Positions 1 through 64,000 of a DNA stretch of 64,000 nt are shown one piece after another. The stretch is from contig NZ_AUBQ01000004.1 of assembly GCF_000429325.1 (NCBI RefSeq), forward strand, positions 124,001 through 188,000, read 5' to 3'. The position numbers were made by a program, and so were the translations under genes. The stretch is from Fundidesulfovibrio putealis DSM 16056 (GTDB lineage: Bacteria > Desulfobacterota > Desulfovibrionia > Desulfovibrionales > Desulfovibrionaceae). The stretch's first letter is position 1, and each line of letters starts with the position of its first letter. Under the pieces are notes generated by a model, which was given only the letters and a program-made list of their open reading frames with translations, searched no databases and had not been told where the DNA came from.

Positions 1-1
1 C

Positions 2-145
2 GAGGTGGAGAAGGCGCTCACCCCGCAAACCTGGCCCGCCTCCCTGGAACTGGAGACGGACCGACTCTACGGACAGACCAGGATACTCATATGGACCCCC
101 GCAAACCCTGCATCGCCGTCTACCCCGGAACCTTCGACCCCCTAA
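2..145 (+). CDS. rsmD: C-terminal end of a 16S rRNA (guanine966-N2)-methyltransferase RsmD-like protein (partial)
   Basis: An open frame enters from the left edge and stops at 143-145. It encodes the last 47 residues of a protein with the stretch RLYGQTRILIW, which resembles the final beta strand of RsmD-type methyltransferases. RsmD would methylate G966 of 16S rRNA. The assignment rests on this short tail and on the common rsmD-coaD gene pairing, so it is tentative. The frame overlaps the coaD start by about 55 bases, which suggests co-transcription and coupled translation. The catalytic part lies outside the window. Confidence 0.5.
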   Translation, partial: EVEKALTPQTWPASLELETDRLYGQTRILIWTPANPASPSTPEPSTP

Positions 146-603
146 CCATGGGACATCGCAGCCTTGTGCGCCGGGCGCTCAAGGTGTTCGACCGGGTCAT
201 CGTGGCCGTGGCGGAGCAGACCCCCAAGCAGCCCCTGTTTTCCCTGGACGAACGCGTCGGAATGATCCGCGAGGTCTTCGCCAACGAATCGCGCGTGAGC
301 GCCGAACCCTTCGGCGGCCTGCTGGTGGATTACGTGCGCTCCACGGGCGCGTGCGTCATCCTGCGCGGCATGCGCGCCGTGTCGGACTTCGACTACGAAT
401 TCCAGATGGCGCTCATGAATCGCCGCCTGGACAAGGATATCGAAAGCGTCTTCCTGATGACCGACTTCAAGTGGCTCTACATAAGCTCCACCATCATCAA
501 GGAGCTGGCCCGAGCTGGCGGCAACTACGAGGGGCTGGTGCCCGAACCGGTGATGCGCCGACTGGTGGAGCGCTTCGGTCCGCCCAACGGCAAGCGCAGA
601 TGA
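91..603 (+). CDS. coaD: Phosphopantetheine adenylyltransferase (CoaD)
   Basis: The enzyme transfers AMP from ATP to 4'-phosphopantetheine to give dephospho-CoA, the penultimate step of CoA synthesis in the cytosol. The 170-residue length is normal for the family. The nucleotidyltransferase signature GTFDPLTMGH lies at residues 13-22 (the T/HxGH motif), and the second motif ISSTIIKE is at about 131-138. The start at 91 places the first strand (AVYPGTFDP) at the usual distance. It is followed 28 bases later by miaA on the same strand, so the two are probably in one operon with the upstream rsmD-like gene. Confidence 0.97.
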   Translation: MDPRKPCIAVYPGTFDPLTMGHRSLVRRALKVFDRVIVAVAEQTPKQPLFSLDERVGMIREVFANESRVSAEPFGGLLVDYVRSTGACVILRGMRAVSDFDYEFQMALMNRRLDKDIESVFLMTDFKWLYISSTIIKELARAGGNYEGLVPEPVMRRLVERFGPPNGKRR

Positions 604-631
604 ACCAGCGACCGCTCCACATGTTGTCCCT

Positions 632-1585
632 ATGAGCGGAATCACGGCACTGTGCCTGCTAGGCCCCACCGGCACGGGCAAGACCGAGGCCGCGCTGGCG
701 CTGGCGGACGCCTTCAACGGCTCCGTGGTGAACTTCGATTCCCGCCAAGTGTATCAGGGAGTGGGAGTGACCACCGCCCAGCCCTCGCCGCAGGAGCAGG
801 CCCGCTGCCCGCATCATCTCTATGGATTCCTGCCGTGCGGCGAGGCCATCTCTGCCGGGATTTACGCGGAACTGGCCGCGCCGGTGATCCGCGAGGTGGC
901 CGCCCAGGGGCGCATGCCCATCCTGGTGGGCGGTACCGGGCTCTATCTGCGCGCTTTGCTGGAGGGGATCGCCCCCATCCCGGACATCCCCCAGCCCATC
1001 CGGGAGAAGATCCTGGACGAGGTGGACCGCCTGGGGCCGCAACTCCTGCACGAGCGCGTGCGCCGGATCGATCCGGCCTACGCGGACAAAATCCATCCCA
1101 ATGACCGCCAGCGCGTGGCGCGCGCCCTGGAGGTCCACGAGGCCACCGGGAGGACCTTTACCGACTGGCACGGGGCCACGACCAAACTAGTGGACATCCG
1201 CTGCCTGAAGCTGGGCATCCGCATGGGCAAGCCGGACCTGGACGCAAGGCTTGCCCGGCGCATCACCCTGATGCTTGAACAGGGGGCGCTGGAGGAAGTC
1301 CGCGCCGCCCTGGACGCCTGTCACCAGCGCGGGCTGGACGAGCGCGCGCCCGGCCTTTCCGGCATCGGGTGCGCCGAATTGGCCGCGCACCTTCTCGGGA
1401 GGATCAGCCTGAAGGAAGCCCTTGCGCTGTGGCTTGCCAACACCAAAGCCTACGCGAAGCGGCAGATGACATGGTTCAAGATGGACCCGGAGGTGCGCTG
1501 GTTCGGGCCGGGCCAGCCCGGGGCCATGGCGGATTCTGCGCACGGCTGGCTGGAAGCCCAGGCATCGTCGCCCGGGAAGGGCTGA
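632..1585 (+). CDS. miaA: tRNA dimethylallyltransferase (MiaA)
   Basis: The enzyme adds a dimethylallyl group to N6 of A37 in tRNAs that read codons starting with U. The P-loop GPTGTGKT is at residues 11-18, followed by the family segment DSRQVY near residue 36 and the GGTGLYLRALLEG motif near 110. The 317-residue length is typical. The segment WFKMDPEVRWF near the C-terminus corresponds to the usual TWFRxxxxxxW end. A DedA-family gene follows after 12 bases on the same strand, which suggests one transcript. Confidence 0.97.
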   Translation: MSGITALCLLGPTGTGKTEAALALADAFNGSVVNFDSRQVYQGVGVTTAQPSPQEQARCPHHLYGFLPCGEAISAGIYAELAAPVIREVAAQGRMPILVGGTGLYLRALLEGIAPIPDIPQPIREKILDEVDRLGPQLLHERVRRIDPAYADKIHPNDRQRVARALEVHEATGRTFTDWHGATTKLVDIRCLKLGIRMGKPDLDARLARRITLMLEQGALEEVRAALDACHQRGLDERAPGLSGIGCAELAAHLLGRISLKEALALWLANTKAYAKRQMTWFKMDPEVRWFGPGQPGAMADSAHGWLEAQASSPGKG

Positions 1586-1597
1586 CGGGGGGCCCGG

Positions 1598-2164
1598 ATG
1601 GACGTTTCGCCGTCTCAGTTGCTTGAGCAGTACGGGTATCTGGCGGTGTTCGCCGGGAGCCTCCTGGAGGGCGAGACCATCCTGTTGCTGGCCGGATTCG
1701 CGGTCCACCAGGGATACTTGGCGTTGGGGCTGGTGGTTGCCTGCGGCGTCTGCGGCGGCACGTTGGGCGACATGATGTTCTTTCTGATCGGGCGGCGCTA
1801 CGGCAACGCACTTCTCACGCGTTTTCCGCGTTTCACGCCGCGCATCGAGCGCTTCAACGCGCTCCTGCGCCGTTATCACGGACCTGCCATCATCCTGGTC
1901 CGTTTTCTTTACGGGCTGCGCATCGCCGGACCAATGGCCATCGGCGCGGGCGGCATCGCCTTCTGGCGTTTCCTGTTCTTCAACGTGATCGGGGCCATGC
2001 TGTGGGCTGTGCTGCTCACCGGCGTCGGCTATCTGTTCGGTCATACCCTGGACCTGATGATGAGCGATCTGAAGCGCTATGAAGAGGCTGCCCTGGCCGT
2101 CTTGGCGATTTGCGCCGTCTGCCTGGGGCTTTGGCGCTGGCGTCGCAACCGCCGTCCGGACTGA
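1598..2164 (+). CDS. DedA family membrane protein
   Basis: The 188-residue protein has the DedA/VTT-domain layout: an N-terminal helix that includes a glutamate-rich loop (SLLEGETILLLAGF near residue 21), a glycine-rich segment around the conserved GDMMFFLIGRRYG (about residues 49-61), the RFLYGLRIAGP motif near residue 110, and two C-terminal membrane helices. DedA proteins act in the inner membrane; members are linked to proton-motive-force homeostasis and lipid carrier recycling, but the substrate here cannot be told. It follows miaA closely and ends with a short basic tail. Confidence 0.88.
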   Translation: MDVSPSQLLEQYGYLAVFAGSLLEGETILLLAGFAVHQGYLALGLVVACGVCGGTLGDMMFFLIGRRYGNALLTRFPRFTPRIERFNALLRRYHGPAIILVRFLYGLRIAGPMAIGAGGIAFWRFLFFNVIGAMLWAVLLTGVGYLFGHTLDLMMSDLKRYEEAALAVLAICAVCLGLWRWRRNRRPD

Positions 2165-2224
2165 ATCAGGTAATCCTTTGCTGAAAAGGCTTGCGCTTGC
2201 GCACGGAAGGATTACTCGAAGAGC

Positions 2225-2851
2225 ATGAGCATGCTCGGAAGAAGGGCGCTTGAGGTCTTCAACGCGGCGGTGGACCGGGGGATAGAGGGGCTGCCCCCTT
2301 TGAGTTCCTCCTGGGAACTGGCGGTGAGCTACCTGGAGAACAGGAGCTTTCCGAGCCCGGACCAGCGCGTGGACACACTCATCCGGCGCGAAGCCCGAAA
2401 GAACGCCTTATGCACCGCCGTCACCAACCTGGGCGGCATCATGACCCTGCCCCTGGCCATCCCGGCCAACGCCTACACATCCTTTGCCTATCAGGCCCGG
2501 TTGGCCGCCGCCGTCGCCCTGGTCTACGGTCACGACATTCGCAGCCACAAGGTCCGGGTGCTTGTGGGGCTTTCCATGGCCGGACGTCGGGCCGTGGATT
2601 TGTTGAAGACCCTGGGCGTGCGTTTTACGACCATGCTGCTGGAACGCAGCGCGGCGCAATTGTCCGAAAAGGTGCTGGCCGACATCGGGACGGGCGTCGG
2701 CGTGCGCATGATGGCGCAAGGCGGCGAGCAGGCGGCGGGGATACTGCTGAAGGCTGTTCCCCTGGCCAGCGCCGTGGTGTGCGGGGCAATAGACTGGAAC
2801 TATTGCCGCGCAGTGGGGCGGGTGTCGCAGGATATTTTTCGCAGGCAGTAG
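2225..2851 (+). CDS. EcsC family protein
   Basis: The 208-residue protein matches the EcsC family in its order of segments: a conserved KNALCTAVTNLGGIMTLPLAIPAN region at about residues 59-82, the YQARLAAAVALVYGHD segment at about 88-103, and a C-terminal glycine/alanine-rich hydrophobic hairpin (VPLASAVVCGAIDW). EcsC in Bacillus is encoded with an ABC exporter, but its biochemical role is not known, and no transporter lies next to this copy. An ATG two codons downstream (2231) is an equally possible start. A strong hairpin terminator follows. Confidence 0.8.
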   Translation: MSMLGRRALEVFNAAVDRGIEGLPPLSSSWELAVSYLENRSFPSPDQRVDTLIRREARKNALCTAVTNLGGIMTLPLAIPANAYTSFAYQARLAAAVALVYGHDIRSHKVRVLVGLSMAGRRAVDLLKTLGVRFTTMLLERSAAQLSEKVLADIGTGVGVRMMAQGGEQAAGILLKAVPLASAVVCGAIDWNYCRAVGRVSQDIFRRQ

Positions 2852-2869
2852 CCATGCAGAGGAAATGAA

Positions 2870-2895
2870 AAAGGCCCGGCGTTAACCGGGCCTTT
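2870..2895 (+). terminator. Rho-independent terminator after the EcsC gene
   Basis: A perfect 10-bp inverted repeat, AAAGGCCCGG and CCGGGCCTTT, is separated by a 6-base loop. It starts 18 bases after the EcsC stop codon and ends in TTT. It closes the plus-strand operon before the opposing tRNA gene. Confidence 0.8.
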
Positions 2896-2913
2896 GAAGG
2901 AAACCAGGCACCC

Positions 2914-2934
2914 AAAAGCAACCGTTACCGTTGC
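2914..2934 (-). terminator. Probable terminator of tRNA-Ser(GGA)
   Basis: On the minus strand, GCAAC and GTTGC pair around a 7-base loop and are followed by TTTTGGG. It lies about 60 bases beyond the 3' end of the tRNA. A second GC-rich palindrome (GGCGGC/GCCGCC at 2959-2976) lies between them. The short stem makes this a moderate call. Confidence 0.45.
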
Positions 2935-2991
2935 TCCCTCTCGGGCCTGGCGGGGTTGGCGGCGCCTTCGCCGCCTGGCTTCCTTGAAATG

Positions 2992-3085
<94 letters not shown>

Positions 3086-3157
3086 GCGAGACGAAGGGAA
3101 TTATCCCAACCCCCCTGCCTTGGCAAGTAAAAAGTGCTTCATGCTCAAAAAATAGTT

Positions 3158-3922
3158 TTAAATCCCCATGATGCTGAAACCGCTGTCCACGTGGATGACC
3201 TCGCCGGTCACTCCGCTGGACAGGTTGGACGCCAGGTAAACCGCTGTTCCGGCCACGTCTTCCAGGGTGATGTTGCGCTTGAGCGGCGCGCGCTCCTCCA
3301 CGATAGGCAGGAAACCCTTGAATCCGGCGATGCCCGAAGCAGCCAGCGTCCTGACAGGCCCTGCGCTGATGGAGTTCACCCGCACGCCCTTGGGCCCGAG
3401 GTCCGCCGCAAGGTAACGGACGCTTGCTTCCAGCGCGGCCTTGGCCACGCCCATCACGTTGTAGGAGGTGATGACGCGCTCGGCTCCCAGATAGGACATG
3501 GTCATCACCGAGGCCTCGGGCGTCAGGAGCGGCTCGAAGCCCTTGCACAGCGCCACAAGCGAGAAGGCGGACACGTCCAGGGCCAGGGCGAATCCGGCGC
3601 GCGAGGTGTCCACGTAGCGGCCCTTGAGGTCCTCCTGCTGGGCGTAGGCCACGGAGTGCACCAGGATGTCCACCTGACCCCATTTCTCGCGCACGGTTTC
3701 GTAGGCGGCCTGGATGTCTTCATCCTTGGTAACGTCGCAGGGGAAAGTGAAGTCCCCGCCCAGTTCCTCGCTGAGGGGCTCCACGCGCTTGCGGATGGCC
3801 TCGCCGGGATAGCCGAAGGCCAGGGACGCGCCTTGCTCCTTGAAGGCCTTGGCCACGCCGTAGGCGATGGAGCGGTCGTTGGCGACGCCGAATATCAGGG
3901 CTTTCTTGTCCTTGAGAATCAT
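3158..3922 (-). CDS. fabI: Enoyl-[acyl-carrier-protein] reductase [NADH] (FabI)
   Basis: The enzyme reduces trans-2-enoyl-ACP to acyl-ACP in the last step of each fatty acid elongation cycle. The Rossmann start KALIFGVANDRSIAYGVA is at residues 7-24, and the catalytic Tyr-x6-Lys pair is Y154 and K161 with the upstream Tyr at 144, as in FabI. The start at 3922 is chosen over one 14 codons upstream because AAGGAG lies just before it and the protein then begins like other FabI proteins (254 residues). It appears to be monocistronic. Confidence 0.95.
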   Translation of the reverse strand: MILKDKKALIFGVANDRSIAYGVAKAFKEQGASLAFGYPGEAIRKRVEPLSEELGGDFTFPCDVTKDEDIQAAYETVREKWGQVDILVHSVAYAQQEDLKGRYVDTSRAGFALALDVSAFSLVALCKGFEPLLTPEASVMTMSYLGAERVITSYNVMGVAKAALEASVRYLAADLGPKGVRVNSISAGPVRTLAASGIAGFKGFLPIVEERAPLKRNITLEDVAGTAVYLASNLSSGVTGEVIHVDSGFSIMGI

Positions 3923-4111
3923 GAGTGTCTCCTTGAATGAAAAATTCCGGCGTGCACTGCTCAAGCAGTCGCCTGGAACGGGATGGTCTGATGGTTTAGA
4001 GTGCGCCTAAAAGGCAAATGTGACTTGAATATGACATGAGCGGGATTATGCAAGGTTTTTTCGTGCTTGTTCGCAAAGTCCCAAAGTCGTCGGACATTGC
4101 AGGGTGGAAGC

Positions 4112-4143
4112 AAAAAAAAGCCCCCCGGCATGTGCCAGGGGGC
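4112..4143 (-). terminator. Terminator of the ETF cluster
   Basis: On the minus strand GCCCCC pairs with GGGGGC, with a further TGGC/GCCG inner stem, and is followed by eight T residues. It lies 29 bases after the etfA stop codon and should end the minus-strand electron-transfer transcript. Confidence 0.85.
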
Positions 4144-4171
4144 GTCGGATACTCAATTCAGGCGAGGCTGT

Positions 4172-5197
4172 CTAGGGCATCATCTCCAGGACTTTACGCA
4201 TGACGTCGAAGGCGTCGGCCACGTAGAGCACGTCCGCCTTGCCCTGGGCCCAGCCGCAGTTGGCGTCCAGGTTGATGGCGCGGCGCTCGCCGATGAAGCG
4301 CCAGCCCACGGTGTGGGGCTCCTCGCCGTGGCAGCAGGTGGCCAGGCCCTTGGCGTGGCGCGGGGTGGAGCCGGTCTGGCCGACCTGATGCATGTGCGTC
4401 AGGAAGGACATCACCTGCTGGCCCTCGCCCGAGAGGTCCACAAGGGACTTGGACGTGCCGAGCGATGCCTGCATTTTGCCCAGGAAGCCCAGGATGATCT
4501 GTTCGGCCTCAGTGAGATGAGGCACGCCATCAGCCTGCTTCTTGGTCCAGCCAGCGCCTGCCACGAAGAGAAGCGCCGCGTCGGGGCGGATGGTCTGCTC
4601 CTCTGCGGAGGGGCAGATCATGGAGGTCACCTCGGTGCGAACGCCTGCGGCGGGAAGCTCCGGGGTCACGCCAGTGACCTCTGCGCTCCCGGCAGCGCCT
4701 TCGTAGGGGGCCACACAGCCGGTGGAGAGGCTCAGACACCAGGGGCGCTCCTGGCGGGTCAATTCGGCGAACATGCGCTGGCGGTAGTACCAGCGGGTGG
4801 CCATGAGCTTGCCGTCCTGCACGCTGAGCGCGGTGACACCCGTGTCGGAGCGTCCGCCCAGGCGGGCGGCCACGCCGGGCAGCACGCGGCTCATGCGCGA
4901 GGTGGCCGCGCCGATGACGATGTTGGATCCGGCAGCGGTGCACAGGGCGGCCAGGGCGGCGGCGTCGGTGGCGTATCGGGCCGTGGCGTACTCGGCGCCG
5001 GAAACGCCGTAAAACGCGGCAGCGCCGCATCCGGCGACGGCGTCGGCGGCGGCCTTGACGTCAGCGCCCACCAGCCCCACGGCCAGTTCGGCGTTCAACT
5101 GTCCGGCCAGGGACTTCGCGGCGGCCAGGGCTTCCAGCGAAGCCTTGCCCAGCAAACCGTCGCATTCGGTCTGGGCGACGAAAAGAATCTTGTCCAT
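4172..5197 (-). CDS. etfA: Electron transfer flavoprotein alpha subunit, divergent
   Basis: The 341-residue protein is the FAD-binding ETF alpha partner of the etfB gene next to it. It would take electrons from the acyl-CoA dehydrogenase and pass them to the ETF:quinone oxidoreductase of the same cluster. The C-terminal FAD domain keeps the HQVGQTG motif near residue 262, but the usual GISGAIQH and INxDxxAPI segments are replaced by unusual, cysteine-containing sequence (KGLATCCHGEEPH and RAINLDANCGW). The start at 5197 is preceded by GGAGG; an in-frame ATG ten codons upstream is less likely. A terminator follows the gene. Confidence 0.85.
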   Translation of the reverse strand: MDKILFVAQTECDGLLGKASLEALAAAKSLAGQLNAELAVGLVGADVKAAADAVAGCGAAAFYGVSGAEYATARYATDAAALAALCTAAGSNIVIGAATSRMSRVLPGVAARLGGRSDTGVTALSVQDGKLMATRWYYRQRMFAELTRQERPWCLSLSTGCVAPYEGAAGSAEVTGVTPELPAAGVRTEVTSMICPSAEEQTIRPDAALLFVAGAGWTKKQADGVPHLTEAEQIILGFLGKMQASLGTSKSLVDLSGEGQQVMSFLTHMHQVGQTGSTPRHAKGLATCCHGEEPHTVGWRFIGERRAINLDANCGWAQGKADVLYVADAFDVMRKVLEMMP

Positions 5198-5259
5198 AGA
5201 GTCCTCCGGCTTAACGGGAACGATCATTCCCGGATTGCCAGTCTATCGTGGTCTGGGGG

Positions 5260-6066
5260 CTAGGCTCCAAGCCAGTCGATGATTTCCTTGGCGATGACCT
5301 CGGACGGGGTGTCCTTCACGATGCGGGTCTCGCGCTTCTGGCTGGGAATCTCGACCTTCGCGTACTCAGGGCCGCCGTCAATCTTTACTGGCTTGGCCTT
5401 CTGGAGCGCGGGCATCACCAGGCGCATGTTCTGCATGCCCACCTGGGGGTTGTTGGGCGGCTCGGGCAGCTCGCCCGTGGCCCAGCCCAGCACCGCAGGG
5501 GGACCGGCAACCACGGATTCCTGGTAGCTGCCGCCTTCGACGCGCTCCAGAATCCGCATGGTTCCGTCGGCGCGGGCTTCAAGCTTGTCCACGCCCTGGA
5601 ACTGGTCGAAGATGCCAAGCTTCTCGCCCACGATCTGCATGGTGGCGCCAGCGCCGCGAGAGGCCGACTGCCAGCCGCCGAACACCAGAAGTTTCGACTT
5701 GTCCAGGCCGGGGAGGGCCTCGATGGCTTCGGCCAGCGCGGTTCCCACTTCGTGGGCCTCCACGAAGCCGCCTGCGGGGCCATCCAGCACCACCAGCTCG
5801 AAGGGAACCTTCTGGGCGATGGTCATCATCACCTGCTGGAGCTTGGCCTTGGGGCCCATGCTCACCAGCCAGACCTTGCTGCCGGGTGCGGACTTGGCCA
5901 GGTTGGCGGCTTCAAAAAGGGCGTGACCGGCCCAGGGGTCCAGAATGGCGGGGAGCATCAGCTCGTTCTTGAGGCCCCACCCGGCCGGACCCTTCACGGG
6001 TTCCAGGGTCTGGAGCGGATCGGGCACGATGCCGCCGCAGACGACGATATGATAGCCTACGCTCAT
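5260..6066 (-). CDS. etfB: Electron transfer flavoprotein beta subunit
   Basis: The 268-residue ETF beta subunit begins with the family-type strand YHIVVCGGIVPDPLQ and carries the adenine-nucleotide-binding fold (the AHEVGTALAEAIEAL region and later QESVVAGPPAVLGW near residue 195). It forms a heterodimer with EtfA and binds AMP. The start at 6066 has a GGAGAA ribosome-binding site; the longer open frame would add 48 unrelated residues translated from a dispersed repeat, so it is rejected. Only 62 bases separate it from etfA, so the two are co-transcribed. Confidence 0.9.
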   Translation of the reverse strand: MSVGYHIVVCGGIVPDPLQTLEPVKGPAGWGLKNELMLPAILDPWAGHALFEAANLAKSAPGSKVWLVSMGPKAKLQQVMMTIAQKVPFELVVLDGPAGGFVEAHEVGTALAEAIEALPGLDKSKLLVFGGWQSASRGAGATMQIVGEKLGIFDQFQGVDKLEARADGTMRILERVEGGSYQESVVAGPPAVLGWATGELPEPPNNPQVGMQNMRLVMPALQKAKPVKIDGGPEYAKVEIPSQKRETRIVKDTPSEVIAKEIIDWLGA

Positions 6067-6096
6067 GTGTTCTCCTTGACGATTGGGATGGGAAGG

Positions 6097-6176
6097 GCCT
6101 CCGGCGGCCAGAGAGGGCGCTACCCTCTCTGGACTCTCCCGCCAAAGGAACTTCGTTCCTTTGGAATCCTCTATAG
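6097..6176. repeat. Dispersed palindromic repeat, long composite copy (copy A)
   Basis: The copy begins with GCCTCCGGCGGCCA and ends with TTTGGAATCCTCTATAG. It contains two hairpins: GAGAGGG/CCCTCTC around a 5-base loop, and CCAAAGGAA/TTCCTTTGG around CTTCG. Three shorter copies with the same head and tail but a single hairpin occur at 28535, 55348 and 58288. It sits between etfB and the FAD oxidoreductase gene. Confidence 0.85.
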
Positions 6177-6220
6177 CTTCGCGTCGAAATTCGTTCGTAT
6201 CATCCGGCACCCCCTACTGA

Positions 6221-6290
6221 GGGTCCAGGGGGATCATCCCCCTGGCGGGTCCAGGGCAGAGCCCGGGTGGGGTCCGGGGCGAAGCCCCGA
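6221..6290. repeat. Cluster of three GC-rich hairpins
   Basis: Three short palindromes lie side by side: CCAGGGGGA/TCCCCCTGG around TCA, CAGGGC/GCCCGG-type pairing, and TCCGGGGC/GCCCCGA. The cluster ends at the stop codon of the FAD oxidoreductase gene. It may be a terminator or a second kind of repetitive element; only one copy is seen in this window. Confidence 0.6.
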
Positions 6291-6292
6291 TT

Positions 6293-8149
6293 CTAGTTCT
6301 CGGCCGAATGCAGCCCGCCGGCACCAGCGCGGAATTCGACGTTGGTCTTTTCCGGGTCGGTGGGGTGCGGCTTGGAGCAGTTCCACAGGCACGCGCCGCA
6401 GTGCACGCACTTTTCCCGGTCGAACAGCGGCACGCCGTCGTCGGGGTTGGTGGTGATGGCCTGTCCGGAACACATCTCGATGCAGATCTTCTCGTTGCAG
6501 CGGCGGCAGGCGTCGGGATCGACGAAGACCACGTGGTCGGCGTAGCCGAAGGGGGCCTGCACCTTGCCGCCCAGGAGCAGGGCGTCCTGGTGGGAGATGA
6601 GCATTTCGCCGTCGTATTCAATCTTGGGCCAGCCGATGCGGTCCATGATGGCGTCGTGCAGCGATTCGCCCTTGGCCTGACACTCTTCGCGCAGGGCCTT
6701 GATCTCCTCGGCGGTCAGCTGGGGCGAGTAGGTCTCCTCGATGCTTGGGACTCGTTCGTGCGGGCGGCGGTGGTCGCCGGGCATGTTGAACTTTCCGTCG
6801 GTGTACCCGGCGATCGCCATGCCCAGAAGGCCCTGGATGAAGCCCTTGCCGAAGCCGTCGCGGGACTTCTCGGCGATTTTTGCCTCGGCCTCCAGGGTGG
6901 AGACGCGGCGTCGGGCCACGTAGGTGTCCTTGAGGTTCTGGCGGCTGAAGGGCTTCCCGGCCTTGATGAGCTCGAGAACGCCTTCGGCCAGCTGCACGCC
7001 GGACATCCAGGCCTCGTCCACGCCGGAGCCGGTGAGCACGTTGGTTGTGCCGGAGCCCTCGCCGATGCGGGCGTAACCGTCGCCAGCCAGCCAGGGCTCG
7101 CCGCGCCGTCCGGACTCAAGAAGCGACTTGGCCCCCCAGGAGCGCATCTTGCCGCCCTTGAGGTGCTTCCAGAGGTAGGGGTGGGTCAGCCAGTGCTGCA
7201 TGTAGCGGTAGGCGCTGCGCACGGGCAGGTCCAGCCAGGAAGGTACGAAGATGCCGAGCGAGGCCACGCGGTCCGACAGCACGTACAGGAACCCGAAAAT
7301 GTCCGGCTCGGGGTAGCCCAGGGTGTGCAGCACGAAGCCTTCGGGCAGGTCGCAGCTCTCGGGTAAGTCCACCACCATCTTCATGCCAAGCGCCCAGTCG
7401 CGCCGGTGATGCCCGTGGGGCATGCCCATGGCGTCGTCCAGGTCGCGCCCCACCGGGCCGACCGGGCCGTCGCCGATGACGGTCAGGGGGGCCTTGATGT
7501 CCATGCCGGGCATGAATCCGGCGTCGGGCTGGCCGGACTTGTCCACACCCTGGTCGCAAAGGCGCACGCCCACAACCTTGCCGCGCTCGGTCAGCACGGT
7601 GGACACGGGCATGCCGGGCCAGATCTGGGCCTGTCCCTCGGCCATGATCTGGGAGCCGACCCACTGGTTGAACTGGCCGATGGAAAAGACCAAGCCAGGT
7701 TCCTTGCGCAAAAACGGCGGAATGAAGGGCAGCTCGACGGCTTCGTCCTTCAGGAACTTGAGGCTTGGGCCGAAGGCGCGGATGAGCGAATCCTTCATGT
7801 CCAGGAGGTCCTGGCGGCGGCTGGCCCCGTGGGGGTCAAGCAGGTAGACCACCTTCTCGTGGGTGACTTCCGTGCACAGGGGCACCTGCGAGGGCTCGAA
7901 GCCGGGGAAGGATTCGCGGATGGCGCGGGCCTTGCTGACCACGCCGGACACGCCCGCGCCGATGTCGTCGGCGCGCTCGTAACAGATGATCTGGAGAGGC
8001 ATGCCGGGCATGGCCGTGCTCTCGGCGACGGGGCTGCCGTCCTCGGAGGTCAGGCCGCGCGACAGGGTGGTGAGAAAACCGCCCATTGCCGGGCCGAATC
8101 CGACGCAGACGATGTCTACGTCCATGCTCTGGCGTTCGATGTCGGACAT
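6293..8149 (-). CDS. ETF:quinone oxidoreductase-like FAD protein with C-terminal ferredoxin domain
   Basis: The 618-residue protein would accept electrons from the neighbouring ETF and reduce membrane quinone. The N-terminal FAD-binding motif is VGFGPAMGG near residue 16 (GxGxxG type). The middle part has ETF-QO features. The C-terminal end carries eight cysteines in two ferredoxin patterns, CRRCNEKICIEMC and CVHCGACLWNC, and closes with the family-type tail AGGLHSAEN. ETF-QO normally shows one such cluster, so the second set is a variation closer to FixCX. The start at 8149 has AGGTAGG upstream. It is in the same direction as the dehydrogenase and ETF genes. Confidence 0.88.
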   Translation of the reverse strand: MSDIERQSMDVDIVCVGFGPAMGGFLTTLSRGLTSEDGSPVAESTAMPGMPLQIICYERADDIGAGVSGVVSKARAIRESFPGFEPSQVPLCTEVTHEKVVYLLDPHGASRRQDLLDMKDSLIRAFGPSLKFLKDEAVELPFIPPFLRKEPGLVFSIGQFNQWVGSQIMAEGQAQIWPGMPVSTVLTERGKVVGVRLCDQGVDKSGQPDAGFMPGMDIKAPLTVIGDGPVGPVGRDLDDAMGMPHGHHRRDWALGMKMVVDLPESCDLPEGFVLHTLGYPEPDIFGFLYVLSDRVASLGIFVPSWLDLPVRSAYRYMQHWLTHPYLWKHLKGGKMRSWGAKSLLESGRRGEPWLAGDGYARIGEGSGTTNVLTGSGVDEAWMSGVQLAEGVLELIKAGKPFSRQNLKDTYVARRRVSTLEAEAKIAEKSRDGFGKGFIQGLLGMAIAGYTDGKFNMPGDHRRPHERVPSIEETYSPQLTAEEIKALREECQAKGESLHDAIMDRIGWPKIEYDGEMLISHQDALLLGGKVQAPFGYADHVVFVDPDACRRCNEKICIEMCSGQAITTNPDDGVPLFDREKCVHCGACLWNCSKPHPTDPEKTNVEFRAGAGGLHSAEN

Positions 8150-8307
8150 TAGCCTACCTCTCGAAAAAGTTCACGGAGCCCGAAAAGGCTGAAGTGATGC
8201 ATGACGCAAAAATGCGGGGATTCCAACGGAAAAATCCCTCGCATGGCAAAGGCTTTCCTGGAGGCGTGCCGGGTGGGCGGTGGAAAACCGTGCGCCGTCA
8301 GTCGTAA

Positions 8308-8335
8308 CAAATCGCCGGGGGCCATCCCCCGGCGA
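8308..8335 (-). terminator. Hairpin terminator or attenuator after the acyl-CoA dehydrogenase gene
   Basis: A perfect 10-bp stem TCGCCGGGGG/CCCCCGGCGA with a 4-base loop is followed on the minus strand by TTTGTT. It lies 33 bases after the dehydrogenase stop codon. The downstream FAD oxidoreductase and ETF genes may thus receive less transcript or have their own promoter in the following 150 bases. Confidence 0.75.
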
Positions 8336-8368
8336 CCGATAAAGCATATTCGACGAGTCCGAAGACCA

Positions 8369-10426
8369 CTACATGGGGTAGTCGAGCGCCTCGGGGATCA
8401 TCACCTGGGTCAGGGCGTAGCCCGCGCGGTCCTTGGCCAGGGCTGCTCCGGACAGGGAGCGGTCCAGTTGGGAACGCAGCTTGTCGAAGGCGGTAAGCTC
8501 GGCTTCGTCCTGGGGACCGAAACCGTTGACCATGGTGGCGCAGATGCGGGCGCATTCGCCAGCGGCGCGCGCGGCCTGCACCATGGACAGATCGCTCAAA
8601 AATCCCAGCGTCCCTTCGAGGCCCTCGGCCACGATGGGGTTCTCGGGGCCTTTTTCGGCCAACTCCAGAAGGTCCGCCACCTGGCAGCGCGACGCCATGA
8701 TCCAGCACAGGGCGTCGGCCATGGGGAAGGTCACGTTCTGGCGGCGGTTGTGATAGAGGCGCGCGCCCGAGGGGTCCTTGGCGCGGTGCAGGAACTCAAG
8801 CGTCCAGAGCCACAGCTCCATCGCCTTGGCCACGATGCCCGCACCGGTCTCGGGCTTTTCCTGGGCCAGCAGGGTGAACTGGTCTATCCAGATGCGCAGC
8901 TTGGCCAGGAAGACCTCGTTGGTCATGGTGATGGACAGCTGGCGGCGCTGCACGGCCTCGGGGCCTTCGTAGGTGGCCTCCAGCTGGGTGTCGGCCCACT
9001 TGTGGAACAGGAAGCCGGGGCAGTCCTCGGTGATGCCGTAGCCGCCCATGAGGGCCAGTGATTCGCGCATGACCGTGGCGCCGTGTCCGGTGTTCCAGAG
9101 TTTGCAGGCCGGGCACAGGATGTTGGCAAGGGACTCCAGCAGCACGTAGCGCACCAGGGTGTCCTCGCCCAGTTCCTGGAAGCGGGCGGCGTCACGCTTG
9201 TCTTCGGGCATGGACTCAAGGGCCAGATATTCAATGGCCAGCTTCTCCACCTTGCGAAGAGCGGAGAGTTGCGACTTGGGACCGACCACGCCGCGTTCGG
9301 CCATGATCTTGTCCTTGGCCTTTTCGGTAGGGTCGAGCTGATCGAAGAGGCGCGCGGTCTCAAAACCAAGCGACGCTCCGGCCTCGCCGGTTGCCCAGAT
9401 GTCGGCCAGGCGCAGCACCGCGTCGGGCTTCTGCTGGATGCCCAGGTCGTACTTGGGGGTTCCGGCCACGGCGTCGCCGCCGCGATAGCGCTGGCGCTGG
9501 TAGCGGATCACGGGCTCCACGGCGGAAAGGAGCTTGGCGGTGCTCATGAGGGCCACGGGCACGCGGGTGCGATGGAACACCGCGCCGATGATCTCGGAGT
9601 GGGTGTAGTTGGGGACGATGACGCCGTCCTTCACCGTGTAGCCGCCCACGATGCGGCTGGCCGGGACCTTCAGGTTGAAGACGGGGTCGCGCGTGGAGGA
9701 CAGCTGGTGCACCATCTTGAGGGTGGGCGCGCCGCGATCGAACAGGCCTTCGTCGGTGTCCTCGACGATGACGATGCAGGAGGTCTTGATGCGCGGGTCG
9801 TCGGTGTCCACGGCGCAGGTGGCGAAGTTGGCGAAGTCCATGCCGGTGATGAAGCGACCGCGCTTGTCCACCTGGAGCATGGGCTCCTTGCCGTCTTCCC
9901 ACTCGGCCACGCGGACCTTGCCCACCAGGGTGTTGGTCTCGACGCCCACGTAGGGCAGCGGCTCGGTGAGGGCGAAGGCCCCACGGAATATCTTGCGGTC
10001 CTCGCCGGGCTGGGGCGGGACGCAGTTGCTCATGTAGTAGTCGCGCTGTTCCTGGGTGCCGCGCTCGTGGATGGGAGCCAGGGCCAGGTTGGTGGCCAGG
10101 GAGCAGGTGGCCGCCCCTGCGTCCACCCAGGAGAGTTCGAAGGCAACCAGGGCCAGGGCCAGGTTTTTCGGGCCTTCGATAAAGCCGCCCTGGTGCGGTT
10201 CCATGAACAGGGCGGTCAAACCGGAAGTGTCGAACGCTTCGAGGAGCTGTGCCTTGTGGTCGGTCCACTCGTGAGTGTTGCGCGCTCCCTCGGCCACCAG
10301 GCGGGCCACCAGGGTGCGGGCCAGGGAACGGGCGGATTGCAGTGCCATCTGGATATCGTAGCGGTCGGCAAAGCGCCACATGATCTGGCGTACGTCATCG
10401 CCAGGAAGCGTGCGAAGAGTCTCCAT
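8369..10426 (-). CDS. Acyl-CoA dehydrogenase family protein, long form
   Basis: At 685 residues this is much longer than a standard 380-residue acyl-CoA dehydrogenase. The N-terminal helical and middle beta domains are recognisable (FMEPHQGGFIEGPKN, FALTEPLPYVGVETNTL, near residues 80-200), and the FAD-domain core follows. About 250 extra C-terminal residues are helical. It probably oxidises an acyl-CoA and passes electrons to the ETF and ETF-QO encoded downstream. The substrate cannot be read from sequence, and no thiolase or hydratase lies nearby. The start at 10426 has AGGAAC upstream and is preferred over one 11 codons earlier. Confidence 0.85.
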   Translation of the reverse strand: METLRTLPGDDVRQIMWRFADRYDIQMALQSARSLARTLVARLVAEGARNTHEWTDHKAQLLEAFDTSGLTALFMEPHQGGFIEGPKNLALALVAFELSWVDAGAATCSLATNLALAPIHERGTQEQRDYYMSNCVPPQPGEDRKIFRGAFALTEPLPYVGVETNTLVGKVRVAEWEDGKEPMLQVDKRGRFITGMDFANFATCAVDTDDPRIKTSCIVIVEDTDEGLFDRGAPTLKMVHQLSSTRDPVFNLKVPASRIVGGYTVKDGVIVPNYTHSEIIGAVFHRTRVPVALMSTAKLLSAVEPVIRYQRQRYRGGDAVAGTPKYDLGIQQKPDAVLRLADIWATGEAGASLGFETARLFDQLDPTEKAKDKIMAERGVVGPKSQLSALRKVEKLAIEYLALESMPEDKRDAARFQELGEDTLVRYVLLESLANILCPACKLWNTGHGATVMRESLALMGGYGITEDCPGFLFHKWADTQLEATYEGPEAVQRRQLSITMTNEVFLAKLRIWIDQFTLLAQEKPETGAGIVAKAMELWLWTLEFLHRAKDPSGARLYHNRRQNVTFPMADALCWIMASRCQVADLLELAEKGPENPIVAEGLEGTLGFLSDLSMVQAARAAGECARICATMVNGFGPQDEAELTAFDKLRSQLDRSLSGAALAKDRAGYALTQVMIPEALDYPM

Positions 10427-10580
10427 GATTGTTCCTATCTCACCTTGTGTGTTGAGCAAGCCGACCGGACGCGGCTCGAAAAACCGACGAATTAAGCGAT
10501 AGCCTTCGTCGCGTCAATGTTAAGGGCCGGACTTGAGAGGAGATTTTCCCCCTCTCCCATATCCCCTATCCCATGACCCT

Positions 10581-11477
10581 CTAGAAAGCCAGGGTCTCTC
10601 CTGTCAGGGCTGCGTATGCTTCCAGATACTTCTGCTGGGTCCGCAGGGCCACTTCGGCGGGCATGTTGGGCGCGGGAGGCTTCTTGTTGAAGCCGATGGA
10701 TTCCAGCCAGTCGCGCACGTACTGCTTATCGAAGCTGGGCTGTCCCTGGCCGGGCGCGTAGCCCGAGGCGGGCCAGAAACGGGAGGAATCGGGCGTGAGC
10801 ACCTCGTCGATGAGGATCAGCTCACCGTCGATGGTGCCGAATTCGAATTTGGTGTCAGCCACCAGGATGCCGCGCTCGGCCGCGTAGTCGCGGGCCTGGG
10901 AGTAGATGGCCAGGGCTGTGTCCTGCACTTTGTCGAACAGCTCCTGGCCGATCATGGCCTTGGCCTGGTCCAGGGTGATGTTCTCGTCATGCTGGCCAAG
11001 CTCCGCCTTGGTGGACGGGGTGAACAGGGGCTTCTCCAGCTTGTCGGACTCGCGCAGGCTGGCGGGCAGGGCGTGTCCGCAGACCGTGCCGGTGGCTTTG
11101 TAGTCTTTCCAGCCGGAGCCGGTGATGTAGCCGCGCACGATGCACTCGATGGGCAGGGGCTTGGCTTTGCGCACCAGCACGGCGCGGCCTTCCAGCATGT
11201 CCGCGTGAGCCTTCAGGGGCGCGGGGAAGTCGGCGGGCTCAGTGGCCAATAGGTGGTTCTTCAACAGATGCTTGAACTTTTCCATCCAGAAGATGGTGAT
11301 CTTGTTGAGGATCACGCCTTTGAACGGAACAGGGTCCGGCAGGATGACGTCGAAAGCGGAGAGTCGGTCCGTGGTGACGATCAGCAGGGTGTCGTCCGAG
11401 ACCTGATAGATATCGCGCACCTTGCCGCGCGAGAGCAGCGGGTACTCGGTGATGTTGGTGGTGTTGACCACTTGCAT
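10581..11477 (-). CDS. purC: Phosphoribosylaminoimidazole-succinocarboxamide synthase (PurC)
   Basis: The enzyme joins CAIR and aspartate with ATP to make SAICAR in purine synthesis. The 298-residue protein has the family start GKVRDIYQV (residues 18-26), the DRLSAFDVI motif at about 37-45, the RGYITGSGW segment near residue 114 and the KFEFG motif near 210. This is the longer PurC form. It lies 21 bases after hisD on the same strand, and both pathways share the AICAR node, which fits co-transcription. GGAGG precedes the start. Confidence 0.96.
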   Translation of the reverse strand: MQVVNTTNITEYPLLSRGKVRDIYQVSDDTLLIVTTDRLSAFDVILPDPVPFKGVILNKITIFWMEKFKHLLKNHLLATEPADFPAPLKAHADMLEGRAVLVRKAKPLPIECIVRGYITGSGWKDYKATGTVCGHALPASLRESDKLEKPLFTPSTKAELGQHDENITLDQAKAMIGQELFDKVQDTALAIYSQARDYAAERGILVADTKFEFGTIDGELILIDEVLTPDSSRFWPASGYAPGQGQPSFDKQYVRDWLESIGFNKKPPAPNMPAEVALRTQQKYLEAYAALTGETLAF

Positions 11478-11498
11478 GTCGGGAACTCCTCCGGGAAA

Positions 11499-12803
11499 TT
11501 AAACGTTGCGGCACTCCACGGACCGGGCGTGGGCTTCGAGCCCCTCCAGGCGCGCGAGTCTCGCGATCTTGGCCCCGTGCCTGCGCGCATAGGCCGGGGG
11601 CGCGGCGATGAGGCTCGACTTCTTGGTGAAGGTCTCCACGGACAAGGCCGAGGAGAAGCGGGCGTTGCCCATGGTGGGCAGCACGTGGTTGGGGCCTGCG
11701 AAGTAGTCGCCCACGGGTTCGGGACAGCCGCAGCCCAGGAATATAGCGCCCGCGTGGCGAATCTCGCCGAGCACGCTCCAGCCGTCGGCTATGGCCAGCT
11801 CCAGGTGCTCCGGGGCCAGCAGGTTAACGAGCTCGATGCCTTCCTTGAGCCCAGGCACGACCACCACGGCGCCCCAGTCGGCCAGGGCCTTGCGGGCGAT
11901 CTCGCTGCGAGGCAGGCGCTCCAGCTGTTCGGCCAGCTCCTTGAGCGTGGCCTGGGCAACCTCCGGGCTGTCCGTCACCAGGATGGACGCGGCCTGCGGG
12001 TCGTGCTCGGCCTGGGACAACAGGTCCGCCGCCAGCCACGCGGGCGGGGCGGTCTGGTCCGCCAGGATGACGATCTCGCTGGGGCCGGCGATCATGTCGA
12101 TGCCCACCTGGCCCACCAGCAGCCGCTTGGCCGTGGTGACGAATATGTTGCCGGGACCGGCCAGCACGTCCACCGGGGCGATGGTCCCGGTTCCGTAGGC
12201 CAGGGCGGCGATGGCCCAGGCGCTGCCGGTGCGGTAGATTTCCGTGATGCCCAGAAGCGAGGCCGCCGCCAGGATGTAGGGGTTCAGCGAACCGTCCTTG
12301 CGGGGCGGGGACACCGCCGCGATGCGTTCCACCCCGGCCACCTGGGCGGGGATGGCGTTCATGAGCAGCGAGGATATGAGCGGCGTTTCACCGCCCTGGC
12401 CTCCGGGCACATACAGGCCAACGGAGTCCACCGGGCGAACCATCTGGCCCAGGATCGTGCCGTCCTCGCGGGTGGTCCACCAGGACTTCTGCTTCTGGGA
12501 TTCGTGAAAAGAGCGAATATTGTCGGCGGCTTCACGCAAGATGTCCATGTCCGAGGCGATGACCTGCCCGCGCGCGGCGGCGATCTCCTCGGGCGTCACG
12601 CGCAGCATGGAGGCAGTAAAGCCGGGGCAGTCGAAACGGCGGGTGAAGTCCACCAGGGCTTCGTCGCCCTGGGCGTGCACATAGGCCAGGATTTCGCGCA
12701 CGCGCGTTTCCACGGCCTGGTCGGGATTCTCCCGGCCCTTGAGTTTGAGGTGAAGGGGGGCGAAATCTTCGGGACGCTGGTATGTGATCTGTGGGCAGGG
12801 CAT
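11499..12803 (-). CDS. hisD: Histidinol dehydrogenase (HisD)
   Basis: The enzyme carries out the last two oxidations of histidine synthesis, from L-histidinol to L-histidine, using NAD and zinc. The 434-residue length is typical. Recognisable parts are VPGGQGGETPLISSLLMNAIPAQVAGV around residues 124-150, GPGNIFV, the AGPSEIVI segment, the EHLE motif and AGAIFLG. It is upstream of purC in the same operon. A divergent MFS gene starts 142 bases away, so that gap should hold both promoters. Confidence 0.96.
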   Translation of the reverse strand: MPCPQITYQRPEDFAPLHLKLKGRENPDQAVETRVREILAYVHAQGDEALVDFTRRFDCPGFTASMLRVTPEEIAAARGQVIASDMDILREAADNIRSFHESQKQKSWWTTREDGTILGQMVRPVDSVGLYVPGGQGGETPLISSLLMNAIPAQVAGVERIAAVSPPRKDGSLNPYILAAASLLGITEIYRTGSAWAIAALAYGTGTIAPVDVLAGPGNIFVTTAKRLLVGQVGIDMIAGPSEIVILADQTAPPAWLAADLLSQAEHDPQAASILVTDSPEVAQATLKELAEQLERLPRSEIARKALADWGAVVVVPGLKEGIELVNLLAPEHLELAIADGWSVLGEIRHAGAIFLGCGCPEPVGDYFAGPNHVLPTMGNARFSSALSVETFTKKSSLIAAPPAYARRHGAKIARLARLEGLEAHARSVECRNV

Positions 12804-12945
12804 TTGGACTCCGAGTGGCGTCGTTGGCGGGTTTGATAGATGAAGAAGGGGGTGTTTGTCGAGTGCCGGGGTGGTATGTTAGCGGAAACAACGTTTTCGA
12901 ATTTGAAGAATATTCGCCGTGCGAAGCAGAGCAACCAGAGGAACA

Positions 12946-14244
12946 ATGAACCAGACCGCCCTCGCGCCCCCCGACCCAGTGGTCCATCGCGCCGTATCCA
13001 AGACGTCCTGGCGGCTTTTGCCGTTTTTATTCATTCTGTACATCATCGCCTACCTGGACCGCATCAACGTGAGCTTCGCCGCGCTCACCATGAACCAGGA
13101 CCTGGGGCTTGACCAGACCGCCTACGGTTTTGGAGCGGGCATATTCTTCCTGGGCTACGTGCTCTTCGAGGTGCCCAGCAACCTGATCCTCTCGCGCGTC
13201 GGCCCCAGGCGCTGGATCGCGCGCATCATGGTCAGCTGGGGGCTGGTGACCATGGCCCTGGCCTTCTCGCAGGGCCACAAGAGTTTCGTCGTGCTGCGGT
13301 TCCTGCTCGGCGCTGCCGAGGCCGGATTCTTTCCAGGAATCATCCTATACCTTACATACTGGTTTCCACTCTCCTATCGGGCCAGGGCCGTGGCCCTGTT
13401 CATGACCGCCACTCCCATCGCCGGGCTGGTGGGCAGCCCCGTGTCCGGCTGGATCATGCAGATGCACGGGATGCTCGGCCACGCGGGCTGGCAGTGGCTG
13501 TTCCTGCTGGAAGGGCTTCCGGCGGTGCTTCTTGGAGTATTCGTCTTCTTCCGGCTACCCGACGGCCCGGAACATGCCCGGTGGCTAACCGGCGATGAAA
13601 AATCCGCCCTGGAGGAAGTTCTGGCGAGCGAACGCCAGGACGTCGCGGCGCGCCACCTCTCAGGACTGCGACAGGGGCTGGCCAGCCCCACTGTGTGGCT
13701 TCTGGGCTTCGTGTATTTCGCGTCCGTGCTGGCCATGTACGGACTGGTGATGTGGCTGCCGCAAATAGTCTCCGGCGTCACCGGCGGCGGGACGCTCTCG
13801 GTGGGCCTGTACGTGATGATCGCCTATTTTTTCGCCGCCGCCGGGATGGTGGTCATCGGGGCCAGCTCGGACCGGTTTTGCGAGCGCCGCTGGCACATGC
13901 TCGGCTCCATGGGGCTGTGCATGGCCGGGATGCTGGTGCTTTGCCTGTCCAACGGGCTTGCGGGCATCCTGACTGGAGCCAGCCTCGCGGCCATGGGCAT
14001 CTGGGGGATACTGGGGCCGTTCTGGGGGCTTGCCACCGGCTATCTGACCGGCACGGCGGCTGCGGCTGGCATCGCGCTCATCAACTCGCTGGGCAACGTG
14101 GGCGGGTTTGCCGGGCCGTACCTCATGGGCTGGGTGAAGGCCAACACCGGGAACTTTTCCGAGGGGTTCGCCTATCTGGCAGGACTCATGGTGCTGGGGT
14201 GCGTGCCGCTGTTCATTCTGCGCAGGGGGCCTGACAAGGGCTGA
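12946..14244 (+). CDS. MFS transporter, anion:cation symporter family
   Basis: The 432-residue protein has 12 predicted membrane helices. The hallmark segment YLDRINVSFAALTMNQDLGL at residues 29-48 and the loop GYVLFEVPSNLILSRVGPRRW at about 68-88 place it in the anion:cation symporter subfamily, which takes up organic anions such as sugar acids, tartrate or phthalate. The exact substrate cannot be told. The start at 12946 has AGAGGA upstream; an upstream ATG nine codons earlier lacks one. It is a single gene, divergent from hisD. Confidence 0.88.
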   Translation: MNQTALAPPDPVVHRAVSKTSWRLLPFLFILYIIAYLDRINVSFAALTMNQDLGLDQTAYGFGAGIFFLGYVLFEVPSNLILSRVGPRRWIARIMVSWGLVTMALAFSQGHKSFVVLRFLLGAAEAGFFPGIILYLTYWFPLSYRARAVALFMTATPIAGLVGSPVSGWIMQMHGMLGHAGWQWLFLLEGLPAVLLGVFVFFRLPDGPEHARWLTGDEKSALEEVLASERQDVAARHLSGLRQGLASPTVWLLGFVYFASVLAMYGLVMWLPQIVSGVTGGGTLSVGLYVMIAYFFAAAGMVVIGASSDRFCERRWHMLGSMGLCMAGMLVLCLSNGLAGILTGASLAAMGIWGILGPFWGLATGYLTGTAAAAGIALINSLGNVGGFAGPYLMGWVKANTGNFSEGFAYLAGLMVLGCVPLFILRRGPDKG

Positions 14245-14270
14245 ACGCTCACGACCACATGACAATACAA

Positions 14271-14305
14271 GAGAGCCGGGGAGGACGTCGTCCTCCCCGG
14301 CTCTC
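14271..14305. terminator. Bidirectional hairpin between the MFS gene and lysA
   Basis: A perfect 16-bp inverted repeat (arms at 14271-14286 and 14290-14305) surrounds a 3-base loop. It lies between two convergent genes, 27 bases after the MFS stop and 33 bases after the lysA stop. There is no clear T tract on either side, but its position suits a shared terminator. Confidence 0.7.
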
Positions 14306-14337
14306 GTAGTTTCCAGAAGCGTAGCGCCGCTGCAGCG

Positions 14338-15585
14338 TTACTTGCCGTCTTTTTCCAGGGCGATCAGGTCTTCGTAGGTCTCGCGGCGCCTGGCCAGGGT
14401 GACTTCTTTGCCGTCCACCAGCACCTCGGCCGCGCGGGGGCGGGAGTTGTAGTTGGAGGACATGGTGAACCCGTAGGCTCCGGCGGAGAATACGGCCAGC
14501 AGCTCGCCGGGCTCGACGGCGGGGATGTCCCGGTCGCGCGCCAGGAAGTCGCCGGACTCGCAAATGGGGCCGACCACGTCCACGTTCAGCTCGGGGCGTC
14601 CCTTGGGGGTAACCTCGCGGATGGCGTGGAACGATCCGTAGAGCGAGGGGCGCACCAGATCGTTCATGGCGGCGTCCACGATGATGAAGTCCTTGGAGGG
14701 GGTCTTCTTGGTGTAGACAACCTCGGTGAGCAGGATGCCGGAGTTGCCCGCGATGACCCGGCCCGGCTCCAGGATGAGCGTCATGGGGTGGTCCTTCAGT
14801 ACGTTGGTCAGGGCCTTGCCGAACTCTGCCGGGTGGGGCGGCTCTTCCTCGTTGTAGGTGATGCCCAGGCCTCCGCCCAGATCCAGGAACTCGATGCGAA
14901 GGCCCATGCCCTTCAGGCGGTCATAGAAGCGGATGATGCGGTCCAGGGCTTCCATGAAGGGTTCCAGGGTGGTCAGCTGCGAACCGATGTGGCAGTCGAT
15001 GCCGATGGGCTCGATGTTGGGCAGGGCCATGGCGCGCGAATAGGCGGCCATGGACTGCTCGATGTCCAGGCCGAACTTGTTCTTTTTCAGGCCCGTGGAG
15101 ATGTAGGGGTGGGTCTTGGGGTCCACGTCGGGGTTGATGCGAAGGCTTATGCGTGCGGTCTTGCCCATGTCCGAGGCCACGGCGGAGAGGCGTTCCAGCT
15201 CGCCCATGGACTCCACGTTGAACATGAGGATGTCGGCGGCCAGGGCCTGGCGCATCTCGTCCGCGCGCTTGCCCACGCCCGAGTACACGATCTTGGATGC
15301 CGGAACTCCGGCGGCCAGGGCGCGGTGCAGCTCGCCACCGGAGACGATGTCCATGCCTGCGCCGCACTCCTTGAGAAGCTTCAAAAGGCTCAGGTTGGAG
15401 TTGGCCTTCACCGAGTAGCAGGTGAGGTGGGGCAGGCCGTCGAAGGCGGAGTCGAACGCCTGGAAATGGCGGCGCAGGGTGGCCGCAGAATAGACGTAGA
15501 GGGGCGTGCCGTACTGCTTGGCCAGTTCCTGGGCGCTGACGCCCTCGGCGTGGAGTTGACCGTCCTTGTACTCGAAGAAATGCAT
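14338..15585 (-). CDS. lysA: Diaminopimelate decarboxylase (LysA)
   Basis: The PLP enzyme makes lysine from meso-diaminopimelate. The PLP lysine is K60 in the motif CYSVKANSN, the histidine/glycine-rich IGSQL and DLGGGLGI segments follow, and GPICESGDFLA carries the conserved cysteine at the partner active site. The 415-residue length is normal. It starts 3 bases after the mutS stop codon, so the two genes are one transcript. The other lysine gene in the window is dapB near 53 kb. Confidence 0.96.
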   Translation of the reverse strand: MHFFEYKDGQLHAEGVSAQELAKQYGTPLYVYSAATLRRHFQAFDSAFDGLPHLTCYSVKANSNLSLLKLLKECGAGMDIVSGGELHRALAAGVPASKIVYSGVGKRADEMRQALAADILMFNVESMGELERLSAVASDMGKTARISLRINPDVDPKTHPYISTGLKKNKFGLDIEQSMAAYSRAMALPNIEPIGIDCHIGSQLTTLEPFMEALDRIIRFYDRLKGMGLRIEFLDLGGGLGITYNEEEPPHPAEFGKALTNVLKDHPMTLILEPGRVIAGNSGILLTEVVYTKKTPSKDFIIVDAAMNDLVRPSLYGSFHAIREVTPKGRPELNVDVVGPICESGDFLARDRDIPAVEPGELLAVFSAGAYGFTMSSNYNSRPRAAEVLVDGKEVTLARRRETYEDLIALEKDGK

Positions 15586-15588
15586 GAG

Positions 15589-18285
15589 CTAGTCTCCTTG
15601 CGTATTCGTGTCCCCACTCCACTTGGCCTTCCAGTCGCCCAGGATGTTCAGGGCTTCAAGCGGGGTGATTGCGTCCAGTTTGAGGTTTTTGATCTCCGAA
15701 ATCAGCGGATGCTCGGGCGCTGCGGCCTCCTGCCCGGGCTTTTGCGATCCGGGCAGTCCCGGTAAGAGCGTCTGGCACGAGGGCGGCGGAGCCGGAGCAA
15801 AATTTTTGGCGTCGCGCGCTTTCTTCTCAAGCCCGGCCAGCACGTCCTTGGCCCGCTGCACTACGCGGCCCGGCACTCCGGCCAGGCGGGCCACCTCGAT
15901 GCCGTAACTGCGGTCGGACGGCCCAGGCACCAGGCGGCGCAGAAAAATGATGTCGCCTCGCCACTCTTTGACCGCAATATTGACGTTTCGCAAGCCCGGC
16001 AGCTTGCCTTCCAGTTGGGTCAGCTCGTGGTAGTGGGTGGCGAAAAGGGTGCGGATGCCGCCCTGGTCCTTGGAATCGGCTTTGCGCCCGCGTCCGCACA
16101 GGTCTTCCACAACGGCCCAGGCCAGGGCCAGGCCGTCGAAGGTTGAGGTGCCGCGCCCGATCTCGTCCAGAATGACAAGGCTCTTGCGCGTGGCCTGACG
16201 CAGGATGCGCGCGGTCTCCATCATCTCCACCATGAAAGTGGACTGGCCCTGCGAGAGATTGTCCGAGGCCCCCACGCGCGAGAAAATCCGGTCCGTCAGG
16301 CCGATTTCGGCCTTGGCTGCCGGAACGTAGGAGCCGATCTGGGCCAGAAGCGCCACGATGGCCACCTGCCGGAGCACCGTGGACTTGCCCGCCATGTTGG
16401 GGCCGGTGATGAGCAGCAGGCGGGTGTCGCCCTGGAGGTGCAGGTCGCTGGGGATGTAGTTGGCCGGGCCTTGCACGGCCTCCACGGCGGGATGTCGGCC
16501 TGCCTGGATGGTGATGTCCAGGCCCTGGTGCAAGCTCGGGCGGGTCCATTCCCAGCGGCGGGCCGCGTCGGCCAGGGCCTGCCAGTAGTCCAGGGAGGCC
16601 AGGGTGGCGGACTGGCTTTTGAAACGCTGCTGGGCCTTGGCCACGGTCTCGCGCAGTTCGCCGAAGAGCTTGTATTCCAGGTTCTTGCGGCGTTCGCTGG
16701 CGGAGAGGAGCCGGTCCTCCAGGTCCTTCAGGGCCGGGGTGATGTAGCGCTCGGCGTTGGCCAGTGTCTGGCGGCGCTCGAAGTGCTCGGGAGCCTGCCC
16801 CGAGGCGCGCGTCAGCTCGAAATAGTACCCGAACACCCGGTTGTAGCCGAGTTTCAGCTTGGGCAGGGCGTTGGCCTGCTGCTCATGCTCCAGGAGCTCC
16901 TTGAGCTTGCCTTCTCCGTGCTCGGTCAGTTCCATCAGCTCGTCCAGGCGCGGGTCATACCCGGCCCGGAACAGGCCCCCCTCGGTGATGACCGCAGGCG
17001 GCGTGTCGGCCAGGGCGGATTCCAGCAAGGCGTGGATATCCTCCAGGCTGTCCCATTTTTCCAGGGGGCCGGCCAGGGCCTTGGGCTTTTCCACGCTGAA
17101 CCCGCCGCCGTCCAGGCCATCGCTGGTCAGCAGGTCGAAGATTTTGGGCATGGCCGAGAGGCTGTGGCGAAGCGCCAGAAAATCCTTGGGCGTGGCCCGG
17201 CCCAGGAAAATGCGCGTGGACAGGCGCTCCAGGTCGTACACGTCGTCCAGGGCACGGCGCACGCTTTCGCGCAGTTGGTCTTCCTTGAAGAAGAAGCGCA
17301 CGGCCTCCTGGTTGGACAGGATGGGTTCCATGTCCACCCAGGGCTGGCGCAGTCGGGTCTCCAACAGGCGTCCGCCCATGGGGGTGGCGGTGCGGTCCAG
17401 CACGTGCCAGAGCGTGCCTGGGCCTTTGCGCCCGTCTAGGCGGCGGAAGATCTCCAGGTTGCGTTCCGTGACCTCGTCTATCAGCAGATGGCGGCTCAGG
17501 TTCACCGGCCTGAAAGAGGACAGATGGCCGAGCTCCTGCTTCTGGGTCTGGGCCAGATAGGAGAGGATGGCCCCCATGGCCCGCACCAGCTGGGGCTTGT
17601 CGGAAACGTCCAAGGTGTCCAGGCTGGCCACGTTCTGGGCCTTCAGGATGCGCTCGGTGGAGGAGGGCAGATCGAAGTGCGGCTTGTGGGGAAAGTTGGT
17701 GATCTGGATGCCCAGTTCCGGCACGTGACGCGGCGGGGCCTTCATGTCCGGCAGCAGGAGTTCCTTGGGGTGGAGCTTCTCCACCCACTGCCACAGCTGG
17801 GCCTCCTCGCGCGAATAGAGGCCCTGCCACTCGCCGGTGGAGAATTCGATCCAGGCCAGACCGCCCGCGCGTTCCTCCGGTTCCCAGAACATGGCGGCGA
17901 GGTAGTTGTTTTCCTTGGCCTGAAGGTTGATGTCCTCGACCACGGTGCCGGGGGTGAGCACCCGCGTGACCTCGCGCTTCACCAGCCCCTTGGCGAGTTT
18001 GGGGTCCTCAACCTGATCGCAGATGGCGACCTTGTAGCCCTTGTCCAAGAGCTGGCTGACGTAGGCGGGCAGGGCGTGGTGCGGCACGCCGCACATGGGA
18101 ACGGGGTTGTCGGAGTTCTTGTCGCGCGACGTCAGCGCGATCTGGAGTTCACGCGCGCAGACTTCGGCATCCTCGAAGAACATCTCGTAGAAGTCGCCCA
18201 TACGGTACATGAGCAGGCAATCAGGGTATTCTCCCTTGATCGACAGGTACTGCTCCAGCATGGGGGTGAGCCTGACTGTGCTCAT
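15589..18285 (-). CDS. mutS: DNA mismatch repair protein MutS
   Basis: The protein recognises mismatches and small loops in duplex DNA. The mismatch-reading Phe-x-Glu motif is F32 and E34 in GDFYEMFF. The ATPase P-loop GPNMAGKST is at about residues 628-636, followed by the STFMVEM and DEIGRGTSTFDG segments and a C-terminal helical tail. The 898-residue length is typical. No strong ribosome-binding site precedes the chosen start, and an ATG at 18261 is a possible alternative. No mutL is present in the window. Confidence 0.97.
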   Translation of the reverse strand: MSTVRLTPMLEQYLSIKGEYPDCLLMYRMGDFYEMFFEDAEVCARELQIALTSRDKNSDNPVPMCGVPHHALPAYVSQLLDKGYKVAICDQVEDPKLAKGLVKREVTRVLTPGTVVEDINLQAKENNYLAAMFWEPEERAGGLAWIEFSTGEWQGLYSREEAQLWQWVEKLHPKELLLPDMKAPPRHVPELGIQITNFPHKPHFDLPSSTERILKAQNVASLDTLDVSDKPQLVRAMGAILSYLAQTQKQELGHLSSFRPVNLSRHLLIDEVTERNLEIFRRLDGRKGPGTLWHVLDRTATPMGGRLLETRLRQPWVDMEPILSNQEAVRFFFKEDQLRESVRRALDDVYDLERLSTRIFLGRATPKDFLALRHSLSAMPKIFDLLTSDGLDGGGFSVEKPKALAGPLEKWDSLEDIHALLESALADTPPAVITEGGLFRAGYDPRLDELMELTEHGEGKLKELLEHEQQANALPKLKLGYNRVFGYYFELTRASGQAPEHFERRQTLANAERYITPALKDLEDRLLSASERRKNLEYKLFGELRETVAKAQQRFKSQSATLASLDYWQALADAARRWEWTRPSLHQGLDITIQAGRHPAVEAVQGPANYIPSDLHLQGDTRLLLITGPNMAGKSTVLRQVAIVALLAQIGSYVPAAKAEIGLTDRIFSRVGASDNLSQGQSTFMVEMMETARILRQATRKSLVILDEIGRGTSTFDGLALAWAVVEDLCGRGRKADSKDQGGIRTLFATHYHELTQLEGKLPGLRNVNIAVKEWRGDIIFLRRLVPGPSDRSYGIEVARLAGVPGRVVQRAKDVLAGLEKKARDAKNFAPAPPPSCQTLLPGLPGSQKPGQEAAAPEHPLISEIKNLKLDAITPLEALNILGDWKAKWSGDTNTQGD

Positions 18286-18378
18286 GGCGTGAAGGGACTT
18301 CTTTTTACGATTTTGTTAATATCTGTCCTGGCTGGCATTGCGATACCTTGCACAGACATTTTCGTGGCGTCAATAGAG

Positions 18379-18411
18379 AAAAACGGCCGGACGCGCCGTG
18401 GCGTCCGGCCG
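18379..18411 (-). terminator. Terminator after the LapA-domain gene
   Basis: On the minus strand a perfect 10-bp stem GGCCGGACGC/GCGTCCGGCC with a 6-base loop is followed by GTTTTTCTC. It lies about 135 bases after the LapA-domain stop codon and about 95 bases before the mutS start. It separates the two minus-strand operons. The rest of the 260-base gap (18286-18546) shows only short GC-rich inverted repeats. Confidence 0.8.
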
Positions 18412-18546
18412 GGAAATGACAAGGGCTCACAGACGCCTGACAGCATCCGGTGATGCGCAGGTCCAGCCGCAGCCGCGAACGCCCCGGGAGAGGCGTCCGC
18501 AAGCTGGCCTGCTGGCAGGGCGAGCCTGCCCGCAGCGTCGGAGAAA

Positions 18547-18924
18547 CTAGGCCTTGGGCTCTTCCTTGGCCTCGGGCTCAGTCTTGGGCGCAAAGACCGG
18601 AGCCGGCGCGGGGGAGGCAACGCTCGACTTGGCCTTCAGGGCGTCAACTTCGGACTGGAGGCTCTGGGCCTTCGACTGGGCTTCGCGGCAGATGGATCCG
18701 ACGCGGATGCGGTCGATCACGAAGAAGATCGTGCTGAACAACGCGCCAAGCACGAAGAAGACCAGCACCACCAGGTAGAACGGCAGCGGCTGTGCCTGCC
18801 AGTTCAGGGTGAACAGGTTGAACTTCAGCTCCAGAGCCGCAGACAGCTGGGCCTGGTTCTGGACGAAGAAGATCATGAAAACCAGGAAGAACAGCACCAG
18901 CAGGACGAACTTGATGAAACGCAT
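18547..18924 (-). CDS. LapA domain-containing membrane protein
   Basis: The 125-residue protein has two membrane helices (about residues 3-22 and 45-70), a short basic linker, a coiled-coil segment rich in Gln, Ser and Glu (about 78-98), and a Pro/Ala/Glu/Lys-rich tail. This is the layout of LapA/YciS-type proteins, which act at the inner membrane in lipopolysaccharide assembly control in enterobacteria; the role here is inferred only from the fold. GGAGG lies just before the start at 18924. It follows the HIT gene by 14 bases. Confidence 0.75.
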   Translation of the reverse strand: MRFIKFVLLVLFFLVFMIFFVQNQAQLSAALELKFNLFTLNWQAQPLPFYLVVLVFFVLGALFSTIFFVIDRIRVGSICREAQSKAQSLQSEVDALKAKSSVASPAPAPVFAPKTEPEAKEEPKA

Positions 18925-18938
18925 AACCGCCTCCCTCA

Positions 18939-19439
18939 TCAGATGTTGCAAAACGGGGCCGCGCCGTCGAAGCGCGGTTTGATCCTGTCGTATGTGTCGA
19001 GCAGAAGCTCGGGGATCACGTGTGTCTGGCCGAAGACGGCCATGAACGAATTGTCGCCGTTCCAGCGCGGCACCAGCTGGAAGTGCAGGTGCGCCGCGAT
19101 GCCCGATCCGGCGGCCTCGCCCAGGTTCAGGCCGATGTTCACGCCGTGGGGCCTGAACGCGTCCTTCATGACGGCGGTTGCCGCCTGCATGGCAGCCATC
19201 ATCTCAGTGGATTCCTCCGGGGAGAGGTCCGTCAGGCAACTGGTGTGGCGGTACGGGCAGATCATGAGGTGCCCGCTGTTGTAGGGGAACTTGTTCATGA
19301 TCACGTAGCAGTGCCGGGCGCGCGCCAGGACCAGGCGCTCGCGGTCCTCGCCGGTGTGTTCCGGGATGCAGAACACGCAGGCGTCCGGCTTGGGGCCGAG
19401 GATGTAGTTCATCCGCCAGGGAGCCCAGAGCACGTCCAT
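18939..19439 (-). CDS. HIT family nucleotide hydrolase/phosphorylase with His-x-His-x-Gln motif
   Basis: HIT proteins hydrolyse or phosphorolyse dinucleoside polyphosphates and nucleoside phosphoramidates. The 166-residue protein resembles the Ap4A phosphorylase-like group: two cysteines near the N-terminus (CVFC, residues 21-24), NKFPYNSGHLMI near 49-60, and the active-site run HLHFQLVPRW. H117 and H119 are present, but the third position is Q121 instead of the usual His. A Gln there is known from the Ap4A phosphorylase and GalT branches, so transferase or phosphorylase chemistry is possible. Its start codon shares a base with the stop of the upstream gene (TGATG). Confidence 0.85.
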   Translation of the reverse strand: MDVLWAPWRMNYILGPKPDACVFCIPEHTGEDRERLVLARARHCYVIMNKFPYNSGHLMICPYRHTSCLTDLSPEESTEMMAAMQAATAVMKDAFRPHGVNIGLNLGEAAGSGIAAHLHFQLVPRWNGDNSFMAVFGQTHVIPELLLDTYDRIKPRFDGAAPFCNI

Positions 19440-19894
19440 CAGCGCGTCACCAGGGAAGAGGCCAGGGCGAAAGCCTGATCAGCGTCCGAAGCGGCGTGGA
19501 CGCCCTCGATGCCGGACCAGCGGCCAACGGCCACCACGGGGATGCCGGACTTGAGCGCGAGGCCTATCTCGGAAAGGGTGCCCGCGCCGCCCTCGATGGC
19601 CACGGCCACGTCGGCGTTCTTGACCACCAGGAAATTTCGCATGTGCCCAAGCCCCGTGAGGACGGGAACGTCAACGAATTCGTTGGCCTGGGCGAAGTCC
19701 AGGCCGGGGAGGATGCCGATGGTCAAACCGCCTTCGGCCTTGGCTCCCTTGCATGCGGCCCGCTGCACGCCAAAACGCCCTCCGCAGACCAGATCGAATC
19801 CGCTTCGGGCAATGAGTGTACCGAGCCGTTCAGCCACGGCTTCGGTCTCCGGGCCGCACGTACCCGCGCCAATAATGGCGATGCGTTTTTTCAT
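19439..19894 (-). CDS. TIGR00725/LOG-like Rossmann nucleotide-binding protein
   Basis: The 151-residue protein has a Rossmann-like fold: IAIIGAGTCG at the N-terminus, VCGGRFGVQRAACKGAKAEGG around residues 36-56, IGILPG, and the signature AIEGGAGTLSEIGLALK at about 97-113. These features match the TIGR00725 group, relatives of LOG lysine-decarboxylase-like proteins. The biochemical role is unknown. The start at 19894 is preferred because it fits the first beta strand; GGAAAG lies upstream. It heads a three-gene operon with the HIT and LapA genes. Confidence 0.75.
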   Translation of the reverse strand: MKKRIAIIGAGTCGPETEAVAERLGTLIARSGFDLVCGGRFGVQRAACKGAKAEGGLTIGILPGLDFAQANEFVDVPVLTGLGHMRNFLVVKNADVAVAIEGGAGTLSEIGLALKSGIPVVAVGRWSGIEGVHAASDADQAFALASSLVTR

Positions 19895-20010
19895 CCTTAC
19901 TTTCCACCCGCTTGGATTGACCTTCCTACACTTTTGCGGGCGCGAGGGCAAGCCGGAGAGCCGCTTCTGCGGGGCTTGAATGCACGGCTTCTTCAGGGCA
20001 TGGAGGAGCC

Positions 20011-21840
20011 ATGTTTGAATTCGTGCCCAAGGATTTCCCCGCCGACCCCGGCGTGTACCTGATGAAGAACACGCAGGGAAAGGTTCTGTACGTTGGAAAG
20101 GCCGTGAACCTGCGCTCGCGCCTGTCGTCGTATTTTCGCGGCGAGTTGGCCCACCCCAAGACGCGCGCGCTGGTGGCGCGCATCGCGGGCGTGGACATCC
20201 TGGTGACGGCCACGGAGAAAGAGGCCCTGCTTCTGGAAGCGAGCCTCATCAAAAAGCACCGCCCGCACTACAACATCGTGCTGCGCGACGACAAAAGCCA
20301 CATCCTCTTCAAACTGGACAAGACCCACGATTTCCCGAAAATCGCCTTCACCCGCAAGGTGGTGCGCGACGGCTCCACCTATTTCGGCCCGTTCACCTCG
20401 TCCCAGGCCGCCCGCAAGACCTGGAAGGAGCTGAACAAGCTCTTTCCCCTGCGCAAGTGCCGCGACGCCTCCTTCCGAAACCGCGTGCGCCCCTGCCTGT
20501 ATCATTTCATCGGCCAGTGCCTGGCCCCCTGCGTGGGGAACGTGAGCCGGGACGAATATGCCGTGCTGGTCAAGCGTGTGGAGGCGTTCCTGTCCGGACG
20601 CTCAGCCGACGTGCTGAGGCGCGTAGAGCGCGAGATGCTCGACGCTTCCGACGCACTCCTGTTCGAGCGGGCCGCCGAGCTGCGCGATCTGCTCTCGGCC
20701 ATGCGCGCGACAATCGAGGGACAGGCCGCCGTGCTGCCCAACCACCCGGACCTGGACGCAGTGTCAGCCTTCGCGGCGGGCGGTGGCATGGGACTGAGCG
20801 TGCTGTTCGTGCGCCAGGGCAGGCTTCTTGACCGCAAAAACTATTTCTGGCCCGACTTTTCCGAGGATGAGCTTCCCGAGGCCATGCCGAGTTTTCTGGC
20901 CCAGTATTACCGGCCGGAGAGCTTCGTGCCGGGACGCCTGCTCCTCTCCAAACGCCTGATGGCCGCCCTGGGTGAGAACGGCGCGTCCATGACGGAAGAG
21001 GTTCTGGCCGAGAGGCGCGGGGGCAGGGTGGCGATCCGGGGGCCGAAGTCTCCCGAAGAGGAGCAGCTTCTGGAGATCGCCTCGGCCAACGCGGCCCGAG
21101 CCGTGGCCGAGGCTCAGGAGAAAGGGTCGGAGGAGTCCATCCCGTCGCTCTTGGGCAGAAAGCTCCAGGTGGGGCGCGAGATCACGCGCATCGAGGCCGT
21201 GGACGTGTCGCACCTGGGCGGCAAGGGCATGCGCGTGGGCATGGTGGTGTACGATGACGGCCGTTTCGCCAAGGAGGACTACCGCCAGTACGCTTTCCCG
21301 GAGCTTGAGGGCACGGGCGACGACTACGCCGCCCTGGCCCGCTGGGCCGAAAAACGCATCGACTCGGGCGAGCCCTGGCCGGATCTGGTGCTCATCGACG
21401 GCGGCAAGGGGCAGCTGGCCACGGTGGAGCGCACGCTGGCCCAGGCCGGGCTGCCCAACCTGTGGGAGCTCGCCTCCATCGCCAAGGCCGGACACACCAA
21501 AAGCGACATGGAGGAGCGCGTCTTCCGGCCAGGCCGCAAGAACCCTCTGCCGCTTCGGCCAGGCAGCAAGGAGCTGCTCTTCCTGCAGAAGCTGCGTGAC
21601 GAGGTGCACCGCTTCGTCATCGGCAGGCAGCGCCAGGCCAGGAAGAAGACCGGGATGAAAAGCGAGATCATGTCCATCCCTGGAGTCGGTCCCAAGACGG
21701 CCAAGCTTCTCTGGGACAGGTTCGCGACGCTGGATGGCATCCGGGCTGCCACAATAGAGGACTTGCAGGCCGTACCGGGGTTTGGCCCAACCAAGGCGAG
21801 GACAGTTCATCACGCGCTTCATTCGGATGGGGCGCATTGA
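20011..21840 (+). CDS. uvrC: Excinuclease ABC subunit C (UvrC)
   Basis: UvrC makes the two incisions beside DNA damage marked by UvrB. The N-terminal GIY-YIG nuclease domain starts GVYLMKN and LYVGKAVNLRSRLSSYF (residues 12-43). A UvrB-binding UVR helix pair lies near 200-235, the RNase H-like nuclease domain includes RIEAVDVSHLGG (about 395) and LVLIDGGKGQ (about 460), and the C-terminus has paired helix-hairpin-helix motifs (IPGVGPKTAKLL, VPGFGPTKA). The 609 residues are standard length. GGAGG precedes the start. uvrB lies elsewhere in this window. Confidence 0.97.
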   Translation: MFEFVPKDFPADPGVYLMKNTQGKVLYVGKAVNLRSRLSSYFRGELAHPKTRALVARIAGVDILVTATEKEALLLEASLIKKHRPHYNIVLRDDKSHILFKLDKTHDFPKIAFTRKVVRDGSTYFGPFTSSQAARKTWKELNKLFPLRKCRDASFRNRVRPCLYHFIGQCLAPCVGNVSRDEYAVLVKRVEAFLSGRSADVLRRVEREMLDASDALLFERAAELRDLLSAMRATIEGQAAVLPNHPDLDAVSAFAAGGGMGLSVLFVRQGRLLDRKNYFWPDFSEDELPEAMPSFLAQYYRPESFVPGRLLLSKRLMAALGENGASMTEEVLAERRGGRVAIRGPKSPEEEQLLEIASANAARAVAEAQEKGSEESIPSLLGRKLQVGREITRIEAVDVSHLGGKGMRVGMVVYDDGRFAKEDYRQYAFPELEGTGDDYAALARWAEKRIDSGEPWPDLVLIDGGKGQLATVERTLAQAGLPNLWELASIAKAGHTKSDMEERVFRPGRKNPLPLRPGSKELLFLQKLRDEVHRFVIGRQRQARKKTGMKSEIMSIPGVGPKTAKLLWDRFATLDGIRAATIEDLQAVPGFGPTKARTVHHALHSDGAH

Positions 21841-21895
21841 TTTTTCGGGAAAAAGCCTGTATCCGCGCTTCGTCACGCCACGCCAAGGAGTCCCC

Positions 21896-22582
21896 ATGCC
21901 CCGCTTCGAGCGGCTGCGCGAGCTTGTGTCCGGCCTTGATCCCGAACACGTCTACCGCACCATTTACGACGAGAATCTCTGCCCGGTCATCAATGGGACC
22001 GAACCGCTGGATCCCCAGGGCCTCGACGATTTCCGCAAAGTGGATTTCTCGGGCAAGAACGTGGTGGACCTGGGGTGCAACTTCGGCTTTTTCGCCTTCG
22101 AGGCCAGACGCCTCGGGGCGGCCAGCGTCCTGGCCGTGGACCGGGCCGAGAAGGTGCTGGAGGGCGCGTGCATGCTCAAGAGCATCTTCGACATGGACGG
22201 CGTGGACTTTCTTGCCTGCGACATCGAGACCCCCGACAACTGCCTCGCCGGGCGCACCTTCGACATCGCCATGCTGGTGGAATTCATCGGCAAGACTTTC
22301 GTGCGCCAAGGCTTCATCCCCGCGACCCTGACCTTCCTGGAGCAGCTCTCACGCAAGGAACTCGTGGTTTCGGTGCAGAAGACCTACATGATCCGCAAAG
22401 AACTCGGCTCCACCGTGGAAGAGATGCGCCGCCACTATCCGGAAGCCTACCTTCAGGGGGGCGACGTGCTGGTGCTGGATTACGTGCGCGATTTCTTCAA
22501 GGACCGCTGGAACATCGAAATGTTGTCAGACCTTTGCGATGGCTACGAGAAACCTCGAAAATTTTTGCGGATGTATAGATAA
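21896..22582 (+). CDS. Class I SAM-dependent methyltransferase
   Basis: The 228-residue protein carries SAM motif I as VVDLGCNFGFFAF near residues 54-66, followed by an acidic residue after the next strand (LAVDRAEK), and then DIAMLVEF. The target molecule is unknown. I chose the ATG at 21896 because AAGGAG lies 6 bases upstream. An ATG at 21827, inside the end of uvrC, would add 23 residues that also read like protein and cannot be excluded. It follows uvrC on the same strand and may be co-transcribed. Confidence 0.75.
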   Translation: MPRFERLRELVSGLDPEHVYRTIYDENLCPVINGTEPLDPQGLDDFRKVDFSGKNVVDLGCNFGFFAFEARRLGAASVLAVDRAEKVLEGACMLKSIFDMDGVDFLACDIETPDNCLAGRTFDIAMLVEFIGKTFVRQGFIPATLTFLEQLSRKELVVSVQKTYMIRKELGSTVEEMRRHYPEAYLQGGDVLVLDYVRDFFKDRWNIEMLSDLCDGYEKPRKFLRMYR

Positions 22583-23194
22583 ATCCGCTTCCGGGCTTCC
22601 TCTTCCTGGCGCGATGAGGTACTGTTGTGCCTGATCGCTCATTTGAAGGAGGTCCGTATGTTTGCAATCCGTGCGGTCGTCGCCCTTCTTCCGCTCGTCC
22701 TCATCCTGCTTGTGTTGCTGTCGGGACCGGCTTTGCCGTAACGTTTCACACAGAACATATACGGAAAACCGGCTCCGGTTCAGGAGCAGATGCAGAATGG
22801 CGAGAGAGACAATCCGTGAAGGAATCCTCTCGGCAGGTGAGAAAATAGGCGCGCTCCGGCTGTCCAACTGAAGCACGCCCGTGAATGTCGCGTTGCCGCC
22901 CTGCAGCGGCGGGATGGAGCTTTTTTGTTTCAAACGCGGTCAGAACGTCCGACCATCACTCCTCTCTATTACCCTGCAATAATCCCCGTTCGTTCCGATC
23001 CCAGCGATCCATCAGGGCCGTGCCGACCCATACTTGCCTGTGGCGGCAGCTGGCCGCTTCCCGCTGAACCGGCAAGTGCGATCCAAGCTCTGTCCTGATG
23101 CGGCTCTGTCCTGAATGCTCAGACGCCCCGAACACATTCCTGTCTTCCGTTCAGGCACTTCAGGGATTGCTTCGGCGGCAAGGCAAACCCGGCC
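22583..23194. other. Gene-poor gap of about 610 bases
   Basis: This stretch lies between convergent genes and has no long coding frame that I believe. It holds one small hydrophobic ORF with an ideal ribosome-binding site (22658-22741) and a short hairpin GCCGC/GCGGC near 22898 followed by a run of T at about 22921. The remaining open frames on both strands are low-complexity shadows. It could contain a decayed gene or a small RNA, but nothing in the sequence establishes either. Confidence 0.5.
22658..22741 (+). CDS. Small hydrophobic peptide, 27 residues
   Basis: AAGGAGG lies 5 bases upstream of an ATG that opens a 27-codon frame ending in TAA. The peptide has a basic N-terminus (MFAIR) and then one uninterrupted hydrophobic helix rich in Val and Leu, ending SGPALP. 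It could be a single-span membrane miniprotein or toxin-like peptide. It could also be the signal peptide of a larger exported protein that is now frameshifted, because the sequence right after it stays open in another frame for about 35 codons. The ribosome-binding site is the main support. Confidence 0.5.
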   Translation: MFAIRAVVALLPLVLILLVLLSGPALP

Positions 23195-23923
23195 TCAGTC
23201 GCAGCCGCAATCCTCGCTGAAGATGTTTCTCTCCAGGGTGATGCTCTGTCCGGGCTCGCAGTGCACCAGGGTGGTCTCCACCCCCAGATCGTCAAGCGCC
23301 AGTCCGAAGGCGCGCGTGTTCTTCTCCAGCACCGGGAAGGTCCCCCAGTGCATGGGCAGCACGCGCTTGCAGCGCAAAAGCTTGCAGGCCACCGCCCCCT
23401 GGCGCGCGTCCATGGTGAAGGTTCCGCCCACGGGCAACAGCGCCATGTCGATGGGGAAGAGCTTCCCGTAAATCTCCATGGTGGCGAAGATGGCCGTATC
23501 GCCCGCGTGGTAGAGCGTGTATCCGTCCCCCAAAGTCAGCACGTAGCCCACAGGCAGGCCGGATTCGCTGGAGTGCACGGCCTGGACCATGGTGGCCTTG
23601 ACGCTGCCGAGCATGATGCTGCCGCCGATGTTGATGCCGATGCCGTTCACCACCTGGCTTTGCGGCAGCCCCTGGCTCACCAGCTTGGTGCAGGTCTCCA
23701 CGATGGCCAGAAGCTTGGCCCCGGTGGCCTTGCAGATGTCCAGGGCCTGCCCGATGTGGTCGCCGTGGTCGTGGGTGACCAGCACGTAATCAACCGATGT
23801 CAGGTCCTTGGAGGCCAGGGCGGCGGAGGGGTTGCCGTCGAAGAAGGGGTCTATGAGGATCGTCAGGCCGTCGGTGCGCAGTGTGAAGTTGGAATGGCCG
23901 TTCCAGGTGAGTTCGTGGCGCAT
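23195..23923 (-). CDS. Metal-dependent hydrolase, metallo-beta-lactamase fold (UPF0173 type)
   Basis: The 242-residue protein starts with the family motif WNGHSNF (residues 6-12, the GHS/GHA pattern) and carries the metal-binding motif THDHGDHIG at about 50-58. Further ligands fit YHAGDTAIF near 148-156 and PMHWGTFP near 196-203. This is the arrangement of UPF0173/YtkL-like hydrolases; substrates are not known. The protein ends in the cysteine-rich tail EDCGCD. The start at 23923 has GGAG before it; the longer open frame upstream is not supported. Confidence 0.85.
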   Translation of the reverse strand: MRHELTWNGHSNFTLRTDGLTILIDPFFDGNPSAALASKDLTSVDYVLVTHDHGDHIGQALDICKATGAKLLAIVETCTKLVSQGLPQSQVVNGIGINIGGSIMLGSVKATMVQAVHSSESGLPVGYVLTLGDGYTLYHAGDTAIFATMEIYGKLFPIDMALLPVGGTFTMDARQGAVACKLLRCKRVLPMHWGTFPVLEKNTRAFGLALDDLGVETTLVHCEPGQSITLERNIFSEDCGCD

Positions 23924-24049
23924 GGAGGTTCTCCTCTCGGGATTCTTGAAGTCTTGTGCAACGCGGTTCTCTTGCCGCATCTCCTGTGTATGAGACAGGA
24001 AAATCACGGAGATGCCGGGACACGGCTCCGTGTTTCCAGTCGGACGGCG

Positions 24050-24619
24050 CTAGCCGTCTTTCCAGCGTTTGCCAAGGCCGTGCGGGATGTCCAGAAGGTC
24101 CAGGACGCGCGCGGCAACGAAATCCGTCAGGTCCTCGATGGTCTGGGGGCGCGAGTAGAATCCCGGACAGGCGGGCATGATTGCGGCTCCGGCCTGTTTG
24201 GCGGCCAGGAGGTTTCGCAGGTGAATCTCGTTGAAAGGGGCCTCGCGCGGCACCAGCACCAGCTTGCGCCCTTCCTTGAGGGTGACGTCCGCCGCCCGGT
24301 GGATCAGGTTCGAGCCGAGCCCGCCCGCGATGGCCGCAAGCGAAGCCATGGAGCAGGGGCATACGATCATCCCGGCGTGCCGCCAGGAGCCGCTGGCCGG
24401 GCCTGCCGCCAGGTCGTGCTGGGAGTAGGCCGCCGTGGCCATGGCCGCGAGTTCGTCCGCCTGGACGTCGGACTCCAACGCCAGGACCTGCTTGGCCGCT
24501 TCGGACAGGATGAGGTGCAGTTCCAGTTCGGGATTTTCGGATATTTCGCGGGCCAGCGTCACGGCGTAGGGCATGCCGGATGCGCCGGTCACGGCCAAGA
24601 CTATGCGTTTGATGCTCAT
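24050..24619 (-). CDS. ubiX: Flavin prenyltransferase UbiX
   Basis: The enzyme prenylates FMN to make the cofactor of UbiD-type decarboxylases. The 189-residue protein has the N-terminal FMN-binding strand and loop IVLAVTGASGMPYAV (about residues 6-20), the CPCSMASLAAIAGG segment near 100, the VLVPREAPFNEIHLRNL motif at about 130-147 and AAIMPACPGFYSRP near 156. The start at 24619 gives the usual N-terminus. There is no ubiD in the window. The ribosome-binding site is weak. Confidence 0.93.
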   Translation of the reverse strand: MSIKRIVLAVTGASGMPYAVTLAREISENPELELHLILSEAAKQVLALESDVQADELAAMATAAYSQHDLAAGPASGSWRHAGMIVCPCSMASLAAIAGGLGSNLIHRAADVTLKEGRKLVLVPREAPFNEIHLRNLLAAKQAGAAIMPACPGFYSRPQTIEDLTDFVAARVLDLLDIPHGLGKRWKDG

Positions 24620-24808
24620 GAAGCGATTATATCCTGGCCTCCTGGGAAGTCCAGGGCCGTTTTTGGGCGTCTTGCCTGCACATGTTTTTTTCAGTAAATG
24701 ATAATCCTGCCGAGTTGGGGTTCGCATGTTTCCTATCCCGGCTCGACAACCTTCGATAACGACTTATCTCATGGGCCGTAAGGCCTTGCTGCGATGGAGC
24801 CGAGACAT

Positions 24809-25123
24809 ATGACAGACCATTTTCACCAGGATGAATTCGAATCCGGCACCGGACTCAAGGAAGAGCTCCGGGAACCGAAAAAATACAAAGTGCTCCTGCA
24901 TAATGACGACTACACCACCATGGAGTTCGTCATCCAGGTGCTCATGACCGTCTTCCACAAGACGGAGTCCGAGGCCACCCAGATCATGCTGGCCGTCCAC
25001 AAGAACGGTCAGGGCCTGTGCGGGGTGTTCACGGCCGAAGTGGCCGAAACCAAGGTGGTTGCGGTGCGCCAATTGGCCCGCCAGGGCGGATATCCGCTCA
25101 AGTGCACCATGGAAGAGGAATAG
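24809..25123 (+). CDS. clpS: ATP-dependent Clp protease adaptor ClpS
   Basis: ClpS binds N-degron substrates (N-terminal Leu, Phe, Tyr, Trp) and hands them to ClpA. The 104-residue protein has a flexible N-terminal extension and the binding-pocket motif LHNDDYTTMEFVI (about residues 31-43). The ATG at 24809 is chosen because GGAG lies 9 bases upstream; an ATG at 24794 has none. The stop codon touches the clpA start, so the two genes are translationally linked. This is the first gene of an operon that also carries aat, the enzyme creating N-degrons. Confidence 0.95.
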   Translation: MTDHFHQDEFESGTGLKEELREPKKYKVLLHNDDYTTMEFVIQVLMTVFHKTESEATQIMLAVHKNGQGLCGVFTAEVAETKVVAVRQLARQGGYPLKCTMEEE

Positions 25124-27421
<2,298 letters not shown>

Positions 27422-27422
27422 T

Positions 27423-27554
27423 GTGACGTTCTCGAAATGTGTTCATACAATGTATGAACCTAAACGAAGAGAACCATTTGTTTTGCTTTTGAAAAATATG
27501 TTGCTGTTTGTCAAGAACGCGACACCGACGCCAACCGGCTTGGTACGGTCGTGA
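27423..27554 (+). CDS. Unannotated small protein between clpA and aat, 43 residues
   Basis: A GTG one base after the clpA stop, with AAAGG 6 bases before it, opens a 43-codon frame that ends in a TGA overlapping the aat GTG (GTGA). An ATG at 27450 would give 34 residues. The peptide is basic at the start (MYEPKRREPF) followed by a short hydrophobic stretch (VLLLKNMLLFVKNA). A segment at 55470-55547 encodes a related peptide: 16 of 26 residues are identical, without gaps, and many changes are silent or conservative. No function can be assigned. Coupling at both ends argues that it is a real gene. Confidence 0.65.
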   Translation: MTFSKCVHTMYEPKRREPFVLLLKNMLLFVKNATPTPTGLVRS

Positions 27555-28279
27555 TAACCTTGCTGGGCTCCACCATCGGATTCCCGGACCCGGAGACCGC
27601 CGACCCAGGCGGTCTCCTGGCCGTGGGGGGAGACCTGTCCGTGCCTCGGCTCGTTGAAGCTTACCGCCGGGGCATCTTTCCCTGGTACAACGACGAGCAC
27701 CCCATCCTGTGGTGGGCTCCGGACCCCAGGCCCATCCTGCGCCCCAAAGACCTGACGCTCGATTCGCGTTTTCGCCGTTACCTTCGCAACCATCCTTTCC
27801 AAGTGAGTGTTGATACCGATTTCCAGGCGGTCATCAGCGCCTGCGCCGTGATGTATCGGCCCGGACAAGGCGGCACCTGGATAACCGACGATATGATCCG
27901 CGCCTACGTGCGCCTGCATCTGGCCGGATACGCCCACAGCGTGGAGTGCCGCCTGGACGGGGAGTTGGTGGGCGCGATCTACGGCGTAGCAGTGGGGCGG
28001 GCCTTCTTCGGCGAGTCCATGTTCCATGAGGAGGGCAACGCATCCAAAGTCGCCTTCGCACATCTGGTCTGGCTGCTCAGGGACCTGAAATACCCGTTCA
28101 TGGATTGCCAGCAGGCCACACCGCACGTGATGCGATTCGGAGCGCGCGAGGTGCCGCGCAGGCAATTCACCCGCCTGGTGCGGGAGGCCACGGCCATGGA
28201 GCATGAGCGCGAAGGCTGGCGCGCCCCTGCCTGGTGGAACGATCCGGCTGCCAGAAAGGAGGCCCTGCGTGAGCGTTGA
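27551..28279 (+). CDS. aat: Leucyl/phenylalanyl-tRNA--protein transferase (Aat)
   Basis: Aat adds Leu or Phe to proteins with N-terminal Lys or Arg, making N-degrons for ClpS-ClpA. The 242-residue protein shows the family features GGLLAVGGDL near residue 20, YRRGIFPWY near 37, WITDDM near 114, YGVAVGRAFFGESMF near 144 and the TPHVMRFGA segment near 195. The GTG start lies in a GTGA overlap with the small upstream ORF and has no ribosome-binding site of its own, so its translation is probably coupled. The last 11 bases overlap the next gene. Confidence 0.95.
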   Translation: MITLLGSTIGFPDPETADPGGLLAVGGDLSVPRLVEAYRRGIFPWYNDEHPILWWAPDPRPILRPKDLTLDSRFRRYLRNHPFQVSVDTDFQAVISACAVMYRPGQGGTWITDDMIRAYVRLHLAGYAHSVECRLDGELVGAIYGVAVGRAFFGESMFHEEGNASKVAFAHLVWLLRDLKYPFMDCQQATPHVMRFGAREVPRRQFTRLVREATAMEHEREGWRAPAWWNDPAARKEALRER

Positions 28280-28502
28280 GAAGATCGCATTGGATGTTCG
28301 CGGCAAGTGTTGAGGCGTGGGCGCGGAGGTCGGGTGGCACCTCCGGTTCGTGCAGGCGGGTGTTGTCGATATTTGGGCCGATCCGGGCCAGGCGGCTCTT
28401 TTCGAGGAACTGGCCGCCACGTTCGGCCAGTGGCGCATGGAGCGCGAGGACGTGGACGGCGTGATGCGCTTTCGTTTCGTCAGGCGGAGCAGCGGGGGCT
28501 GA
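28269..28502 (+). CDS. TusA/SirA-like protein with predicted selenocysteine at residue 15 (in-frame TGA at 28311-28313)
   Basis: AAGGAGG (28256-28262) lies 6 bases before a GTG start inside the end of aat. The frame reads MSVEKIALDVRGKC, then TGA, then 62 more codons to a TGA at 28500. The whole protein of 77 residues matches the TusA layout: strand 1 and LDVRG motif, helix 1, the VVDIWADPG strand and turn, helix 2, and the DGVMRFRFVRR end. In TusA the catalytic cysteine is the third residue after the conserved Gly (LGLRC); here that position is the TGA. The CPxP prolines are replaced by UGVG. A SECIS-like hairpin follows the TGA. I infer selenocysteine insertion, giving a vicinal Cys-Sec pair. 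TusA relatives carry sulfur or selenium between proteins. Confidence 0.75.
28324..28345 (+). promoter_or_regulatory. Predicted bacterial SECIS element
   Basis: CGGAGGT and ACCTCCG form a perfect 7-bp stem closing the 8-base loop CGGGTGGC. The stem begins 10 bases after the TGA, and 17 bases separate the TGA from the loop. The known bacterial SECIS rules ask for a short upper stem, a loop of 3-14 bases with a G in the first two loop positions, and roughly 16-37 bases between TGA and loop; all are met here. It would be bound by SelB. Confidence 0.7.
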
Positions 28503-28534
28503 GAGCTGTTGTTGGGGGTATGTTGAGCAAGAAG

Positions 28535-28580
28535 GCCTCCGGCGGCCAAAGGGACAAGTCCCTTTGGAATCCCCTATAGT
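28535..28580. repeat. Dispersed palindromic repeat, copy B
   Basis: The copy begins GGCCTCCGGCGGCC and ends GGAATCCCCTATAG, with a 9-bp hairpin CCAAAGGGA/TCCCTTTGG around CAAG. It starts 32 bases after the TusA-like gene and ends before the DUF1848 stop codon. In this position the hairpin could also end the clpS operon transcript. Confidence 0.85.
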
Positions 28581-28589
28581 TACTGTGTA

Positions 28590-29507
28590 TTATTGTTTGT
28601 TCTTGCGCTCTCCCGACACGTTGGGGCAGGGCGCCTCCCCAAGAAGCGAGTCAGAGAGGGGATCGTGCGCCGCGAAGTTGCGCCGTGCACGCTCGAAATT
28701 CTGCGTGGCGTAGCAGTAGGCGCACCCTGCCGGGCAGGCGTCGTACATGCCGATGTCCTTGCTGGGGGCGCAGAGGCAGGCGGAGCGCTGGTGCGGGTCT
28801 TTGTTCTTTTCTGACGTGACGCCGAACAGGCGGCGCAGCAACTCACCATCCACGCAGGCTCCAGGCGAGAAACCGAAGTGATGCAGACCGGCTTCGTCTG
28901 CGCAGCTTTGCGGCTCCATGCCCCGGCTGCGCGCCATGGCGGCCATGTCCGTGAACATCCCCGCGAGATGTGATTCAGCGGGGGCCAGCGGGTCCACTCC
29001 AGCTTGATCCAGGCGCTTCCTGATCTTCCGATACGGCTCCACGAGGCTCACAGTCATCCGTCTGGTGTATCCATCCAGCGCTTTTGAGAGCATCTCGACA
29101 TTTTTCCGATGGTAGTCCGGGCCGAACCGGGAAGATAGCACGATGGGGTCATAGCGCCACAGCACGCGCTCCGGTCCTATGGCCTCGGCCAGACGTCGGA
29201 ATGCGTCCAGCCGTTCGCCGAGCGCGGGCATGCCCGGATGCAGGGCAGGGGGGTATTCCACCAGGGTGAACTGGAACACGGACCTGAGCCTCAGGCCGTC
29301 CAGCCAGGGCAGGTGCGCGATCATGGGCCTGGGGTCGCGCGTCCAGAACACCACGGCGTCCACGTCCTGGGGCGCGAGGCTTATCCGGCTTACCTGCCTG
29401 GCGTTGAACGGGTTCGGCACGGCGCACCATCCGGCGGCCGCCCGGTTCACGAACCACTGGGCATAATGTGCCGGAATGTCGGCGCGCCGGGAGGCGCTGA
29501 CGATCAT
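28590..29507 (-). CDS. DUF1848 family iron-sulfur protein
   Basis: The 305-residue protein starts with the DUF1848 signature IVSASRRADIPA (residues 2-13), then VVFWTRDPRPM near 51 and VLWRYDPIV near 114. The C-terminal part has a cysteine cluster CLCAPSKDIGMYDAC followed by CAYCYA, consistent with an iron-sulfur centre. Its reaction is unknown; the family is sometimes described as radical-SAM-like. Its ATG overlaps the nagZ stop (ATGA), so both come from one transcript, although no functional link is evident. Confidence 0.85.
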   Translation of the reverse strand: MIVSASRRADIPAHYAQWFVNRAAAGWCAVPNPFNARQVSRISLAPQDVDAVVFWTRDPRPMIAHLPWLDGLRLRSVFQFTLVEYPPALHPGMPALGERLDAFRRLAEAIGPERVLWRYDPIVLSSRFGPDYHRKNVEMLSKALDGYTRRMTVSLVEPYRKIRKRLDQAGVDPLAPAESHLAGMFTDMAAMARSRGMEPQSCADEAGLHHFGFSPGACVDGELLRRLFGVTSEKNKDPHQRSACLCAPSKDIGMYDACPAGCAYCYATQNFERARRNFAAHDPLSDSLLGEAPCPNVSGERKNKQ

Positions 29508-31174
29508 TGCAGGCGGACCGGGAGCCTTCCGGTGAAGGGCGCGCGCCCGGCCAGCGCCTTGGCCAGCGCCTCTATCGAGGCCGGGACGTCTCCGTAGGTG
29601 GCCACGGAGGTGGGCGCGTCGGCAAACAGCGAGAGGTCGTAGGGCGCGCCAAGGGCCACATGCACGAAACCGCCCGGTTTTATGGCCAGGAGCGTGCGCG
29701 CCAGGTTCTGCTGGGCGGGGTTGCGGGTGGCGTCGTAGGTGAACACCACCACCTTGTCCACCTGGGCGCTGGCTTCCACGGCGTTGCGCAGGTCCTGCGA
29801 CGAGGGTTCGCGCGCGGTGCGCAGAAGCGCCGTGCCAGGGGCCAGCGGCAGGGAGCCTACGGCGTCGTTGGAGTTGCGCTCCGGCCAGATGATCAGCACA
29901 CGGTCGCTTGGCTTCAAAGGCAGCAGCCTCAGACGGTCGTGGCGCAGGGTGATGCTGTCCTGCGCGGCGGAAAGCGCGGCCTGACGGTTTTCGGCGATGC
30001 CCACCCGGAAGGGAATCTCCAGGGCGCGGTTGGGGATGGCGCGCGCGTCCAGCAGACCGTATTCGCCCTTGACCGTGAGGATGCGGCGCACGGCGCGGTC
30101 AATGCGTTCCATGGGGATCTCGCCTGATTTCGCGGCGGCCACGAGGTTGTCGAAGGCTGCGATCTGGTCGGCTGGCTCGTGGCCGATGTCCGCGCCGAAC
30201 AGCAGCACGTCCGCTCCGGCCTTGGCCGCCATGACGGCTGCCCGCACGGTTCCCACGCCCTTGGAGAGCGCGCCCATGCCCAGCGAATCTGTGACGATGA
30301 GCCCGTCGAAGCGCAGCTCCTTGCGCAAAGCGCCTTCCAGAATTTTGGAAGAAAGCGTGGCGGGCAGGTCGCGGGCAGGTTCCAGGGCCGGAACCTCCAC
30401 GTGGGCGGTCATCACCGCCGGGGCCTTGGCCGCGAAAGTGGCCCGGAACGGGGCGAAGTCGATGCGGTCCAGGGTCTTTTTGTCGTGGTTGGAGAGGGGC
30501 AGGCCCAGGTGGGAGTCCACGTCCGTGTCGCCGTGCCCGGGAAAGTGCTTGGGGGTGCAGAGCATGCGGGCGCGCACGTATTCTTCCACCATGGCGGCGC
30601 TCAGCCGCGAGACCACGTTGGGGTCCGAACCGAAGGAGCGGATACCGATGATGGGGTTGTCCGGGTTGGAATTGACGTCGGCCACGGGCGAGAAGTTGAG
30701 GTTCACGCCGAGCACCGTGAGTTCGCTGGCCATCACCCGCGCCATGGCCCGCGCGTGCTCCCTGTTGCCGGTGGCGGCCACGGCCATCTGGCTTGGAAAG
30801 ACGGTGACGCCCTCTCGCAGGCGGATCACCGGGCCGCCCTCCTGGTCGATGCCTACGAAAAGTCCGACCGCGCGCGGCGTGGCGGCGGCAGCGGCCTGGA
30901 TGGCGGCGTTCAGGGCCGCAACCTGGCGGATGTTCTCCACGTTGCCCCAGGAGGAATAGAGGATCACCCCGCCGATGTGGCGCTTTGCGATCATCTCGGC
31001 AAGCTCGGGCGACACGCCGGGGCCTTTGAAGGCCACCAGCATCATCTGCCCGATTTTTTCTTCCAGTGTCATGGAGGAGAGGATCTGGTCGACCGTCGCG
31101 GCGGCAAGCGGGGCCGGACGAAACGGGACGAGCAGCAGCGCCACAAACAGTGCCGAGTATGTGAGAATTCGCAT
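29504..31174 (-). CDS. nagZ: Glycoside hydrolase family 3 protein, beta-N-acetylhexosaminidase (NagZ-like), secreted
   Basis: The 556-residue protein begins with a signal peptide (basic start, hydrophobic core to about residue 22, Ala-rich cleavage region APLAAA). The GH3 domain has the catalytic-pair motif KHFPGHGDTDVDSHLGLP at about residues 210-227 and the nucleophile loop LIVTDSLGMGAL near 295. NagZ removes N-acetylglucosamine from muropeptides during cell-wall recycling. About 200 C-terminal residues form a second domain, as in the exported two-domain GH3 enzymes, not the short cytosolic NagZ. So an exported or lipid-face role is likely. Confidence 0.85.
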   Translation of the reverse strand: MRILTYSALFVALLLVPFRPAPLAAATVDQILSSMTLEEKIGQMMLVAFKGPGVSPELAEMIAKRHIGGVILYSSWGNVENIRQVAALNAAIQAAAAATPRAVGLFVGIDQEGGPVIRLREGVTVFPSQMAVAATGNREHARAMARVMASELTVLGVNLNFSPVADVNSNPDNPIIGIRSFGSDPNVVSRLSAAMVEEYVRARMLCTPKHFPGHGDTDVDSHLGLPLSNHDKKTLDRIDFAPFRATFAAKAPAVMTAHVEVPALEPARDLPATLSSKILEGALRKELRFDGLIVTDSLGMGALSKGVGTVRAAVMAAKAGADVLLFGADIGHEPADQIAAFDNLVAAAKSGEIPMERIDRAVRRILTVKGEYGLLDARAIPNRALEIPFRVGIAENRQAALSAAQDSITLRHDRLRLLPLKPSDRVLIIWPERNSNDAVGSLPLAPGTALLRTAREPSSQDLRNAVEASAQVDKVVVFTYDATRNPAQQNLARTLLAIKPGGFVHVALGAPYDLSLFADAPTSVATYGDVPASIEALAKALAGRAPFTGRLPVRLQ

Positions 31175-31387
31175 GGGACGAGCTTACATCATCACAGGGC
31201 AAAGGTGAATGCTCTTCACGCGGGCCGCACCGTGGCCGGGATTCCCCGATCCGTACATGAGCAGGCGCTTACGCGAAAAGCCGCAGAGGCTGCGCGCCTG
31301 GTCGGGACTCTGGACCATGCACCCGACACGGACGCCTTCCCCGACGCGCCGGGCGCAGGCAACCTGTGCGTGAATTGGCGCGCAATG

Positions 31388-31417
31388 AAAAAAGGGCGCG
31401 CCTCGCGGCGCGCCCTT
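31388..31417 (-). terminator. Terminator of the malic enzyme gene
   Basis: On the minus strand GGGCGCGCC pairs with GGCGCGCCC around a 4-base loop and is followed by TTTTTTC. It begins 25 bases after the malic enzyme stop codon. The rest of the 31175-31441 gap holds the nagZ promoter region and no supported gene. Confidence 0.9.
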
Positions 31418-31441
31418 GTCTGTTCAGCTTGTGAGGCGAGG

Positions 31442-32770
31442 CTAGATCATGCTCAGGTCGTAGGTGCCCAGGAACTGGTTCATACGGCTGTGGGCGTCGT
31501 CCATGCGCTTGCGCAGGTCCTTCGCATACTGCTCGAGGTCCAGCTTCTTGGTGGCCACGCCGGTTTCCATGGCGGCCTTGGCCACGGCGGGGGCTTCCCA
31601 TTCCAGCATGCGGAAGTCGAGGGCCTTGGGCATGATGTAATCGATGCCGAGCTTCAATTCCTTCACGCCGTACATGTCGCAGATCTCGGAAGGCACGGGC
31701 TCCTTGGCCAGGGCGGCGATGGCCTTGGCGGCGGCCATCTTCATCTCCTCGTTGATCTTCTTGGAGCCCGCGTCGAGCGCGCCACGGAAGATGAAGGGGA
31801 AGCCGGAGACGTTGTTGACCTGGTTGGGGAAGTCCGAACGTCCGGTGCCCATGATGGCGTCGGGACGGGCGGCCTTGGCGTCGGCGTAGGAGATCTCGGG
31901 GTCGGGGTTGGCCATGGCGAAGATGACCGGGTCCTTGGCCATTCCCTTGACCATGTCCTGGTTGACCGCGCCCTTGACCGACAGGCCCAGGAACACGTCC
32001 GCGCCCTTCATGGCTTCGCCCAGGCTCGCGTACTCGATCTTCTGCACGTCGCCGAAGTAGGCCTTGGTGGAGTGCAGGTTGGTGCGGCTCTTGTTGATGT
32101 GGCCGCGAGTGTCGAACATGGCGATGTTGGAGCGCTGGATGCCCATGGCCTCGTACAGCTTGGAGCAGGCGATGGCGGCAGCGCCCGCGCCGGAGACGAC
32201 CACGCGCAGATCCTCGAGCTTCTTGCCGGTGATCTCGCAGGCGTTCAGAAGGCCAGCGGCGGACACGATGGCCGTGCCGTGCTGGTCGTCGTGGAAGACG
32301 GGGATCTCAAGCATTTCGATGAGCGCCTGCTCGATCTCGAAGCACTCGGGGGCCTTGATGTCTTCCAGGTTGATGCCGCCCACGGAGGGTTCGAGCATCT
32401 TGCAGAATTCGATGACCTGTTCGGGTTTGGCGGCGTTGATGTTCAGGTCGTAGACGTCGATGTCGGCAAAGATCTTGAACAGGAAACCCTTGCCTTCCAT
32501 CACGGGCTTGCCGGCCTTGGGGCCGATGTTGCCCAGGCCCAGGACGGCGGTGCCGTTGGACACGACGGCGACGTTGTTGCCGCGGTTGGTGTAGTCGTAC
32601 ACCTTGGCGGGGTCCGCGTGGATTTCGCGACAGGCCTCGGCCACGCCCGGCGAGTAGGCCATGGAGAGGTCTTTCTGGTTGCGGAACGGTTTGCAGGGAA
32701 CCACTTCAAGCTTGCCGACGCGCGCTGCCGAGTGGTAGCGCAGAGCTTCCTCTTTGGTGAACAGAGCCAT
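31442..32770 (-). CDS. NAD(P)-dependent malic enzyme
   Basis: The enzyme decarboxylates malate to pyruvate with NAD(P) and a divalent metal. The 442-residue protein shows [16 protein letters not shown] (about residues 39-54), the nucleotide and metal region [19 protein letters not shown] near 76-94, FHDDQHGTA at about 158-166 (metal and substrate ligands) and AMANPDPEI near 290. It lacks the phosphotransacetylase-like extension of MaeB, so it is the short form. GGAGGT precedes the start. In a sulfate reducer it would connect pyruvate and C4 acids. Confidence 0.93.
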
Positions 32771-32896
32771 CTAGGACCTCCAAAAGCTGTCGAGCGTTGA
32801 AGCGGGCGAGTGGCGAACGCCTCGATTGGTAGAGGACTCGGTGAATTAATGCAACATCATTTTGTCTGGTCCGTTTCTTGATTGGAATGGTCTGAA

Positions 32897-34468
32897 ATGC
32901 GTACGCTCGTCATCAATCTGACCCGCTTCGGCGACCTGCTCCAGACCCAGCCCGTCTTTACCGGACTCAAAGAGTCCGGAGATACGGTCGGCCTGGTTTG
33001 TCTGCAGAACTTCCTGCCCGCGACTGCCCTGGTCAGGGACCTGGACGCCGTGTTCGCCATCCCTGGCGCGCGCCTTCTGGCCGAGCTGGACCGATCCTGG
33101 CCTGTGGCCCTGGGCAGCTGCCTGGGCTTCGTGGACAATGTGCGCGGCGAGTTCGCCCCGGACCGTGTGATAAACCTCACCTCGTCGCTGCCCTCGCGGC
33201 TCCTGGCCCGGGCCATGCGTGCGGACGTTGTGCAGGGCTTCGGCCTGGACGACTTCGGTTACGGAATTTATTCGACCCCCTGGGCCGCCTTCCTGGAAGC
33301 CACGGCGCTTCATCGCGGCTCCAGCCCCTTCAATCTCGTCGATCTGTTCTTCAAGGCCGCCCATTTGGGCGACGCTCCGCGCCGGTTCCGGCTGGCCGAA
33401 CCGGACCCGTCGGCACTGTCGGACGTGCGGGCCCTGATTTCGGAGCAGGCCATCGGAAACGCGACGGACATCGCCGGATATGTCGGGTTGCAGCTTGGTG
33501 CCAGCGCGGCCAAACGGCAATGGCCTACGCAGCATTTCGCCCAGGTCGCACAGCGCTTGTGGGAGCGCCACCGCCTGCTGCCGGTTCTGCTCGGCGGCAA
33601 GGACGAGCAGGAGCTGGCCGGACGGTTCGCGGCCAGCACCGGCGTGCCGCACGTGAATCTGGTGGGGCGCACCGGCCTGCCTCAACTGGCCGCCGCAGTG
33701 AGCCTTCTGCGCGTGCTTGTCACCAACGACACCGGCACCATGCACCTGGCCGCAGGGCTTGGCGTGCCCATCCTGGCGATATTCCTGGCCACGGCCCAGC
33801 CCTGGGACACCGGCCCGTACCTGCCGGGCGCGTGCTGCCTGGAGCCGGACCTGCCCTGCCATCCCTGTTCCTTCTCCCATGAATGTCCCATCGACTGGGC
33901 CTGCCGCAACGCGGTTCGCCCGGAGACCGTCGCGGCCTGCCTGGACGGCTGGCTGGAATCGGGCCGTTGGCCGGACGTGGCGGGGAGGGGCGTGCGGGCT
34001 TGGGAATGTTATTCCGATGCCGGGGGCTTTCTCGGCCTGCGCTCGCTCTCCGGCCACGACGGCGCGGACAGGACAGTCTGGAATGAAATCCAGCGCCAGG
34101 CCTGGCGACGGTTTCTTGACGGCCAGCCGCAGTCCTTCCGTGGGGACGAGGCCGAGCGGCTCTCGCCCGCCTTCCGGGAACATCTTGCAGGGGTGCTTCT
34201 CCAGGCGGGCGGCCTGTTGGATGTCCTGATACAGCAGTCGCGCCTTCTGGCCATGGCGCCGCGCCCGGCCCTTAGGAGCAAGTTCATGGCCACCTGGCAG
34301 CGCCTGGAAAGCCTGTTCGCCTCCGACCCGGCATTCAGCACCCTGGGGCACCTCTGGCTGCATCTTTCCCAGGCTGAAAGCCCGGACATGTCCCGCTTCG
34401 ATTCTTTCGCGCTAAGCGTCGCGGATATGGTCTCCGCCCTGTCGGGCTTGTTCGTTCCACGGCCCTGA
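32897..34468 (+). CDS. Glycosyltransferase family 9 (heptosyltransferase-like) protein
   Basis: The 523-residue protein has the GT9 N-terminus LVINLTRFGDLLQTQPV (about residues 3-19), the LQLGASAAKRQWP segment near 199 that resembles the ADP-heptose binding site, and VTNDTGTMHLAAGLGVPILAIF near 275. It is about 170 residues longer than WaaF or WaaC, with an extra helical C-terminal part. A cysteine-rich stretch (CHPCSFSHECPIDWAC) follows the GT core. The donor and acceptor are unknown; glycosylation of surface polymers or flagellar proteins is possible given the downstream genes. The ATG at 32897 gives the family start. Confidence 0.82.
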   Translation: MRTLVINLTRFGDLLQTQPVFTGLKESGDTVGLVCLQNFLPATALVRDLDAVFAIPGARLLAELDRSWPVALGSCLGFVDNVRGEFAPDRVINLTSSLPSRLLARAMRADVVQGFGLDDFGYGIYSTPWAAFLEATALHRGSSPFNLVDLFFKAAHLGDAPRRFRLAEPDPSALSDVRALISEQAIGNATDIAGYVGLQLGASAAKRQWPTQHFAQVAQRLWERHRLLPVLLGGKDEQELAGRFAASTGVPHVNLVGRTGLPQLAAAVSLLRVLVTNDTGTMHLAAGLGVPILAIFLATAQPWDTGPYLPGACCLEPDLPCHPCSFSHECPIDWACRNAVRPETVAACLDGWLESGRWPDVAGRGVRAWECYSDAGGFLGLRSLSGHDGADRTVWNEIQRQAWRRFLDGQPQSFRGDEAERLSPAFREHLAGVLLQAGGLLDVLIQQSRLLAMAPRPALRSKFMATWQRLESLFASDPAFSTLGHLWLHLSQAESPDMSRFDSFALSVADMVSALSGLFVPRP

Positions 34469-34476
34469 TTCACGTC

Positions 34477-34493
34477 TGGCACGCTCCTTGAAT
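34477..34493 (+). promoter_or_regulatory. Putative sigma-54 promoter
   Basis: The sequence TGGCACG-CTCC-TTGAAT matches the -24/-12 consensus TGGCACG-N4-TTGCA except that the -12 GC reads GA. It lies about 60 bases before the ATG at 34554, behind the end of the glycosyltransferase gene. The mismatch is at an important base, so the call is tentative. rpoN itself is encoded near 62 kb. Confidence 0.4.
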
Positions 34494-34553
34494 GTGGCCG
34501 GTTGCGGGAATATTTTGCCACAAATCCGCCACGCTCAATCAGGAGGGAGAGAC

Positions 34554-35162
34554 ATGATAACAGTGGACGGCCGGGACACAGGGCTGGATGCCCAGGGTTT
34601 TGAAAACCTGGAACAGCTCCTCATCAAGGTTATGGAAGACAAGCACCTGACTGGACGCATCGTCACCGACGTGATGGTCAACGGTGAACCCTTTTCGGAA
34701 ATTTATCCCCATCAGGCCGAAGACGTGGAAACCGCCGAGATCGAATCGGTGGAGATCGTGAGCATGCCCACCAGCGAGATGGCCGTGAACATCACGCGCG
34801 AGCTCTACAAGGTGGTCACGCTCATGGACCACGGCGCGCGCCGCGTGGCCGAGCTGTTCCGCAAGGCCGACGACGGCGAGGCCCTCGAGGTCTACCAGGA
34901 CCTCCTGGACGTCACCCGCGACTTCATGGGCATGATCGGCGTGCTGCGCGGCGAGTTCAGCCTGAAGAAATCCTCGAATTTCAATGAGTCCGCCGAGGAG
35001 CTCTCCAGCCTGTTCAGCGAGATGGTCGAGGTCATCGAGAACGAGGACTGGATTCTCCTGGCCGACCTCCTGGAGTACGAGTTCATTCCCGCTGTGGAGC
35101 GCTGGAAGAAGGTCGTTGCCCAACTGCGCGAGGACATCAAGGAAGTTGCCCGAGCGGCCTAA
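34554..35162 (+). CDS. Conserved hypothetical acidic helical protein
   Basis: The 202-residue protein has a small beta-rich N-terminus (about residues 1-70, with RIVTDVMVNGEPFSEIYP) and then a long acidic helical region with many Glu and Leu, likely a helical bundle. I do not recognise a named family. AGGAGG precedes the ATG at 34554. It is followed after 18 bases by another small helical protein, and a possible sigma-54 promoter lies upstream; this setting recalls flagellar accessory genes but that is inference. Confidence 0.6.
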   Translation: MITVDGRDTGLDAQGFENLEQLLIKVMEDKHLTGRIVTDVMVNGEPFSEIYPHQAEDVETAEIESVEIVSMPTSEMAVNITRELYKVVTLMDHGARRVAELFRKADDGEALEVYQDLLDVTRDFMGMIGVLRGEFSLKKSSNFNESAEELSSLFSEMVEVIENEDWILLADLLEYEFIPAVERWKKVVAQLREDIKEVARAA

Positions 35163-35180
35163 CGAAAAGGCGGCATTCTT

Positions 35181-35531
35181 ATGAAGGACGAGATTGACAT
35201 CCTGGAGCTGGCTCTTGAGACCGGCCGCAAGGAACTCGACCAGCTCGCCGAGGGCGAGGTGGACGAGGCCGAGCGCCTGTCCACGGAGCGACTGGCCCTG
35301 ATGGAAGAGGCCTGGCGCATGCGCGATCCGAAAAAGATCGGCGCCCTGAAGGAGAAGCTCATGCAGTTGCAGAGTCTTCAGGGGCAGATCACGGCGGAAG
35401 CCAGACGCCTGCATGAAGCCATCAGGCGCGACCTGTTGCGTGCCAAGCAGGAGAACCAGCGCCTGACGGGGTATCGCTCGTCGCTTCGCGTCTCTCCCAT
35501 TGGCGGCAGATTCGTCGACAAGGCAGGCTGA
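35181..35531 (+). CDS. Small coiled-coil protein, possibly a flagellar-chaperone-like (FlgN/FliT type) protein
   Basis: The 116-residue protein is almost wholly helical with heptad spacing of Leu from residue 5 to about 98, and ends with the polar segment GYRSSLRVSPIGGRFVDKAG. Helical proteins of this size with a conserved short C-terminal motif include the FlgN and FliT export chaperones, but similarity is general, not motif-based. It shares an operon with the preceding acidic protein and is followed by a clear terminator. Confidence 0.55.
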   Translation: MKDEIDILELALETGRKELDQLAEGEVDEAERLSTERLALMEEAWRMRDPKKIGALKEKLMQLQSLQGQITAEARRLHEAIRRDLLRAKQENQRLTGYRSSLRVSPIGGRFVDKAG

Positions 35532-35541
35532 TCCCGAATGG

Positions 35542-35571
35542 CGGGCCGGGCGCGAGTCCGGCCCGCTTTTG
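35542..35571 (+). terminator. Rho-independent terminator
   Basis: GCGGGCCGG and CCGGCCCGC form a perfect 9-bp stem around an 8-base loop, followed by TTTTGT. It begins 11 bases after the stop codon of the coiled-coil protein gene. Confidence 0.9.
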
Positions 35572-35708
35572 TCTCGTTTTCCCTCCCCAACGCCTGCGCC
35601 GCGTTGTTTTCCAAGCCATACAGTTTATTGACGCTTGTTTTGCATCAATGCTTCCGGTACGCTCCGGCCTGATGACCCCTCCGAACATATTGAATCGGGA
35701 GGTGCGAC

Positions 35709-36875
35709 ATGGCTGACGGGCAGGAACCAGGATTGAGAAAGTTCGTCGCGCCGGAATTCGTCTTCGGCGAGGGCGCGTCAAAGCTTGCCGCCCGACATGC
35801 GGCCAACCTGGGAGCCAGGCGCCCCATGCTCGTGACCGACGCCGGACTCATCGATTCCGGATGGTCGGCCCTGCTGGAAGCGGACCTGCGTTCCGCCGGG
35901 ATCGACTGCGTCCTGTTCAGCGACGTCACGCCCAACCCCAAGGACCATGAGGTCATGGCCGGGGAAGAGCTCTACCGCGCCGAGGGATGTGACGCGCTGG
36001 TGGCCCTGGGAGGCGGCAGCGTGCTGGACTGCGCCAAGGGCATCGGCGTGGTGAACGCCTGCGGCGGACACATCACGCAATATGAGGGCGTGGACACCAT
36101 CCACCGCCCCCTGCCTCCGATGGTGTGCATTCCGACCACCTCCGGAAGCTCGGCGGACGTGTCGCAGTTCGCCATCATCACCGACACCACCCGCAAAGTG
36201 AAGATCGCCCTGGTGAGCAAGATGCTCGTGCCGGACGTCTCCCTGCTGGACCCCATGCCCACCACCACCATGAGCGCCGCCCTCACCGCCGAGACCGGTG
36301 TGGACGCGCTGACCCACGCCATCGAGGCCTACGTTTCCAACGCCAGCTCCCCGGTGACGGACCTGTTCGCCCTGGAGTCCATGCGGCTGGTCCATCGCTG
36401 GCTGGTCCGCGCGGTCCGCGAGCCCCTGCACCTCAAGGCCCGTGCGCAGATGTGCCTGGCCAGCCTGGATGCCGGCCTGGCCTTCTCCAACGCCATCCTG
36501 GGCGCGGTGCACGGCATGGCCCACAGCCTGGGGGGCAGCCTCGACCTTCCGCACGGGGAGTGCAACGCCATCCTGCTTGGCCCGGTCATCGCCTTCAATT
36601 ATCCGTCCGCGCCCCGCCGCTACCGCAAGGTGGCCAAGGCCCTGGGCTGCGCCGTGGAAGGTCTCCCCGACGACGAGGTGCTGGACATGCTGCTCGGGGC
36701 CGTCAAGGCGTTGCGCGCCGAAGTGGACCTCAACAGGAATCTTGGAGAGCTCGGGGTCACGCGCGCGGACATCCCGCGCCTTGCCGCATTGGCCATGCAG
36801 GACCCCTGCATCCTGACCAACCCGAGGAAACCTGCGCAGGCGGACATCGAGGCTATCTATGAAGCGGCGCTCTGA
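35709..36875 (+). CDS. Iron-containing alcohol dehydrogenase, ErcA-like
   Basis: The 388-residue protein belongs to the group III iron-dependent alcohol dehydrogenases. It has the NAD-binding loop ALGGGSVLDCAKG (about residues 99-111), CIPTTSGSSADVSQF near 140, and metal-binding histidines in the segments DALTHAIEAY (about 200) and HGMAHSLGGSLDLPHGECNA (about 265-285). The SSADVSQF variant and the overlapping sensor kinase gene fit the ErcA regulatory subgroup described from Pseudomonas, in which a dehydrogenase acts with a histidine kinase to control alcohol oxidation. An ordinary catalytic role is also possible. Confidence 0.85.
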   Translation: MADGQEPGLRKFVAPEFVFGEGASKLAARHAANLGARRPMLVTDAGLIDSGWSALLEADLRSAGIDCVLFSDVTPNPKDHEVMAGEELYRAEGCDALVALGGGSVLDCAKGIGVVNACGGHITQYEGVDTIHRPLPPMVCIPTTSGSSADVSQFAIITDTTRKVKIALVSKMLVPDVSLLDPMPTTTMSAALTAETGVDALTHAIEAYVSNASSPVTDLFALESMRLVHRWLVRAVREPLHLKARAQMCLASLDAGLAFSNAILGAVHGMAHSLGGSLDLPHGECNAILLGPVIAFNYPSAPRRYRKVAKALGCAVEGLPDDEVLDMLLGAVKALRAEVDLNRNLGELGVTRADIPRLAALAMQDPCILTNPRKPAQADIEAIYEAAL

Positions 36876-38541
36876 TGACCCACGGGAGGCTGCTCCCGAG
36901 GATCCGGAGAGCCTGCGTGACAAGCTCATGGGGCTTGGCGAGCGCTCCATGCGCAAGAGCTACTACCCGGAGCTGCGGGCGCGCATGGAAGAACTGGAGC
37001 GTTTCCGGACGCTTCTGGACAACGCCAGCGACCTGATCTTCGTGGTGGAGGCCGATTCGGGGCGCATCACGGACATCAATGAGACCGCCTTGCGCAAGAT
37101 GGGCACGACCCGCGAACAGATGGCCGGAACCTTTCTGCATGCGCTGCTCTCGCCCGGACAGGAGCAGGCGCTTGCCGGGCTCCTGCGCGGCGAGGTGGAC
37201 ACCCATCGGGCCGCCGTGGTGTTCAGCCTTCCCCTGGCCGGAGGAGGGAGGTTCCCGGCGGAGATCACCACATCCGTACTGGGCCTGGACCATCGCTCCC
37301 TGGCAGTGGTGATGGCACGGGACGTGACCGCTCGGCTGGAATCCCAGAAGGAGCTGGCGCGCGCCTGGGGCTATCTCCGTTCCATCGTGGACGCCATGCC
37401 TTCTCTGCTGGTCGGCGTGAACGAAAATTTAGAAGTCACCCTGCTCAATGCCCACTGCGCCGCCATGGCCGGTGTCGGCGCCGGGGATGTGCGGGATGAC
37501 CAGGGAAAGACGGGAAAGCTGCTCTCGGACGTCCTGCCGTGGCTGCCCGAGTTGCCCAAGGCCCTTCTGGACACCATGAAGGACGGCAACACTCGGACGC
37601 TGCGCCGCCTGTCCGGCAAGGGGCCGGGCGGGGCCGCCTGGTACGACGTCACGATCTTTCCTTTGAACCAGGGCAGGCAGGAGGCCGTTGCCCGCATCGA
37701 CGACGTGAGCAGCCGGGTGCGCATGGAAGAGGTGCTCATGCAGACGGAGAAGATGCTCTCCGTCGGAGCCCTGGCCGCAGGCATGGCCCACGAGATCAAC
37801 AACCCCCTGGCCGGAATTCTTCAGGGCGTGCAGTCCGTGCTGCGCCGCTTCAGCCCGGAGCTGCCCGCGAACCGCGCAGCCGCCCAGCGCACAGGCCTGG
37901 ACCTGGGCGTGATGAACGCCTACCTGGAGGACCGGGAAATCCCCTCCATGTTGCGTTCGGTGCAGGAGTCCGGCATCCGGGCGTCGCGCATCGTCTCAAA
38001 CATACTGGAGTTCAGCCGCCGCTCCGACATGAGCAAGGCCCAGGTCCAGCTTTCACAGCTGGTGGACAAGGCCCTGGAGCTTGCGGTCAACGAGTTCGAC
38101 CTCAAGAAGAAGTACGATTTCCGCCATGTGCGCATCACCCGCGTGGATGCGCCGGACCTTCCTTCCGTCTGGTGCGTCCCCACGCAGGTCGAACAGGTCA
38201 TCCTGAACCTCCTGAAGAACGCGGCCCAGGCCATGGCCGCCGCCGGAACGGTTGAGCCCGCCATCACCGTTCGAACCGGCTGGTGCGAGGGCATGGCCTG
38301 CGTGGAGGTGGAGGACAACGGCCCCGGCATGGATGAGTCCGTGCGCGAACGCGTGTTCGAGCCGTTCTTCACAACCAAGCGAGTGGGAGAGGGGACCGGG
38401 CTTGGCCTTTCCGTGGTCTACTATATCGTCGTCGAGCAGCACGAGGGGCGGGTGGGAGTGCGTTCCGCGCCCGGAGAGGGGACGGCGATCTCCATCCGTC
38501 TGCCCATGAACGCCCCGGAAGGCCCGTCCCGCCGAGGTTGA
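36859..38541 (+). CDS. PAS domain-containing sensor histidine kinase, cytoplasmic
   Basis: The 560-residue protein has no membrane helix. Two PAS-like domains (about residues 35-150 and 165-290) precede the dimerisation/phosphoacceptor domain, with the H-box GMAHEINNPLAG at H311, and the ATPase domain with N-box NLLKNAAQAM near 450, DNGPGMD near 490 and GTGLGLSVVYYI near 512. About 40 extra residues are inserted after the H-box. The start overlaps the end of the ErcA-like gene by 17 bases, so the two are translationally coupled. No response regulator gene is adjacent. Confidence 0.88.
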   Translation: MKRRSDDPREAAPEDPESLRDKLMGLGERSMRKSYYPELRARMEELERFRTLLDNASDLIFVVEADSGRITDINETALRKMGTTREQMAGTFLHALLSPGQEQALAGLLRGEVDTHRAAVVFSLPLAGGGRFPAEITTSVLGLDHRSLAVVMARDVTARLESQKELARAWGYLRSIVDAMPSLLVGVNENLEVTLLNAHCAAMAGVGAGDVRDDQGKTGKLLSDVLPWLPELPKALLDTMKDGNTRTLRRLSGKGPGGAAWYDVTIFPLNQGRQEAVARIDDVSSRVRMEEVLMQTEKMLSVGALAAGMAHEINNPLAGILQGVQSVLRRFSPELPANRAAAQRTGLDLGVMNAYLEDREIPSMLRSVQESGIRASRIVSNILEFSRRSDMSKAQVQLSQLVDKALELAVNEFDLKKKYDFRHVRITRVDAPDLPSVWCVPTQVEQVILNLLKNAAQAMAAAGTVEPAITVRTGWCEGMACVEVEDNGPGMDESVRERVFEPFFTTKRVGEGTGLGLSVVYYIVVEQHEGRVGVRSAPGEGTAISIRLPMNAPEGPSRRG

Positions 38542-38624
38542 CGCCGGGGCTTTCCTTTTCTCGAAAGATGCCTTAAACAAAACCCCTTTGTCCGCACCGC
38601 CATATCACCCAGGAGCCACGTCCC

Positions 38625-39935
38625 ATGGATTATACCGTTACCGAAGTGTCCCCGGTCGAGACCAAGATCGAGGTCAAGGTCCCCGCCGAGGAGATCAACG
38701 CCTCCCTCATGGCCACCACCGCCATCTACCGTCAGAACATGGACCTGCGCGGTTTCCGTAAGGGGAAGGTTCCTTCCAGCATCGTCGAGTCCAAGTTCCG
38801 CACCCAGATCATGCGCGAGGCCGCCAACGACCTGATGAACGTGCACATCAACGAGATCATGTCCAACCTCAAGTACCTGGCCATCGCCAAGCTCGATGTC
38901 AGCCCGGTGGAACTCGAGAAGGACAAGGCCATTGATTACGTCATCACCTTCGAGCATTGCCCCAATTTCGAGCTGCCCGTGTACGAAGGTCTCGAGGTCG
39001 AGGAAGAGGAAGCTCTGGCCAGCGACGCCGAAGTGGATCAGGTCATCGAGCGCATCCGGGGCAATCTGGCCGAACTGAAGGTGGTCAAGGAAGCGCGCCT
39101 GCCCCAGGACGGCGACGTGGTCGTGGTCAGCTTCAACGCCACAGAGAACGGCGAGCCCGTCCCCGGCGTTCGCGCCGAGAACTTCCAGCTGTCGCTGGGC
39201 GAAGGCCAGGCCCTGGAAGACTTCGAGGCCCTGGTGAAAAAGACCATGCCCGGCGCAGACAACACCGGCACCATGAGCTTCCCCGCCGACTTCATCAACC
39301 AGGACCTTGCCGGAAAGACCGTGGACCTGAACATCACCGTCCACATCATCAAGGAAAAGGAACTGCCCCCCATCGACGACGAGCTGGCCAAGAAGGCCGG
39401 CAGCTTCGAGGGCCTGGAGAAGCTCAAGGAAGCCATCTCCAAGTCCTACGTGCAGAGCCGCCAGCAGCTCTTCAAGGCCGCCGCCCAGAAGAAGCTCCTG
39501 GACGCCATGCTCGCCAGCGTCGACTTCGAACTGCCGCCTTCCCTGGTTGCCGAACAGCTCGACCTGCTGGTGAACGACGCCAAGCACAAGATCGAGCGTA
39601 CCGGCAAGGCTCCCGAAGCCCTGGGCAAGTCCGACGAGGAACTGCGCAAGGAATTCGAGCCCAAGGCCCTGGAGATCGTCAAGTCCCAGCTGCTGCTGAT
39701 CAAGCTCTCCGACAAGGAAGGCATCGAGACCACCCCCCAGGAAATGGACGCCTACTTCATGCAGGTGGCCTCCCGCACCGGGCAGGACGTGCTGGCCGTG
39801 AAGCAGCACTACGAGCAGAACGGGCTGGTCATTCCCGTTCGGGACAAGATTTTGGCGGACAAGGCCATGGAGCTGGTGTATTCCAAGGCCAAGGTCACCA
39901 AGGTTCCCGTCAAGGAAGCCGAAGCCAAGGCCTAG
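38625..39935 (+). CDS. tig: Trigger factor (Tig)
   Basis: Trigger factor is the ribosome-bound chaperone that meets nascent chains at the exit tunnel. The 436-residue protein has the ribosome-binding loop GFRKGKVP at about residues 45-52, a middle FKBP-like domain (about 150-245, though the peptidyl-prolyl isomerase core is divergent) and a helical C-terminal arm domain. AGGAGC precedes the ATG. It is followed by clpP, clpX and lon in the same direction, the classic proteostasis order. Confidence 0.95.
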
Positions 39936-40000
39936 TTCTCGTCCGGTTCGCGGCTTGTCCGGCATGTTCGGGCGGCCTGGCCCACGAAATGCATCTGTAC

Positions 40001-40027
40001 GCCGGGGCGGACATGGTCCGCCCCGGC
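40001..40027 (+). terminator. Hairpin between tig and clpP
   Basis: A perfect 11-bp stem GCCGGGGCGGA/TCCGCCCCGGC with a 5-base loop lies 65 bases after the tig stop. It is followed by TTGTCG, so the T tract is poor; it may be a weak terminator or an attenuator that lets some transcript reach clpP. Confidence 0.55.
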
Positions 40028-40138
40028 TTGTCGACAGCGCCCAGGCATCTTGTCATTGGGAGCGCGATGAGTCACAGTCGGATTGCGGCGGCGGTGGCTC
40101 GCCTGCCGCGAGACTATATTTCAGCCAAGGAGAACGGG

Positions 40139-40747
40139 GTGCACGCCCAGATACCCATTGTCATCGAGACCACAGGGCGCACCGAGCGCGCCTACGACAT
40201 CTATTCGCGTCTGCTCAAGGATCGGATCATCCTGCTTGGAACCCCCGTGGACGACCACGTGGCCAACGTGATCTGCGCCCAGCTTCTTTTCCTGGAGTCC
40301 GAGGACCCCAAGAAGGAAATCTCCATCTACATCAACTCCCCCGGCGGCTCCGTCACTGCCGGCATGGCCATTTACGACACCATGCAGTTCATCTCCTGTC
40401 CTGTCGCCACCCTGTGCATGGGCCAGGCCGCCAGCATGGGCGCGCTGCTGCTGACCGCCGGAGCCAAGGGCATGCGCCACGCCCTGCCCAACGCCCGCAT
40501 CATGATCCATCAGCCCATGGGCGGCTTCCAGGGACAGGCCACGGATATTGACATTCACGCCCGCGAGATTATTCGCATGAGGGAACGGTTGAACGAAATC
40601 CTGGCCAAACACACTGGCACGGATATTGATAAGATTCGCGACGACACCGATCGCGATTACTTCATGACCCCGGAAGAAGCCGTGAAATACGGACTTATCG
40701 ACAAGGTCATCAGTTCGCGCCAGTCCCAGGAAGAAGAGAACAAGTAG
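40139..40747 (+). CDS. clpP: ATP-dependent Clp protease proteolytic subunit ClpP
   Basis: ClpP is the serine protease core for ClpX and ClpA. With the GTG start at 40139, which has AAGGAG 6 bases upstream, the protein has 202 residues and begins like other ClpP proteins ([10 protein letters not shown]). The active-site Ser is S99 in GQAASMGA and the His is H124 in IMIHQPMGG. Upstream ATG codons in the same frame would add 20 or more unrelated residues and lack a ribosome-binding site. clpX follows after 54 bases. Confidence 0.95.
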
Positions 40748-40801
40748 CCTTGTGCACCGGACTCGGCAAATTTCGCCACGCGCGACATCAGGGAAGATGA
40801 C

Positions 40802-42055
40802 ATGACTAAAAAGAAGACCCCAGTCTCCTCGGACCTGTGCTGCTCCTTTTGCGGCAAAAACCAGGACGAGGTCCAGCGCCTCATCGCAGGCCCCGATGTC
40901 TACATCTGCGACGAGTGCGTCTCCTTGTGCAATGAGATCATCGCCCAGGAAAGCCTGAACGAGGAAGTCGAGGACGGCAAGCTCCTGCCTCCCTCGGAGA
41001 TCAAGCGCCTGCTCGACGAGTACGTCATCGGACAGGACTACGCCAAGAAGATCCTGGCCGTGGCCGTGCACAACCACTACAAGCGCGTGTTCTACTCCGG
41101 CGGCGCCAAGGGCGGCGACGTGGAACTGGACAAGTCCAACATCCTGCTGATCGGCCCCACCGGCTCCGGCAAGACGCTCCTGGCCCAGACCCTGGCGCGC
41201 ATCCTCAAGGTGCCCTTCGCCATCGCCGACGCCACCACCCTGACCGAAGCCGGTTACGTCGGCGAGGACGTGGAGAACATCCTGGTCCAGCTGCTCCAGA
41301 ACGCCGACTACGACATCGAGGCGGCTTCCAAGGGCATCATCTACATCGACGAGATCGACAAGATCGCCCGCAAGTCCGACAGCCCCAGCATCACCCGCGA
41401 CGTGTCGGGCGAGGGCGTGCAGCAGGCGCTTCTGAAGATCATCGAAGGCACCGAGGCCAACATCCCCCCCAAGGGCGGACGCAAGCACCCCCAGCAGGAG
41501 TTCATCCGGCTGAACACCGCCAACATTCTGTTCATCGTGGGCGGCGCGTTCATCGGCCTGGAGAAGATCGTCCAGCAGCGCAATCGCGGCTCCTCCCTGG
41601 GATTCGGCGCCAAGATGGAAGGCAAGCGCGAGGACGACATGTCCAAGCTGCTCATGCAGTCGCATCCGTCCGATCTGGTGAAGTTCGGCCTGATCCCCGA
41701 GTTCGTGGGACGTATTCCCATCATCACGTCGCTGACGGAGCTCACCGAGGAAGACCTCATCCGCATCCTCACCGAGCCCAAGAACGCACTGGTGAAGCAG
41801 TACATGAAGCTCTTCGACCTGGACAAGGTCCGCCTGCGCTTCACCACCAACGCCCTGGCGGCCATCGCCCGCAAGGCTATTGAGCGCAAGACCGGCGCGC
41901 GCGGCCTGCGCAACGTGATGGAAAACATCATGCTGGAGATCATGTACCAGCTACCTTCGCTGACCGGCGTCACCGAGTGCGTCATCAACAAGGCCGTGGT
42001 GGAGAAGGGGCAGGAACCGCTGCTCTTCTACCAGCAGGAAGTGAAGACGGCGTAA
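40802..42055 (+). CDS. clpX: ATP-dependent Clp protease ATP-binding subunit ClpX
   Basis: ClpX recognises and unfolds substrates for ClpP. The 417-residue protein has an N-terminal zinc-binding domain with CSFC and CDEC (residues 14-41), the P-loop GPTGSGKT near 119, the DEIDKIAR Walker B segment near 185, the pore loop GYVGED, and the sensor-2 [10 protein letters not shown] motif near 365. A terminator follows. Confidence 0.97.
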
Positions 42056-42082
42056 GTGCTGCCTGATTGAATCCGACTTGAA

Positions 42083-42111
42083 GCCCCCTTCCGGCAACGG
42101 AAGGGGGTTTT
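42083..42111 (+). terminator. Terminator of the clpP-clpX operon
   Basis: CCCCCTTCCG pairs with CGGAAGGGGG around GCAA, followed by TTTTC. It lies 28 bases after the clpX stop. The AT-rich 130 bases that follow, up to the lon ribosome-binding site, probably contain the lon promoter. Confidence 0.92.
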
Positions 42112-42258
42112 CGACTATTGTATCCGCTCAATTTATGAATTTTGTTTCACATTTTCATAATTTGACTTTTTCCACACCTGTCTTAATCTCACTTCTTGTG
42201 ATTATCGGCGCTCCGCGCAGTTCCCCGTGCGCGGACAACTCATGCCGAGGAGGCATTC

Positions 42259-44715
42259 ATGACGAGCTTTTTCTCCGACGACCAGCCCCGCCGCGCCGGC
42301 AGCCTTCGTCTGCCGGTGATGAGCCTGCGCGAGGTGGTCATGTTCCCCCGGTCCATCGTGCCGTTGTTCGTTGGCCGGGAAGCCTCCATCAAAGCCATCG
42401 AGAACGCCGTCTCCACCTACGACAAGAAGATCTTCCTGGTGGCCCAGCGCACCCCGGAGACGGAAAAACCCCAGGAAGAAGACCTCTTCCGCATGGGCAC
42501 GGTCAGCAAAATCCTCCAGATGCTGCGCCTCCCCGACGGCACCATCAAGGTCCTGTTCGAGGGCCTGTACCGCGCCGAATGGGATGAGGACGGCCTGGAA
42601 GGCTTCGAGGACGAATTCCCCACGGCCCGCGTCTCCCGCATGGCCGAGGACGACGGCGAAGGCAGCGAAGCCGAGGCCCTGGTGCGCACCGCGCACGAGG
42701 CCATGGAGCACTACGGCCGCGTGAACAAGAAGCTCGCGCCCGAGACCATCCTGGCGATAAACGCCCAGACCGCCCCCGGCCGTCTGGCCGACGCCATCAT
42801 GCCCCACCTCAAGGTGGACTACATCAAGAAGCAGGAAATCCTCGAGCAGCTGGACCCCAACAAGCGCCTGGAAGACGCCTTCGCGCTCCTGCAGGGCGAG
42901 ATCGAAATCTCCTCCATCGAGAAGAAGATCAAGAGCCGCGTCAAGCAGCAGATGGAGAAGAACCAGCGCGAATATTACCTGAACGAACAGCTCAAGGCCA
43001 TCCACAAGGAAATGGGCCGTGACGAGGACCCCCTGGCCGAAGTCGCCGAGTTCGAGCAGCGCCTGAAGGACAAGGACCTGCCCGACGACGCCCGCGAGAA
43101 GGCCCTGCGCGAGCTGAAGAAGATGAAGAACACGCCGCCGTCCTCCGCAGAGTACACGGTGGTGCGAAACTACGTGGAATGGATCCTGGACCTGCCCTGG
43201 AATACCCTCCAGGACGTCCAGATCGACGTTAACAAGGCCAAGGAGACCCTGGACGCCGACCACTACGGCCTGGACAAGCCCAAGGAACGCATCCTCGAGT
43301 ATCTTGCCGTTCAGAGCCTGGTGGAGAAGATGAAAGGCCCCATCCTGTGCCTGGTGGGACCTCCGGGCGTGGGCAAGACCTCGCTGGCCAAGTCCATCGC
43401 CAGGGCCATGGACCGCGAGTTCGTGCGCCTGTCGCTTGGCGGCGTGCGCGACGAGGCCGAAATCAGGGGCCACAGGCGCACCTACGTGGGCGCGCTGCCC
43501 GGCAAGATCCTGCAGTCGCTCAAGCGGGTGAAGTACAACAACCCCGTGTTCTGCCTGGACGAAGTGGACAAAATGTCCACCGACTTCCGGGGCGACCCGT
43601 CATCCGCGCTCCTCGAGGTGCTGGACCCCGAGCAGAACTACGCCTTTGGCGACCACTACCTGGACCTGGATTACGACCTGTCCAAGGTGTTCTTCATCAC
43701 CACGGCCAACGCCCTGCACACCATCCCGCTGCCGCTGCAGGACCGCATGGAGATCATCCGCATCCCCGGCTACCTGGAGACGGAGAAGGCCCAGATCGCA
43801 AAACACTTCCTGCTGCCCAAGAAGATCGCCGAGAACGGCCTGAAGCCCGAGAACATCAGCGTGTCCGACGGGGCCGTCCTGGAGGTCATCCGCCAGTACA
43901 CCCGCGAGGCGGGCGTTCGAAACGTCGAGCGCGAGCTGGCCTCCCTGTGCCGCAAGACCGCGCGCAAGCTGGTGGAAGGCGGCGACCGCGAAGCCACTTT
44001 CCAGATCACCCGCCAGACCCTGCCCCAGTATCTGGGCGTGCCCAAGTTCCGCCACGGCGAGATGGAGGACGCCCCCCAGGTGGGCGTGTCCACCGGCCTG
44101 GCCTACACCGAGATGGGCGGCGAGATGCTCATGGTGGAGACCGCGCTCATGCCCGGCGCGGGCAAGGTGGAGATCACCGGGAAGCTCGGCGACGTGATGC
44201 AGGAGTCGGCCAAGGCCGCGCTCTCCTACATCCGGTCGCGCTCCGCGTCGTTTGGCCTGAAGCCTGACTTCCACAAGGAAATCGACATCCACATCCACGT
44301 CCCCGAGGGCGCAACCCCCAAGGACGGCCCAAGCGCGGGCATCACCCTGGCCACGGCCATGGTCTCGGCGCTTCTGAACATGCCCGTCAGGAACGATCTG
44401 GCCATGACCGGCGAGATCACCCTGCGCGGGCGCGTGCTGCCCATCGGCGGCCTTCGTGAGAAGCTCCTGGCAGCGCATCGCGGGCAGATCAAGAAGGTGC
44501 TCATCCCCGACGACAACGCCAAGGACCTGAAGGAAGTGCCCGAGGCCATCCTGAAGGAACTGGAGATCGTCCAGGTCAAGAACATGGACGAGGTGTTGGA
44601 GCAGGCCATCATCTGCGAGGCTCCTGGCAAGCTCTTCTGCGGCAGGGACAACGCCGTGGAGCCGCTGGCCTCAAGCCTTCTCAAGGCCGAATACCAGCAC
44701 CACACGCGTCACTAG
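42259..44715 (+). CDS. lon: ATP-dependent Lon protease
   Basis: Lon degrades misfolded and regulatory proteins. The 818-residue protein has the N-terminal substrate domain (about 12-210), a coiled-coil region, the AAA+ module with P-loop GPPGVGKT near 368, and the protease domain with catalytic S692 in DGPSAG and K735 in GGLREK. GAGGAGG precedes the start. It has its own terminator downstream and a separate promoter region upstream, so it is its own unit. Confidence 0.97.
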
Positions 44716-44759
44716 CAAATCCGCAATAACCGGGATTCTGCCCGGTCCAGACTGTCTAC

Positions 44760-44795
44760 GAACCCCTTCCGGCCATCCGGGAGGGGTTCTCTTCG
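44760..44795 (+). terminator. Terminator of lon
   Basis: AACCCCTTCCGG and CCGGGAGGGGTT form a 12-bp stem with one T-G pair and a 4-base loop, followed by CTCTTCG. It lies 45 bases after the lon stop codon. Confidence 0.85.
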
Positions 44796-45164
44796 TTTGC
44801 GGGGGGAAATGATAAGGAGAAGGCCAGGATATTCTTGGAGGAGAGGCGATGAGGGCGCCCTGGGCCTGCCCGTGATTGTTGCCTGCAGCCGTCACTGCCA
44901 ACCCACTTGCCCCCGTCACGGGATACACAGCATATCAGAATTTGAGCTGGTTCTGATTTCAACGGGCATATCAATGGCGTCCTTGAGCAGGCGCGGGCGA
45001 GCCTGCCGGAGGAAGTGCATCACGCCGTCTTCATGTTGCTCTTCACGACGATATGCAACCGTATTGGAATGGATTCGGATGTCGATGCAATGAAAATCAC
45101 TCATGCGTGGTCGCCATTGACAATATCCCCCATCGCTCTATGAATAGTGCAAGGGGGCCTTATT
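44796..45164. other. Gap of about 370 bases upstream of the polyferredoxin gene
   Basis: I see no convincing gene here. The open frames on both strands have unusual amino acid mixes and no ribosome-binding site. The last 150 bases are less GC-rich than the surroundings, which suits a promoter region for the gene at 45165. No strong sigma-70 or sigma-54 element stands out. Confidence 0.5.
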
Positions 45165-45683
45165 ATGAGTAATTACGTTGTAATTCAGGATGCCGACAAA
45201 TGCGGCCACTGCGAGGCGTGTCTGGCAAAATGCATGAAATCCAACCACTTTTCAGCACGGGTGCGCATGGTGGACATGGTGTCTCCACATGCAACAAAGC
45301 TTGGTACGCACCATTTTGCGTTTCTCTCCTGTCATCACTGCGAGGATGCCAAGTGCGTGGCCGCTTGCAAGCACAACGCCATGCAGCGCACGGCTGAGGG
45401 CGTGGTCCGCGTAACCGAGGAAAACTGCGAAGGCTGCGCCGATTGCGTCCATGCCTGCCCCTGGCATGTGCCACGGGTCATGGGCGACACGCCCACTGTG
45501 AAGTGCAATCTGTGCGACGGCAGGGCTGCGCATGGAGAGACTCCGGAATGCGTGAAGACTTGCCCGAAAGGCGCGCTCATGCTGGTGCGTTTGTCGGAAT
45601 TGGCCACGCATGGCAGGCCGGAGTACGCGCAGAAATTCTTCATGCGTAATTTCTTGAAGGGCGGCGAGTCCATTCATGACTGA
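45165..45683 (+). CDS. Four-cluster 4Fe-4S ferredoxin protein (HycB/DmsB/CooF type), orphan
   Basis: The 172-residue protein has 16 cysteines in four groups: CGHCEACLAKC, CHHCEDAKCVAAC, CEGCADCVHAC and the CNLC...CVKTC end. This is the arrangement of electron-transfer subunits that serve molybdenum oxidoreductases, hydrogenases or CO dehydrogenase. No catalytic partner lies next to it, so it is an orphan wire. The ATG at 45165 has AGGGGG 8 bases upstream. It is monocistronic and ends in a strong terminator. It acts in the cytoplasm, as no Tat or Sec signal is seen. Confidence 0.88.
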   Translation: MSNYVVIQDADKCGHCEACLAKCMKSNHFSARVRMVDMVSPHATKLGTHHFAFLSCHHCEDAKCVAACKHNAMQRTAEGVVRVTEENCEGCADCVHACPWHVPRVMGDTPTVKCNLCDGRAAHGETPECVKTCPKGALMLVRLSELATHGRPEYAQKFFMRNFLKGGESIHD

Positions 45684-45731
45684 TCATGACTGATCCGTGC
45701 GCCTTGGCGGGGGCACGTGTCACAACGAATC

Positions 45732-45766
45732 AGGGGGTGCGGGAACTATTCCCGCAACCCCTTTTG
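45732..45766 (+). terminator. Terminator of the polyferredoxin gene
   Basis: AGGGGGTGCGGGA and TCCCGCAACCCCT pair with one mismatch around a 5-base loop and run into TTTTGTC. It lies 49 bases after the stop codon. Confidence 0.9.
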
Positions 45767-45794
45767 TCTGTCTATTTGCCGCTCCGCAGTCTAT

Positions 45795-46376
45795 TCAGCT
45801 CTTCTCCAGGCCGTACCACTTGCCCTGCACGGCGGGCTTGAACTGCTCCATCATGTCCAAGAGCGCCGCAGGATCGTCCGAAGCCAGCAGGTTTCCCCGA
45901 TGGGCGGGCTTCACGAAGCCCTGGGTCACGGTGTGGTCCAGAAAGCCCAGCAGCGAGTCGTAGAAGCCAAGCACGTTGTAAAAGCCCACCGGCTTGGCGT
46001 GCAGCCCAAGCTGCCCCCAGGTGGCCACCTCGAAGATTTCCTCCAGGGTGCCCAGCCCCCCGGGCATGGCGATGAACCCGCCCGAGAGCTCGGCCATTTT
46101 GGCCTTGCGCTCATGCATGGAGTCCACCTCGTGGAGTTCCGCCAGCCCCTCGAAGGCCAGCTCCTTGGCCTTGAGGAACCCCGGCAGCACGCCCACTGCG
46201 CGTCCGCCCGCCTGGACCACCGCCTTGGCCAGGATGCCCATCAGGCCATTCTTGGCCCCGCCGTACACCAGGTCGATGCCGCGTGCGGCCAGAAGCCCGC
46301 CGAGGGATACGGCAGCCTCGGCGTAGGCGGGCGACGTGCCGGGGTTGGACCCCAGGAAAACGCAGACGCTTTTCAC
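45795..46376 (-). CDS. LOG family protein (cytokinin riboside 5'-monophosphate phosphoribohydrolase-like)
   Basis: The 193-residue protein matches the LOG family: [16 protein letters not shown] at the start, [12 protein letters not shown] at about residues 36-47, MHERKAKM near 98, and the signature [13 protein letters not shown] at about 114-126. LOG enzymes release free bases from nucleoside monophosphates; the physiological substrate in bacteria of this type is unknown. The GTG start is in a GTGA overlap with the preceding gene, so the two are co-translated. Confidence 0.9.
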
Positions 46377-46861
46377 TGCTGCTGCGCCTCCACGATGGGG
46401 GGGTGCTGGCTCAGGTCGAAGAAGCCGCGAATGACGAAGGGCAGGGAATAGTTGGGGATCTTGTCGAACAGGATGAATCCGATGTCCTTGCCTTCGGTCA
46501 GGTCGCACAGGGCCGGAATGCCAAGGGGCACGGGAAAATCGATGGGGCAGGCATGGATGGCGGACAGCTTCCCTTCGTAGCGCTCCTTGAAGTAGTTTAC
46601 GATCAGGTCGCGCTCTTCGGGAGTGAAGGATTCCATCACGAGCTTGCGGCCCGAGCCCATGTCGGCGTCCATGTCGGGGTGCATGGGGTCGCCCAGGATG
46701 TCGTTCCAGTCGTAGGATTCCTCTTCCAGGTAGTCCCAGTCGGGGCGGAAAAGATGTACTTCCACGTCCTTGCGGCCCTTGAAGCTCTTGATCACGACGG
46801 TCACGGACCAGCAACGGTCCACGGGCATTTTCTCCTGCCCTTCAACGATATCGATTTCCAT
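46373..46861 (-). CDS. Conserved hypothetical protein
   Basis: The 162-residue protein is acidic and soluble. It starts [20 protein letters not shown] and contains an EEESYDWND stretch near residue 44. I do not recognise a domain. GGAGG lies before the ATG at 46861, and the longer frame upstream is not supported. It shares an operon with the LOG gene through overlapping codons. A 72-base gap upstream separates it from divergent uvrB. Confidence 0.6.
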
Positions 46862-46933
46862 GGGTGGCCTCCGCGCTTGTTTTATGGCCTGCAAGGCCGT
46901 AGAATTGCAAAATTCGTCGCCGCGAGGAAAGAT

Positions 46934-48962
<2,029 letters not shown>

Positions 48963-48970
<8 letters not shown>

Positions 48971-50023
48971 GTTGAATCCCCGCCGCCATCTGCGTCAACG
49001 TCTGAGGCGCATATCCGCCATACGCCGGGGCCTGGGGGTTTTGTGGCCTGTGATGGCGGGCCTTGCCGCCGTGGCGATCATTTTCGTATCCGGCGTTGTC
49101 GGCTACATGTGGATCGAAGGCTGGGACTTCTTCGACAGCTTCTACATGGTGGTCATCACCTTGACCACGGTGGGCTACGGCGAAGTCCACCCGCTCACCC
49201 GCCCCGGTCGGATTCTCACATCCATAGTGCTGCTCACGGGTGTCGGAACATTTTTCTATCTTGCAGGCGCAATCGTGCAGCTGGTGATTGAAGGCCACAT
49301 ACAAAACATCTTCGGGAGACGCTGGATGCAGCGCGACATTGAAAAAATGATGAATCACACCATCGTCTGCGGCTACGGCCGCATCGGGGCCATTGTGGCA
49401 CGCGAGATCATCGCGGAAGGGCACGACGTGGTGGTGGTGGAGCGCTCCCAGCCGCTCATCGACGAACTGACCCAGAAAGGCGTCCCATTCGTGGCCGGAG
49501 ACGCCACCAAGGACGATGTCCTGCTGGCTGCTGGTCTCAATAACGCCAAATCGCTGGTGTCCGCCCTTACCGATGAGGCTGCCAACGTCTACGTGACGCT
49601 GACTGCACGCCAGTTGAACCCCGACATCTACATCGTGGCCCGAAGCGACTCGCCGGACCACTCCCAGCGCCTGAACCGGGCCGGGGCCAACCAGGTGCTC
49701 TTTCCGCATCTGTACGGCGGAATCCGCATGGCCCAGTCCGTGCTGAGGCCCACGGTGCTCGGATTCATGGACCTGGCCATGCGCGGCGACATCGAGGACC
49801 TCCAGATGGAGCAGCTGACCATCTCCACCGAGTCGCCCGTGGCAGGCAAGGATTTGATATCCTCGCAGCTTCGGCAGCGCTTCAACATCATCGTCATCGG
49901 CATCAAGAAGCCCGACGGCAAGCTGCTGTTCAACCCGCAGCCCCAGGTGATCCTGGAGGCCGGGGACACGCTCATCCTGGTAGGAGGAAAGCAGAATCTG
50001 GCGGCTATGCAGCGGGAGATTTC

Positions 50024-50027
<4 letters not shown>
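48963..50027 (+). CDS. Potassium channel protein with RCK (TrkA-N and TrkA-C) domains
   Basis: The 354-residue protein has two membrane helices around the K+ selectivity filter TTVGYGE near residue 68. A Rossmann RCK domain follows, with the NAD-binding motif [11 protein letters not shown] at about 136-146, and a TrkA-C domain ends the protein. It is of the MthK/Kch type and should let K+ pass under ligand control. The start overlaps the end of uvrB and its stop overlaps the following GTG, so it lies inside a chain of coupled genes. Confidence 0.9.
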
Positions 50028-52797
<2,770 letters not shown>

Positions 52798-52804
52798 GGA
52801 CACT

Positions 52805-53590
52805 ATGAGCGTGTGCGATGTCATCATCATGGGCGCGGGCGGTCGCATGGGCCAGACCCTGGCCGGACTGGCGATCAATGACCCTTCATACAGGCTGGCG
52901 GGCGTGGTGGAGCGTCCCCAGAACGCGGCCTCCCTGGACCGTTACGACTGCGTGAAAGGGACCGAGATGGAGAACGTGTTCGCCAAGTGCCCGGGCGCGG
53001 TGATCATTGACTTCACCGCCCCGGAAGCGAGCCTCAAGGTGGCCAATCTGGCCGCGCGCATGGGCAATCCGGCGGTCATCGGCACTACCGGGTTCAGTGC
53101 GCCCCAGATGCAGGAGCTTGAAGCCGCAGCCAAGCAGGGTCCGCTGTTCTGGGCTCCCAACATGAGCGTTGGCGTCAACTCTCTGCTGCAAGTGCTGCCC
53201 AAGCTCGTTGAGGCACTCGGTCCCGGCTACGACCTGGAGATCATGGAGATCCATCACAACAAGAAAGCCGACTCGCCCAGCGGCACCGCCCTGAAGCTCG
53301 GACAGGCCATCGCGGCCGCGCGCGGCGAAAAAATTGACGACGTGAAGGTCTGCTCGCGCGACGGCATCATCGGCGCGCGCACCCCCAAGGAAATCGGCAT
53401 CGTGGCCGTTCGCGGCGGCGACGTGGTCGGCGACCACACCGTGTATTTCCTGGGCCAGGGCGAGCGCATAGAGGTGACCCACCGGGCGCACTCGCGCGAG
53501 ACCTTCGCCCACGGCGCCATGCGCGCCGCCCTGTGGATGAAGGGACAGAAGGGCGGAAAACTGCTCACCATGTCCGACATGCTGGCATGA
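52805..53590 (+). CDS. dapB: 4-hydroxy-tetrahydrodipicolinate reductase (DapB)
   Basis: The enzyme reduces the dipicolinate precursor in the lysine and cell-wall diaminopimelate pathway using NAD(P)H. The 261-residue protein has the nucleotide-binding motif [10 protein letters not shown] near residues 9-18, the conserved [15 protein letters not shown] segment near residues 145-160, and GARTPKEIG near 190. Its stop overlaps the ATG of nadE (ATGA). Confidence 0.96.
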
Positions 53591-55272
53591 AGATCGGTCT
53601 TCTCCAGGTGAACACCGTGGTGGGCGACCTGTCCGGCAATGCCGGGCGCGTCGCCCGCGCCGCGCGTCAGGCCGCCGAGGCCGGGGCCAGCCTGTGCATC
53701 ACGCCGGAGCTGGCCCTGACCGGCTATCCGCCGCGCGACCTGCTGCTGACTCCCGCCTTCGTGGACAAGGCCCGCAAGGAACTGGAGCGCTTGGCCCGCG
53801 AATTGCGCGATGGCCCGGTCCTGCTGGTGGGCACCGCCGCTCGCACCGTCAATCCCGGAGGCAGGCCGCTCATCAACTGTGCGGCCCTGTTGTCCGGAGG
53901 CGGCGTTGGCGCGCTTCTGCCCAAGAAGCTCCTGCCCACCTACGACGTGTTCGACGAGGACCGCTACTTCGAGCCGGGCGGCTGCCTGGGGTTCATCGAG
54001 CTTCACGGCCTGCGCCTGGGCGTGACCATCTGCGAGGACATCTGGAACGACAAGGATTTCTGGCAGCAAAGGCGCTACCCCGAGGACCCCGTGGAGCGTC
54101 TGGCCGAAGAGGGCCTGGACGCCATCCTGAACCTCTCCGCCTCGCCGTTCACGCTTGGAAAGCAGGTGCAGCGCGAGAAGATGCTCGCCACCATGGCCCG
54201 CAAATACGGCCTGCCCGTGCTCTACTGCAATCAGGTGGGCGGCAACGACGACCTGGTGTTCGACGGGCGTTCCATGGCCCTGGACGCCTCGGGCGCGCTG
54301 GTTGCCCGCGCGTCCGGTTTCGAGGAGAGCGTGCTGGTTGTGGACGTGGCCGAACTCGTCGAGACGGTTGGTTCCGCTTCCGGTAATGCCGCCAGCCGTC
54401 CGGTTCAGCTGGCGCAGGACGATTATTCCGAAGAGTCCGAGGCGTGGCGCGCCCTGGTGCTTGGCGTGAAGGATTACGCGGCCAAGTGCGGCTTCAAGGG
54501 GGCCATCCTGGGCCTCTCCGGCGGCATCGACTCCGCCCTGACCGCCGTGATCGCCGCCGAGGCCCTAGGGGTTGAGAACGTGCTGGGGGTCCTTATGCCA
54601 AGCCCTTATTCCAGCCAGGGCAGCGTGAACGACTCGCTGGAGCTGGTGAAGCGCCTGGGCATACGCAGCATGACGACCCCCATCTCGGACATCATGGCCG
54701 CCTTCGAAAAGAGCCTCGCCCCGGCCTTCGTTGGCCGCAAGCCGGACGTGACCGAGGAGAACATCCAGTCGCGCATCCGGGGAAACCTGCTCATGGCCAT
54801 GTCCAACAAGTTCGGGCACGTGCTTTTGACCACGGGCAACAAGTCCGAGCTGGCCGTGGGCTACTGCACCATCTACGGGGATATGTCCGGCGGCCTGGCC
54901 GTCATCTCCGACGTGCCGAAGACCATGGTCTACCGTCTGGCCGAGTACGTGAACGCCCAGCGTGGCGAGGTGATCCCGCGCGCCATCATCGACAAGGCTC
55001 CCTCGGCGGAACTGCGCCCGGACCAGACCGACCAGGACAGCCTGCCTCCCTACGAGATCCTGGACGCCATCCTGAAGCTTAGGGTGGAGCGCCACCAGTC
55101 GGTGGAGGAGATCGCCCACGCCGGGTTCGACAGGGCCATGGTGGAAAAGGTGTGCAAGCTGGTGAAGGGGGCGGAGTTCAAGCGCCGGCAGGCCGCTCCC
55201 GGCATCAAGATCACGGATCGTGCCTTCGGAACCGGCTGGCGCATGCCGGTGGCGTGCAGGATCGAATACTGA
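53587..55272 (+). CDS. nadE: Glutamine-dependent NAD+ synthase (NadE)
   Basis: The enzyme amidates nicotinic acid adenine dinucleotide to NAD+, using ammonia from glutamine. The 561-residue protein has an N-terminal nitrilase-like glutaminase ([14 protein letters not shown] near residue 37, [10 protein letters not shown] around 142 with the catalytic Cys), and a C-terminal synthetase with the PP-loop [11 protein letters not shown] near 306. It is the last gene of the overlapping chain that starts at uvrB; NAD made here is the cofactor of LigA. No clear T-rich terminator follows, but a repeat copy lies 75 bases downstream. Confidence 0.96.
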
Positions 55273-55347
55273 GGCTCTGCGTGGAGTGCGGAGTTCTCAC
55301 GATACGTGAGGCTTGCGTCGTTCGCAGCTGGGGCGCAGTTGGGGAAC

Positions 55348-55386
55348 GCCTCCGGCGGCCAAAGGGCTGCGCCCTTTGGGAACCGC
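55348..55386. repeat. Dispersed palindromic repeat, copy C
   Basis: The copy begins GCCTCCGGCGGCC and carries the hairpin CCAAAGGGC/GCCCTTTGG around TGC, then GAACCGC. The tail is more diverged than in copies A and B. It lies 75 bases after nadE and may serve as its terminator. Confidence 0.8.
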
Positions 55387-55469
55387 AATTATCCCAGATC
55401 TTTGCCGACTTGCCCTTCTGCTCGGGTGACGGCTTGCGATGAATATTGAAAATTCCTCTGCCTCACGCC

Positions 55470-55547
55470 CATACACTGTATGAGCCTGAACCGAGGGAAC
55501 CATATCTTTTGTCGTTGAAAAACATGGTCGTGTTTTTCAAAAGCGCG
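55470..55547 (+). pseudogene. Diverged copy of the clpA-aat small ORF
   Basis: This segment aligns without gaps to 27444-27521: 60 of 78 bases are identical. Read in the same frame it gives HTLYEPEPREPYLLSLKNM and then VVFFKSA, matching the small ORF between clpA and aat at 16 of 26 residues. The frame continues to 55658, antisense to the end of the next gene, and the only starts are a TTG at 55446 or an inner Met. So this may be a degraded copy, or an active short gene with an unusual start. The frame is not in an obvious operon. Confidence 0.5.
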
Positions 55548-55550
55548 TCG

Positions 55551-55898
55551 CTAGTGCGTCCTGCCGTGCCCGTTCTGCTCTTCCTTCACCGTCTGCTGCG
55601 GATGCAGGTGCAGCTTCATCTCCTGTCCGGGGAGCTCTTCCAGCGTGTAGGAGCCTGAAAGCCCCAGGTCCAGTCCGAGTTCCTCGGCGCGGGCATAGAG
55701 CGTGAGCGCCGCAAGCGCCGCCTTGTCCGACGGGCACTCCTGGTTGAAGCACAGGAGCAGCAGCCCTTCTTCCTTGGAATCAATGATGATGAAGAGATTG
55801 TGCTCCACGAAATAGATGTCCTCGAAGGAATGGGTCACCTTGAGGCCAAGTGTGGAAAGCAGGGAGTTTACTGTGTCGAGGGCGGAAGACATACTCAC
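55551..55898 (-). CDS. Conserved hypothetical protein
   Basis: The 115-residue protein is soluble and mildly acidic. The first 90 residues alternate strands and helices (SFEDIYFVEHNLFIIID; GLLLLCFNQECPSDKAAL) and could be a small alpha/beta domain; the tail is rich in His and Gln and ends NGHGRTH. I do not recognise a family. The GTG at 55898 is favoured by AAGGA 8 bases upstream; an ATG two codons later is possible. The tRNA-Ser(CGA) gene lies 32 bases upstream. Confidence 0.6.
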   Translation of the reverse strand: MSMSSALDTVNSLLSTLGLKVTHSFEDIYFVEHNLFIIIDSKEEGLLLLCFNQECPSDKAALAALTLYARAEELGLDLGLSGSYTLEELPGQEMKLHLHPQQTVKEEQNGHGRTH

Positions 55899-55929
55899 TC
55901 GGGAAGTCCTTGCGAACCGGGAAAGTGAA

Positions 55930-56023
55930 TGGCGGAGAGGGTGGGATTCGAACCCACGTGCAGGCTATTAACCCACAACTCGATTTCGAGTCGAGCCCGT
56001 TACGGCCACTTCGGTACCTCTCC
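55930..56023 (-). tRNA. tRNA-Ser (anticodon CGA)
   Basis: The minus strand forms a 94-base class II tRNA with the same 7-bp acceptor stem as the other serine tRNA here (GGAGAGG/CCTCTCC), discriminator G and an encoded CCA. The anticodon stem CTCGA.../...TCGAG encloses CGA, which reads UCG. A long variable arm and the T arm GGTTCGAATCC are present. Confidence 0.95.
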
Positions 56024-56108
56024 GCACCGTTGGGGAAGCGGAACTTAGTTGAATCCGGCCCAGTTGGCAAGTCTTCCTTTATCAGTTTTGTGGGCTTAGT
56101 CAGACTTG

Positions 56109-57008
56109 ATGGAACTCAGAAACGTCAGGACATTCGTCTCCGTGGCCGGGCTTTTGAGCTTTCGCCGGGCAGCGGCGGTGCTCAACTACGCTCCGTCCAC
56201 CGTTTCCGCTCAGATTCAGTCCCTTGAGGACGAATTGCGCCTGAAGCTGTTTGACCGGTTGGAAAAAGGAATCCGGCTCACCGAAGCGGGCGAACGCTTC
56301 CTGCCCTACGCCCTGAAACTTCAGGAGTTGGCCGCAGAAAGCGTATCCGCTGCCGCTGGCGAGCACGCCCGCAAGGGCATGCTGACCGTCCGCATGCCGG
56401 AGACCCTGGCCGCGTACCGGTTTCCCGGACTGCTCTCCCGCTTCAGGCGAGAGCATCCCAATATCGGTATACGGCTGCGCGGAAGCTCCACCCACAACAT
56501 TCAGCGCTACCTGGAAAAAGGACTCGATCTGGCCTTTGTCGTTGGCGAGCCCAGGCCGTGGGACAACTGCCACATCGAGCGCATCGGCGCGGAGGCGTTT
56601 GTCCTGGTCGGCCATACGTCCGAGTGGGGATCTGGGAGCGTTGCGGTTACAGCCTCGGACTTCGCCGGACGCCTGATCTTGTCCGCAGCGTCCGACTCGT
56701 CGAACCGCGTAGTGCTCGAGCGATGCCTCGCCAGACAATACGCGCAGGAGAATGTGTGGATCGACTTCAGCAGTCTCGCTGCGGTCAGGAACTCGCTCCT
56801 GGCGGGGAGGGAAGGCTGCGCGCTGCTCCCTCGTTCGGTAGTCCGGCAGGATATTTTGTCGGGCGAGTTGGCGGAACTGATCCTGGACGAGGTGCCGGAA
56901 GAGCTTCCGGTACACATGCTGTGGCACAGGGAAAAGTGGATTTCCCCACCACTTGAATCCTTCATGCAGTTGTGCCGCGACATCTGGAAGGAGGCCGTCC
57001 CTTCGTAG
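56109..57008 (+). CDS. LysR family transcriptional regulator
   Basis: The 299-residue protein has an N-terminal winged helix-turn-helix (about residues 3-60, with AAAVLNYAPSTVSAQIQSLEDEL) and a C-terminal periplasmic-binding-protein-like effector domain (about 88-290). The ligand is unknown. LysR regulators often control a divergent neighbour; here the upstream neighbour is a tRNA gene, and the downstream gene (C_GCAxxG protein) is convergent. So no target is suggested by position. The ATG at 56109 is used. Confidence 0.9.
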   Translation: MELRNVRTFVSVAGLLSFRRAAAVLNYAPSTVSAQIQSLEDELRLKLFDRLEKGIRLTEAGERFLPYALKLQELAAESVSAAAGEHARKGMLTVRMPETLAAYRFPGLLSRFRREHPNIGIRLRGSSTHNIQRYLEKGLDLAFVVGEPRPWDNCHIERIGAEAFVLVGHTSEWGSGSVAVTASDFAGRLILSAASDSSNRVVLERCLARQYAQENVWIDFSSLAAVRNSLLAGREGCALLPRSVVRQDILSGELAELILDEVPEELPVHMLWHREKWISPPLESFMQLCRDIWKEAVPS

Positions 57009-57125
57009 AAACGGCCCCCGATTGATTGGGCGGTGTTCGTACTCAGGCCGGACAGCGGGTCCGGCCCAGTGTCGGACGGGTGCGCCTTCATCCCGCAAGG
57101 ATGGCTGAGCATTTACGGCTGGATG

Positions 57126-57572
57126 TCAGGCGCCCGCCGTGATTGTCCCCGCGAGGTAGCGCGCTGCCAGGACGCAGCTGTCCTTGCAGGGAAGATTGAG
57201 CAGGCCTTTGGCCGTGGCTTTGTCGCGGCCCTCCTCAGTGCGCAGGTCGATGCCGATGATGTCCGGGCAGTTGACGCTTCCAAACCGTTTCTGGAATTGC
57301 TCGGCCAGTTCCTGCACGTGTATGGCGCAGGGGAAAGGGTCCTGGTCCGGCGTGCTGCGGCCGAACGCGAGACCGAGTGCCAGCACGGCCCCGGTCAGGG
57401 CGCCGCAGACGTCGCCCGTGATGCCGATTCCCCCGGCGAGGCCGGTCGCGATCGCCGGGATGCGATCCCAGGAAACGCCCAGGTATTCGGCTGATGCCTT
57501 GATTACGCTTTCCGAACATAAAAAACCCTGTTCAAGATTTTCGATCACCATTTCTTCAAGACTTGAGGACAT
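57126..57572 (-). CDS. C_GCAxxG_C_C family probable redox protein
   Basis: The 148-residue protein has the cysteine pattern that names the family: CSES near residue 19, GDVCGALTGAVLALG near 53-67, a Cys in the FGSVNCPDIIG segment (about 102) and the CKDSC end (about 130-134). Members are thought to hold a metal or iron-sulfur centre, and no reaction is proven. AAGGAG precedes the ATG at 57572. It converges on the LysR gene. Confidence 0.85.
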   Translation of the reverse strand: MSSSLEEMVIENLEQGFLCSESVIKASAEYLGVSWDRIPAIATGLAGGIGITGDVCGALTGAVLALGLAFGRSTPDQDPFPCAIHVQELAEQFQKRFGSVNCPDIIGIDLRTEEGRDKATAKGLLNLPCKDSCVLAARYLAGTITAGA

Positions 57573-57684
57573 AGCGAACTCCTTGTGGTGTGTCCGGCCA
57601 ATTGCCGGATTGAGATCGCAGATATCCCTGGAAGTCGTTTTTTGGCGAACGAATTGAATGGAACGGGGTGTTCGGAAGAGTCGA

Positions 57685-58209
57685 TCAGCCGCGCTTTTCC
57701 TTGCGTCTGCCCGCAAAGAATCGCGTCAGCGTGGCCCCGCACTCTCCGGCCAGGATGCCGGACAACACCGGGAAGCGGTGGTTGAGAAACGGCAGGGCCA
57801 GCCCGTCCATCTGCGAGAACACCGCTCCGGCCTTGGGGTCCGGCGCGCCGATGACCAGGCCCCCGATGCGCGCGTGCACCATGGCTCCCAGGCACATCAG
57901 GCACGGCTCCAGAGTAACGGCCAGGATGGCCCCGTTCAGGCGGTAGTTGCCGATGGCCGCACTCGCCTGGCGAAGCGCCAGGATTTCGGCGTGGGCCGTG
58001 GGGTCGTTTGCGCCGATGGGGCCGTTGCAGGCTTCGGCCAGTACGCGCCCGGTGGCGGCCTCGATCACCACCGCGCCCACCGGGGCCTCGCCGCGCCGTC
58101 CCGCCAACCAGGCCTGCTTCAGGGCTCGCGTCATGACCAGACGCCAGGAGCTCCAGCCCGGAGGCGGCTGGTTGAGAATCGGCGACAGGGGAGGGGAGGC
58201 GGCGTTCAT
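57685..58209 (-). CDS. tadA: tRNA-specific adenosine deaminase (TadA)
   Basis: TadA deaminates A34 to inosine in tRNA-Arg(ACG). The 174-residue protein has the zinc-binding deaminase motifs HAEILALRQA (about residue 74) and PCLMCLGAM (about 103) with the catalytic glutamate in HAE. The start at 58209 places the first helix (WRLVMTRALKQAWLAG) as in other TadA proteins, but no strong ribosome-binding site is visible. The N-terminus is about 20 residues longer than in E. coli and rich in proline. Confidence 0.92.
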   Translation of the reverse strand: MNAASPPLSPILNQPPPGWSSWRLVMTRALKQAWLAGRRGEAPVGAVVIEAATGRVLAEACNGPIGANDPTAHAEILALRQASAAIGNYRLNGAILAVTLEPCLMCLGAMVHARIGGLVIGAPDPKAGAVFSQMDGLALPFLNHRFPVLSGILAGECGATLTRFFAGRRKEKRG

Positions 58210-58287
58210 CAGGGGCTCGTGGCGTCGGAGTTGAGGTCGAAGTCTTGTTGATGTGCTGGTGGCCGGTCTGGTGATGCGCGGCGGAGA

Positions 58288-58332
58288 GCCTCCGGCGGCC
58301 AAAGGGCTCCGCCCTTATGGAATCCCTTGCAG
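58288..58332. repeat. Dispersed palindromic repeat, copy D
   Basis: The copy begins GCCTCCGGCGGCC and ends GGAATCCCTTGCAG. The hairpin is CCAAAGGGC and GCCCTTATGG with a TCC-type loop; one base in the right arm is changed, so pairing is imperfect. It lies upstream of tadA and downstream of purQ on the minus strand. Confidence 0.8.
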
Positions 58333-58448
58333 CGGCTTGGACTTATTTGCACTGGTGCGCGTCGCATTGTCAGTGCGAAGACTTAGTTTGAGATCCGGGT
58401 AATAAGAGACCGGTGCAATTGCGCCGTTATCCCCGGAAGCCAGCGCCT

Positions 58449-58485
58449 TGGAAAAAGAAGGGCAAGAGGGACAGCCCTCTTGCCC
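58449..58485 (-). terminator. Terminator of purQ
   Basis: On the minus strand a perfect 11-bp stem GGGCAAGAGGG/CCCTCTTGCCC with a 4-base loop is followed by TTCTTTTTCC. It begins 9 bases after the purQ stop codon. Confidence 0.93.
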
Positions 58486-58493
58486 GATGACTG

Positions 58494-59306
58494 CTAACCG
58501 TTGGCCTTCAGATACTGGACTGCGTTCTCCAGGATGGAGATGCCCAGTTTGGGCGTTTCGCCACGGGTCCAACCGGGGTGGTTTGTGGGGTCGTTGAAGG
58601 CCTCGGGGTGGGGCATGAGCCCAAGGATCCGACCCGTGGGGTCGGTAAGCCCGGCGATGGCCATGGGCGATCCGTTGGGGTTGGCCGGATACTCCATGCT
58701 GGGCTTCCCGGTGGCCGGGTCGGCGTATTGCAGCGCGATCAGGTTCTCGGTGACGATGCGCGACAGTGTCGCGTTGTCATGGGGGATGATCATGCCCTCG
58801 CCGTGGCGCACGGGCAGGTCCAGGCGGTCGAGCCCCTTGGTGAACACGCAGGGGCTGGCCTGGTTCACACGCACCGTGACCCAGCGGTCCTCGAAACGAC
58901 CGGAATCGTTGTTGGAGAGCGTGACCTGACGCTCAAAATAATTGTTGTCCAGGGCGGGCAGCAGGCCTAGCTTCACCAGGAGCTGGAAACCGTTGCAGAT
59001 GCCAAGGATCAGGCCGCCTTCCTCGAAGTAGGTTTTCAGCTGCGCGAGCAGCGATTCACCCTGGGCGCTCTTGGCGTATTTCCAGCGGATTGCCCCCGCC
59101 TGGCCTGCGCCGAGATCGTCGCCGTCGAGAAATCCGCCGGGAAAAATCAAAAAGTTGTAGCCGGGAAGACGAACTCTTCCGGCTGTGATGTCGGAAAAGT
59201 AGACGATATCGGTCTGGTCTGAACCGGCCAGATTGGCCGCGTGGGCGGACTCCGCCTCGCAATTGGTGCCGTAGCCGGTGATGACCAGAGTCTTGACTTG
59301 GGCCAT
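58494..59306 (-). CDS. purQ: Phosphoribosylformylglycinamidine synthase, glutaminase subunit (PurQ), long form
   Basis: PurQ supplies ammonia from glutamine for FGAM formation in purine synthesis. The 270-residue protein has the class I glutaminase nucleophile in GICNGFQLL near residue 99, the loop FPGGFLDGDD near 55, and the His/Glu pair in LMPHPEAF near 238. It is longer than the 225-residue short PurQ and resembles the form with extra loops. The start at 59306 gives the usual first strand (VKTLVITGYGTNCE). It is divergent from pyrG. Confidence 0.93.
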   Translation of the reverse strand: MAQVKTLVITGYGTNCEAESAHAANLAGSDQTDIVYFSDITAGRVRLPGYNFLIFPGGFLDGDDLGAGQAGAIRWKYAKSAQGESLLAQLKTYFEEGGLILGICNGFQLLVKLGLLPALDNNYFERQVTLSNNDSGRFEDRWVTVRVNQASPCVFTKGLDRLDLPVRHGEGMIIPHDNATLSRIVTENLIALQYADPATGKPSMEYPANPNGSPMAIAGLTDPTGRILGLMPHPEAFNDPTNHPGWTRGETPKLGISILENAVQYLKANG

Positions 59307-59331
59307 GAACAACGCTCCAGGGGTTTCTTGA

Positions 59332-61086
<1,755 letters not shown>

Positions 61087-61647
61087 ATGAGGCGTCCCGC
61101 CCGAATCGGCTCAAGGCCCGGCATGCGCCGGGCCTTGGCGCTGGCCAGGCCCGTGCGCCTCTTGGTGCTGGACGTGGACGGCGTGCTCACCGACAACGCA
61201 GTGAGCCACGACGGCCCCGGCCCCGGCCTCAAGCGTTTCGGCATCCAGGACGGCATGGGCGTGAAGCTCTGCCAGCACGCCGGGATCGAGGTGGCGGTGA
61301 TCAGCGGCCTGGGCAACATCCAGGCCGAACAGCGCTCGCGGGAACTCGGCATCCGTGAATTCCACGGCGGGCACTTGCGCAAGCTCCCCGTGCTCGAAAA
61401 GATCATGGCCGCCAAGTGCCTCGAGTTCTCCCAGGTGGCCTACATGGGCGACGACTGGCTGGACGCGCAGATAATGGCCCGCGTGGGCCTGCCCCTGGCC
61501 CCGGTCGACGCGCAGCCGGAAATTCTTCGCATTGCCGCCTGGATTTCCAAAAGGCCCGGCGGATGCGGCGCGGTGCGCGAAGCCATCCGCTTCATACTGC
61601 TGGCGCAGGGAAAACTCGATCGAATGTGGCGCGAATGGCGTGACTGA
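61087..61647 (+). CDS. kdsC: 3-deoxy-D-manno-octulosonate 8-phosphate phosphatase (KdsC)
   Basis: KdsC removes the phosphate from KDO-8-P to give KDO for lipopolysaccharide. The 186-residue HAD-type protein has the nucleophile motif LDVDGVLTD near residue 28, the second motif VISG (Ser) near 73, a lysine in the HLRKLPVLEK segment near 98, and the acidic motif GDDWLD near 122. It begins immediately after the pyrG stop codon. The N-terminus is basic and about 20 residues longer than usual. kdsA and the lptCAB genes, normally neighbours, are not here. Confidence 0.85.
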   Translation: MRRPARIGSRPGMRRALALARPVRLLVLDVDGVLTDNAVSHDGPGPGLKRFGIQDGMGVKLCQHAGIEVAVISGLGNIQAEQRSRELGIREFHGGHLRKLPVLEKIMAAKCLEFSQVAYMGDDWLDAQIMARVGLPLAPVDAQPEILRIAAWISKRPGGCGAVREAIRFILLAQGKLDRMWREWRD

Positions 61648-61765
61648 TTCCCCCCAAGTCTTGCCACGTGCGAGCTTTTAGTGCATAACCGCGCAGGTTG
61701 AACGGGCGCGTCCGGCATTTTTCTTGCTAGCCGCCCAAATTCAAACAAAGGAACGCGCGCGCACG

Positions 61766-63205
61766 ATGGCCCTCGAGCTCAGACAGCAACTTAAGCTTTC
61801 GCAGCAGCTGGTGATGACTCCCCAGCTCCAGCAGGCCATCAAGCTGTTGCAGCTTTCCCGGCTTGAGCTGATGGAGACCGTGCAGCAGGAGCTTCTGGAG
61901 AACCCGCTGCTGGAAGAGGTCGTGATCGAGGACGAGCGTCCCGCCCCGACCATGGCCGAGGAATCCCGCGCTCCCGACGCCACTCAGGAAGAGGGCGCCA
62001 TGCAGCGCGAACTCCTGAAGACCGCCGAATGGGACGACTACATCGGCGACTTCGCCTCCACCTCGCGCCAGGCCACCGCCCGCGAATACGAGGCCCCGGA
62101 GGAGGGAATGTCTTTCGAGGCCCGTCTTGCCTCGAAAACCTCTCTGGACGGACACCTTTCCTGGCAGATCAACCTTTCCCCCTTCACTGCGGCCCAGCGC
62201 GTCATCGCTGCCTCAATCGTTGGCAATCTGGACGGTATGGGGTACCTGCAATCCACGGTGGAGGAAATCGCCGAGGACGCCCAGGCAAGCGTGCCCGAAG
62301 TGGAAGCGGTTCTTTACGCCCTGCAGCGCTTCGACCCTGTGGGCGTGGCGGCACGCACCCCGCAGGAGTGCCTGCTGGTGCAGCTGGAATTCTACGGCTA
62401 CACCGATCCCGTGCTCATCGAGATCGTGCGTGAGCACCTGGAAGACCTGGAAAAGAAGCGCTACAAGCCTCTTGCCAAGAAGTTCAAGATCACCATGGAG
62501 GAGATCAAGGAGTACCTGGACATCATCCAGACTCTCGATCCGCTTCCCGGATCGCATTTCAGCTCCTCCGACCCGGTGTACGTCAGCCCCGACGCCTACG
62601 TGTACAAGTACGGCGACGACTTCGTCATCGTGCTGAACGAGGACGGCCTGCCCAAACTGCAACTATCGCCGTATTATTCAGGCGACATGTCCCGGGGCAG
62701 CGGCGGCAAGGACAAGGACTACTTCCAGGACAAGATGCGCTCTGCGCAGTGGCTCATGAAGAGCCTGTACCAGCGCCAGCGCACCTTGTTCAAGGTCCTG
62801 GAATCCATCGTGAAGTTCCAGCGGGATTTCTTCGAGGTGGGCGTTACCAAGCTAAAGCCCCTTATCCTCAAGGACGTTGCCGACGACATCGGCATGCACG
62901 AATCCACGGTGAGCCGCATTACCACGAGCAAGTACGTGGCCACCCCCCACGGCATTTACGAGCTCAAATTTTTCTTCAACTCCTCTTTGGAGTTGGACGA
63001 CGGCACTTCCGTCGGTTCCGAATCGGTGAAGGCGCTCATCAAGCAGCTCATCTCCGGCGAGAACCACAAGAAGCCCGTCAGCGACGAGCAGATCGCGGAC
63101 ATCCTCAAGCAAAAATTGCAGGTCAACATTGCCCGCAGGACCGTGGCCAAGTATCGTATGGCCATGGGTATCGAGTCCTCGTCGAAGCGCAAGGCTGTAT
63201 TGTAA
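61766..63205 (+). CDS. rpoN: RNA polymerase sigma-54 factor (RpoN)
   Basis: Sigma-54 directs polymerase to -24/-12 promoters and needs enhancer-binding ATPases. The 479-residue protein has the Gln-rich activator-interaction region I (LELRQQLKLSQQLVMTPQLQQAIKLLQ, from residue 2), an acidic region II, the core-binding part, the helix-turn-helix near 375-395 and the RpoN box ARRTVAKYR near 460. AAAGGA lies 13 bases upstream of the ATG at 61766. The hpf and ptsN genes follow, as in most proteobacteria. Confidence 0.96.
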   Translation: MALELRQQLKLSQQLVMTPQLQQAIKLLQLSRLELMETVQQELLENPLLEEVVIEDERPAPTMAEESRAPDATQEEGAMQRELLKTAEWDDYIGDFASTSRQATAREYEAPEEGMSFEARLASKTSLDGHLSWQINLSPFTAAQRVIAASIVGNLDGMGYLQSTVEEIAEDAQASVPEVEAVLYALQRFDPVGVAARTPQECLLVQLEFYGYTDPVLIEIVREHLEDLEKKRYKPLAKKFKITMEEIKEYLDIIQTLDPLPGSHFSSSDPVYVSPDAYVYKYGDDFVIVLNEDGLPKLQLSPYYSGDMSRGSGGKDKDYFQDKMRSAQWLMKSLYQRQRTLFKVLESIVKFQRDFFEVGVTKLKPLILKDVADDIGMHESTVSRITTSKYVATPHGIYELKFFFNSSLELDDGTSVGSESVKALIKQLISGENHKKPVSDEQIADILKQKLQVNIARRTVAKYRMAMGIESSSKRKAVL

Positions 63206-63245
63206 TCACACCGCATCCACCCGCGGACACACATCGGAGGAAGAT

Positions 63246-63788
63246 ATGAACATTGCTTTTCACTTCAAGAATTTTGAACCGTCCCCCGGCCTGCGCGAAT
63301 ACGCCAACAAGCGTTTCGACAAGCTGGCGAAATACATGCCTAATTCTGACAATGCCGAAGTGATCGTCACCCTGATGGTGGAGAAGACCCGCCAGATCGC
63401 CGACGTGATCATCGACGCCGACACGATCCACATCGCTGCCCACGAGCGCTCCGACGACATGTACTCCACGCTGGACCTGATCACCGACAAGCTCGAGTCC
63501 CAGATCCGCAAGATGCGCGAGAAGATGAAGGACCGCCGCAAGGTTGCCGGTTCCGCCGCCGTCACCATGGGCGTGGTCAGCCTCACGGACGAGGGCAAGG
63601 TCCACTCCATCGAGGAGTCCGACAAGTACAACCCGAAGCCCATGGGCGTCGAGGAAGCTGCCGAGCAGCTGGAAGCCATGAAGTACGAATTCCTGGTGTT
63701 CCTGAACTCCGAGACCGACAGCATCAACGTGATCTACAAGCGCAAGAACGGAGACTTCGGCCTGATCGATCCTGGAGTATCCCGCTGA
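63246..63788 (+). CDS. hpf: Ribosome hibernation-promoting factor, long form (HPF/RaiA)
   Basis: The protein binds idle 30S subunits and makes 100S ribosome dimers in stationary phase. The 180-residue length shows the long form with an N-terminal beta-alpha-beta domain (residues 1-100) and a C-terminal dimerisation domain that includes KPMGVEEAAEQLEAM and FLVFLNSETDSINVIYKRKNG. GGAGGAAG precedes the ATG. The stop shares its last base with the start of ptsN (TGATG). Confidence 0.95.
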   Translation: MNIAFHFKNFEPSPGLREYANKRFDKLAKYMPNSDNAEVIVTLMVEKTRQIADVIIDADTIHIAAHERSDDMYSTLDLITDKLESQIRKMREKMKDRRKVAGSAAVTMGVVSLTDEGKVHSIEESDKYNPKPMGVEEAAEQLEAMKYEFLVFLNSETDSINVIYKRKNGDFGLIDPGVSR

Positions 63789-64000
63789 TGCGGCTTGGGG
63801 AGTTTCTGCGCAAGGACTTCGTGCTGGACGACCTGAAGTCCGGCGACAAGTCCGAGGTGCTGGCCGAACTGGTGGCCCCGGTTGCGGCGGCCTTCCCGGA
63901 AGTGAACGCCGAGAAGGCCCTGCGGGTGCTCATGGAGCGCGAAAACCTGGGCACCACCGGCATTGGCGACGGAGTGGCCATTCCACACGGCAAAATGGAC
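63788..64000 (+). CDS. ptsN: PTS IIA-like nitrogen regulatory protein PtsN (partial, runs off the right edge)
   Basis: The first 71 residues of a PTS EIIA protein of the fructose/nitrogen type are present. The segment ENLGTTGIGDGVAIPHGK holds the conserved phosphorylated histidine (H68). In rpoN operons this protein links nitrogen or phosphate signals to a phosphotransfer chain. The start overlaps the hpf stop. The C-terminal half lies outside the window. Confidence 0.93.
   Translation, partial: MRLGEFLRKDFVLDDLKSGDKSEVLAELVAPVAAAFPEVNAEKALRVLMERENLGTTGIGDGVAIPHGKMD

Follow-up and report, generated by a model that had tools for sequence, protein, structure and literature searches.

Does a TGA codon within a short reading frame behind the aat gene of Fundidesulfovibrio putealis DSM 16056 end a peptide of 14 residues, or is it read as selenocysteine (Sec) in a longer protein? 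The frame lies at 28269..28502 on the plus strand of the window, as we call the whole stretch of 64,000 nucleotides that was analysed and to which all positions refer unless another locus is named. From a GTG start at 28269 it runs for 14 codons to a TGA at 28311-28313 (plus strand) and for 62 further codons to a second TGA at 28500-28502. If the first TGA is translated, the product has 77 residues, with Sec15 right behind Cys14. A ribosome-binding site, AAGGAGG (28256..28262, plus strand), stands six bases 5' of the GTG. The start of the frame overlaps by 11 bases the 3' end of aat (27551..28279, plus strand, stop codon 28277-28279), whose product, leucyl/phenylalanyl-tRNA-protein transferase, was identified by Pfam PF03588 (Leu_Phe_trans, E 5e-68). 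All these elements (ribosome-binding site, six-base spacer, GTG within the end of aat, and 14 codons, TGA and 62 codons) appear in a preliminary description made from the letters of the window, and we confirmed them in the sequence. On the 3' side follows a DUF1848 gene (Pfam) on the minus strand. Elsewhere in the window, a bacterial small SRP RNA at 2892-3085 adjoins a tRNA-Ser (GGA), minus strand.

The explanation that best accounts for the whole, to which we give a probability of roughly 0.85, is that the TGA is decoded as Sec under direction of a SECIS element and that the product is a TusA-fold protein of 77 residues with Sec15 at the site of the TusA cysteine. Taken separately, decoding of the TGA at 28311 as Sec is, on comparative grounds, very nearly certain.

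Conservation of the TGA and of the frame behind it

When 99 related genomes were searched for read-through matches to the joined protein, 53 of them showed a relative with the TGA in register, a count which, like the other conservation and covariation counts given here, ignores kinship. Every one of these 53 genomes has a copy with in-frame TGA; one of them (G025) adds a stop-free copy, which was excluded from the family alignment of 53 proteins. The TGA occupies the same register in all aligned members and is invariant together with Asp9, Cys14 and Leu25, so that the Cys-Sec (CU) pair proposed in the preliminary description holds throughout the family. It is embedded in a conserved core, residues 8-26 in the window copy (LDVRGKCUGVGAEVGWHLR, 28290..28346, plus strand), with the family consensus LDLRxKCUGVGxEVGW(Y/H)LR. 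The positive genomes come from three families of the order, f1, f2 and f4; in the genomes of f3, f5 and f6 searched among the 99, no relative was matched.

The sequence 3' of the TGA evolves as protein-coding sequence would be expected to. In all 11 pairs compared dN was lower than dS there, and in 10 of them the proposed frame had the highest dS and the lowest dN of the three frames, the eleventh pair (L059/L062) consisting of nearly identical sequences. These data bear directly on the suspicion that an open frame arising by chance, a pseudogene or a sequencing error stands behind a normal stop. GC-rich DNA yields many open frames, and a second one (28307-28579) is indeed present at this very locus; against this stand the recurrence of this TGA in 53 genomes from three families, selection acting on the proposed frame and start sites conserved in most aligned members. 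We consider such an origin practically out of the question. Since TGA and downstream frame are kept in 53 of the 99 genomes, neither a sequencing error nor a normal stop, two of the findings that could have overturned the earlier reading, explains the locus, and an ordinary stop behind a 14-residue peptide is ruled out. Homologues with conserved TGA, for which the preliminary description had proposed a search, thus do exist.

An exact TGA-bearing pattern, run against one genome each for 84,980 species, matched 45 contigs; this set overlaps with that of the 53 genomes, at least 12 genomes being common to both. Forty of the contigs are named Desulfovibrio and related genera, Desulfovibrionaceae or Desulfovibrionales, and five (L100, L109, L123, L127, L131) are labelled unclassified (delta)proteobacteria. 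Strains named Solidesulfovibrio, Nitratidesulfovibrio, Pseudodesulfovibrio and Fundidesulfovibrio are among the matches. Viral contigs gave no match to the exact pattern, and among 17 pattern matches obtained for Cys-Cys versions of the core there was no relative. In the 64-kb window itself, a 38-base pattern around the TGA, drawn from the family itself, occurred once and in 0 of 100 shuffles. A profile search of a phylum sample (395 genomes, at most 14 candidates scored per genome) returned six matches, the own genome and five of its own family; it is a weak test of spread beyond the order, because f2 and f4, known carriers of the gene, gave no match there.

Selenocysteine machinery and a predicted SECIS hairpin

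The F. putealis genome (4.7 Mb, rated 99.99% complete) encodes the apparatus that decoding as Sec calls for. We found selB (L033, 366 bits against a cut-off of 242), a tRNA-Sec with anticodon TCA, selA and selD, so that all four of selA, selB, selC and selD, whose presence the preliminary description had left to be checked, are there. The selD gene (L146) has an in-frame TGA of its own, in the context AAGUAAK, and serves as positive control. Among the related genomes, selA was found in 84 of 99: in 52 of the 53 with the gene, versus 32 of the 46 without it (Fisher p 9e-5, kinship and completeness uncorrected). The sole gene-bearing genome lacking a selA match (G032) is 84% complete and lies in 290 contigs.

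Behind the TGA, a SECIS hairpin is predicted at 28324..28345 (plus strand), its stem formed by 28324-28330 with 28339-28345 and its loop, CGGGTGGC, by 28331-28338. The sequence reads GGAGGT-CGGGTGGC-ACCTCC, with a calculated fold of -10.3 kcal/mol; the stem begins about 10 bases and the loop 17 bases 3' of the TGA. As rules for bacterial SECIS elements we applied the published model, in the form given in the available part of PMC13188914. The window copy satisfies them in full, as do 67 of the 76 distinct sequences among the 97 extracted. Nine sequences break a rule, two of them (L030, L108) only at the loop G. Six others (L010, L029, L056, L066, L069, L071) fold as a hairpin in another register with a four-base loop, so the SECIS may have shifted there while the protein remained unchanged; the ninth, L059, is without such an alternative.

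Across the 76 distinct sequences, pairing holds in 89.8% of cells for the eight named pairs; shuffles gave 85.6% (0 of 500 reached the observed value). Covariation scored 0.176 versus 0.115 (0 of 500), and cells changed on both sides of the stem number 33 versus 11.3 (0 of 500). Sliding the 3' arm by one to three bases lowers pairing to 36.5-61.8%. Two of five pair measures were no better than shuffles (39/500 and 383/500), RNAalifold returned no consensus structure for the region, Rfam had no match at the locus, and the window hairpin by itself does not stand out (z -1.5 and -1.65). The clearest sign lies in the choice of codons. With Ile in front of the loop, Tyr behind it is written TAT in 18 of 18 cases; with Val in front, it is written TAC in 19 of 22 (p 1.2e-8; this and the other p-values for the hairpin are inflated by sequence relatedness). 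Tyr is encoded in both cases, and the choice between TAT and TAC is therefore not demanded by the protein. Codon usage at the stem is biased as well: Ile is ATA in 16 of 21 members and Leu is CTC in 69 of 76, versus 16% and 18%, respectively, in 90 pooled neighbouring ORFs. Judged from these sequences, synonymous codons co-vary so that the hairpin stays paired.

We therefore picture SelA, SelB, SelC and SelD as the factors that would decode the TGA at 28311 as Sec, directed by the hairpin some 10 bases downstream. Sec is deduced here from comparison, which leaves room for a reading in which the TGA is passed without selenium, because a near-cognate tRNA reads it or termination is inefficient, to give a little protein with Trp or another residue at this place. 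Such read-through would hardly account for an invariant Cys-TGA pair at the position catalytic in TusA, for a hairpin that fits the SECIS rules, or for the Sec machinery and its co-occurrence with the gene as seen for selA; we regard it as very improbable. The genes form a real selenoprotein family, Sec-only so far, whose products combine a TusA-like fold with a vicinal Cys-Sec pair.

Relation to TusA and to a sister family with cysteine

What kind of protein is it? An AlphaFold model has TusA topology (beta-alpha-beta-alpha-beta-beta), and its best match in the PDB is a SirA/TusA protein. Sec15 is predicted just before helix 1, in the place of the cysteine that carries the persulfide in TusA, so that the model bears out the proposed position of the TGA at the catalytic site. 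Other IF3-like folds (Smr, Alba, RPP20/25) score near TusA against the predicted model; a TusA-like fold remains, on the strength of the prediction, highly probable. Sequence profiles tell a different story. No Pfam model matches any of the 53 members, PF01206 included (0/53), nor does any NCBIfam model, TIGR03527 included. Comparison of the family with TusA by hhalign gave 9.6% and 7.7%, and a sequence search of the PDB with Sec and Cys profiles found nothing relevant. The CPxP motif is absent: directly after Sec, the 53 members have G, H or R, never P. Membership in the TusA family by profile is ruled out on these grounds. The TusA layout that the preliminary description saw throughout the protein is thus retained in the predicted structure but not in sequence profiles; likewise, the designation TusA-like stands for the predicted fold and the place of the reactive residue, not for the family profile or CPxP.

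With the TusA/SirA-like carriers (PF01206; E. coli TusA 3lvj, SirA-like 3hz7) the protein shares size, predicted order of strands and helices, a first strand of LD.xG type and a reactive chalcogen before helix 1. It differs from TusA in having Sec for Cys, an extra preceding Cys, no CPxP and no Pfam match. YedF (TIGR03527) is also a TusA-type domain linked to selenium use, but it carries a second, DsrE-like domain and Cys, whereas the 77-residue protein is a single domain with Sec. The Cys-Sec pair is shared with the CU-motif selenoproteins SaoL, SaoC, HgcA, MbdU, KCU-star and CopZ-type form 2 (Table 1 of PMC13188914); these belong to other protein families, none of them TusA/SirA as far as the available part of that catalogue goes.

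In the F. putealis genome, PF01206 detects only a YedF gene (L001 1492-2112, TIGR03527 above cut-off) and a domain in L002 (1426-2172), where a TusA-like domain without the active-site CPxP cysteine fronts a longer protein. The search thus found no stand-alone canonical TusA in this genome. A simple replacement of TusA by the selenoprotein is nevertheless unsupported, since four genomes (G010, G021, G059, G070) have a stand-alone TusA match along with the selenoprotein.

A stop-free relative in G034 (L145 1453-1749) led us to a sister family with cysteine, matched in 32 of 198 related genomes (in G041 only through its TGA copy) and in none of the seven genomes of the window's genus that were searched. 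In place of Sec, its members carry Cys within a CGLVP motif, and they have no stop; the Cys preceding the Sec site is not conserved. Two members scanned had no Pfam or NCBIfam match. Of the 20 fetched loci (among L145 and L148-L167), 18 were aligned, without L151 and L158; across 77 columns hhalign shows this alignment to be homologous to the Sec family (97.5%, E 8.7e-12). A tree of 53 Sec and 18 Cys rows splits cleanly between the two (100/100, on few columns). Cys at the Sec site is accordingly found only in this distant sister family and in none of the Sec clade.

Upstream of the sister gene, an mnmE-like gene occurs in 14 of 20 loci; in L156 NCBIfam bears out its identity as MnmE. The tRNA base on which MnmE acts is also the one that receives the TusA-fed sulfur of mnm5s2U34. 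That TusA feeds this sulfur is stated in the available part of PMC2854127. Because TusA and MnmE work on the same base, the mnmE neighbourhood hints, by analogy, at tRNA thiolation for the Cys sister protein; for the Sec protein this is a lead and no result.

Neighbouring genes, possible role and meaning

Neighbours were named by Pfam and NCBIfam on representatives (ComF below its cut-off) and counted in the 61 loci remaining after four repeat contigs were dropped. The usual order is nitroreductase, metallo-beta-lactamase-fold protein, selenoprotein, FMN-reductase-type flavoprotein and ComF-like protein, with rplU and rpmA beyond. The flavoprotein gene lies downstream in 43 of the 57 loci with enough sequence, and in 34 of 54 the metallo-beta-lactamase-fold gene lies no more than 1.9 kb upstream. 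In the window's genus aat is found upstream instead, in the five loci L073, L074, L075, L111 and L122 as in the window, and a MoeA-like molybdenum-cofactor gene takes this place in eight loci (L085, L095, L096, L107, L112, L118, L120, L121), which include four named Solidesulfovibrio. No neighbour is therefore universal.

Placed where helix 1 begins at its amino end, Sec15 would be a strong nucleophile. We propose that its selenolate would be loaded by a partner with sulfur, selenium or an oxidising equivalent, and that Cys14 would then close a Cys-Sec bond, discharging the atom or the electrons to an acceptor. The FMN-reductase-type flavoprotein encoded downstream in most relatives may be such a partner. 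We infer a function in sulfur or selenium transfer or in redox chemistry; the role as carrier or sensor given in the preliminary description is likewise an inference. In TusA itself, Cys19 receives sulfur from the IscS persulfide (PMC2854127, available part), and we see an even chance that transfer of such an atom, sulfur or selenium, is the job of the selenoprotein.

The Cys-Sec pair may instead be a redox or metal(loid)-binding site, the TusA-like fold being a mere shared scaffold. Other CU-motif selenoproteins, including metal- or organometal-linked ones (PMC13188914, available part), fit such a role, as do nitroreductase and FMN-reductase-type flavoprotein neighbours in many relatives and the fact that a single Cys suffices for TusA. 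Less easily accommodated are the predicted location of Sec at the sulfur-acceptor position of TusA and the Cys sister, which keeps one Cys at the Sec place and not the preceding one. We rate a redox or metal-binding site as quite possible, if a little short of even odds. Atom transfer may be spelled out further, as a Sec-only TusA-fold carrier of sulfur or selenium, loaded at the selenolate and discharged by the invariant Cys, working beside TusA or YedF in Desulfovibrio-type bacteria and having a Cys sister tied to tRNA-U34 modification via mnmE; in this full form the proposal is tentative, with the odds tilted against it.

The preliminary description knew of no selenoprotein of TusA/SirA type, and we are led to the same view: none was found in a literature search whose reach ended at subscription papers, preprints and supplements. 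The 2026 catalogue (PMC13188914) holds 119 families, none of this type, and neither name occurs in its available text. The words TusA and SirA are likewise absent from the available parts of a 2022 review (PMC9312934) and of deep-Sep (PMC12013277). The 2006 selenoprotein lists for Desulfovibrio vulgaris and D. desulfuricans, in the part available, do not show the family (PMC1794560), and the three Desulfovibrio cases of a 2007 stop-codon scan, as given in the available text, are none of them TusA-like (PMC1914089). What the selenium literature describes as SirA-like, in the accessible parts of PMC2432076, PMC5322559 and PMC4607533, is YedF, a protein with Cys. Usual searches likely miss the family because it is short, lacks a Pfam or NCBIfam model and has no near Cys homologue for Cys/TGA pairing; the homology step of deep-Sep, according to the part available, may itself filter out cases without a close Cys homologue (PMC12013277).

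We rate the family as new among bacterial selenoproteins and as built on a TusA-like scaffold. Its occurrence in named strains of Solidesulfovibrio, Nitratidesulfovibrio, Pseudodesulfovibrio and Fundidesulfovibrio makes it testable. With Sec at the active site in a fold of TusA type, one may ask whether the scaffold of a sulfur carrier is able to work by selenium chemistry, and for what reason 53 genomes keep Sec there without change to Cys.
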